Shown here piece by piece: positions 1 through 40,912 of a stretch of DNA of 40,912 nucleotides (its first letter is position 1; each line of letters begins with the position of its first letter). Under the pieces are notes generated by a model that was not told the origin of the DNA, made no database searches, and saw only the letters and a program-made list of their open reading frames with translations. The stretch is taken from assembly GCA_020833255.1 (NCBI GenBank), contig JAJHQR010000006.1, positions 1-40,912 on the forward strand, read 5' to 3'. The DNA is from Desulfurococcaceae archaeon. GTDB lineage: Archaea > Thermoproteota > Thermoprotei_A > Sulfolobales > NBVN01. Both the position numbers and the translations under genes were made by a program.

Positions 1-84
1 CCCCCGAAGGATAAAAACATGGCTCAGAAGCCACCCAAGAAAGAAAAGAAGAAAGAAGAGAAAAAAGAAGAAGCAAAGAAATGA
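1..84 (+). CDS. 3' end of a partial CDS (Lys/Glu-rich C-terminal tail ...MAQKPPKKEKKKEEKKEEAKK*)
   Basis: Frame 1 is open from base 1 to a TGA at 82-84; low-complexity K/E tail; upstream part outside window. Confidence 0.4.
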   Translation, partial: PPKDKNMAQKPPKKEKKKEEKKEEAKK

Positions 85-261
85 GTTTGTTTAACTGATG
101 GCAAACTCACACTAACTAAAGTTCTTTTTATAAATACTTAAATCAACTATTCCCTTACTTTCCCGCAATCTATTGACCCTACTTATGAGGGCACGCACCT
201 GCATTTAACTACTTATCTCACCTAATCCCGTGAGAAACAGCCATCACTTCAAGAAGTTTAT

Positions 262-861
262 ATGGCTGATCACCTACCTGTCCTGGATGGCGAGGGATTC
301 CCTTCAGCCATAGAGAGCGAGTACGACAGGGACTTGGCAGCACCTCACGTAGTAAACGAGGTGATTAGAGCGTCTGAAGAAGGTTTTCACGCAGTAGTTA
401 TTAACTGCTTTGACGACCCAGGTCTTAGAGCTTCTAGGGAAGTTTCGAGAACTCTCGTGCTAGGTATTGGGGAAACCTCCCTTGCCGTGGCAACTCTCTT
501 AGGTTATAGAATCGCCGTTATATCTACTGGGAGCAGGTATTCCAGAACCGCGTATTATAGGAGAGCCATCGAGTTAGGGCTTGAGAAGAGGGTGGTCTAC
601 GCTTCAGGCGTGGATATCAGGGTGCTAGATTTAAGGAAAGACTTAGACGCCGTGAAGAGAGCTCTCCTAGATGAAGCTAAGAAAGCTATTAACGAATTCA
701 ACGCGGAAGTCATCGTGTTAGGTTGTAGCGGGCTTATAGGATTAGGTGAGGAGCTTTCGGAAGTTCTTGGAGTTCCGGTAGTGGATCCCACGCTAGTCAC
801 TGTAGGAGTTGCTGAAGAGATGATTAAGCTAGGGTTAAGACACTATAGCTATAAGCCATGA
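262..861 (+). CDS. Asp/Glu/hydantoin racemase family protein, apparently lacking the usual N-terminus
   Basis: Motifs SAIESEYDRDLAAPHVV, VINCFDDPGL and VLGCSGL (two catalytic Cys) of the hydantoin/Asp-Glu racemase superfamily; the N-terminal NPNT-type strand is absent. Confidence 0.7.
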   Translation: MADHLPVLDGEGFPSAIESEYDRDLAAPHVVNEVIRASEEGFHAVVINCFDDPGLRASREVSRTLVLGIGETSLAVATLLGYRIAVISTGSRYSRTAYYRRAIELGLEKRVVYASGVDIRVLDLRKDLDAVKRALLDEAKKAINEFNAEVIVLGCSGLIGLGEELSEVLGVPVVDPTLVTVGVAEEMIKLGLRHYSYKP

Positions 862-876
862 AACAATATCGGTTCC

Positions 877-2685
877 TTAAAACTCTTGAGAACTTTTCGA
901 GGTAGGTAGGAATAAGTTCCTCACGTAGATTTTAGTGAATTCCTTGTTTGCCGAGATTTCCACGTACTTAGTTCTTCGAGCTATTTCTTCCGCTTTCTTC
1001 CTAGCAATACTTGACTTCAGGATTAGTTTCGCCCCACTTATAGCGGTATTCCCTACGAAAACTGCTTTATTAACCCAGGACTCGTGGATTAACCCTATCG
1101 TAGCAGCGTTCTCCACGTTCAAGCTAGTTCCGAAAGATCCTGCTATGAAGACTTTCCCCACGTCCTCGAACCCTATGCTCGCCTCCTTCAACACTATCTG
1201 CGTTACCGACGCTACGGCCGCCTTAGCGAGTAAGAGAGACTCTATATCATCTCTATAAATAGCTATATCTTCATTAATGCCTGACTCCCCACCCCACACT
1301 ACCACGAACCTTTGATCGCCTTCTCTCTTAAGTCTCCTAGATACTACGTTCTTAAACCTCCCCCTCTCGTCGATTATCCCGTGCTTGTAGAGATGCGCTA
1401 ACGCGTCAATATACGCCGAGCCACAAATACCTAGAGGCTTCCCACCACCCACTACCTCGTAACGAACCTCGTAATCTCCTGAAGCTTCATTAAAATATAT
1501 GAAAATCTTTGATATAGCGCCTTCAACAGCCTTCAAACCATACCTAGTCCCGAAACCCTCGAATGCCGGCCCTGCAGGAGCTGAGGCAGCGTAGAGTTCC
1601 TCACCGTTGTTAACCATGACTTCCGCGTTAGTACCTACGTCTATTAAAACACATGGCACCTCACACTCGTCAAGACCTACCGCTAGAGCGCCTGCGACGG
1701 CGTCCCCGCCCACGAACCCCGCAATACCAGGGCCTACGTAGACGTAGCCGTTAGGGTTGATCCTAAAACCGACCTCCCCAGACCTGAACTCAAGTCCTTG
1801 AGTGAATACTGGGACGTAAGGAGCTCTCCCTAGGTTGGCGGGGTCAACCCCTAAGAGTAGGTGAGTCATCACGTTATTACCTACTAACACGACCTCATAG
1901 ATATTCTCCGGCCTCACACCAGCCTTGGAGGAAGCCTCAAGTATTAACTCGTTAATCGAGTTTATGACGTCTTGACGCAACACCTCAAGACGTTCCAAGC
2001 TACTGGAGACGTACGCTATTCTCGACATGACATCGGGTCCGAAGACTTGCTGAGGGTTCGGTGATGAAGCAATAGCTAGCGTCTCACCACTCCTTAAGTT
2101 CAGTAAGTGAATAACGATCCTGGAAGTTCCTACGTCAACCGCTAGACCATACAACTCACTCTCTTTATTCCCGCACTCAACATCCAGTAATTCATTATTT
2201 CTTAAAGTCGCCGTGACCTCCCACCCACACCCCCTGAGTATTTGAGGGAGTTCCCTAAGCAATTTCAGGGGGATTTTAGGAGCCTCTAAACCACTCAGTA
2301 ATCTGCTTAAGTCGGATCTCTGATCCTCTAAGCTGGGTGGAGGTATCTTGAGGAAGTGCTTACGTACGAGCGGTGATAAATCGAAAGGCTTTTCGAAACC
2401 TACGTCCACGGACTTATAAGATGTTGTGAGGCTTGATTCAGGGACCTCCACCAAGGCTTCATCACTAATTAAGCGTGTTTGGCAAGCTAGTCTGAAACCG
2501 TCAAGTATTAACTCACCTAAAACTCTACGCTCGCTCAAACTACTCTCCGAGAAAGCCCCTGACAAGACCTTAACAACGCATTTACCGCATAACCCAAGCC
2601 CGCCGCAGTCAGACCTAACGTCAACGCTTTGATTCCTAAGTAGATCGAGTAGTACCTCACCACCACCAGACTTAACTAACCTCAC
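877..2685 (-). CDS. RACE protein: reductive activator of corrinoid proteins (N-terminal 2Fe-2S ferredoxin domain + ASKHA ATPase domain, RamA/COG3894-like)
   Basis: DCGGLGLCGKC 2Fe-2S motif; GLAVDVGTSRIVIHLL, VGNNVMTHLLLGVDPANLGRAPYVP, VGPGIAGFVGGDAVAGALA, IDVGTNAEVM; adjacent to corrinoid protein and methyltransferase. Confidence 0.85.
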   Translation of the reverse strand: MRLVKSGGGEVLLDLLRNQSVDVRSDCGGLGLCGKCVVKVLSGAFSESSLSERRVLGELILDGFRLACQTRLISDEALVEVPESSLTTSYKSVDVGFEKPFDLSPLVRKHFLKIPPPSLEDQRSDLSRLLSGLEAPKIPLKLLRELPQILRGCGWEVTATLRNNELLDVECGNKESELYGLAVDVGTSRIVIHLLNLRSGETLAIASSPNPQQVFGPDVMSRIAYVSSSLERLEVLRQDVINSINELILEASSKAGVRPENIYEVVLVGNNVMTHLLLGVDPANLGRAPYVPVFTQGLEFRSGEVGFRINPNGYVYVGPGIAGFVGGDAVAGALAVGLDECEVPCVLIDVGTNAEVMVNNGEELYAASAPAGPAFEGFGTRYGLKAVEGAISKIFIYFNEASGDYEVRYEVVGGGKPLGICGSAYIDALAHLYKHGIIDERGRFKNVVSRRLKREGDQRFVVVWGGESGINEDIAIYRDDIESLLLAKAAVASVTQIVLKEASIGFEDVGKVFIAGSFGTSLNVENAATIGLIHESWVNKAVFVGNTAISGAKLILKSSIARKKAEEIARRTKYVEISANKEFTKIYVRNLFLPTSKSSQEF

Positions 2686-2857
2686 CCTCAGAGCGCTATC
2701 ACCGACCTCCCAACCGTCGCGGTCTTACCTTCATTTCAATCTCTTCTTACTGATTTATTTTGGACTTAATGATTTACAAGGGCATTACCCTTTATCAGGG
2801 TAGATATCTCTGAGAGAGCTTAATAAACTTTATCTATCTTATCCGCCTTAATATTAT

Positions 2858-3520
2858 GTGTGGTGTGAGGTGTTAGCTGAGGATTTAAAGAGAGCCCTGT
2901 ATATGGCGGTGATTGAGGGGGATCCTGAGAAGGCGTTGGGGTATGCTAGGGAACTTCTTAACACAGGGTTTGACGTAAAACAGATAGTTACTGACGTGCT
3001 AGCTCCGGCGATGAGGGTTGTCGGCGAGATGTATGAGAGGGGTGAGTACTTCATAGCTGACCTAATCGCGTCTGCCGAAGCTTTCAAGCAAGTTTTTGAT
3101 AACGTGCTTAAACCCAGGCTATCCTCAAGCGCTGCTAGTAAGGGTGTCGTAGCGGTCTTCGGAACCGTGAGAGGGGATATTCACGAGCTAGGTAAGAACA
3201 TAGCTAAGGCTTTATTCGAGGCTGAGGGGTTTGAAGTCATTGATTTAGGGGTTGACGTGCCTCCGGAGAGATTCGCTGAGGTGGTTGAGTCTAGGAAAGC
3301 TAGGGTAGTCGGTCTCTCAGCGCTAATGACGACCACTATGGTCGAGCAAGCGAGGGTTATCGAGGAACTTAAGCGTAGGGGTCTTAGAGAAAGAGTCATA
3401 GTCGTCGCTGGCGGAGCCCCTGTAACTGAGGATTGGGTGAGGAAGATAGGTGCTGACATATGCGGTGATGACGCATTCAAAGCACTTAAGAAAGTTAAGG
3501 AATTACTAGGTGTTGTGTGA
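2858..3520 (+). CDS. Corrinoid (B12-binding) methyltransferase protein, MtbC/MttC/MtaC-like
   Basis: Helical cap plus B12-binding motif GDIHELGKNIAKALFEAEGFEVIDLGVDVPPERF (DxHxxG); GTG start, possible alternative GTG start at 2870. Confidence 0.9.
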   Translation: MWCEVLAEDLKRALYMAVIEGDPEKALGYARELLNTGFDVKQIVTDVLAPAMRVVGEMYERGEYFIADLIASAEAFKQVFDNVLKPRLSSSAASKGVVAVFGTVRGDIHELGKNIAKALFEAEGFEVIDLGVDVPPERFAEVVESRKARVVGLSALMTTTMVEQARVIEELKRRGLRERVIVVAGGAPVTEDWVRKIGADICGDDAFKALKKVKELLGVV

Positions 3521-4953
3521 TGCCCAAACCCTCCTTAACGACTTTGAGTAGGGGTGAGGCGCTAGAAATACATAGCAGAGCCCTAGACCTGCTCAGCAGG
3601 GTTGGTGTTAGGTTCGAGGACCCTGAAGTAGCTAAGATATTATTAGATGCCGGTGCGGTGAGAACCGATGATAGGGTCTTAATTCCTGAAGAGATGGTTG
3701 GCGAGGCGTTGAAGAACGTGCCTAAGAAGATTGACTTATACGATAGGGACGGGAAGAAGGTTGCTACGCTAGGTGATGGCGCCTTAATATTCAACCCGGG
3801 CTCGGCAGCAATAAAAATCCTTGATTACGGCGCTACGGAGCCCAGGACCCCCACACTAGAAGATCTTAAAAACCTTGTTGTGGTTGTTGAGAACCTAGAA
3901 TTTATGGATGCTCAGAGCACGGCCCTAGTCCCCGGCGACACACCGATAGAGATTAGGGACGCTGTCAGACTCTACCCTATATTGAGATACTCTAGGAAAC
4001 CCATAATTACTGGGGCCTTCACCGTGGAGAACCTCCCGGTAATGCTCGAGATGCTTAAGGTGGTTAGGGAGGATGCTTGGAGAAGACCTTTCACGATATT
4101 CGACGCTTGCCCATCACCCCCTCTCTCTTGGAGTAGAGTAACGTCGAGGAACGTCGTTGATTTAGCTAAGGCCGGGATCCCTTCCGAGATTATTTCAATG
4201 CCTGGTTTAGGGGCTACGGCGCCGGTCACTATAGTAGGTGCTGCAACCCTGCACCACGCCGAGGTTTTAAGCGGTATCGTTCTAGCGCAGGCGGTTTCTA
4301 GGGGTGCTCCAGTTATTTACGGCGGGTCACCAGCGCTCATGCACCCGAGGTACGGGACCCCCTTAATAGTAGCTCCGGAATCTCTCCTGGTGTCCTTGAT
4401 TTACCGAGACCTAGCGAGATTCCTGGAACTTCCCTCACACGCTTATATGGGATTAAGCGACTCTAAGCTAGTTGATTATCAAGCAGGTGCTGAGGAAGCT
4501 TACTCAGCGCTCGCAGCCGCTCTAGCGGGCTTTGACGTGGTCTCAGGTCCCGGCATGCTAGAGTTTGAGAGTGTTCAGTCTCTTGAGAAGTTAGTGCTGG
4601 ATAATGAGGTGTGCGGGCTGGTTAAGAGGGTTTCAAGAGGTTTCGGCATGAGTGTTGAAGAGATAGCTGTCGAGGTTGTTGAGGAAACAGTGCTTAGAAA
4701 AGGAGGCAACTTCCTCCTACACCCTCACACAAGGAGGTATCTTAGGAGGGAGGTGCACGTACCACGCGTGTGGGACGCAACCCCTAGATCTAGGTGGGGC
4801 ATGAGGAGCGTGTATGAGGAAGCGCATGCCACAGTCCTTAAATTACTTAAGGAAGGCCCCTACCACGAATTAAGCCCTGACGTTCTAGCAGAGCTAGATA
4901 AGGTTTATGAGAGGCTGTGGAGAGGGGCGGGTTCCGAACCTAAGTACGTTTAA
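3517..4953 (+). CDS. MttB superfamily (trimethylamine/glycine-betaine-type) corrinoid methyltransferase without pyrrolysine codon
   Basis: Continuous 478-aa ORF with MttB-family features (FNPGSAAIKILDYG, PVTIVGAATLHHAEVLSGIVLAQ, GAPVIYGGSPALMHPRYG, GLSDSKLVDYQAG, LLHPHTRRYLRREVHVP); no in-frame amber; overlaps the corrinoid gene by 4 nt. Confidence 0.85.
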   Translation: MMPKPSLTTLSRGEALEIHSRALDLLSRVGVRFEDPEVAKILLDAGAVRTDDRVLIPEEMVGEALKNVPKKIDLYDRDGKKVATLGDGALIFNPGSAAIKILDYGATEPRTPTLEDLKNLVVVVENLEFMDAQSTALVPGDTPIEIRDAVRLYPILRYSRKPIITGAFTVENLPVMLEMLKVVREDAWRRPFTIFDACPSPPLSWSRVTSRNVVDLAKAGIPSEIISMPGLGATAPVTIVGAATLHHAEVLSGIVLAQAVSRGAPVIYGGSPALMHPRYGTPLIVAPESLLVSLIYRDLARFLELPSHAYMGLSDSKLVDYQAGAEEAYSALAAALAGFDVVSGPGMLEFESVQSLEKLVLDNEVCGLVKRVSRGFGMSVEEIAVEVVEETVLRKGGNFLLHPHTRRYLRREVHVPRVWDATPRSRWGMRSVYEEAHATVLKLLKEGPYHELSPDVLAELDKVYERLWRGAGSEPKYV

Positions 4954-5930
4954 GTCACGTACCTCTCAAAAGCTTTAGTAGCCCTCACGACCCTCTCGAT
5001 CTTGGAGAGAGCTACCTCATACTCTTCCTCACGACCCCCTAGAGAACCTCTTAACCCGGCGAACCCGCAGTCAGCTGAAACTAAGTCAACCCTCCCACCA
5101 CTCACCTCATACACCTTCTTAAGAAGCTCTAGAACCTCCTCATAATCCTCCACTTCAATTTTTCTCGAACTCACAACACCTGGCGAGATAATCTTATCGT
5201 AAGACTCAAGTAATCCCTTATCAAGAACCTCGACGTTCTTGGGGTTGTCGTGAAACTCAAAACTCAAGTACCTGATTCTACCCACCCTTGCTAAGAGTTC
5301 TAGAAGCCTCTTATGAATTCGGCCGCACACGTGAACCCCTACCTCAACCCCTTCAGCAGCTCTCGCTACGTTCTCTAAGACCCCTACAATCTCGTCATCA
5401 CTATAGTTAAGGAGGTTTCTCCTAGAGCCTACCATGAGTCCCAGGAAGGGCTCGTCCAAGAACACGACCGTGAACCCTAAAGACGCCATGTACTTCACGA
5501 AGCCGGCCACATAGTTAGTGAGGAAACCCTCAACTAACTCCTTACTGGATAGGAGGGTTGAGGCGAGATCTGTGGACTTCATACTTAGGTAGAGTCTAGA
5601 AGCAAGAGTGAAAACCCCTGTTACAGGAGCTCTTAACCCGCTAAACACTAAATTAGACTCCCTGACTAAACGTACCGTGTATTCTGCCTCAGGAACGCTG
5701 AGACCTCCGATGATTCGCTTGTCGAGCATGCCTGAAGCCATCCTCAGGAAATTTCCCGCATACCTCACCACACCTGCTTCAATCAAGGGACTCACGTAAA
5801 TATCAATGAAACCCCTCAGCTGAGGATATGGAGGAACGTCAACCCCCAAAATAGCTAAGTCTTTCACTACTCTCTCAACGTTCCGAAGATCGTGCTCAAG
5901 CGGAAAACTACCAACGTGACTACTCCTCAT
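4950..5930 (-). CDS. Core (C-terminal barrel only) cobalamin-independent-type methionine synthase, MetE-like
   Basis: SHVGSFP start motif, FLDEP, Zn-ligand pattern HVC...E...C (GVHVCGRI, LSFEFHDNPKN, VSADCGFAGL); ORF track start is 5960 but ATG at 5930 (MRSSHVGSFP) fits the family better. Confidence 0.8.
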   Translation of the reverse strand: MRSSHVGSFPLEHDLRNVERVVKDLAILGVDVPPYPQLRGFIDIYVSPLIEAGVVRYAGNFLRMASGMLDKRIIGGLSVPEAEYTVRLVRESNLVFSGLRAPVTGVFTLASRLYLSMKSTDLASTLLSSKELVEGFLTNYVAGFVKYMASLGFTVVFLDEPFLGLMVGSRRNLLNYSDDEIVGVLENVARAAEGVEVGVHVCGRIHKRLLELLARVGRIRYLSFEFHDNPKNVEVLDKGLLESYDKIISPGVVSSRKIEVEDYEEVLELLKKVYEVSGGRVDLVSADCGFAGLRGSLGGREEEYEVALSKIERVVRATKAFERYVT

Positions 5931-5972
5931 AACACCAACCCAAAATATAAAGTCCAACACAAGATAATTTAG

Positions 5973-6407
5973 CTAAGTCTGCTTAGCGAATGTTTCATTA
6001 AGTAAACGCTTAACTACTTCAACAACTCTTAACGCGTCTTCAAGTGCTTGTGTAGCGTCTTTTCTCGTGTAGAGTTCCTCGGGAGGGACACCTATTTCCT
6101 CATCTCCATACATCGCTAATTCTCTCTCCTTCCTTAACGAACGCGATATTGAAGCTAAATCATCCACGAGTTCCTGAAACCATTGCGGAAATCTCGCTCT
6201 CTCCCTCCTTAATAAAGGTCCCACATCATGCCATTTAGGCGGCTCGATCCCGGCTAACCTTAGAGCACCTTTTAGAGAAAGCTCGACTGCTTCTTGAGAC
6301 TGCCTAACCACATACGGGTAGTTACCTGATTCTAAGGCTTCTCTAGCGTGTTTTAAGCGTTCCTCAGCTTGCTTAAGGTTTGACTTAGCTAACTCGATGT
6401 TATTCAA
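5973..6407 (-). CDS. HEPN domain protein
   Basis: HEPN-type sequence (SNYPYVVRQSQEAVELSLKGALRLAGIEPPKWHDVGPLL; YGDEEIGVPPEELYTRKDA); overlaps the upstream MNT gene by 8 nt. Confidence 0.8.
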   Translation of the reverse strand: MNNIELAKSNLKQAEERLKHAREALESGNYPYVVRQSQEAVELSLKGALRLAGIEPPKWHDVGPLLRRERARFPQWFQELVDDLASISRSLRKERELAMYGDEEIGVPPEELYTRKDATQALEDALRVVEVVKRLLNETFAKQT

Positions 6408-6936
6408 TGTTTATCACCTCGCCAGCCTTGGAGTCTTTCTTAAGTAGCCAATACCACTTCTTGCCGAGCCAGACTCTCTCAGAGCCTAGCTTACTCAACT
6501 CTTCTCTAAGTCGTAGTAATATGTTCTCGAAGAAAGAATCTTTATCGTATACTATGACCGCGTCCTCAGTCATGTCGAGATATAATGGGCTTATTTTCTT
6601 GGCTTCATCTCTAGTCTTAAGTATTGGCGTGATTGAGACGGCGTAGCCCTCTGTAAGCAACTTATCAAGTAGTGGATCTATGTTCTCCTCGGCTCTGAGG
6701 TACTGAGCTAGTCTCTCGAGACGTGACCTAGGTAAGTCCTCGATAATTATAAGGATGTCTAAGTCGCTATCTCTCCTGGCAGTACCGCGGGCAGCACTGC
6801 CGAAGACAACCACTGATACTAGTCTCCCACCAAAAAACTTGAGTAATTCCTTGAGGAGTTCCTCAACAACAGTCTTGTAAGGGTCTTTCAAGTAATCAAT
6901 ACCCTTCCTAAACACCCTAAACACCGTTCTAAGCAT
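6400..6936 (-). CDS. Minimal nucleotidyltransferase (MNT) domain protein
   Basis: VVVFGSAARGTARRDSDLDILIII (GS..DxD Pol-beta NTase motif). Confidence 0.85.
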   Translation of the reverse strand: MLRTVFRVFRKGIDYLKDPYKTVVEELLKELLKFFGGRLVSVVVFGSAARGTARRDSDLDILIIIEDLPRSRLERLAQYLRAEENIDPLLDKLLTEGYAVSITPILKTRDEAKKISPLYLDMTEDAVIVYDKDSFFENILLRLREELSKLGSERVWLGKKWYWLLKKDSKAGEVINIE

Positions 6937-6995
6937 AATTCGCGCTTACAACAAATAAATAACGTCTGTATTCCCTTAAGCGAGTAATGACCTAG

Positions 6996-7466
6996 TTATT
7001 CGATAGGGCCTACGTCTTCTCTACCCTGTCTCAAGCCTTTCCCAGCGTATCTCCTCAACCCCTCCCCGCCCGAGGTTATCAGTGTGAGCAAATTCCTGCA
7101 GTGCTTAACTGTCCTATCAATAGCTATCTTAGCTAGCTCTTCCTGCGACGCCGCCTCATCCTCATGCACCGTGACGTCTATGACGTGCTTGTTAGTCGTT
7201 AACTGAACTAGTTGAAGAGCTAGGCTAGAGACCACGTAGGAGAGTTTATCTGTTAGTGTTGGACCCACCCAACCCAAGGTTATGACTCCGTCGCACTTCT
7301 CCTCCTCAATCAACTTCTTGGCGGCTACTGGCATGTCCTTAATTCCGGGCACCGTATACCTTACTACAATCACGCTCGGCAGTAAATCCTTCAGTGTTCT
7401 CTCGGCGAGGGAGCCCATATCAACTCTTGCGAAGGTAGTGTCAACCACGCCTACTCTCACAGTCAT
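6996..7466 (-). CDS. ribC: Archaeal-type riboflavin synthase
   Basis: MTVRVGVVDTTFARVDMG..., IVVRYTVPGIKDMPVAAKKL, GVITLGWVGPT.TDK; overlaps ampS-like gene by 4 nt. Confidence 0.85.
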   Translation of the reverse strand: MTVRVGVVDTTFARVDMGSLAERTLKDLLPSVIVVRYTVPGIKDMPVAAKKLIEEEKCDGVITLGWVGPTLTDKLSYVVSSLALQLVQLTTNKHVIDVTVHEDEAASQEELAKIAIDRTVKHCRNLLTLITSGGEGLRRYAGKGLRQGREDVGPIE

Positions 7467-8563
7467 TTAAGTACCTCCATTAAGAACCTGCCGTTCTCGT
7501 AGATGAGCTCGCCGTCCGCGAAGACCTTCCCCTTCTTCATGTCCTTTATCAAGTCCCAGTGAATCGAGGACTTGTTAGTCCCTCCAGTCTTAATGTATGA
7601 AGCTCCTAAAGCCATGTGGATAGTCCCGCCTATCTTCTCATCAAATAAGATTTCCTTAGTATACCTCGTTATGTCGTAGTTAAGCCCGAAAGCTACCTCA
7701 CCAATCCTTCTAGCACCCTCATCAGTCTCAAGCATTTTCTTGAGGAACTCGCTACCCAGCTCAGCCTCAGCTTCCACCACCTCACCCCTACGGAAAACCA
7801 GCTTCACGTTCCTTACCTCAACACCCCTCCACACGGCCGGGAAATCAAACCTTATGACTCCTTCAACTGAGTCTTCGTGAGGTCCTGTAAAGACCTCCCC
7901 GCCAGGCATGTTATTCTTCCCGTCATCGTTTATCCAGACCCTACCATCAACCCTAAGCACTATGTCTGTGTCATGACCCACTATCCTCAACTCAGAAACC
8001 TTGCTTAAAGCGTCCACGATCCTTTGCTGAGTGTTTGCTTGATTAACCCAAGCGACCACAGGGTCGTCCTCGTAAAGCTTCAAAGACTTGAAAACGAATT
8101 CCTCGTACTCAAGCGGGGACATACCCGCTTCCTGAGCCATAGCTCTAGTAGGGTACGCGGTGACAACCCACCTCAGAACGCCTTCGGAATCCCTCCTCAT
8201 GAATATCTCAGTTAGCTTACGCGTTGCTTGAGCTCTCAACTTAAGTCTCTCAGGATCTACGTTAACTAAGTACTTAGAATGTGTTGAAGACAGTATCGAG
8301 ATCCTCACGTCCACGTTCTCAGTGATATACTCGTCAATCCTTGAATAATACCTCAGTAACTCCTCCGTAGAGTACTTATAGAATATCTCGTTCAATACCT
8401 CGTCGTTAATGTTCCACCGAGGGTAACCGCCCCTCCTAACTATCTCTTTCCATAACTCACGTATGAGGGGGTACGCCTCGTAAGTCGAGTTTATGAGGAC
8501 CTCATCCCCTTGCTTAACGCTAGTACAATACTCCGTGATTAGCTTAGCAAGCTTGCTGAGCAC
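7463..8563 (-). CDS. M29 family (thermophilic metallo) aminopeptidase
   Basis: GDEVLINSTYEAYPLIRELWKEIVRRGG, NMPGGEVFTGPHEDSVEG, FGLNYDITRYTKEILFDEKIGGTIHMALG. Confidence 0.88.
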   Translation of the reverse strand: MLSKLAKLITEYCTSVKQGDEVLINSTYEAYPLIRELWKEIVRRGGYPRWNINDEVLNEIFYKYSTEELLRYYSRIDEYITENVDVRISILSSTHSKYLVNVDPERLKLRAQATRKLTEIFMRRDSEGVLRWVVTAYPTRAMAQEAGMSPLEYEEFVFKSLKLYEDDPVVAWVNQANTQQRIVDALSKVSELRIVGHDTDIVLRVDGRVWINDDGKNNMPGGEVFTGPHEDSVEGVIRFDFPAVWRGVEVRNVKLVFRRGEVVEAEAELGSEFLKKMLETDEGARRIGEVAFGLNYDITRYTKEILFDEKIGGTIHMALGASYIKTGGTNKSSIHWDLIKDMKKGKVFADGELIYENGRFLMEVLK

Positions 8564-8651
8564 GCGAAACCACCGGGAATTAGTTGGGTTTTAGAGTAAT
8601 AAGGTTTAGCTTATGTGTTTAAGCGGGAAAAACAATGTTTAGGTAATTTGC

Positions 8652-9917
8652 TTATAGCCAGCCACGCAACTTCATCGCTTTGTAGACTCTCTCAACAGCT
8701 AGGACGAAGGCGGCGTCACGCATAGTGACTAACCTATCCTTCCTCTCGTCCCTCAGCCTCTCCCATCTCTCAGCAGCTCTCATAAAGTTCTTCTCCATTA
8801 TTGAAGCCAGCCTATTCCTAGTCTCCTCCTCATCCCAGAAGTACCACTGGAGGTTCTCAACCCATTCTAGGTATGACATTATGACGCCGCCGGCGTTAGC
8901 TAGTATGTCAGGCACCGCCGCTATGAAGTCTTTCCTGCTGTACAGGATCTTCTCCGCTTCAGGTGTTGTGGGTCCGTTAGCTCCTTCAACGATTAGCTTA
9001 GCTTTCACTTTATTAGCGTTTGCCTCAGTTATCACGTTCTCGATAGCGGAGGGCATGAGTATGTCGGCGTCTACGTAGAGGGATGCGTCAGGATCGCTTA
9101 TCTTCTCCCCTCTCGGGTAATTGATTACCTTGCCTGTCTCGTTCTTGACCTTCATAGCTAGCTCGACGTCCAAGCCGTTAGGGTCGTACACGGTTCCTGA
9201 AGTATCGCTTACTGCAACCACCTTAGCGCCGTACTTGCTCGCCCAGTAAGCCGCGTACTGAGCTACGTTACCAAACCCGTGAACCGACACGACCTTACCC
9301 TCAAAGCCTCCTAACCACCTCTCCGCAGCGGCCTTAGCTGCTACTACAGTGCCGAACCCGGTCGAGTATATCCTTACCGGATTACCCCAAAGCTCCGGTG
9401 GCTTGGCTGTGAAGACTCCTGGGACGTTATAGCCTTTCAGCTTGCTGTACTCGTCAACCATCCAAGCCATTATCTGAGGATTCGTGTTGACGTCCGGCGC
9501 CGGTATATCGATTTCAGGACCTATTATGGGGGCTATAGCCCTAGCGTAACCCCTGCTCAGCTGCTCTAACTCCCTCATACTCATCTTCTTAGGGTCGCAC
9601 TTAACAGCTCCTTTCCCGCCGCCGTACGGTATCCCAGCCAAAGAGTTCTTCAAGGTCATTCCGAGAGCTAGCGCGATGTCTGTGTCTAGAGTGACCTCCG
9701 GGTGGTACCTAATACCGCCTTTGTAAGGACCTAGAGCGTTGTTGTGCTGCACCCTATAACCCTCGAATATCACTAACCTCCCGTCATCCATCCTAACAGG
9801 TATCTTAACCATCAACACCCTATCAGGCTTGCTCAAGTAATCGTAGACTTCCTGAGGCAACCCAGCTAACTCAACAGAATTCTTTAAAACCCTTAACATC
9901 CACTCCAAATACGACAT
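8652..9917 (-). CDS. gdhA: Glutamate dehydrogenase
   Basis: [69 protein letters not shown]-like atatataaaaagg ~30 bp upstream. Confidence 0.95.
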
Positions 9918-10032
9918 TATACCACCACTTTAATATTTGCTGGAAACCTTTTTATATATTCACCCACGAGTTTTAACCTAGTGATCACCTACCTAAAAAG
10001 TATAAATCCGTGGAAACACTGAGGGGGTCGGG

Positions 10033-10128
10033 GTGCGCGAAGCTTTCGTAACTAAAGAGCTGGGAGAAGCTACACCGGGTTCGGCGATAGGTTTAAATAT
10101 CCTTGAATTAGACGTGGTTCAAACGTAG
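10033..10128 (+). CDS. Candidate 31-aa small protein (MREAFVTKELGEATPGSAIGLNILELDVVQT)
   Basis: GTG-initiated ORF below the ORF-track cutoff, preceded by a TATA-like aaaaagtataaatcc ~30 bp upstream. Confidence 0.3.
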   Translation: MREAFVTKELGEATPGSAIGLNILELDVVQT

Positions 10129-11288
10129 TTGATGAAGCCTATCACTAACAAGATAGCTAGGGTCGCTGACGTAATCCCTTGAACCAAGTAATTAAGCTTC
10201 TTACTATACTTACTCAAGATTTCCGTGAATATCCTCCCCCCATCACTCACGAAGATCGGCGCGGCGTTGATTATAGCTAAGGAAAGATTAACTATGAAGA
10301 TCCAGTTGACGTATAGTAACGCTTCGACTGTGTAGGGTGGGGTCTCCGGAGCTACCAACTCACTCAAGTATACCCCTAGCTTAGATCCAGCCGGCTTACG
10401 CAACACGTACGTTTCTACGGGCCCCGTCCCCACTATCCTGTAACCATCAATAACGCACCTACGTGTTTTCAAGACTAGGACCGCGCTCTGATTAATTAAT
10501 TTACTTAGGAATGACCTAAACTCCTCCAGGTTATTTATCTTCGTGCCGTTTACCTCCAGTATTATGGAGGGCGTGGATATGTTGGCTTTAAGCGCGGGTA
10601 ATTCAGGGTTGCTCCTATCTAGATCCACTATCACCGGAGCCAAGACTATCTGGGTAGTCAGTAAGCTCACGATTCCTAGCGCGAGTAAAGCGATCAGTGA
10701 GTTACCTAGTATGCCCGCACTAAGTATCGAGACCTTAGATTTCTTAGGTGCTTCATTAAACGAGTTCTCGGAGAGCTTAACGTACGCTACAGGGAAGATA
10801 GCGAATAACCCGATACCCCAAGACTCGATCCCCACGCCCTCCATCAAAGCGACCACGGCATGCATGAACTCGTGAATAGCCATAGCAACCCCTATCGACA
10901 AGACCAGAGGCATAATCAAATCCAGACTTATGGTGACGCCCGGGATTACCGGGACGAACGGCGATACGGGGGTCTCACCAACTGAGACAGCCCTAAACAA
11001 CCCTTCAACAGCGTTAATCAGTGTCAAGTAGAGGAAGATTATCATGAAAGCCATGTTCAGGGTTCCCGCCACGAGGACTGCCTTCCTCAGCGACTTACTG
11101 CTTGGGGAAGCTATCTTACGTAACTTAGACGCGGTACCAACATCTACCAAGATCGTTAAGAACCCTACGTCAACCCTACGCTTCACTAACCCCTCACGCA
11201 AACCCTTCCGCGCCTTAACTAAGGCGTACAGCAACGCCTCAATCAAGAGCAACGCAACTAGGTACGCGTACGAGCTATTCATGCCCAC
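10119..11288 (-). CDS. Site-2-protease-like membrane metalloprotease (M50 family)
   Basis: HExxH in a TM segment (VAMAIHEFMHAVVALMEGVGIES), PDZ-like insert, distal APIFVSDGGRIF (NxxPxxxxDGG-like) motif. Confidence 0.85.
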   Translation of the reverse strand: MGMNSSYAYLVALLLIEALLYALVKARKGLREGLVKRRVDVGFLTILVDVGTASKLRKIASPSSKSLRKAVLVAGTLNMAFMIIFLYLTLINAVEGLFRAVSVGETPVSPFVPVIPGVTISLDLIMPLVLSIGVAMAIHEFMHAVVALMEGVGIESWGIGLFAIFPVAYVKLSENSFNEAPKKSKVSILSAGILGNSLIALLALGIVSLLTTQIVLAPVIVDLDRSNPELPALKANISTPSIILEVNGTKINNLEEFRSFLSKLINQSAVLVLKTRRCVIDGYRIVGTGPVETYVLRKPAGSKLGVYLSELVAPETPPYTVEALLYVNWIFIVNLSLAIINAAPIFVSDGGRIFTEILSKYSKKLNYLVQGITSATLAILLVIGFINYV

Positions 11289-11360
11289 GACCTAATAACA
11301 ATACTTAAAAGCAAATATAGTTTTTAAGAGTCACTCCGTTAATGAATTAGGTGTCGGGAC

Positions 11361-11639
11361 GTGGGGTCAGGAAACTTTCGCGTAGCTAAGCAAAACGTCA
11401 TAGGAGGCTTACTAGTCTTCACGATATTGATAGGTGTTTCACTAGCTTTAGGTTTTTACGGGTACTACGTCGAGAAAGCGCCGAGAACCACTACTAAGAC
11501 CACGACCACAAGCCCTACAACAACACCTTCAAACACTACGACACCCACCAACACAACCAGCCCGAGCGTTAGTACGACACCTACAACGACCCCAACGAAT
11601 ACCACGACTACGAGTGAGGCTCCGTACGTACCCGAGTAA
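11361..11639 (+). CDS. Single-TM surface protein with Thr-rich stalk
   Basis: N-terminal TM (NVIGGLLVFTILIGVSLALGFYGYYV) followed by TTT/TPT/SPT low-complexity tail. Confidence 0.65.
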   Translation: MGSGNFRVAKQNVIGGLLVFTILIGVSLALGFYGYYVEKAPRTTTKTTTTSPTTTPSNTTTPTNTTSPSVSTTPTTTPTNTTTTSEAPYVPE

Positions 11640-11645
11640 ACCTTC

Positions 11646-12413
11646 CTACCCGCCCCCGCCCTGAGGAGCGGGTTTCTCGGAGAAGCACTCATTCAATATC
11701 TTCGGGGAACGCTCACCCATTTTCATTAAGTCTACGTAGAGTCCTAGGTTGATTAAGAAATCCCTGAAGGTACCTATAGGGACTACTAGAACCCCCTCTA
11801 AAAAGCCCTTCAACACGTCCGTTAACGTGACGATCACCGGGACGAACCACTTAGCTTTAGTGAGTATCCTGTACTCGTTCTTCAGCGCCTGACACTGCTT
11901 AATCAAGTACACGCATTTTCTCTCGTGATCGCTAGCCACGTACTTAAGCTTCCCTCTCTTACTGTAGCCGGGTGACCAGTGCTTGCAGTCAATGATTAAC
12001 CCTATCTTAGAGACAGGGTCTACCGCCACTATATCGTACTCGTACCTCCTCGGCTTAGTCCTAAGGTTTTGAACGCTTTCATAGCCTGAGAGCCTCAGGT
12101 ACTCAGAGACGAGTTCCTCGAAGTCTCTCCAGCTCAGAAGACTCGATACCTCGTAGATGTCGGCACCCCCCTCAAGAGCTTTAAGAGCTAGGGGTAGCAA
12201 CGACTTGAAGCATAACTCACCCCTCAACCCAGCGTACACGCCGTCAATACCGGCCAAATCTAGCGTCTCAGAATACACGATGACTAACTCTCGGTCAAGA
12301 CACCTACCCTCACTACCCGATACCTGACGCATCAACGAAAGCCAAACACGCGCGCGTGAATCAATCAAACCCTGCCTCCCCACACCACCGCGGAGAGAAC
12401 GTCGTGCCACCAT
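11646..12413 (-). CDS. PD-(D/E)XK (Mrr-like) nuclease-fold protein
   Basis: WRDFEELVSEYLRLSGYESVQNLRTK...YEYDIVAVD..IGLIIDCKHWSP; TATA ~25 bp upstream suggests leaderless mRNA. Confidence 0.7.
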   Translation of the reverse strand: MVARRSLRGGVGRQGLIDSRARVWLSLMRQVSGSEGRCLDRELVIVYSETLDLAGIDGVYAGLRGELCFKSLLPLALKALEGGADIYEVSSLLSWRDFEELVSEYLRLSGYESVQNLRTKPRRYEYDIVAVDPVSKIGLIIDCKHWSPGYSKRGKLKYVASDHERKCVYLIKQCQALKNEYRILTKAKWFVPVIVTLTDVLKGFLEGVLVVPIGTFRDFLINLGLYVDLMKMGERSPKILNECFSEKPAPQGGGG

Positions 12414-12485
12414 TCACGAATACTCTACCCATCTATATAAGTTTTGCAGGGGGTTCAAGCCCACTGAGAGAAGAGGGAATCTTGC

Positions 12486-12554
12486 GTGCTCCCCGACAAC
12501 GAAGGTTCGTTACTTAATGCTTGCGGGGTCACGGCCTCCACGAGTTCTCGGAGG
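12486..12554. other. Tandem hairpin-forming segment, function unknown
   Basis: GTG-ct-CCCCG(12486-12495) / CGGGG-t-CAC(12524-12532) with inner AACGAA/TTCGTT (12498-12511), then CCTCC/GGAGG hairpin (~12535-12554). Confidence 0.35.
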
Positions 12555-12561
12555 AGTTTGG

Positions 12562-12611
12562 TCAGTTCTTTAGCCGCTCATCACCTGCTCCGAGTTCACC
12601 TCCTTCATCAT
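12562..12611 (-). ncRNA. C/D-box sRNA candidate (2'-O-methylation guide)
   Basis: Minus strand: C ATGATGA - 12 nt - D' CGGA - 4 nt - C' GTGATGA - 12 nt - D CTGA. Confidence 0.7.
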
Positions 12612-12652
12612 CACGATATAATTCGCGTAGCTGAATTAATAACTTTTTATAC

Positions 12653-12664
12653 CTTGATATCAAG
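12653..12664. promoter_or_regulatory. Perfect 12-bp palindrome CTTGATATCAAG between TATA-like element and hxlB start
   Basis: Direct reading; follows tttttatacc. Confidence 0.45.
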
Positions 12665-12682
12665 ATATTTGTAAGGGAGTGG

Positions 12683-13282
12683 GTGCAGGTATTTAAGGAA
12701 GCTTTCGTGAGTATCTCGAAATTCCTGAATTACTCGCTCACCGAGCTTTCTTTAGAGGAGGTTGAGAAATTCATTAATAGGTTGGTCAGTATCTACTACG
12801 ATTCTAGGAAGATCTTGGTTTTAGGTGCTGGGAGGTCAGGTCTCGTCGGCAGGGCTTTCGCTATGAGGTTATCGCACCTAGGCTACAACGTCTACGTGTT
12901 CGGCGAGACCATAAACCCCCCGTTGAATCCGGGGGATATGTTGATAGCTATCTCCGGTTCCGGGAGAACCAAACTCGTCGTTACCGCGGCTGAGGTAGCT
13001 AAGAACTTAGGGGCTGTCGTAGTTAGCATAACCTCGTACCCGGACTCACCACTTGGCAGGCTCTCAGACATCGTTGTCAGGGTTCCGGGGAGGACGAAGA
13101 TAAGCGGTGAGGACGACTACAACGTCAGGCAGTTGATGGGGATTTACGAACCTCTAGCACCTCTAGGAACGCTCTTCGAGATCGCCGCTCTAGTAATGTT
13201 AGACGCCGTCATAGCTGAGTTGATGGCTAGGTTAGGTAAGACGGAGGAGGACTTGAGGTCTAGACACGCGAACATCGAGTGA
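12683..13282 (+). CDS. hxlB: 6-phospho-3-hexuloisomerase (SIS domain)
   Basis: [52 protein letters not shown]. Confidence 0.88.
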
Positions 13283-13292
13283 GGGCCCCTCG

Positions 13293-13664
13293 TTGTCCAC
13301 GTCCTGCTATTCTGAGGCGTTGCGCTTAATTAAGGAAGCCGTTGATCACTACCTCAAGTACAGGAAGGACGGCGGGGTTAGCGACTTAAAGCACGCCTTA
13401 ACATCCCTCCTCAGGAGCTACATCCTACTACTCAAGGGTCTCTACCTACCTGAGCTAGACTTAACCAACCTAGCTTCAATAGCTCTAGATAAGGGGTTGA
13501 TAGATAGGGGGTTGTACTCGGACATAGTCACGTCAAACCTAGTCCTCAACGGCTACCTATCTAAAGACCTGAGCCTCGCGGAAAAAACTTTTAATAAGCT
13601 GTTTGAGAAGATCTCTAAGCACGACCCATACGTCAATCAGCAAATGCATCTCTTTAGGTACTGA
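13293..13664 (+). CDS. Hypothetical helical protein
   Basis: ORF between hxlB and JAMM-like gene, same strand, short spacers. Confidence 0.6.
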   Translation: MSTSCYSEALRLIKEAVDHYLKYRKDGGVSDLKHALTSLLRSYILLLKGLYLPELDLTNLASIALDKGLIDRGLYSDIVTSNLVLNGYLSKDLSLAEKTFNKLFEKISKHDPYVNQQMHLFRY

Positions 13665-13673
13665 GGTGATGTC

Positions 13674-14429
13674 TTGAGTAAGCAGTTCGTGGAAATCGAT
13701 GAAGGGTGGACCCACTTAATAGCCACGTTCTACTACGTTGAAGGAGCTCTTTACGAATTAATTGAGGATTTCGAGTGCGTGAACCCGAAAGTTAGGGTTA
13801 GGGGCGAGCCCGCCGCTCCATCCGTAGAGTATTGTTGTGTGAAGATTGGTGAGAAGCCTGAAGAGTTAATGAGTTTAGAGGAGGGGGTGGAGAATGAGGT
13901 GATAGCGAGTTACGAGTACGGCGACGACGCGTGTTCGGTGGGGGAGGACCCCTACGCCCTACTCAACGAGAAGATAGTTAAGGAAGTCTTGAGTAGATCC
14001 ATAGGGTTGCTAACCTCATACACCTACATCACTAACCAGACAGGCGTTGAGTATTTGCTGGCGGTCTTGAATAATGGGAAGGGGTACTTGATTGAGGGTG
14101 AGGAAAACAAGATCGCGGTTCCCATGGGTAGAACGCTCTTCAGCTTACACACTCACCCAAACAACTGCCTTCCGTCACCTCATGATGTGAGATCGTTAAG
14201 TAATACGTTAATGTATAGGGGGATTGGAGGAGGAGTCATATCAAGAGACTGTTACCTAGTCTTGGTTAGATCAGGCCCCTTCACGGAGGAGGATTTGATG
14301 GGGTTAATAAGGTTTAGGGATGCTTTAAGAAGGATGCGGGTCGATGAATTAAACGAGTATATAGGGAGGGGTGCTGTAGGCACTAACCTACGCATTCACA
14401 CGAACTACCTCCGCATAAGTCGATTATAG
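13674..14429 (+). CDS. JAMM/MPN-like metalloprotease-fold protein
   Basis: FSLHTHPNNCLPSPHDVRS resembles HxHP...SxxD JAMM motif (spacing one residue shorter than canonical). Confidence 0.6.
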   Translation: MSKQFVEIDEGWTHLIATFYYVEGALYELIEDFECVNPKVRVRGEPAAPSVEYCCVKIGEKPEELMSLEEGVENEVIASYEYGDDACSVGEDPYALLNEKIVKEVLSRSIGLLTSYTYITNQTGVEYLLAVLNNGKGYLIEGEENKIAVPMGRTLFSLHTHPNNCLPSPHDVRSLSNTLMYRGIGGGVISRDCYLVLVRSGPFTEEDLMGLIRFRDALRRMRVDELNEYIGRGAVGTNLRIHTNYLRISRL

Positions 14430-15132
14430 TCTTAACCAGGCTCGCGAAAGCGTGGTCAGAGTTACTCTCCTTATAAGAACTCAGCAACTCAAAGAGTAGA
14501 TTCCTATGCGTTTCTCCAATATCGCAGCACTTCACGATCCGACGATCCCTCACGAACAACGCTGAGAAAACCCTGCAAACATTGCACGTGAATCCCGCGA
14601 AACCTGACTCGAAGTCGATTATCCTGACCCTGCCCTCAACATCTATTATCACGTGCTCCCTCAACACGTTTAATTCCTTATGTGTCACGTTTTTCAAGTC
14701 TAGGTAGCGCGCGCTCGCCAGTATCTTGAGGTATAAAGTGATTAAGTCTCTGCACGAGCTTACTCTAGGTACGAGATCCCCTAGCTTAACACCCCTAACC
14801 AACTCCATGACGATAAACTCATCGTCGCAGTAGTAAGTCATGGGAGCTACTGGGAAGGCCTTCCTCATCAAATCACACTCACGCAGCAATGAAGAACTCT
14901 TCGAGTCAGTCCTCAAGACCTTCACCGCCGCAAGACCTATCCCGGCGAACTCAGCGGCTAAAACAACCGACGAATGACCCCTCCCTAAAACCTTAAACCC
15001 CCATAACTCGTAATCACCTAAATCAACGCAACCCCTAAACCCTAAGGAACTCAACTTATTAAGCCTCCTATTAATCAAGTCCTCGTTTAATGCCGGGTAA
15101 CTCAGCAAACGAGCACACTCCAAACCAAACAC
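14383..15132 (-). CDS. Archaeal Ser/Thr protein kinase-like protein (COG2112/RIO-like)
   Basis: VLGRGHSSVVLAAEF, AAVKVLR, MELVRG, THKELNVLREHVIID, RIIDFESGF; 3' end overlaps the convergent JAMM-like ORF by 47 bp. Confidence 0.75.
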   Translation of the reverse strand: MFGLECARLLSYPALNEDLINRRLNKLSSLGFRGCVDLGDYELWGFKVLGRGHSSVVLAAEFAGIGLAAVKVLRTDSKSSSLLRECDLMRKAFPVAPMTYYCDDEFIVMELVRGVKLGDLVPRVSSCRDLITLYLKILASARYLDLKNVTHKELNVLREHVIIDVEGRVRIIDFESGFAGFTCNVCRVFSALFVRDRRIVKCCDIGETHRNLLFELLSSYKESNSDHAFASLVKTIIDLCGGSSCECVG

Positions 15133-15186
15133 CCGATGCTACGTGCATACAGGAAATCACTTATCACGCGACTAGCTCGTGATCGG

Positions 15187-15495
15187 GAGGCGTGGCCCCC
15201 TCCACAACGTGGGAAACCTCGGCAACCAGCACCTGAGGCCGTCCTCCACCCGGTGACCCGTGAACGTCGGCGTCAGGAGTTAGGTTGCTCCCTTCCGGGC
15301 CTGGCCGATTCCCCCTGCAAAGACGGTTGGCGTTCCCCCTCCAGGGAACGCTCCGTCACCGCCGACCCCACGGGGCGGGCTTCATCGCAAACCTCAGGGT
15401 GGTTGCTGAGGCCTCCCACGCCGTGGAGAGTTACTGGCCCCGCTTCACGCCTTCGGCTAGGGGAGGCGACGACCCTCCCAGCCCTACCCACGCCA
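15187..15495 (-). ncRNA. ffs: Signal recognition particle (7S) RNA
   Basis: Minus strand contains helix-8 core GGCCAGGCCCGGAAGGGAGCAAC; termini GGCGUGG (15494-15488) and CCACGCC (15195-15189) complementary; ~310 nt; high GC; TATA (gatataagcttt) ~26 bp upstream at ~15520. Confidence 0.93.
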
Positions 15496-15514
15496 AATAG
15501 AATAGATTAATCAA

Positions 15515-15526
15515 AGCTTATATCTC
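15515..15526 (-). promoter_or_regulatory. TATA box of SRP RNA gene
   Basis: agatataagctt on minus strand, ~26 bp from the RNA 5' end. Confidence 0.6.
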
Positions 15527-15537
15527 TTTGCTCACAA

Positions 15538-15570
15538 ATGAAAGCCCCCGCCTCCAGGTGGGGGGAGTTA
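15538..15570. repeat. Solo hairpin resembling an IS200/IS605 terminal hairpin (or terminator of the neighbouring gene)
   Basis: ATGAAAGCCCCCGCCTCCAGGTGGGGGG; similar to ATGAAAGCCTCGC...GGTGGGGG at 22889. Confidence 0.4.
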
Positions 15571-15598
15571 GGGCAGTTCTTAACTTCTAGAAAACGAC

Positions 15599-16105
15599 TT
15601 AAGTCTTCGGTCGTAAGGCTTCTGAAAGTATTTGCTTTAGATCCTCGCTCAGCCAGACGTAGTGCCCTGCCTTACACCATAGCGACCCGTCCGATAATAT
15701 GGTTACCTCCGCGTCCGGGTGTTGAGGACACTTAAGGATTACCGCGCTCTCCCTAAGCGCTTTATCCAGCTCTATGAAGATCTTGCCCAGCCTCTCCTGC
15801 GTAGTCTCCCTCAACTCCTTCCCCTCCAAAGCCTTCAGTCTTTCCTGAATTCCCGCCAAACCATCCATTATTTTCTTTAAGGCCGCGTCCTCCACACTCC
15901 TATACTTGTAAATCCTCACCGTAGCGATCAATAACGTGATCACACCCACCCACACCAAGACTAAGAGACCAGCCAGTATAGAGTCCCTGAACGTGTAGTA
16001 AGGGTTGTAAGTACCGAAAACGGCTCGAACAACGAAGGGTAGTAAAGAAAGAGATACCACGATAATCAAGAAACCAACAACGACTACGCGCAAATCCCTA
16101 CTCAT
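15599..16105 (-). CDS. Two-TM membrane protein with coiled coil and C-terminal Cys/His cluster
   Basis: Two hydrophobic segments, then CPQHPDAEVTILSDGSLWCKAGHYVW. Confidence 0.6.
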   Translation of the reverse strand: MSRDLRVVVVGFLIIVVSLSLLPFVVRAVFGTYNPYYTFRDSILAGLLVLVWVGVITLLIATVRIYKYRSVEDAALKKIMDGLAGIQERLKALEGKELRETTQERLGKIFIELDKALRESAVILKCPQHPDAEVTILSDGSLWCKAGHYVWLSEDLKQILSEALRPKT

Positions 16106-16113
16106 GAGGTCCC

Positions 16114-16131
16114 CTCAAATAATTATTTGAG
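16114..16131. promoter_or_regulatory. Perfect 18-bp palindrome CTCAAATAATTATTTGAG with extra half-site TATTTGAGG
   Basis: Direct reading, immediately upstream of the 15599-16105 gene start. Confidence 0.6.
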
Positions 16132-16291
16132 TATTTGAGGAACAGAAATAAAAACCTAACATAGAGTTTAAACATCGAATTTTACGTGATGCTCTATCAG
16201 CACGGAATCTTATTATCCTCAACGCACGCTCAGCCCGCAACACTCGTCGCAACGCTTGCGCGTAGTCGCGTCAGGGATCGTGTAAGAGAGA

Positions 16292-17056
16292 ATGACTTAT
16301 TATCTTTTCGAGAACGATTTAAGTGGATGCAAGGTGTGCGGGTCTGTAGGTAAGGGTAGGAGGGTTCATAGAGACGCTGGTAAAGCGTATGTTTTTAAGA
16401 TACTGAACATTATGAGGCATTACTACAGCTTAAGAGACATAGAGAAAATTCTCGACTTACCCGCTCAGACTATATGGAAGTACGTGAACTTAGTTGCGGT
16501 GCCTGAGGAGAGGACTGTGGCTAAGATAATCGGTAAGGTGGGTGAGTTAAGGTTGATTGATAAGCTGATAGAGAACTCCATTAAGGAATTCAAGGAAAAC
16601 CCGGTCACCGTCCTAAGCAAGCCCGGCTTTCTTAAGCTGTTCTCATACGTCACGGAAGATTTCGTGGGCGGTGCTAAGATAGACTTAGTAGTGCCTATGT
16701 CGACTACCGCTATAGTTTTAGGTAGTTACGTGGCTGCCGAGCTACCCAGTCTCGTCTGTCCGTTCACGGAGAACCCCCCGCACGATAGGAAAGGGTATGT
16801 CGTCGCGTACTATAACGACAATAACGAAACACGCTTCGTCGCTCTACCTAAGAGTTGCTTAAGAGAGAAGACTACCGCTTTATTAGTTGACGTAATACTT
16901 GAGGAGCTGGATAAGTTAAGGAACGTTGCGGACGTGTTGAGCAAGAATAAAATCCACGTTTACGGGGTTGTAGCGGTTGATTCCCCTGATGAGGTAGTGG
17001 GTTTAGTGAGGGGTATGGGACTTAAGTTAATGACTTTAAGACGCTGGCACTATTAA
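16292..17056 (+). CDS. HTH + phosphoribosyltransferase-like regulator (GfcR/PyrE-like)
   Basis: CxxC N-term, HTH-like YYSLRDIEKILDLPAQTIWKYVNLVAVPEE, C-terminal TTALLVDVILEELDKL... in PRTase context. Confidence 0.5.
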   Translation: MTYYLFENDLSGCKVCGSVGKGRRVHRDAGKAYVFKILNIMRHYYSLRDIEKILDLPAQTIWKYVNLVAVPEERTVAKIIGKVGELRLIDKLIENSIKEFKENPVTVLSKPGFLKLFSYVTEDFVGGAKIDLVVPMSTTAIVLGSYVAAELPSLVCPFTENPPHDRKGYVVAYYNDNNETRFVALPKSCLREKTTALLVDVILEELDKLRNVADVLSKNKIHVYGVVAVDSPDEVVGLVRGMGLKLMTLRRWHY

Positions 17057-17434
17057 GGTTTCCTCCGTTTTCTGCGATCTGTCGGCGTACGCTAGCCTGT
17101 ATTTCCTCGGTTTCAAGTAAGCTATTATGAGTTCTATCCCTCTCAAGGGATCGCTCTGCTCGCCGCAAGTGTACACGTCGACGGTAGCGTAGCGATACTC
17201 AACCCACGTGTGGACAGCTATGTGTGATTCCTCAACCAACGCTATGACCGAGACCCCGCCCTTCCTACCGCCGAAACTCCAAGACTTAACCTCCACCAAC
17301 TTCATGTTAGATTCTTTAGCAGCTCTAACAACAACGTTCCTGAGTTCCTCCTCGTTCGCAGCGGCTTTCACGTCTATGTCGTAGAGGTTAGCGTAGTAAT
17401 GCTTCCCGATCACGAAGTCCTCGCTCCCGCTCAC
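17036..17434 (-). CDS. speD: Archaeal S-adenosylmethionine decarboxylase proenzyme (or paralogous arginine decarboxylase)
   Basis: VEESHIAVHTWVEYRYATVDVYTCG with E-S-H processing site; GTG at 17434 preceded by GAGGAGGTGA fits better than ORF-track start 17467. Confidence 0.85.
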   Translation of the reverse strand: MSGSEDFVIGKHYYANLYDIDVKAAANEEELRNVVVRAAKESNMKLVEVKSWSFGGRKGGVSVIALVEESHIAVHTWVEYRYATVDVYTCGEQSDPLRGIELIIAYLKPRKYRLAYADRSQKTEETLIVPAS

Positions 17435-17439
17435 TTGAA

Positions 17440-18474
17440 TCACCTCCTCACGCCCTCGAAGAGCCATGAGAGGTCACTCTTACGCGACCTCTTAACACCT
17501 CCGTCCACCAGAGCGTGTGTTATTATGGGTAACGCTATGGTCGCGTCCACATACACCACCCTCTTCTTAGCTTTCGGCGAGACCTTACCCCAACTAACAG
17601 CTTCCTCGAGAGTAGCACCGCTTAAGCCACCCCATTGAGGGGCGTCCGTAGTGAACTGCACCACGTACTCTAAAGGCTTGTAGTAGTCGTGCTGACCCTC
17701 TTCCTCAGCTATCAATGTTTGAGCTACCGTCACCAAGTTAACGTAGTCTTTAGGAACACCTCCCCCAACATATATTGCCGCAAGCTTGCTTGAGCGCCTA
17801 CCAATCTCCACTATCTGGTAGAAATCCCTCACCATATCCAAGACTACCCTATGCCCCCTGCGGTACGGCAGCAGGGTCGCCATGCCGTAACCACTATCAA
17901 CCAGTGCCGGGGAGAAGACGGGCACGCCGGACCTGTAAGCCGCCGCCACTATCGAGTCTATGCCACGCTTATCGAGGAATTCCCCGAACAGATATAGGAA
18001 CTCCGCCGTAGAGTAGACGGACCCGTTAGGCAGGCTCTCAACGAACTCCATGATGAGTCTCTCCATCTTCCTATAATCGAGCTCGTTAGCTACCGTGTCG
18101 TAGAACCTGTCAAGCTTATACTTAAGTAGCTCGTTATCGTCAACGCAGGGGTATGTCTTCAAGTACTTGAAGCCCATAGCCTCGAAAATATCCTCGCTTA
18201 TTATAGCACCCGTAGATACCACTACGTCCACATACCTATTCTCAACCAACCACTTAATAACCCTCCACATACCTGCGGTACTCATAGAGCCTGCCAAACC
18301 CAGGAATATCGTGACGTCGTCGTCTTTGAACATTTCGATGAGTGCTTGATAAGCCTCTCCTAAAGCCCTACCCTGAAAAGCTGTGTCACCCATCCTTAAT
18401 AAGAGGTCGTGAAGCCCTCTACGGCTTACATCAAGACTCTTTACTTCCCCCATCGTAAACGGGTATTCCTCCAT
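17440..18474 (-). CDS. dys: Deoxyhypusine synthase
   Basis: TIFLGLAGSMSTAGMW, VSTGAIISEDIFEAMG, GGGVPKDYVN, GGLSGATLEEAVSWGK. Confidence 0.93.
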   Translation of the reverse strand: MEEYPFTMGEVKSLDVSRRGLHDLLLRMGDTAFQGRALGEAYQALIEMFKDDDVTIFLGLAGSMSTAGMWRVIKWLVENRYVDVVVSTGAIISEDIFEAMGFKYLKTYPCVDDNELLKYKLDRFYDTVANELDYRKMERLIMEFVESLPNGSVYSTAEFLYLFGEFLDKRGIDSIVAAAYRSGVPVFSPALVDSGYGMATLLPYRRGHRVVLDMVRDFYQIVEIGRRSSKLAAIYVGGGVPKDYVNLVTVAQTLIAEEEGQHDYYKPLEYVVQFTTDAPQWGGLSGATLEEAVSWGKVSPKAKKRVVYVDATIALPIITHALVDGGVKRSRKSDLSWLFEGVRR

Positions 18475-18685
18475 CTTATTTCTTCCAAGGATAACGAAAC
18501 CAAAGATCTATTAAGCTTTAGTAAGCACACATAAGACAACAAAACCTTCAGCCAGCTTCTTAACTGTGTTTACTCAAGAACTCACAAAAACCCTTGGAAC
18601 AACCAAAAAATATTAAAACCTAGAAGGAAAATAATTATCCTCACCTCACAAGGATGATCGAGCGAATCGTTTTCGTAATGAGGCC

Positions 18686-20005
18686 TTACCTCACAGCAAG
18701 CAACTCAGCGTTCTTAACCAGGAATTCCTCGAAGTCGTTAACGAACTTATCTATTTCCTCCGGCGTGTGAGCTATTGAGAGGAATAAGTGGGGTTTTGCT
18801 GGTGATAGGTAGAGGGTGTTCCTCCCCACCATGTGTTTGAATAAGAGCTCGCACGCTCTCAGATTCTTGGTTTTCTCGCTAGTTAGCGGGTCTTTAGGTG
18901 CTTCCTTAGTGAAGTGTATCCCTATCATTGACCCGAGGCCTGTTATGTGGCACTGAGCGCTAGCTCTCCCTACAGAGTCTTCCAAGCCCTTAATTAACCT
19001 ATTCCCTAACGCGTAGAGTTTCTCGTAAAACGATTCCCCCTTACTGAGGAGTTCGGAGATTAGCGTGTAGCCAGCCCTCATGGTTAGGGGGTTGCCGACG
19101 AACGTGCCTCCGTGGAACGCTCTCTCCCAAAACCTAGGCCTCGCCACCTGATTCATGAGTTCTAGATACTCTGAAGAACCCACTATAGCTCCCGCGCCAG
19201 CGAAATACTGCCCGCCAACAGCTTTCCCGGCCGTTACTATGTCCGGCCTCACGCCGTAGTAGTTTTGAGCACCCTTATAGAATCTGAAGCCCGTTATAAC
19301 CTCGTCGAATATTAGGAGAAAGCCTTTCTCGTCAGCTAATTCCCTAAGTCCTTTAAGGAAATCTCTCTGAGCCGGGATACACCCGGCCACACCGACCACT
19401 GGTTCAACGATGACGGCCGCTAAATCCTCGTTCTTCACCACCTCCCTCACACCGTCTAAGTCGTTGTAAGGTAGCAGGACTGTGTAATCGGCTTTCACGT
19501 ACTGCATATCGAGTGAGGATGGGTGATCGTACGGGTAATTCACGGCTACGTGTAGCTCCGGGTAACCGCCGTGCCATCCACCGATAAACTTACCTATCTT
19601 CTTTTTCTTGGTGTAAGCTCTGGCCAGCCTGATAGCGTACATGTTGGCTTCAGTTCCTGAGTTGGTTGGTTTAGCCATGTCTAGACCGAACCACTGAGTC
19701 ACTGCCTCAGCCCACTTAACCTCCCACTCATTACACCACCCGAAGTGGGTGCCTAAGGCTAGCTGCTCCCTAACCGCTTCGAGCACGGGCTCATACCCGA
19801 AGCCCGTGACTACGGCTCCGTGACCCATCCAGTAATCAACGTATTCGTTGCCGTCGACATCCCATACTCTAGACCCCTTCGCTCTAACTATGTATATCGG
19901 GTGTGGGTCGAAATACCTTAAAGAGTAGGAGACCCCTCCTGGGAGGTACTTCCTAGCTTCCTCGTAGATCTTCGCCGATCCCCTCAGGTCCTCCCAGCGA
20001 ACCAC
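18686..20005 (-). CDS. Class III PLP aminotransferase, glutamate-1-semialdehyde aminomutase-like
   Basis: PTNSGTEANMYAIRLARAYT, GGWHGGYPE, LLIFDEVITGFR, TAGKAVGGQYFAGA, ERAFHGGTFVGNPLTM. Confidence 0.85.
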   Translation of the reverse strand: MVRWEDLRGSAKIYEEARKYLPGGVSYSLRYFDPHPIYIVRAKGSRVWDVDGNEYVDYWMGHGAVVTGFGYEPVLEAVREQLALGTHFGWCNEWEVKWAEAVTQWFGLDMAKPTNSGTEANMYAIRLARAYTKKKKIGKFIGGWHGGYPELHVAVNYPYDHPSSLDMQYVKADYTVLLPYNDLDGVREVVKNEDLAAVIVEPVVGVAGCIPAQRDFLKGLRELADEKGFLLIFDEVITGFRFYKGAQNYYGVRPDIVTAGKAVGGQYFAGAGAIVGSSEYLELMNQVARPRFWERAFHGGTFVGNPLTMRAGYTLISELLSKGESFYEKLYALGNRLIKGLEDSVGRASAQCHITGLGSMIGIHFTKEAPKDPLTSEKTKNLRACELLFKHMVGRNTLYLSPAKPHLFLSIAHTPEEIDKFVNDFEEFLVKNAELLAVR

Positions 20006-21033
20006 CTGTAATCACCTAGAAACGCTGAGGGCGTTATCACGTCCTTCATCGTTATGAGCCCTGGAGGTGCTTGAAGGACTCTCGGTATGATGTTGACGAC
20101 CATTGAAGCAGTAGCTATGTCGCCTGGAACCCCCGTCTCACACCTCCAACGCATTGTGGGGTTCCCCTCTATTAGCACCTCGTCGTAGTCTTCCCTACCC
20201 ACGGAAGCCAGCAAGTCTAACCTAACGAATTCCGCGCCGTTGACGTAGCCGACACCCCACCCGTGAATGCCTGAGACTCTGCCAGGACCTATCTTGAAGT
20301 ACTGTGTCTCTAAGTATTCCTCAGCTACTATGGGTTCCTGCCCTTCCTCAACCCTCTCTATGCTCACGCCGAGGATGCATCCTAAAAGCATTATTGATTC
20401 CGCGTACCCTACGTGAGCGCTTATCTCGCCAGCACGCAGCTTAGACTCGAACTCTTCCGGCGTTAAGGATAACCCGTATTTTTTCTGGAACGAGTACCTC
20501 CTCTTAGAAGCGTCTAAAGACCTGACCACGTGTATCCTGCGTACCTCGGCGGAAACAGACGTCAGGAAAGCCGGTAACGCGTCGAACACAAACCCCGGGT
20601 TAACTCCCGTACCAATAACCCTAACTTTATTCTTCTTAGCTAACTCATCAATCATTAAAGACAGCTCAGGATACCTATACCAGGGATAAGCCAGGGTCTC
20701 CGAGGTTGACACCACGTTAGCGCCTGCGGAAACCGCCCTAACGATTTGAGGGTATATGCGGTCTAGGTAGGTACCGGTAGAGATAATCACTACGTCAGGC
20801 TTAACAGACCTCAAGAAACCCCATGAGTTTGAGTCATGAACTACCTTAACACCTAAACCCCTACCCAACCCAGCCACAATCCCTAAGTCCTCACCGACCT
20901 TGGAAGTATCTACATCCACCCCTCCAACTAACTCAACACCCTTCCTAGAACTAAGGAGCTTGACAATAAGAGACCCTATAGGGCCCACACCATAAATAAC
21001 TACCCTCAAGTTCTCAGACATTAAACACACCAA
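19984..21033 (-). CDS. NAD(P)-binding oxidoreductase, 2,4-diaminopentanoate dehydrogenase (Ord)/DapB_N-like
   Basis: VVIYGVGPIGSLIVKLLSSRKGVELVGGVD, GVNPGFVFDALPAFLTS, overall Ord-like length and order; overlaps aminotransferase by 22 nt. Confidence 0.7.
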   Translation of the reverse strand: MVCLMSENLRVVIYGVGPIGSLIVKLLSSRKGVELVGGVDVDTSKVGEDLGIVAGLGRGLGVKVVHDSNSWGFLRSVKPDVVIISTGTYLDRIYPQIVRAVSAGANVVSTSETLAYPWYRYPELSLMIDELAKKNKVRVIGTGVNPGFVFDALPAFLTSVSAEVRRIHVVRSLDASKRRYSFQKKYGLSLTPEEFESKLRAGEISAHVGYAESIMLLGCILGVSIERVEEGQEPIVAEEYLETQYFKIGPGRVSGIHGWGVGYVNGAEFVRLDLLASVGREDYDEVLIEGNPTMRWRCETGVPGDIATASMVVNIIPRVLQAPPGLITMKDVITPSAFLGDYRWFAGRT

Positions 21034-21173
21034 GATAATTATATCGCAACATTTTAAAAGAGACCTACACTCGAGGCTCCCGTAGCTTAGGTGCGCTTCC
21101 AGGAAGGGAGTTAATGAAATTATAACAATGTTTTCCCAAAGAATATATAAACTCTTGATTAATAATATATACG

Positions 21174-22406
21174 GTGACTAATACGTCATCTAGGGGTGGA
21201 GCTGGTTATAGGCTCTTACTCTACATAGCGATAGGGTTCGTTCTAGGCATAATAATCGGTTGGATAGTGAGTATGGCTCCTCCCGGGGTTAAGGGGCCTG
21301 TGAGCGATTGGTTTAAAGCTTTTGGCGATATCTTCGTGAGGTTGATCAGGATAGTCATACCACCGCTCATATTCTTTACTATAGCCGCTGCCACGGCCTC
21401 TATAGCTAACGCTAGGAGGCTTGGCAAGATACTTGCTTTAATGCTCTTCCTATACATTATTACGACGTTAATAGCCACTATATGGGGTACCATAGCGGCT
21501 ACTGCCTTAGCGCCCGGCGTTGGCTTAAACCTCACCTCAACGCAGCAACCCCCGACTCCTCCGTCAGGGACCGATATCTTGCTCTCGTTCTTCCAGCCAG
21601 ACTTCAGCAACTTGCTAGTTGTTGGCGGCGCTATGACTATGATAATCTTCGCTATCATTCTAGGACTTGCAGTCGTGTTCTTAGGTGATGAGGGGAGGAA
21701 GGTAGCTAACATACTTTCCCTAGGTTCTAAGACTATGATAGGCTTCGTTAGGATCATAATGTATTATGCGCCGGTAGCTGTTTTCATGTATGCTGCTTGG
21801 TTGATGATTAAGTACGGCCCTCAAATGCTCGGTGCTTACGCTAAGTTCCTGGGAGGGCAGTACTTATTCACTCTACTACACTTCTTCCTAATATACTCCA
21901 TCATCGTGTGGTTAGGTGGTCTATCCCCGATTAAGTACTTCAAAGCTCAGATATACCCGTTCTTAATAGCTTTCACGACCAGGTCTTCAGCCGCTACCTT
22001 ACCGGCTAACATGGAGGCCGCTAGGAGGATGGGGGTTCCCGAGGAGGTTTTCGGGGTAACCCTACCTATAGGAGCCACTGTCAACATGGACGGGACGGCA
22101 CTATATCAAGTTATGAGCGCTATATTCGTCGCTCAATTATTCAACATTCCTTTAACACCCTACCATTACGGCTTAATAATACTAGCCGCTATAGTGGGCT
22201 CCATAGCCACGGCGGCAATACCTGGCGGCGGCACCATAATGCTCGCTTACGTGCTAGCTGTGGCCGGCCTACCTCTCGAGGGCGTCGGCATAATGTTGGT
22301 GATAGACCCCTTAGCAGACGCTATAAGGACTGCCATCAACGTTTCAGGAGATAACGCGTGCACTGTCCTAATAACTAAGTTCTTAGGATATAAACTAACG
22401 TCATGA
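21174..22406 (+). CDS. SDF/DAACS-family dicarboxylate/amino acid:cation symporter (GltPh-like)
   Basis: TTRSSAATLPANMEAARRMGVPEEVFGVTLPIGATVNMDGTALYQ; strong upstream TATA aatatataaac. Confidence 0.92.
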   Translation: MTNTSSRGGAGYRLLLYIAIGFVLGIIIGWIVSMAPPGVKGPVSDWFKAFGDIFVRLIRIVIPPLIFFTIAAATASIANARRLGKILALMLFLYIITTLIATIWGTIAATALAPGVGLNLTSTQQPPTPPSGTDILLSFFQPDFSNLLVVGGAMTMIIFAIILGLAVVFLGDEGRKVANILSLGSKTMIGFVRIIMYYAPVAVFMYAAWLMIKYGPQMLGAYAKFLGGQYLFTLLHFFLIYSIIVWLGGLSPIKYFKAQIYPFLIAFTTRSSAATLPANMEAARRMGVPEEVFGVTLPIGATVNMDGTALYQVMSAIFVAQLFNIPLTPYHYGLIILAAIVGSIATAAIPGGGTIMLAYVLAVAGLPLEGVGIMLVIDPLADAIRTAINVSGDNACTVLITKFLGYKLTS

Positions 22407-22470
22407 GCTTTTTATAAATAGAAAACCCTCTTTTTATGCTTCAACACAATACTTTAGTTAGGGGATTGAC

Positions 22471-22833
22471 TTGAGTTTATTAGAGCTTGAGGAACCAAGA
22501 GAATTAAAACAAATGATTAAAAACCTTAACACGGTCTTGGGAACAGGCCCTAGCGGTGCTAGGGGGAGGGGTAAGGGATTGCTAGTATACAATAAGTTGC
22601 CTCAATACATATGGAGTTCCTGGAGCAAAGAATTAAAGAAGTTAGGTATTGAGTGGGGAGAGTTCTTAAGCATAATCAGCAAACACTCAGACCTAATAGT
22701 TGAGTGGGCAGTAGAGGAAAAGATTAGCTGGAAGGAATACCTCACTAAGTTGAGGGAAGCGCTAATAACATACAGCAAAACCAAGACTGGGAGAAGGGTA
22801 AGCCTAGACACATTCACTAAGAAGAGTGCGTGA
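22471..22833 (+). CDS. Hypothetical protein
   Basis: 120-aa ORF with TATA-like upstream region. Confidence 0.5.
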   Translation: MSLLELEEPRELKQMIKNLNTVLGTGPSGARGRGKGLLVYNKLPQYIWSSWSKELKKLGIEWGEFLSIISKHSDLIVEWAVEEKISWKEYLTKLREALITYSKTKTGRRVSLDTFTKKSA

Positions 22834-22888
22834 AGCGGATGAGGAGCGGAAAACGAAGCAATGGAAAACTAATCAAGCCATACGTTAC

Positions 22889-23144
22889 ATGAAAGCCTCG
22901 CTTTTTAAGGTGGGGGTGGGAGAGCTTATAGGTTATGTATGCTTTAGTTTTCTTGATGATGTTGGTAGTGTGTGAGTCCCGGGGGCTACTCTCTAGCGAC
23001 TAAACGCCTATGCCCTCGAGGAGATGATGAAAACATAACCCTGAGCCTCCGGGGCTAAACCCTCGGGAAGAGGGAGATGCAGCCCCCCAAACCAATGAAT
23101 CGCCACGAGGGAACCCCCACCCTTCAGGACGGGGAGGAGGTCAG
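22889..23144 (+). mobile_element. TnpB-less IS200/IS605-type remnant/MITE with probable omegaRNA region
   Basis: Flanking TTAC at 22885-22888, LE hairpin ATGAAAGCCTCGCTTTTTAAGGTGGGGG, RE CCCCCACCCTTCAGGACGGGGAGGAGGTCAG, TnpB C-terminal-like frame ...PPGLNPREEGDAAPQTNESPRGNPHPSGRGGGQ. Confidence 0.7.
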
Positions 23145-23146
23145 GT

Positions 23147-23773
23147 TCATACATAGGAACTGAACCCCATCGCTATGCTCACTGAGTGATCTACTATCCT
23201 CTCTATATGTCTTAGCGCCAGCGTCTTAGCCACGATCTTACTCTCCACTACCCGCATACTGCCTATTTCCTTGAGGAAGTCTACGTAGAGCTTATCTACT
23301 TTCTCGTCTATCTCCTTAACCACGTCCACGCACTCCCTACACCCCTCAAAGAAAGCCTCGAAGGCTTTCTCGTAAGCTCTGATACTGAGCTCCGTGAGCT
23401 CTCTTAAGTCTTTCAATGACTCGTCACTAAGTCTTGAAACGTACTTATCTGTGAGAGCTATCTCCCTACAGTACCTACCTATCCTGAACATATCGTAGAG
23501 TACGTCCAGGAGTGCGTGAACCCTTCTGAAGTCATTACCTAGTGGTTGGTACCTCACCGCATACGCTAGCAAAGCCTCCGTAACATCCCTCTTGAGGACG
23601 TCGAGTAACGCGACCCCGTCCTCCACGTCCTTAATCAGTTTCTCACGCTCCTCAGCGTCCCCCGAACAAACCAGCTCATGAGTCTTCCTAAGCAACTCTA
23701 GAGTTACTTCATGCACTCTCCTCGCTCTCTTCTCGAGACTCGCCAGATTAGATGCTCTGTCACCCTTCATCAC
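23147..23773 (-). CDS. phoU: PhoU-like phosphate regulatory protein
   Basis: Three-helix repeats, KIVAKTLALRHIERIVDHSVSIA; last gene of pst operon. Confidence 0.8.
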   Translation of the reverse strand: MMKGDRASNLASLEKRARRVHEVTLELLRKTHELVCSGDAEEREKLIKDVEDGVALLDVLKRDVTEALLAYAVRYQPLGNDFRRVHALLDVLYDMFRIGRYCREIALTDKYVSRLSDESLKDLRELTELSIRAYEKAFEAFFEGCRECVDVVKEIDEKVDKLYVDFLKEIGSMRVVESKIVAKTLALRHIERIVDHSVSIAMGFSSYV

Positions 23774-24525
23774 AGAGCACCCCTCAAGAACTCGTTAGTT
23801 ACCTCCTTCTTAGGACTCATGAAAACCTCCATAGCAGGACCCTCCTCAACTATGACCCCGCTGTGGAGGAGTGCCACGTGATCAGCTACCCTAACCGCTT
23901 GATGCGGCATGTGCGTGACCATAATGACCGTGACCTCATCCCTTAAACTCTTTAACGATTCCTCTATTTTAATAGTGTTCACGGGATCTATGTTAGCTGT
24001 GGGCTCGTCAAGTAGTAGTATCTCGGGCTTAGCTGCTAGAGCTCTAGCCAAGCATAGCCTCTGCCTCTGACCACCACTCAGTGCGTGTGGGTAGCTCTTA
24101 AGCCTATCCTTAACCTCCTCCCAGAGCATCACCTTCTCTAAAGCCCACCTAACCAAGTCGTCTAACTCACGCTTGGTCCTCACAATCTTATTCAGCCTAG
24201 CCGGTAAAGCCACGTTATCGTATATGGTCATGTGAGGGAACGGGTTAGGCTCCTGAGACACTAACACGACCCTCCTCCTGAGATCGTAGGGATCAACACT
24301 ATAGATATCCTGACCTAAAACCTTAACCAAGCCACTCAACTCAACACCGTCCACGAAATCTATCAACCTGTTAAGAGTCCTCAGAAAAGTAGACTTACCT
24401 GAGCCGCTCGGACCCATCAAAACGAATAGGGTGTTACGCCTCACCCGCAACGTAACACCACGCAGTATCTCAACACCCTTAATCCTCAAGTGGAGGTCCT
24501 CCACCTCAACAGCGTATAAACTCAT
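23770..24525 (-). CDS. pstB: Phosphate ABC transporter ATPase
   Basis: GPSGSGKSTFLRTLNRL, LSGGQRQRLCLARALAAKPEILLLDEPTANIDP. Confidence 0.93.
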   Translation of the reverse strand: MSLYAVEVEDLHLRIKGVEILRGVTLRVRRNTLFVLMGPSGSGKSTFLRTLNRLIDFVDGVELSGLVKVLGQDIYSVDPYDLRRRVVLVSQEPNPFPHMTIYDNVALPARLNKIVRTKRELDDLVRWALEKVMLWEEVKDRLKSYPHALSGGQRQRLCLARALAAKPEILLLDEPTANIDPVNTIKIEESLKSLRDEVTVIMVTHMPHQAVRVADHVALLHSGVIVEEGPAMEVFMSPKKEVTNEFLRGAL

Positions 24526-25376
24526 AACTTAACACCTCTCACAAGAACTCTGGACACCGTGAACAAAGCTAGGTATATTATTAGGAGGACTAGGGTAGCC
24601 CCCCAAGCAACCCTGTGGAAATTCTCGTAGGGTGATAAAGCATACACGAATATCATCAAAGGCACGGCGTTACTCTGCTGCAGCACCCCGGCGAAGACGG
24701 CGTTCATCAAGAAACCCATCGTGAATAGTAGGGGGGCTGTGTCCCCGAAAGCTCTCACGTAAGACATTAGGAGCCCTGTGAGCAGGCTCCTCCTCAAAAC
24801 ACCTACGTAGACGTGGATCAAAGCCCTCACCCTATTCATGCCGAGAGACATGGCAGCCTCCCTCAAGCTCTCCGGTATCGACCTGAACGCCGAGGTGAAG
24901 TAGACGTAGGTGTAAGGTAGGGTCACGATCGCGAGTGCGAGGGAGCCGGCGAGGAGGGATTGCGTCCCCATACTCATGACTACCGTGGAGTATATGAACA
25001 TAGAAACTACTATTGAGGGTACCCCGGAGAAAGCCCTCACCACCACCTCGCACACCCTGCTGAGAGAATGCCTCGGAAATTCAGTGACGTAGAAAGCCAT
25101 CAGGAAGGCTATAGGTGTCGTTATCAGTATCGCTAGAGCCGAGGCTAAGAGAGACCCGATTAGTGCGGGAGCTATGCCCCCCACGCTAGTGCTGAGAGGG
25201 GTTGGTGGTAAATCGGTGAGGAATTTGAGTCCAGTCTCCACTAATACCGCACCACCTCTCTCCACGGCGGTGTAGATTATCGATATTAAGGGGGTTACGT
25301 AGAGGAAGGAGACAGCAACCATGACGATCACCATGATGTAGTTCCTGACCTTCCTTGAAGTCATTGACCTATACAT
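24522..25376 (-). CDS. pstA: Phosphate ABC transporter permease
   Basis: FSGVPSIVVSMFIYS, PESLREAAMSLGMNRVRA; operon context. Confidence 0.9.
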   Translation of the reverse strand: MYRSMTSRKVRNYIMVIVMVAVSFLYVTPLISIIYTAVERGGAVLVETGLKFLTDLPPTPLSTSVGGIAPALIGSLLASALAILITTPIAFLMAFYVTEFPRHSLSRVCEVVVRAFSGVPSIVVSMFIYSTVVMSMGTQSLLAGSLALAIVTLPYTYVYFTSAFRSIPESLREAAMSLGMNRVRALIHVYVGVLRRSLLTGLLMSYVRAFGDTAPLLFTMGFLMNAVFAGVLQQSNAVPLMIFVYALSPYENFHRVAWGATLVLLIIYLALFTVSRVLVRGVKL

Positions 25377-26298
25377 GTATCCTCTCCCTCCACCCGTAGA
25401 CTAGCCTAATCCCGGCGTAGCTAGCCGCTAAGCTAATGAGCAGAAGTGTGAGAGCTCCGGCAAACAACGTTGGTAGAGCGTACTCGTAGAGCCTGGCACT
25501 CTCAAACTGGTTGGCTATGAGTGACGGTATCGTGTAGGCTGGGTCGAAAAGACATAAGCTAAGCTTCATCGAGTTACCCACGGTCAACGCAACGATTGTT
25601 GTCTCGCTTAAAGCTCTGCTAAAGCCTAGAAGAGATGCCGCGATTACGTACGGTTTCAATATCCCCATCATTATCTTGTAAGCCTCGTAATCCGTTGCTC
25701 CCAAGCTGTAAGCCCCTTCCTTATACTTACTCGGTATTAGGTAGTAGCCCTCTATGAGTAATGCAGTCACGTAAGGAGTTGTAGCAACAGCCAACGTTAT
25801 GCTGGCAGCTAGCATAGAGTGCCCTGTGAGGGGCCTACAAGAAAATAACGGGATGAAACCTAGGTAGTCGTGGAGGGGTTTCATGACCTGATCTCTTAAG
25901 AAGGGCGCTAAAGTCGTGGAACCCCACAACCCGTAAATCACTGTCGGCAAACCGCCCATGACCTCAGTAACGTACCTTAGTGGGGCCCCCAAATACTTAG
26001 GCAGTATCTCGATCAAGGTGAGTGTTAAGCAGATCGAGATAGGTAGTGAAACCAGGACTGACAGGATCGAAACGTATAAGGAGCTCGCTATCGGTGCGGC
26101 AAGCCCGTAGAACTCCCTCTGCGGGTCGTCTGACGGGCTCCACGCACTAGTCGTGAGGACTGCGAAACCGAAGCGTTGGAAAGACGGCCAGGATTGAGAT
26201 AAGATCATGTAGGAAAGGATTAGGAGAATCCCTAGAACCCCCACTATTAGGGGGAGGGTTGAGTAGAAAAGGAGCTTATCTGATTTAGAGAAAAACAT
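25369..26298 (-). CDS. pstC: Phosphate ABC transporter permease
   Basis: MGGLPTVIYGLWG, YKEGAYSLGATDYEAYK, RALSETTIVALTVGN. Confidence 0.9.
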   Translation of the reverse strand: MFFSKSDKLLFYSTLPLIVGVLGILLILSYMILSQSWPSFQRFGFAVLTTSAWSPSDDPQREFYGLAAPIASSLYVSILSVLVSLPISICLTLTLIEILPKYLGAPLRYVTEVMGGLPTVIYGLWGSTTLAPFLRDQVMKPLHDYLGFIPLFSCRPLTGHSMLAASITLAVATTPYVTALLIEGYYLIPSKYKEGAYSLGATDYEAYKIMMGILKPYVIAASLLGFSRALSETTIVALTVGNSMKLSLCLFDPAYTIPSLIANQFESARLYEYALPTLFAGALTLLLISLAASYAGIRLVYGWRERIHV

Positions 26299-26319
26299 GA
26301 CTACTCACCAAAGTCTTGA

Positions 26320-27492
26320 CTAGCCGACCTCAAGCAACTCAACAGCTTTAAGGCCTATACTAGCTACCTCGCTGGGTAGTGGTAGGTAACCGGGGACCAT
26401 GCGTTTCTGACCGTCGGTAAGGATCCATCTTATGAATTCCTTCAACGCTTGAACTAGCTGGGCGTCCGCGTACTTCTTGTACACGAATATGTAGGAGAAC
26501 GAGACTATCGGGTATGAGTTACTGCCTCTCGTATTCATCATGCGGTATAAAGCGTCACTCCAATCATCTAGAGGGGATTGAGGAAGTTCCCCGACAGCGT
26601 TGATGAGCGCGCTTTTAATGGTTTCTTCCGTAGGCTTAACACAAACACCTTCAAGATTCTTGATAGCTGCTGTAGGTAGTCTTTGAGTTATGGCGTAGCT
26701 TAACTCAACGTAACCTATGGAGTACGGCGTGGTCTTCACGACCTGAGTCACTCCCTCATTCCCTTTACCGCCGACACCCCTACCAACCCTATCAACAGGC
26801 CAGTCCACTGTCAGACCTACTAGGTCGTTGGTCCACGTGTCCGGCGCGGCTTTATTAAGGTATGTCGTGAATACTGAGGTGGTCCCGCTGGAGTCCGACC
26901 TATGAACCGCCACGATCTCCTCGCTCGGTAAGACGTCTTTAAGTCCTGGGTTGATGGCTAAGATCCTCTCATCATTCCAATACCTGATCTCCCCCTTGTA
27001 GATTAAGGCTATCACCTCACCACTCAAGCACAACGTAGTTCCTTCCGGTAGGTTCGGTAAGTTATATATGATCGCTACGGATCCTACGACTACCGGGATC
27101 TGCATTACCTCACCTCTATACCTACTATAGAGTTCCTTAGATAGTGGCGGGTCACTGCCGGCGAAGTGAACTACCTTGTTGAAGAACATGTCTCTACCCG
27201 CACCACTACCCACGCTCTGGTACTCCACTCTAATACCCTTGATCTCCGTGAATGACCTAGCCCACTCGAGCATCTGAGGTGCTAGGAATGTAGCACCAGC
27301 TCCTGATATGAGTACTTGAGACTGTGTTGGCGTGGTCGTGGGCGTCGTAGTTGGTGTGGTTGTAGGGGTTACTTGAGGCGCGCTCATGAAGTTATAGACC
27401 ACTACCGCGACAACTGCAACCACTACCAGGGATGCAACCACTATTATTGAGGTCTTGCTTAAGGCCTTAGCCAACCTACTCGTTTTACTCAC
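26320..27492 (-). CDS. pstS: Phosphate ABC transporter substrate-binding protein, TM-anchored with Thr/Pro linker
   Basis: ISGAGATFLAPQMLEWARSF, VGSGAGRDMF, HRSDSSGTTSVFTTYL. Confidence 0.93.
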   Translation of the reverse strand: MSKTSRLAKALSKTSIIVVASLVVVAVVAVVVYNFMSAPQVTPTTTPTTTPTTTPTQSQVLISGAGATFLAPQMLEWARSFTEIKGIRVEYQSVGSGAGRDMFFNKVVHFAGSDPPLSKELYSRYRGEVMQIPVVVGSVAIIYNLPNLPEGTTLCLSGEVIALIYKGEIRYWNDERILAINPGLKDVLPSEEIVAVHRSDSSGTTSVFTTYLNKAAPDTWTNDLVGLTVDWPVDRVGRGVGGKGNEGVTQVVKTTPYSIGYVELSYAITQRLPTAAIKNLEGVCVKPTEETIKSALINAVGELPQSPLDDWSDALYRMMNTRGSNSYPIVSFSYIFVYKKYADAQLVQALKEFIRWILTDGQKRMVPGYLPLPSEVASIGLKAVELLEVG

Positions 27493-27499
27493 CGAGACT

Positions 27500-27540
27500 T
27501 GTTTTCCGGCTTTCTTTATATTCTATAGATACGGAAAACA
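27500..27540. promoter_or_regulatory. Inverted repeat TGTTTTCCG-N23-CGGAAAACA flanking the pstS TATA region
   Basis: Perfect 9-bp arms at 27500-27508 and 27532-27540. Confidence 0.55.
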
Positions 27541-27613
27541 CGTAATATATTGAGTGCTTAAACCAATATTTCATTTATATATTTTACATAGGGATATATG
27601 TCGGGGTGTTTAA

Positions 27614-28603
27614 ATGAGGTATAGGAGGAGGGTCCAGGTAGTCGGCGGGTCTACCTACGTCGTCTCCCTACCTAAGGAGTGGGTTAGGGATACTGGGTTG
27701 AAGCACGGCTCGGAGGTAGTTATTGAGGTAATGCCTGACCTAACCTTAAGGATCTACTCAGGCGATAAGGGTGGTGAGAGATTTGAGTTAGAGACTGAGT
27801 TAGAGGTTAGCGATGATTTTGAGTTAAGCGTCGCTATGCTGATTGCTTCGTACGTGGTCGGGTATAGGAAGCTCACTATAGCGTGCGGTGGGTGCTCGCC
27901 CGATAGGTTGGAAGCACTCGTCAAGAGAGTTACTGAGATAACCATAGGTTTAGAAGTTATTGAGAAGAGTGAGAGATACGCGGTTCTCAGGTGTTTAGCT
28001 GACGTGTCAACACTATCCCTCGCGGAGGCCTTGAATACCTTGACTAGACTCACCATCAGGTCTTTCGAGGACGTAGAACACATGATATCCACGGGGGATC
28101 TTAACCGGGTTGACGAGGTTCTCGAGAGAGATAGCCTCATCGACAAGCTATACCTCTACGGGCTAAGACAATTAAACGAGGTCTTACTCGGTATGACTAA
28201 CTACGCGTCAGTAGGTCTAGGCAGCGTTGCTGAGGTGACTTACTGGGCCATGATATTCAGATTCCTTGAGAGAATAGCTGACCACTTAGCAACGATAGCT
28301 AAGAATATCAAGGAGTTAAGGCACGCAGACCCAGCAACACTACTTAAGTATATTAAGTCATTACGTAGTAAGTATGACGAAGTAACCAAGAACCTGCTAC
28401 TCAAACAAAAAACTGAGGATTTAAGCAAGTTCGGTGTCTTGATTAGCGAGTTAAGAGGGTTTGAAGCAGAGGTAGGTAGGGATTCAGCAACGCTGGGTAT
28501 AAGCGCTGAGGACCTTATAAGAATCTCAGCCCACTTAAGAGACATAATAGAGTTGCTGATAGACATGCACGCGTTGAAGAAACTACTAGCTGAGGCCACC
28601 TAG
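27614..28603 (+). CDS. AbrB-like DNA-binding domain fused to PhoU domain (phosphate regulator)
   Basis: RRRVQVVGGSTYVVSLPKEWVRDTGLKHGSEVVIEV AbrB fold; C-terminal PhoU repeats. Confidence 0.85.
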   Translation: MRYRRRVQVVGGSTYVVSLPKEWVRDTGLKHGSEVVIEVMPDLTLRIYSGDKGGERFELETELEVSDDFELSVAMLIASYVVGYRKLTIACGGCSPDRLEALVKRVTEITIGLEVIEKSERYAVLRCLADVSTLSLAEALNTLTRLTIRSFEDVEHMISTGDLNRVDEVLERDSLIDKLYLYGLRQLNEVLLGMTNYASVGLGSVAEVTYWAMIFRFLERIADHLATIAKNIKELRHADPATLLKYIKSLRSKYDEVTKNLLLKQKTEDLSKFGVLISELRGFEAEVGRDSATLGISAEDLIRISAHLRDIIELLIDMHALKKLLAEAT

Positions 28604-28613
28604 GTGCGGGAAG

Positions 28614-29060
28614 TTGAGGTTATGGTCCATACACCCAAAATACCTAGATACTCAAGGACTTCTCGCATTATGGAGGGAGGGCCTACTAGCTCAGAAAGTC
28701 TTGTTAGGACTTACCAAGGGTTACGTGAATCACCCACAGCTAATCAGATTTAAGCGGACTACGAATCCTCCACTATATATTGGGACGTACCTATACTACG
28801 TATACCTAGAAGGTATTAGAAGAGGGTACATGTTTAATTCAAGCAAGATAAGAGCGTACGACCTAACTCTAGAGAGAATCCCTGTTACGGTGGGTCAGCT
28901 GAGGTACGAGCACCAACACTTACTAAATAAGTTAAGAACGCGTTCCCCAACCCACTATGGTGTGATAAAGGAGCTTAGAGACATAGAACCACATCCCCTC
29001 TTCAAGCTAGTTCCTGGAGACGTGGAACCTTGGGAGAGGAGGGGTTCAGCTCTCATATGA
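28614..29060 (+). CDS. Pyrimidine dimer DNA glycosylase-family protein (Pyr_excise)
   Basis: MRLWSIHPKYLDTQGLLALWREGLLAQKVLLGLTKGYVNHPQLIRF; TTG start. Confidence 0.8.
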   Translation: MRLWSIHPKYLDTQGLLALWREGLLAQKVLLGLTKGYVNHPQLIRFKRTTNPPLYIGTYLYYVYLEGIRRGYMFNSSKIRAYDLTLERIPVTVGQLRYEHQHLLNKLRTRSPTHYGVIKELRDIEPHPLFKLVPGDVEPWERRGSALI

Positions 29061-29164
29061 GTTCATATAACTTGATGTGGTCATTGCCTCATTTTGTGGG
29101 TGCTCGTGGTTTACTGTCTTAGCTGGTGTTCGTTTAATTGTTTTATGGATTTGGCTCGCGTGAT

Positions 29165-29491
29165 TCAGTAACTACTCTTAAGTATCTTCTCCCTGAGCTC
29201 GTAAATCAGCATGCTTTTGAGTTCGTATTTGTGTAGTCTCGTTAGGTGTAGGTACATGCCTTTCTTAGTGAAGGGTCCTTTACCGCAGATGTTGCAGTAT
29301 AGTGACGCGCCCTCAAGTCTGGAAACCTCCTTAGCCACGGACTCTATGACTTCGAGAGATATCTTAGCTATTGAGGAGCCCGTCACCACCCTTAACTTAT
29401 CGACGTTTATGCTCTTGTTTGACGCTTTCCTAGCCAGGAAGTCTATGAGGCGTTCCGATAGAGGGTCTAGCTTGGAAGCGTTAAGACCCAC
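29165..29491 (-). CDS. Small C2H2 zinc-finger protein
   Basis: YCNICGKGPFTKKGMYLHLTRLH. Confidence 0.7.
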   Translation of the reverse strand: MGLNASKLDPLSERLIDFLARKASNKSINVDKLRVVTGSSIAKISLEVIESVAKEVSRLEGASLYCNICGKGPFTKKGMYLHLTRLHKYELKSMLIYELREKILKSSY

Positions 29492-30002
29492 TTAAACCAC
29501 CTACACAAACGGCTAGCGCCGTCGCTATTAATTGAAGGACTTTCGACGGTTCAGGATCCTCGAGTATGGACCTAACCACCTTCGTCTCCCGCGGGTCCAC
29601 ACCTATCAAGTTGAGGAATCTGTGAAGCAGGTCGCGAGCCTCCCCCACGCTAGCAACACCTAAATCAACCTTCTTCCTCAGACTAACCGCCTCACTAAGT
29701 ATATCGGCAAGCTCCGAATCACTATACTCTACCTCCCACAACTTCCTCGCACACACCCCCAACTCACTAGCTAAGCCGTTGACGTAATTGTTAGTGCTTA
29801 ACTTAGTTACGAGCTCGCCGACACTCAACTTAACCAGAGGCATTATCTCCTGAGCTAAGTCCTCGTAACCTAGACGCTTCACGACCAAGTAAGTCGATAA
29901 CGTAAGCGTGAAGTACTCCACCGCAGAATCCTCCAAGCTACTCTCAAGACCCTCGAAAGACTCAAGATCCTTTAGCATAGATTCCGTCAAGTAAGCCCCC
30001 AT
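29481..30002 (-). CDS. Hypothetical protein (possibly replication-associated; helical)
   Basis: 173-aa ORF overlapping the zinc-finger gene by 11 nt. Confidence 0.6.
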   Translation of the reverse strand: MGAYLTESMLKDLESFEGLESSLEDSAVEYFTLTLSTYLVVKRLGYEDLAQEIMPLVKLSVGELVTKLSTNNYVNGLASELGVCARKLWEVEYSDSELADILSEAVSLRKKVDLGVASVGEARDLLHRFLNLIGVDPRETKVVRSILEDPEPSKVLQLIATALAVCVGGLSGS

Positions 30003-30151
30003 AAATTAATCTCCCCACTCCTGCAAGCGATTTAATTACATACACCAATAAAACACTTGAGGATCTCTATTCTTTCAATCAACGTATTATTAGCGGGTAA
30101 CGTAATACCTAGCGATCACTCAAGAACTCGCTAAGACATCGTTTAAGGCGC

Positions 30152-30838
30152 TCACTCCTCGTATATGTCGTAGTATTCTTCCGTGAAGTATTTATCGTAT
30201 TGATGTACGGGTATCATGAGGTCTGAGCAAAAATCTTCCGCTACCGCAACCTTCCGCAACTCATTAACGTCTACCTCCAAGTCTTTAGGGGGGTTGATGA
30301 CCTCCTTCTCAACACTCACGTAACCTCCCGGGTCCTCCCTAAGTCCTACGAGCACTACGGGCTTCCCCAAAACCCAAGCGAATACCTCGGCTTGCTTCCT
30401 AGCGTACTCGTTTATCGGGTAAAGCTTGAACTCGTAGTAAGTGTCTGTAGTCTCGTCGTAGAGGTCTGGCTGAGCAGCTACGAATAAAGAGTTAGTGAGT
30501 TCCTTAAACCTAGTCCTCGGCTTCTCACCGACCACACCTGCTTTAAGGAGTGCGGCGTAAGCTCTGTAAGCTTTAAGGATTAAGTCCCGCTTGTAGATAC
30601 CCTCAGCCCTCAACCTAGCCGCGACCTTCCTAATAAACCATTTAGATATTTGCGCGTACCAAGCCCACCGATATACGTGGTTAGCGAGAGCGTACTCCTC
30701 CTCAAAGATCTTGCCAAACCTTAACGACACCTCATCCCCCTCAGGAGGCTTACTCAGCAACTTAGCAACATCCGAAGCTTTAACAACCAAAACCTCAACG
30801 ATCTTACCGCACTCCCCCAACTCCTCCTCATCAAGCAA
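30152..30838 (-). CDS. PD-(D/E)XK-like nuclease-fold hypothetical protein
   Basis: AAQPDLYDETTDTYYEFKLYPINEYARKQAEVFAWVLGKPVVLVGL (D...ExK, Cas4/RecB-like arrangement). Confidence 0.6.
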   Translation of the reverse strand: MLDEEELGECGKIVEVLVVKASDVAKLLSKPPEGDEVSLRFGKIFEEEYALANHVYRWAWYAQISKWFIRKVAARLRAEGIYKRDLILKAYRAYAALLKAGVVGEKPRTRFKELTNSLFVAAQPDLYDETTDTYYEFKLYPINEYARKQAEVFAWVLGKPVVLVGLREDPGGYVSVEKEVINPPKDLEVDVNELRKVAVAEDFCSDLMIPVHQYDKYFTEEYYDIYEE

Positions 30839-31043
30839 GTGACCACGACCTCTCAGATAAAGCTTACTGAAAGGAAAAATTAAATCCGTGGCTCACTCCA
30901 GCAACGATAACACCCACCTATTTATTGGAAGTGCTTCAAAGCTTATGATTCTTTTCATGATGTTTCAGCGGTTTGAGTAGTTCCCAATTGATGAGGGAAA
31001 GCCCTAGAAGACGCAGAACCTCGCTATCCGCTGTGGAGGGACG

Positions 31044-32546
31044 TCAGCTCTTTCTACTCACGACTAGCTTTAGGCTTACGGAGACTTCACCGGCTAACCA
31101 CATGCTGATAGTGTTTATTATTTCCTTCCACTTCCTCAGAACCTCAAGTATTTTCGTGTGCGGTGTTACTAGGTAGTAGACCAGCATTACTAGGGTTATG
31201 TAGAATAGGGGGACTACCTGCACTGCGTAGAAGCTGTACTGCGTTTTACCGCCCAGGAACCATAAAGCCACGTACGCTAGGTAGGTGAGCCAGGTGAAGG
31301 AGTAGCTAACGCCTCTGTCCGGCAACTCCCTTATCACCGGGATGACCAAGATTGAGAGGGTTGCTGTGAGGAGGTATAGGATGGGGTTGCCTGAAGCTAT
31401 TAAGTCGGCCACGAACTCCCCCCTACTCTGATCCCACACGTAGTGTAGTGGGAAGGGGTTCCTACCTATCAGCCAGTCCCACGGCATCGCTTGCGGGGGT
31501 CCCTCAGTAGTCTTAACGCTTAAGTGCCACCTGAACGCTCCCTCAACGGAGGAAGACCACCACAGAAGGAAGCCGTCTTTAAGGATGTACGGAATGCCTA
31601 AAACGATCAGCACAGCTATAGGCAAGTAAATGAATAATAGGAGAACTTTAGCTGGCTTGTCTCTCCTAACCCAATGCAGGAGCGCGGGTATCGCGGGGAA
31701 AGCACCGCTAAACTTGCTCGCGAAGCCTAACCCTATTGAGGTAGCAGTGAGTCCTAGACTACCCCTCAGCGTGAAGTATAGGGTTAAGACAGTGAATAGA
31801 GACACGAAGATATCCAGCATAGCCACCATACTTAAAGACCTGAAAGTCTTGTCGAGAGCTGTTATTAAGGCTGCTGTGAAGCCCAGGAAAGGCCAGACAT
31901 CTTCCTTAATCACCTCCCTGAATACGAGGAATATAACCAGCAAAACCAAAGAGCCCGCAATCACTGACGGTATCCTCCATAGTGAGGGGGAGTCCCCGAC
32001 GAAGAACATCGTGAAGGCTATAAGGTACTTGACTAGTGGTGGGTGTTCGAAGTTCATGTAGTCTAGAATACCCTCAGCGTTCGGGTAGCAATAACCTACG
32101 ACAACCCTCCTAACACCAGGGTATGAGCTTAGGTTGCTGAGGGTTGCCGGGTTAATCTCCGCGCAGATCGCCGGGAGAAACTTCCCGTCAGACCTAAACT
32201 TATAGTATGACTCGTCCTTCACCAAGCTCCCGCTAAGATTTAACACCACGTATTCTTTAACGCTTGCAACAGTCTTCAAATACTCACTCTCTATGGAAGA
32301 CCTAACCAACTCCACGGTCACAACGATCTTGTCAGCAGATATCGAGGCAGGTCTTAAGCCTAAGTATTTTATGAGGGTATTCCTAGCGGAACTCACGTAC
32401 CAACACTCATCAGATATGTAATCATCTATCCCGGCAACGTAACTATACGTCAAGTAAGCATAGGTTGCCGGTAACGCGGCAACCAGCGCCAAAGCCAGTA
32501 AGTAGATCCAACGCTTCCTCAAACCTAGACGCGCCACCCCAACCAC
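31044..32546 (-). CDS. GT39/PMT-like membrane glycosyltransferase
   Basis: Multi-TM; MNFEHPPLVKYLIAFTMFFVGDSPSLWRIPSVIAG; exported DE-type motif IDDYISDECWYV. Confidence 0.75.
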   Translation of the reverse strand: MVGVARLGLRKRWIYLLALALVAALPATYAYLTYSYVAGIDDYISDECWYVSSARNTLIKYLGLRPASISADKIVVTVELVRSSIESEYLKTVASVKEYVVLNLSGSLVKDESYYKFRSDGKFLPAICAEINPATLSNLSSYPGVRRVVVGYCYPNAEGILDYMNFEHPPLVKYLIAFTMFFVGDSPSLWRIPSVIAGSLVLLVIFLVFREVIKEDVWPFLGFTAALITALDKTFRSLSMVAMLDIFVSLFTVLTLYFTLRGSLGLTATSIGLGFASKFSGAFPAIPALLHWVRRDKPAKVLLLFIYLPIAVLIVLGIPYILKDGFLLWWSSSVEGAFRWHLSVKTTEGPPQAMPWDWLIGRNPFPLHYVWDQSRGEFVADLIASGNPILYLLTATLSILVIPVIRELPDRGVSYSFTWLTYLAYVALWFLGGKTQYSFYAVQVVPLFYITLVMLVYYLVTPHTKILEVLRKWKEIINTISMWLAGEVSVSLKLVVSRKS

Positions 32547-32588
32547 TATAAAGATGTGGAGAACGTTTAAATAAAGTCTGAAGAGACT

Positions 32589-32639
32589 CAGCTTCGCAGG
32601 GCTTCCTCACAGACGTCCGTGTCGGAGGTTCTCATCACC
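32589..32639 (-). ncRNA. C/D-box sRNA candidate (2'-O-methylation guide)
   Basis: Minus strand: C GTGATGA - 12 nt - D' CGGA - 5 nt - C' GTGAGGA - 12 nt - D CTGA. Confidence 0.65.
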
Positions 32640-32782
32640 ACTTAATCACTCTTAACACTGGTTAAAACTATTTCTAGCTTAGTTATTAATCAGTGCTAGG
32701 GAATCACGAATCGATGCTTTCCCCTTCCTCAAGCAAAACTTATAAGCTTGTTTCACACCATAAATGACGAGGCTCTCGAGTT

Positions 32783-34039
32783 ATGGTAGCATTTAAGGTT
32801 GCTGATTTAGGGTTAAGTGAGGCCGGGTTTAAGATTATTGAGTGGGCTGAGAGGCACATGCCCGTCTTAATGAGGCTTAAGAACGAGTTTATGAGGGAGA
32901 AACCCTTAAGCGGTGTTAGGGTTGCCGCCGTTCTCCACGTGACTAAAGCTACCGCAGTCTTAGTGAGGGTTCTGGTTAGCGGCGGTGCTGAGGTTTGGTT
33001 AGCGGGGAGTAACCCCCTCTCCACTCAGGACGCCGTGGCCGCCGCCCTAGCGTCTGAGGGTGTGCACGTGTTCGCTTGGAGGGGGCAGACGCCTGCGGAG
33101 TACTACGAGTGTATATCTAGGGTGGCTTCCTCGGAACCTAACGTAGTCATAGATGATGGTGCGGACCTGCACGCGTACTTACACAGCGAGCGCAGAGACG
33201 TAGGCTCCAGGGTTTGGGGAGGGACTGAAGAGACTACTACAGGAGTTAATAGGTTGAGATCTCTTGAGAGGAGTGGGAGGCTCCTATACCCTGTGATAGC
33301 TGTTAACGACTCGTTAACTAAGTTCATGTTTGATAATAGGTACGGTACGGGGCAGTCAGCGATTGACGGGATACTTAGGGCTACGAACGTTCTCCTAGCA
33401 GGCAAGATCTTCGTGGTGGCCGGGTACGGGTGGGTAGGTAAGGGAATAGCTATGAGAGCGCGTGGCATGGGCGCTAGGGTGGTTGTGACTGAGGTAGATC
33501 CTGTGAGAGCTTTAGAAGCCGTTATGGATGGTTTCGAGGTAATGCCTATGAGTAAGGCTAGCTTGATAGGGGATATCTTCGTCACCGCTACCGGGAATAA
33601 GGGGGTGATTAGGGAGGAGCACTTCAAGGTGATGAAGGACGGGGCAATACTGTGTAACGCAGGACACTTCAACGTGGAGGTAAGCGTTGAAGACCTGGAG
33701 AGGATTTCGGTAGGTAAGAGGGTTGTGAGACCCAACCTAGAAGAGTACTCACTCCCCGACGGCAGGAAGCTCTACCTAATAGGTGAGGGCAGGCTAGTCA
33801 ACCTAGTAGCTGCTGAGGGACACCCCAGCGAGGTAATGGACATGAGCTTCGCTAATCAAGCACTAGCAACCAAGTACATAGTCCTAAACAAGGAGAAGCT
33901 TGAGAAACGCGTTCACGTATTGCCGAGAAGCATAGACGAGAGGATAGCTGAGATTAAGCTAGAGTCAATGAATATAGAAATAGATAAGCTAACGGAGGAG
34001 CAGATAAGGTACTTAACGTCGTGGGAGTACGGGACGTAA
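32783..34039 (+). CDS. ahcY: Adenosylhomocysteinase
   Basis: [70 protein letters not shown]. Confidence 0.95.
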
Positions 34040-34086
34040 TCCAAGAATAAATACCTCGAAAACTCAATAACTTCGGTGAGTGATCA

Positions 34087-34710
34087 CTGCACGACAAGAC
34101 GACCCCGGGAAGGAATCTCACACTACTGTTGGCGACCATCCTAATATGCGGCATTGCGGTTAACGCGTTAATAGTTGCGGGAAGCAGCTTAACGAACTAT
34201 AATTTCATCACGTTCGGTTCTAAGACATGCCCCCACTGCAAGAACCTGCACGACTTCTTCAGCAAAAACTACCAAGGTAGGTATTGCTTTTTCTGGGTTG
34301 AGGACTCTGACGGCTCAAGACTTTTTTACGAGTTATATACTGTGGAGATCAATCACGGCTTAAGTCAAGGTTACGCATACGCGGTCCCGCAAACACTAGT
34401 ACTCAGGGACGGGGCCCCTATCGCGGTGGTTATAGGGGAGGTAACGGATGTTGGGTTCTGGAACCAGCTAGTATCGAGTGACGTTACGGGCGAGATCCCG
34501 ATCTATCTCGGGAGCAACAAGCATAATGTCGTGTTACCTAATGAGTCGCTCGCGAAACTCCTCTCAGACCTGGAGAAAGCCGTTCAAACACAGACCTCCC
34601 AGACCCCTCAACCAAACAATAATGCCTCACTTAGCTTAATCGGGTTAGGCTTAGTGATAGTCGGTATTGCCGCTCTCGTATTGTATGTCGTGAAGCGCGT
34701 GACTTCATGA
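34087..34710 (+). CDS. Membrane-anchored thioredoxin-like protein (CPHC)
   Basis: FITFGSKTCPHCKNLHDFF with N- and C-terminal TMs; ORF track starts at TTG 34129, but in-frame CTG at 34087 has a well spaced GGTGAG. Confidence 0.7.
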   Translation: MHDKTTPGRNLTLLLATILICGIAVNALIVAGSSLTNYNFITFGSKTCPHCKNLHDFFSKNYQGRYCFFWVEDSDGSRLFYELYTVEINHGLSQGYAYAVPQTLVLRDGAPIAVVIGEVTDVGFWNQLVSSDVTGEIPIYLGSNKHNVVLPNESLAKLLSDLEKAVQTQTSQTPQPNNNASLSLIGLGLVIVGIAALVLYVVKRVTS

Positions 34711-34722
34711 GAATCAATTCGT

Positions 34723-36189
34723 TTAGGTCTTAGGTCTCACCAGCTTAGGGATCACGTAACCCGCTAACGTGGTAATCGAAGTTATTATGAGTATTAGTGC
34801 GGAGACCGGTAACCCGTAATAAGAGGTTAGGAAGGTTCTCCTAGGTCCTAAAGTTAGTGCGAAGCCGAAAGCTGTGGAAGCCCCTACCAGTAGTGAGAGT
34901 AACGCAGCCCCCCTCTGAACCCTCCCCCTACTCTCGTGAGGCGCTAACCAAGCAGCTATGGTTACTGGAGCTAGCGGGAGTAGCAGGACGGAGGTGAGTA
35001 CTGAGAGGTCTACGACGAACCCTAGCCTCAGATACGCTAGGTAGGCTGAGGCGATCGTTAGCAACGCTACTACGGTGTTAGATAGCTTGAAGACGCTTAC
35101 GCCGCTCACGCCGCGCTTCTCTATTAGGTCTCTGACGAAGGAGGAAGCCACCGTGAGTATTATTGAGTCGGCCGTGCTGACGGCCGCGGCCAGTATCGAC
35201 ACGTATATGAAGGAAGCCAGCACTGGGTGAAGCCTAGATATTAGTGTTGGAGTCACCGAGTCTTGCTTACTGACGAACCCGAAAAGACCTAACTCTGTGA
35301 GACCCCTTGCTAAGAGTCCAACGCAGACGACCGCGATCGTGTATATGAAGCCGTATGCAGAGAATAGCACGACGGACTTCTTATAAGACCCCATGTCTTT
35401 ATGGACGTACAACCTCACAACTACTTGAGGGTTCGTGGCCGCGAAGAATACCCACGGTATCGTGTAAGCTAGGAAGGTTGGTAGGGTCCAGAAACTAGTT
35501 ATGCTTAGGAAGCCTTTCTCGCTTAACACGCTCATGACTTGATTCACCGTAGTACCTGATGACGGCGCCACGTTGTATAGTAGCGAGAATATCAGGGCTG
35601 CCGCGGCGGACAGCATCCAAATACCTTGGTAAGCGTCCGTGGTAGCAACACTCCACATACCAGCTAAAACAGTCCATACCAACGTGAGAGCGCTCATTAC
35701 TACGATGCCTGCCTCATACCCTGCCCCGAGACTCTCGAAAATCGCGGCAACACCGACCATCTGCGCCGTGACGTAGGGTATCATAGCGACTAGGTATATA
35801 CCTACCACGACATACCCTATCGCTCTAGACCCGTAGAGGTCTGAGAGCATCTCGGACGGGCTGACCCACCCCCTCTCCCTAGCCATGGCCCACACAGTAG
35901 GTCCTAGAACAGCCAGTATTACCACGGTCACCAACAGGTAAGCTAGTTCAAAGCCTAGAGCACCGACCCCGCTAAAGTACGTGAGTCCGACGAGGCCTAC
36001 CATCATGAACGCGCTGTATGTCGTCGCTGCGTAAGTCATGGAAGCCAGGAACCAACCCAGCCTATAACCGGAGACGAAGTAATCCTTACTAGACTTAACA
36101 CCGTAACGTCTCGATAAGTAAGCTATTAAGGAACCTAGCGAGACGTACGCTACCAACATCAAGGAGAATGCGAGTAGTAAGTCACTCAT
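34723..36189 (-). CDS. Sodium:solute symporter family (SSS) transporter
   Basis: SSKDYFVSGYRLGWFLASMTYAATTYSAFMMVGLVG; multi-TM. Confidence 0.88.
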   Translation of the reverse strand: MSDLLLAFSLMLVAYVSLGSLIAYLSRRYGVKSSKDYFVSGYRLGWFLASMTYAATTYSAFMMVGLVGLTYFSGVGALGFELAYLLVTVVILAVLGPTVWAMARERGWVSPSEMLSDLYGSRAIGYVVVGIYLVAMIPYVTAQMVGVAAIFESLGAGYEAGIVVMSALTLVWTVLAGMWSVATTDAYQGIWMLSAAAALIFSLLYNVAPSSGTTVNQVMSVLSEKGFLSITSFWTLPTFLAYTIPWVFFAATNPQVVVRLYVHKDMGSYKKSVVLFSAYGFIYTIAVVCVGLLARGLTELGLFGFVSKQDSVTPTLISRLHPVLASFIYVSILAAAVSTADSIILTVASSFVRDLIEKRGVSGVSVFKLSNTVVALLTIASAYLAYLRLGFVVDLSVLTSVLLLPLAPVTIAAWLAPHESRGRVQRGAALLSLLVGASTAFGFALTLGPRRTFLTSYYGLPVSALILIITSITTLAGYVIPKLVRPKT

Positions 36190-36371
36190 ATGAGGTCCCT
36201 CACTAAAAGCAGGTTAGTTATCGTTAACCAGATCAAGGTGGTGAGGGACCAAAAGAGGGTTAATTCAAGCCCTCGAGACTCTTTGAGCGTGACGTACGGC
36301 ACTACGTAGAAGAGCGCTATCACAACGATACTTAATATCGTGTAGGGGGTTCTCAACCTACGAGGTCTCAT
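36186..36371 (-). CDS. Small two-TM membrane protein, putative SSS transporter partner subunit
   Basis: Two hydrophobic helices, 4-nt overlap with symporter; ATG at 36371 preferred over TTG at 36401. Confidence 0.65.
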   Translation of the reverse strand: MRPRRLRTPYTILSIVVIALFYVVPYVTLKESRGLELTLFWSLTTLIWLTITNLLLVRDLI

Positions 36372-36380
36372 TTGTTTCCC

Positions 36381-36394
36381 CGAACAATTGTTCG
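36381..36394. promoter_or_regulatory. Perfect 14-bp palindrome CGAACAATTGTTCG, operator candidate
   Basis: Direct reading in divergent promoter next to TATA-like aaaatataagc. Confidence 0.6.
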
Positions 36395-36428
36395 ATAACA
36401 AAATATAAGCTTTAACTTACAGTGCTTA

Positions 36429-37466
36429 TTGGGGAAGATGCCTCCTAGATCCGTAGTTCGGGAAAAGGTGTTAGAAGCTCTGAGGATGGGTGCTGGTGAG
36501 TTAGTGCCTCAAAGCTACATACACAAGTCTTTAAAGATTTCTAGAAGCAGGGTATCGGAGATCCTCGGCGAGCTTGAGCGTGAGGGCTTGATATCTAGGG
36601 TTAAGGTAGGTAATCAATACCTGATCAAGTTACTTGATTTTAGGGGGGAGCCCCCCAGTAGGTTGAGGGTTTTTCGCGTAGGTCTTGTGTGGTCTAGTGA
36701 GTACCCGTTCCTAACGATCTTCGCTAAGAAGGTTAAGGAAGAACTCAACGCGATTATTAAGACGGTGGTTTTCACTAGCTCCATACAAGCTACTAAGGCG
36801 TTGGTGTTAGGGGATCTTGAGCTAGCTCTGACGCCCACGATAACGCAACTACATTTCTACTCAGCGTTCAAGAATTTCAGGATTATTGGAGGGGGTGCCT
36901 ACGGTGGCTCTAAGGTGTTAGTGAAGGATTCGGCTAGTGCTCACACAACATACTCAAGCGAGTTATCTACGATGGACTTGGTGAGGTCCCTATCTATGAG
37001 GGAGGGGATAATACCCGCGGATACATTAACAAGGTATTTCAGGAGCCCTGAAGAAATTCTTAAAGCGATCTCCGCTGAAGCCGTTAAGTACGCTGTTGTC
37101 TGGCACCCGATATATAGGAGGTTGGAGAGGGCTGGGTACAGGGAGGTCTTGAGGAGCGAGGATCTTGAGGTTATGTATTGCTGCACATTAGCCGCCTCCA
37201 CAGCAGTGCCTGAAGAAACGCGTCGCGTGCTGAGCAAGGTTTACAGAGAGTCTTTAGAGGAGTACAGGAAAGCGCCTGAGAGATGGGTTGATTGGTACTC
37301 TCTGCAGGTAGGCATACCGAGAGACGTGGTATTAGATGGTGTGAGGGAGTATAAGGTAAACCCGGTCCTGAATAAGGTAGAACTCCGAAAATACGCTGGC
37401 AAGATACCCGTAGAGATACCGAGTGCTGACACCGTATTGAATGAGGTCTTGGAGACGGAAGAGTGA
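36429..37466 (+). CDS. Transcriptional regulator: winged HTH fused to NMT1/ThiY-like periplasmic-binding fold domain
   Basis: N-term ISRSRVSEILGELEREGLISRVKVGNQYLIKL; C-term FRVGLVWSSEYPFLTIFAKKVKEELNAI...IQATKALVLGDLELALTPTIT...RIIGGGAYGGSKVLVKD. Confidence 0.7.
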   Translation: MGKMPPRSVVREKVLEALRMGAGELVPQSYIHKSLKISRSRVSEILGELEREGLISRVKVGNQYLIKLLDFRGEPPSRLRVFRVGLVWSSEYPFLTIFAKKVKEELNAIIKTVVFTSSIQATKALVLGDLELALTPTITQLHFYSAFKNFRIIGGGAYGGSKVLVKDSASAHTTYSSELSTMDLVRSLSMREGIIPADTLTRYFRSPEEILKAISAEAVKYAVVWHPIYRRLERAGYREVLRSEDLEVMYCCTLAASTAVPEETRRVLSKVYRESLEEYRKAPERWVDWYSLQVGIPRDVVLDGVREYKVNPVLNKVELRKYAGKIPVEIPSADTVLNEVLETEE

Positions 37467-37522
37467 GTGCTTGAACAACAGCATTTGACGAGGAAAAAGA
37501 CGTGCTTAACTCACGGATTGAG

Positions 37523-38074
37523 TTACCTTCTCAAAAACCCTATGATCGCCCCTATTATGAAGCCCGTGGCGATAGGGCCCACTATCACTACTCCCAGTAC
37601 TTGAAGAGCTGTGATTATGTAGGGCATGGCGTTAACTATCTCGGGGAAGAGCTTGCTTAGCAACGTGTTGAGTGAGTCTCCAAGACTCCATACTGAGAGG
37701 AAGGACCCTACAACCAACGTGATGAGTAACGCTATCACGTACTTTATTATCTTGAAGGAGAAGTAACCGAGCAAGAACCCCATCAAGAACTGAATGAGTG
37801 TTGAGGCGTAGAACTTCGGGTTCGACATGAGTTCTGAGATCAAGTCAGAGAAAGTGTTTTGATCCCCGCTCGCATCACTAGCTACGCCAATACCGGGCAA
37901 GACAACTATTAACACGAGACTCGCTGCAACTAAGCATGCGAGAGATAAACCCCTCAATTCTATTACACCGAATATATTCTCGGCAAGCTTCTTTATTAAG
38001 TATCGACCCCTAACACACTTAAGGATATCGTCGGCAATACCCTGGAACGCGGGGAGAACTCGGTGTTTAGTCAT
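37523..38074 (-). CDS. Multi-TM membrane protein of unknown function in tenA operon
   Basis: Several hydrophobic helices; overlaps tenA by 8 nt. Confidence 0.6.
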   Translation of the reverse strand: MTKHRVLPAFQGIADDILKCVRGRYLIKKLAENIFGVIELRGLSLACLVAASLVLIVVLPGIGVASDASGDQNTFSDLISELMSNPKFYASTLIQFLMGFLLGYFSFKIIKYVIALLITLVVGSFLSVWSLGDSLNTLLSKLFPEIVNAMPYIITALQVLGVVIVGPIATGFIIGAIIGFLRR

Positions 38075-38741
38075 ACCTGAAAATGAAGTGCTCCCTCCTA
38101 TATGCTGAGTCCCAAAACATGTATTCGTAGATTGAGCTTATTTTGAAAGCTCTTGAAGCTCTAGACCAGAGATCCGCGCTCGCGTGACTTAAGACCTCGT
38201 CCAGTATTTCTAAAACCCTCTCAACGTACTTAGCATACTCTTTAGAGGAATAGAGCGAGATCCACTTACTGTAGAGTGGGTGCGGCGACCCCACGTCCTC
38301 TAGGTAGCGCCCGACCTCGAGATATATCCAGTAGCAGGGGGTTACCGCTGCTACGCCGACGGGGAACTCGCTCAGTAGCACCGTCCTCCATAGATGGTTT
38401 ACGTACCCCATGTTGGTAGGTGTTGGGAGTGTTTTCTTAAGGTCTTCGGGCGTGAGGTTCCAGGCGCGGAAGTATTCGTTGTGCAGTGCTTTCTCAAACT
38501 CCAGTATCGCTATCGAGTCCTCAGCGAATACCTTAACCCACTCCTCCCTAGGCGCTTTCCCAGCAAGTGTTGCTAGCACGCGTGAGTACTCGTCTAAGTA
38601 TAGCGCGTCTTGAATCACGTAATACTTGAACACTCCCTCGTCTAGCGTGCCCTTACTCAACTCCTCTATGAAAGGGTGCTTGATTATCGCGTTGAAAACC
38701 TTGCTTACTTCCTCCCACAAGGTTTTTGAAGGTTTGCCCAT
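38067..38741 (-). CDS. tenA: TenA-family aminopyrimidine aminohydrolase/thiaminase II
   Basis: FIEELSKGTLDEGVFKYYVIQDALYLDEYSRVLA, VGVAAVTPCYWIYLEVG. Confidence 0.9.
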   Translation of the reverse strand: MGKPSKTLWEEVSKVFNAIIKHPFIEELSKGTLDEGVFKYYVIQDALYLDEYSRVLATLAGKAPREEWVKVFAEDSIAILEFEKALHNEYFRAWNLTPEDLKKTLPTPTNMGYVNHLWRTVLLSEFPVGVAAVTPCYWIYLEVGRYLEDVGSPHPLYSKWISLYSSKEYAKYVERVLEILDEVLSHASADLWSRASRAFKISSIYEYMFWDSAYRREHFIFRYD

Positions 38742-38751
38742 GGCTGAGGCC

Positions 38752-39525
38752 TCACCTAACCTCCCTCACTATTTCCTCAGCTACCTTCTTACCTGAAAGC
38801 AGCATGCTACTGAATATGGGCCCCATCCTATGAATATGCTTTAACGCGGCTACAGCCATCCCAGCAACGTAAAGCCCCTCAACTACCTTACCGGTCATCT
38901 CAACAACTCTTGCCTCACTCAATTCCGAGTAAGCTGATCTCTCACCCAGTAATCTAATGCCTGCGGACGGGTTCTTCCTCTCAAGTATCTTCAAGACTTC
39001 CGCGTCATGTCCTGTAGCGTCCACCACCGCTCTAGAGTAGATGAATAGGGGGTCGACGTGGAGTCCTGCTAAGGGCACTGCACTCCACTGCACGACAACG
39101 CCGACAACTCTGAAAGGGTCTTCACGCACTATCAAGTCCTCGACAGTGATGCCGTGAATTATCTTAGCACCGGAGTCTATCGCCCCGGCCGCTAGCTTAG
39201 CCATGAGCTCGGAGGAGTCCAGCACGTATAGGTCGTACTCACTCACGTACTCGTACTTAACCCTGAATTCGTTGAGTATTGGGAGAGCTCTCGCGTCAAC
39301 CACTATCTTGTGTAGTAGCATGCCGCCACCCCCTATACCGCCCCCGAAGCTCAGCCTCCTCTCCAAAACCACCGTCTTAAGACCTGAGCTCGCTAAGTAC
39401 TTAGCTGCCGTAAGACCTGAGGGACCCGCACCAACCACCACGACATCTGCGTTAATTAGTTTTAGCCAGTCCTCGGCCGTGGACCTCCATATAGCTTTAG
39501 AAATCCTTGACTCAAGAGGCTCCAT
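38752..39525 (-). CDS. thi4: Archaeal Thi4 thiazole synthase (His-type, sulfide-dependent)
   Basis: [70 protein letters not shown] at 39525 (MEPLESRI) preferred over 39555. Confidence 0.9.
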
Positions 39526-39546
39526 TTTAACCCACCAATAAAACCT

Positions 39547-39579
39547 AATTATCAAGGTTTTTATTCTTTAGTGATAATT
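39547..39579. promoter_or_regulatory. Inverted repeat AATTATCA-N17-TGATAATT in thi4/thiDN divergent promoter
   Basis: Perfect 8-bp arms 39547-39554 and 39572-39579. Confidence 0.4.
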
Positions 39580-39594
39580 GAGTGTGGTGAGAGT

Positions 39595-40912
39595 ATGAGC
39601 ACTCGCTTGTGGAGGGTGGCTATCACGATAGCCGGCAGTGACTCAGGTGGTGGTGCGGGGATTCAAGCAGATTTGAAGACTTTCGCAGCTCTAGGGGTTC
39701 ACGGGACCGTAGCTATCACGAGCGTGACGGCTCAGAACACACGTGAAGTTACCGCAATACACGACATACCGCCGGACGTGGTCTACGAGCAGGTCAGGGT
39801 AGTGGCTGAGGACATAGGTATTGACGCGGGGAAGACCGGCATGTTAAGCAATAGCGACATAATACGTTCCGTTGCGAGGGCTGTCAAGGAGTTTTCCTTC
39901 CCGCTAGTCGTTGATCCAGTAATGATAGCTAAGAGCGGTGCTAGGCTACTTAGGGAAGAGGCTGTCGAGGCGTTGAAGAAGGAGTTACTACCTCAGGCCA
40001 AGGTAGTAACGCCGAATAAGGCTGAGGCAGAGGTCCTCTCAGGGATTAAGATAGGGTCTTTAGAAGACTCTAAGCTAGCGGCGAGGAAGATAGCTGAGGA
40101 GTATTCTTGTGAGGCGGTGGTGGTTAAGGGAGGGCACTTGGGGGGTGGTGAGGCAGCCGACGTTCTCTACTGGAGGGGTGGGTACCACGTACTAAGCAGT
40201 CCGAGGATTAGGGACGCGTGCACTCACGGAACGGGCTGCGTCTTCTCAGCGGCTATAGCCGCGTACCTAGCTAAGGGCTTGAACGTGCTTGAGGCAGTGG
40301 CTAAAGCCAAGGAATTCGTGACTAAAGCTATAGAGTTCGGGGTGGGGGTGGGTAGGGGTCACTGCCCCGTCAACCCCGTAGCTTGGGTTGAGATACCCGC
40401 ACACAAATACCTAACCCTAGTAAGCGTTGAGAAAGCTCTGGAGGAGTTACTCAGGAATTCCGGGAAGGTTCGTGAGGCAATCCCTGAGGTAGGGATGAAC
40501 CTGGTGGAGAGTATACCGGCACACTACGCGAGGAGCGTTGAAGACGTCGCGGGGGTCATGGGCAGGGTTGTGAGGTACGGGGACGGCATTAAGGCGGTAG
40601 GCCCGGTCAGGTTCGGCGCGTCATCCCATCTCGCTAGACTAGTCCTCGAGTTCTTGAGGAGGGACCCCGAGGTTAGGTCAGCGATCAATATCAGGTATGA
40701 CGAGAAATACTTGAGGAAAGCGGTTGAGCTAGGTTACTTAGTTGTAGGTGTTGATAGAACTAAAGAACCTGAAGAATCTAAGAAGGTTGAGGGAAGTTCT
40801 CTTAAGTGGGTTGTGGGGGAAGCGCTTAAGGGTTGCGGCGGGAGAATCCCGGACATCATATACGATACGGGGGACGTTGGTAAGGAAGCCATGATAAGAA
40901 TACTGGGCAGGA
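39595..40912 (+). CDS. thiDN: HMP-phosphate kinase ThiD fused to ThiN thiamine-phosphate synthase (truncated by window end)
   Basis: Reads MSTRLWRVAITIAGSDSGGGAGIQADLKTFAALGVHGT..., C-term ...NLVESIPAHYARSVEDVAGVMGRVVRYGDGIKAVGPVRFGASSHLARLVLEF; no stop before window end. Confidence 0.9.
   Translation, partial: MSTRLWRVAITIAGSDSGGGAGIQADLKTFAALGVHGTVAITSVTAQNTREVTAIHDIPPDVVYEQVRVVAEDIGIDAGKTGMLSNSDIIRSVARAVKEFSFPLVVDPVMIAKSGARLLREEAVEALKKELLPQAKVVTPNKAEAEVLSGIKIGSLEDSKLAARKIAEEYSCEAVVVKGGHLGGGEAADVLYWRGGYHVLSSPRIRDACTHGTGCVFSAAIAAYLAKGLNVLEAVAKAKEFVTKAIEFGVGVGRGHCPVNPVAWVEIPAHKYLTLVSVEKALEELLRNSGKVREAIPEVGMNLVESIPAHYARSVEDVAGVMGRVVRYGDGIKAVGPVRFGASSHLARLVLEFLRRDPEVRSAINIRYDEKYLRKAVELGYLVVGVDRTKEPEESKKVEGSSLKWVVGEALKGCGGRIPDIIYDTGDVGKEAMIRILGR

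Follow-up and report, generated by a model that had tools for sequence, protein, structure and literature searches.

The window, of 40,912 nucleotides, is an entire contig of the draft genome (1.33 Mb, 77 contigs, 99% complete) of a thermophilic Desulfurococcaceae archaeon, judged non-methanogenic from its kinship to relatives. It carries genes for a reductive activator of corrinoid proteins (RACo), a corrinoid protein, an MttB homolog and a MetE-like protein, all four lying where the original prediction had placed them (Table 1). Read from its GTG start, the MttB gene shares 4 nt with the corrinoid gene; read from the ATG at 3520, it shares 1 nt. It is convergent with the MetE-like gene, and the two 3′ ends overlap by 4 nt; because they are on opposite strands, this pair is not co-transcribed. 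The true start of the MetE-like gene is probably the conserved ATG at 5930 (MRSSHVGSFPL), the boundary originally assigned to it.

Table 1 Features of the four-gene cluster and the S-adenosylhomocysteine hydrolase gene of the same contig
Feature	Position	Strand	Basis
RACo/AcsV-type reductive activator of corrinoid proteins	877..2685	-	PF00111, PF17650, PF17651, PF14574
Corrinoid (cobamide-binding) protein, MtbC/MtgC/MttC type	2858..3520	+	PF02607 + PF02310, TIGR02370 178 bits
DxHxxG cobalt-ligand motif (DIHELG) of the corrinoid protein	3176..3193	+	Sequence
Non-pyrrolysine MttB-superfamily methyltransferase, predicted N-methyl substrate:corrinoid	3517..4953	+	PF06253, TIGR02369 310 bits (sub-cut-off)
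Core single-barrel MetE-like methionine synthase (predicted)	4950..5960	-	PF01717, residues, fold
S-adenosylhomocysteine hydrolase	32783..34039	+	TIGR00936 above cut-off, PF05221/PF00670

The order corrinoid protein–MttB, with MetE convergent, is repeated in five other genomes from two families. Since the flanking genes differ among them, the arrangement is not due to chance. When the contigs of the genome were profile-searched family by family, PF06253, PF01717 and PF02607 gave one match each, all inside the cluster.

Several other features surround these genes. Beside the MetE-like gene, a HEPN/nucleotidyltransferase (MNT) pair has a toxin–antitoxin-like layout (5973-6936), and in Thermofilum NZ13 a comparable pair (L157:7241-7943) lies ahead of the MetE-like gene. 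At 262-861, an Asp/Glu racemase-family gene is about 30 N-terminal residues short of its 77%-identical relatives, the result of a broken gene, a rearrangement or an assembly join near the contig start. In two genomes of the same genus (G001, an uncultured Sulfolobales MAG, and G003; L046:5261-14505 and L048:2-5970), the region upstream of RACo holds an Opp ABC transporter, a DUF917/S-Me-THD protein, two racemase-family genes and an unassigned 348 aa protein. The Opp, DUF917 and racemase genes, which were not seen adjoining the cluster in G002, G005 or G113, may serve substrate uptake or processing and hint at an imported substrate. We set them aside as substrate-defining, as they accompany the cluster in G001 and G003 only and are broken or cut off in the window. 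Farther along (18686-21033), a glutamate-1-semialdehyde aminotransferase-like gene overlaps a 2,4-diaminopentanoate dehydrogenase-like gene, both below their equivalog cut-offs. The window contains no tRNA.

Assignment of the four proteins

The activator combines a ferredoxin domain (Fer2, 2Fe-2S) with RACo linker, middle and C-terminal ASKHA domains; its four Pfam domains exceed their cut-offs, and its match to NF040756 (AcsV-like) falls under that of the model. The corrinoid protein, which is the genome's sole PF02607 match, contains both the PF02607 and PF02310 domains and carries the DxHxxG motif. Its score against TIGR02370 was 178.5 bits (cut-off 215.3), and the NCBIfam models for MtgC and MtbC were missed by a wider margin.

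The MttB homolog matches PF06253 with 251.7 bits over profile positions 29-490 of 500. Its closest solved structures are those of the glycine betaine methyltransferase MtgB (9yce, 2qne). Leu313 aligns with the pyrrolysine of 7xcl, and there is no in-frame stop, features by which the protein is assigned to the non-pyrrolysine, MtgB-like members of the MttB superfamily. Judged by family, its substrate is likely to be a quaternary amine or betaine; identity to MtgB is about 30%, so the substrate is not fixed, and glycine betaine is one candidate.

At 336 aa, the MetE-like protein is a single barrel (PF01717, 34.9 bits), neither a double-barrel MetE nor a multidomain MetH. Escherichia coli MetE binds zinc through His641, Cys643, Glu665 and Cys726, and homocysteine is bound by Ser433, Glu484 (Gln in MesA and MesC) and Asp599 (PMC7857596). 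The corresponding zinc-ligand positions (H210, C212, E235 and C298) and homocysteine positions (S18, Q47 for Glu484, and D169) are invariant in 29 homologs. A phmmer search of the PDB with the lone protein gave chance matches only; a profile of the 29 sequences retrieved MetE. Against T. maritima MetE this profile aligned the zinc and homocysteine residues, with S18 (in the GSFP motif) just beyond the aligned stretch. The AF2 model (pLDDT 93.1) had MetE and the MesD-type 3rpd as its best structural matches, and URO-D folds, including the M. mazei methyltransferase 4ay7, were also among them. Gln in place of Glu484 is the MesA/MesC state. Most members of MesC have His replacing Cys643 (PMC7857596), a character that the MetE-like protein lacks, Cys212 being invariant in the 29 homologs. 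No curated NCBIfam methionine synthase cut-off was reached. On its residues and predicted fold, we assign the protein as a core methionine synthase.

Methyl-input enzymes in the genome and its relatives

The second-methyltransferase and pterin families looked for were PF02007 (MtrH/MtgA), PF00809 (pterin-binding), PF01208 (MtaA/MtbA) and the MTHFR-like family A1. MtgA was grouped with MtrH because the MtrH-family proteins of relatives also match the NCBIfam MtgA model. None of the four families had a match in the genome, so that, the MetE-like protein excepted, all second-methyltransferase families searched are absent. At profile sensitivity, the single matches to PF01717 and PF02607 exclude MetH and a second or full-length MetE. 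Neither a full-length MetE or MetH nor a dedicated MtgA or MtbA, which the original prediction had named as evidence that would count against it, was thus found elsewhere in the genome.

We then compared 147 relatives, taking E < 1e-20 as the threshold for a strong MetE-like homolog. Such a homolog was present in 39, and 36 of these also had a PF02607 corrinoid protein, as did four genomes with no strong MetE-like homolog (Fisher p = 3e-26 for co-occurrence, uncorrected for relatedness). PF02007 was found in 32 of the 147 genomes, every one MetE-bearing. For MttB, a single-sequence query retrieved no homologs in the relatives, but an alignment of six orthologs did. A close MttB type (70-84% identity) defines six genomes, 93-99% complete and spanning two families, with five of the six in one: G000, G001, G002, G003, G005 (Zestosphaera tikiterensis NZ3) and G113 (Desulfurococcaceae archaeon RSNS19).

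No genome with this MetE has both the close MttB type and MtrH. MtrH occurs in 32 of the 33 MetE-like genomes without the close type and in none of the six with it; the seven MetE-bearing genomes without PF02007 are these six and G008, a 76%-complete MAG. The Fisher value for the exclusion, 2e-6, overstates the independent evidence, because five of the six genomes belong to one family. PF00809, PF01208 and family A1 are likewise absent from all six. The conserved synteny of MttB, corrinoid protein, RACo and MetE that had been proposed as a check was borne out for the MttB–MetE pair, which is convergent in six of six genomes, while the genes outside the corrinoid–MttB–MetE block vary.

In relatives with no MttB nearby, the MetE-like and corrinoid genes are often clustered, and the cluster typically includes RACo and an MtrH-family gene. 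Several of these clusters also hold a short protein with no Pfam match, the model of which (pLDDT 86.7) has methylenetetrahydrofolate reductases as its top structural matches. This MTHFR-like family (L064:11385-12089 and homologs, 230-270 aa) is widespread in the order, being present in 104 of the 147 genomes, some without this MetE. The Desulfurococcaceae-type loci (L062 to L065 and L160 to L163; for example, L064:7107-12089) contain MetE-like, corrinoid, RACo and MtrH genes, several with the MTHFR-fold protein. These clusters apparently encode a split, methyl-pterin-fed route from methylene-pterin to methionine, by way of MTHFR, MtrH, corrinoid protein and core MetE.

Two Thermofilum MAGs, with 61-62% identical MttBs and a linked corrinoid gene, were predicted in advance to lack MtrH, and this was confirmed; both also lack PF00809 and PF01208. 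Their MetE-like genes are distant in sequence and do not adjoin MttB, so the MAGs support the exclusion of MtrH by MttB but not the adjacency. G151 has a 53% identical MttB, yet carries MtrH beside MetE.

Trees gave different histories for the two partners of MttB. The corrinoid proteins that accompany the close-type MttBs fall into a single clade (100/100), which excludes the corrinoids linked to MetE/MtrH and takes in L129, the single Thermofilum partner placed in the tree. In the MetE tree, the G113 enzyme groups with those of the MtrH-bearing G074 and G007 (99/96). Because one tree unites the close-type partners and the other puts G113 with MtrH-bearers, the corrinoid–MttB module appears to have joined MetE on two occasions, or on one with a single reversal, which leaves few independent cases. 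The trees rule out two simpler histories, namely that the corrinoid gene is a retained ancestral partner of MetE and that MttB and MetE are one simple inherited unit.

G005 has two MetE-like copies (L049:8115-11211 and L054:5851-8916; 61% and 62% identical to that of the window), both flanked by the same genes and one of them at a contig end, representing either a recent duplication or an assembly repeat. More distant MttBs (about 40% identity), at L057, L059, L061, L164 and L165, are accompanied by genes for a corrinoid protein and an amino acid permease, one of these loci also having a class III aminotransferase. In the genomes concerned, MetE is located elsewhere and MtrH is present.

A proposed route to methionine and its alternatives

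We think it probable that the cluster encodes a methionine synthase that works through a corrinoid protein and draws its methyl group from an N-methyl compound, with MttB replacing the methyl-pterin arm. MttB would demethylate the substrate onto the cob(I)alamin of the 2858-3520 protein, and the methyl-corrinoid protein would donate directly to homocysteine, bound as a zinc thiolate on the core MetE-like protein, to form methionine. RACo, by analogy with its family, would reduce cob(II)alamin to cob(I)alamin with ATP. Homocysteine may derive at least partly from the SAM cycle, as this contig also carries the S-adenosylhomocysteine hydrolase gene, away from the cluster. Relatives appear to feed the same MetE family through an MtrH-family methyl-pterin:corrinoid methyltransferase and an MTHFR-like enzyme; here, MttB and its own corrinoid protein would take that place. 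Gene content, synteny and the MttB/MtrH exclusion support the route as originally predicted, from an N-methylated substrate to methionine without folate/H4MPT or CoM.

It is unlikely that MttB and the corrinoid protein instead form a catabolic demethylase that passes the methyl group to an acceptor enzyme that escaped recognition (a divergent methyltransferase for a pterin or a thiol), with MetE fed elsewhere and its adjacency incidental. The MttB systems described from TACK archaea and from anaerobes do pass the methyl group to a pterin via MtrH or MtgA (PMC9723716, PMC8604678), and the distant MttBs of relatives, with their amino acid permease and aminotransferase, sit away from MetE. However, PF02007, PF00809 and PF01208 are missing from all six genomes, MetE would be left without another partner of the corrinoid family in a genome with one such protein, and MttB stays next to MetE while the flanks change.

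We regard as more improbable still that the MetE-like protein is a zinc thiol methyltransferase whose acceptor is not homocysteine, in which case the cluster would make a different methyl thioether. Its modest PF01717 score, the unreached NCBIfam cut-offs and the resemblance of its model to URO-D folds such as 4ay7 would all fit such an enzyme, but the zinc and homocysteine positions of MetE are all conserved in the 29 homologs, and MetE and MesD structures rank first. In addition, the MetE-like protein is paired in relatives with the enzymes that usually supply methionine synthesis, MtrH and an MTHFR-like protein, and the genome has no other MetE or MetH. Least credible is that incomplete assembly of a 77-contig draft accounts for the absence of MtrH, MTHFR and pterin enzymes (PF02219 also being outside the families searched), with methyl-pterin used as in relatives and MttB an extra input, since the same absences recur in six nearly complete genomes of two families and MtrH is absent from the two Thermofilum MAGs as well.

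Relation to known methyl-transfer systems

The MttB-fed methionine synthase that we propose resembles the core methionine synthases MesA, MesB and MesC (Price et al. 2021, PMC7857596; Deobald et al. 2020, PMC7005905), which likewise have a single MetE barrel with the zinc and homocysteine residues, have a methyl-corrinoid protein as predicted donor and occur in strict anaerobes. That donor is predicted to be MtrA for MesA and the CoFeSP of the Wood-Ljungdahl pathway for MesB and MesC, and both studies leave unsettled which protein supplies the methyl group to core methionine synthases in the cell (PMC7857596, PMC7005905). Here, by contrast, the apparent donor is an MttB-charged corrinoid protein of MtbC/MtgC type, in a lineage for which the Mes literature offers no donor.

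The MtgB/MtgC/MtgA, MtpB, MtcB and MtyB quaternary amine demethylases use the same set of non-pyrrolysine MttB homolog, cognate corrinoid protein and reductive activator, but send the methyl group to tetrahydrofolate (MtgA/MtqA) or CoM (PMC8604678), whereas no such enzyme was found here and MetE stands in its place. In Ruegeria pomeroyi, betaine demethylation by an MttB-family enzyme and methionine synthesis likewise share one corrinoid protein (MtgBCDE; Mausz et al. 2025, PMC12478193). In that system, neither process works without the pterin methyltransferase MtgD, and homocysteine is handled by a module of MetH/BHMT type (PF02574). The present genome yielded no pterin enzyme, and a core MetE stands where that module would be. 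Clusters of mtrH, mttB and corrinoid genes in TACK archaea, such as Culexarchaeia, have the same MttB, corrinoid protein and activator in thermophilic non-methanogens. Their mtrH adjoins mttB and they are read as quaternary amine catabolism, methionine going unmentioned in the text searched (PMC9723716). Neither an MttB-fed core methionine synthase lacking a detectable pterin enzyme nor the MtrH-fed arrangement was found described in the open-licence literature searched. The constituent families are already known; what is new, within that literature, is MttB feeding a core MetE, together with its MtrH-fed sister.

If the proposed route holds, the cluster is a natural substitution, in which the same MetE family has an MtrH-type donor in most relatives and an MttB-type donor here, and it names the protein pairs involved. 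It would also show how methionine and SAM could be produced where no methyl-pterin enzymes are detected, and would give MttB-family enzymes, commonly annotated as methylotrophy genes, a non-catabolic use. A wider reading, which we offer tentatively and rate a little short of an even chance, is that the lineage is a methyl auxotroph that has lost the pterin route and scavenges all methyl groups for methionine and SAM via MttB and core MetE, the core MetE of hyperthermophilic archaea being one half of a modular methionine synthase, with an exchangeable input (MtrH, MttB or perhaps URO-D). The corrinoid and MetE-like genes of G007 and G137 have genes for URO-D superfamily proteins as neighbours (L053:6984-8069 and L056:11061-12353), possibly encoding a third kind of methyl-input enzyme.
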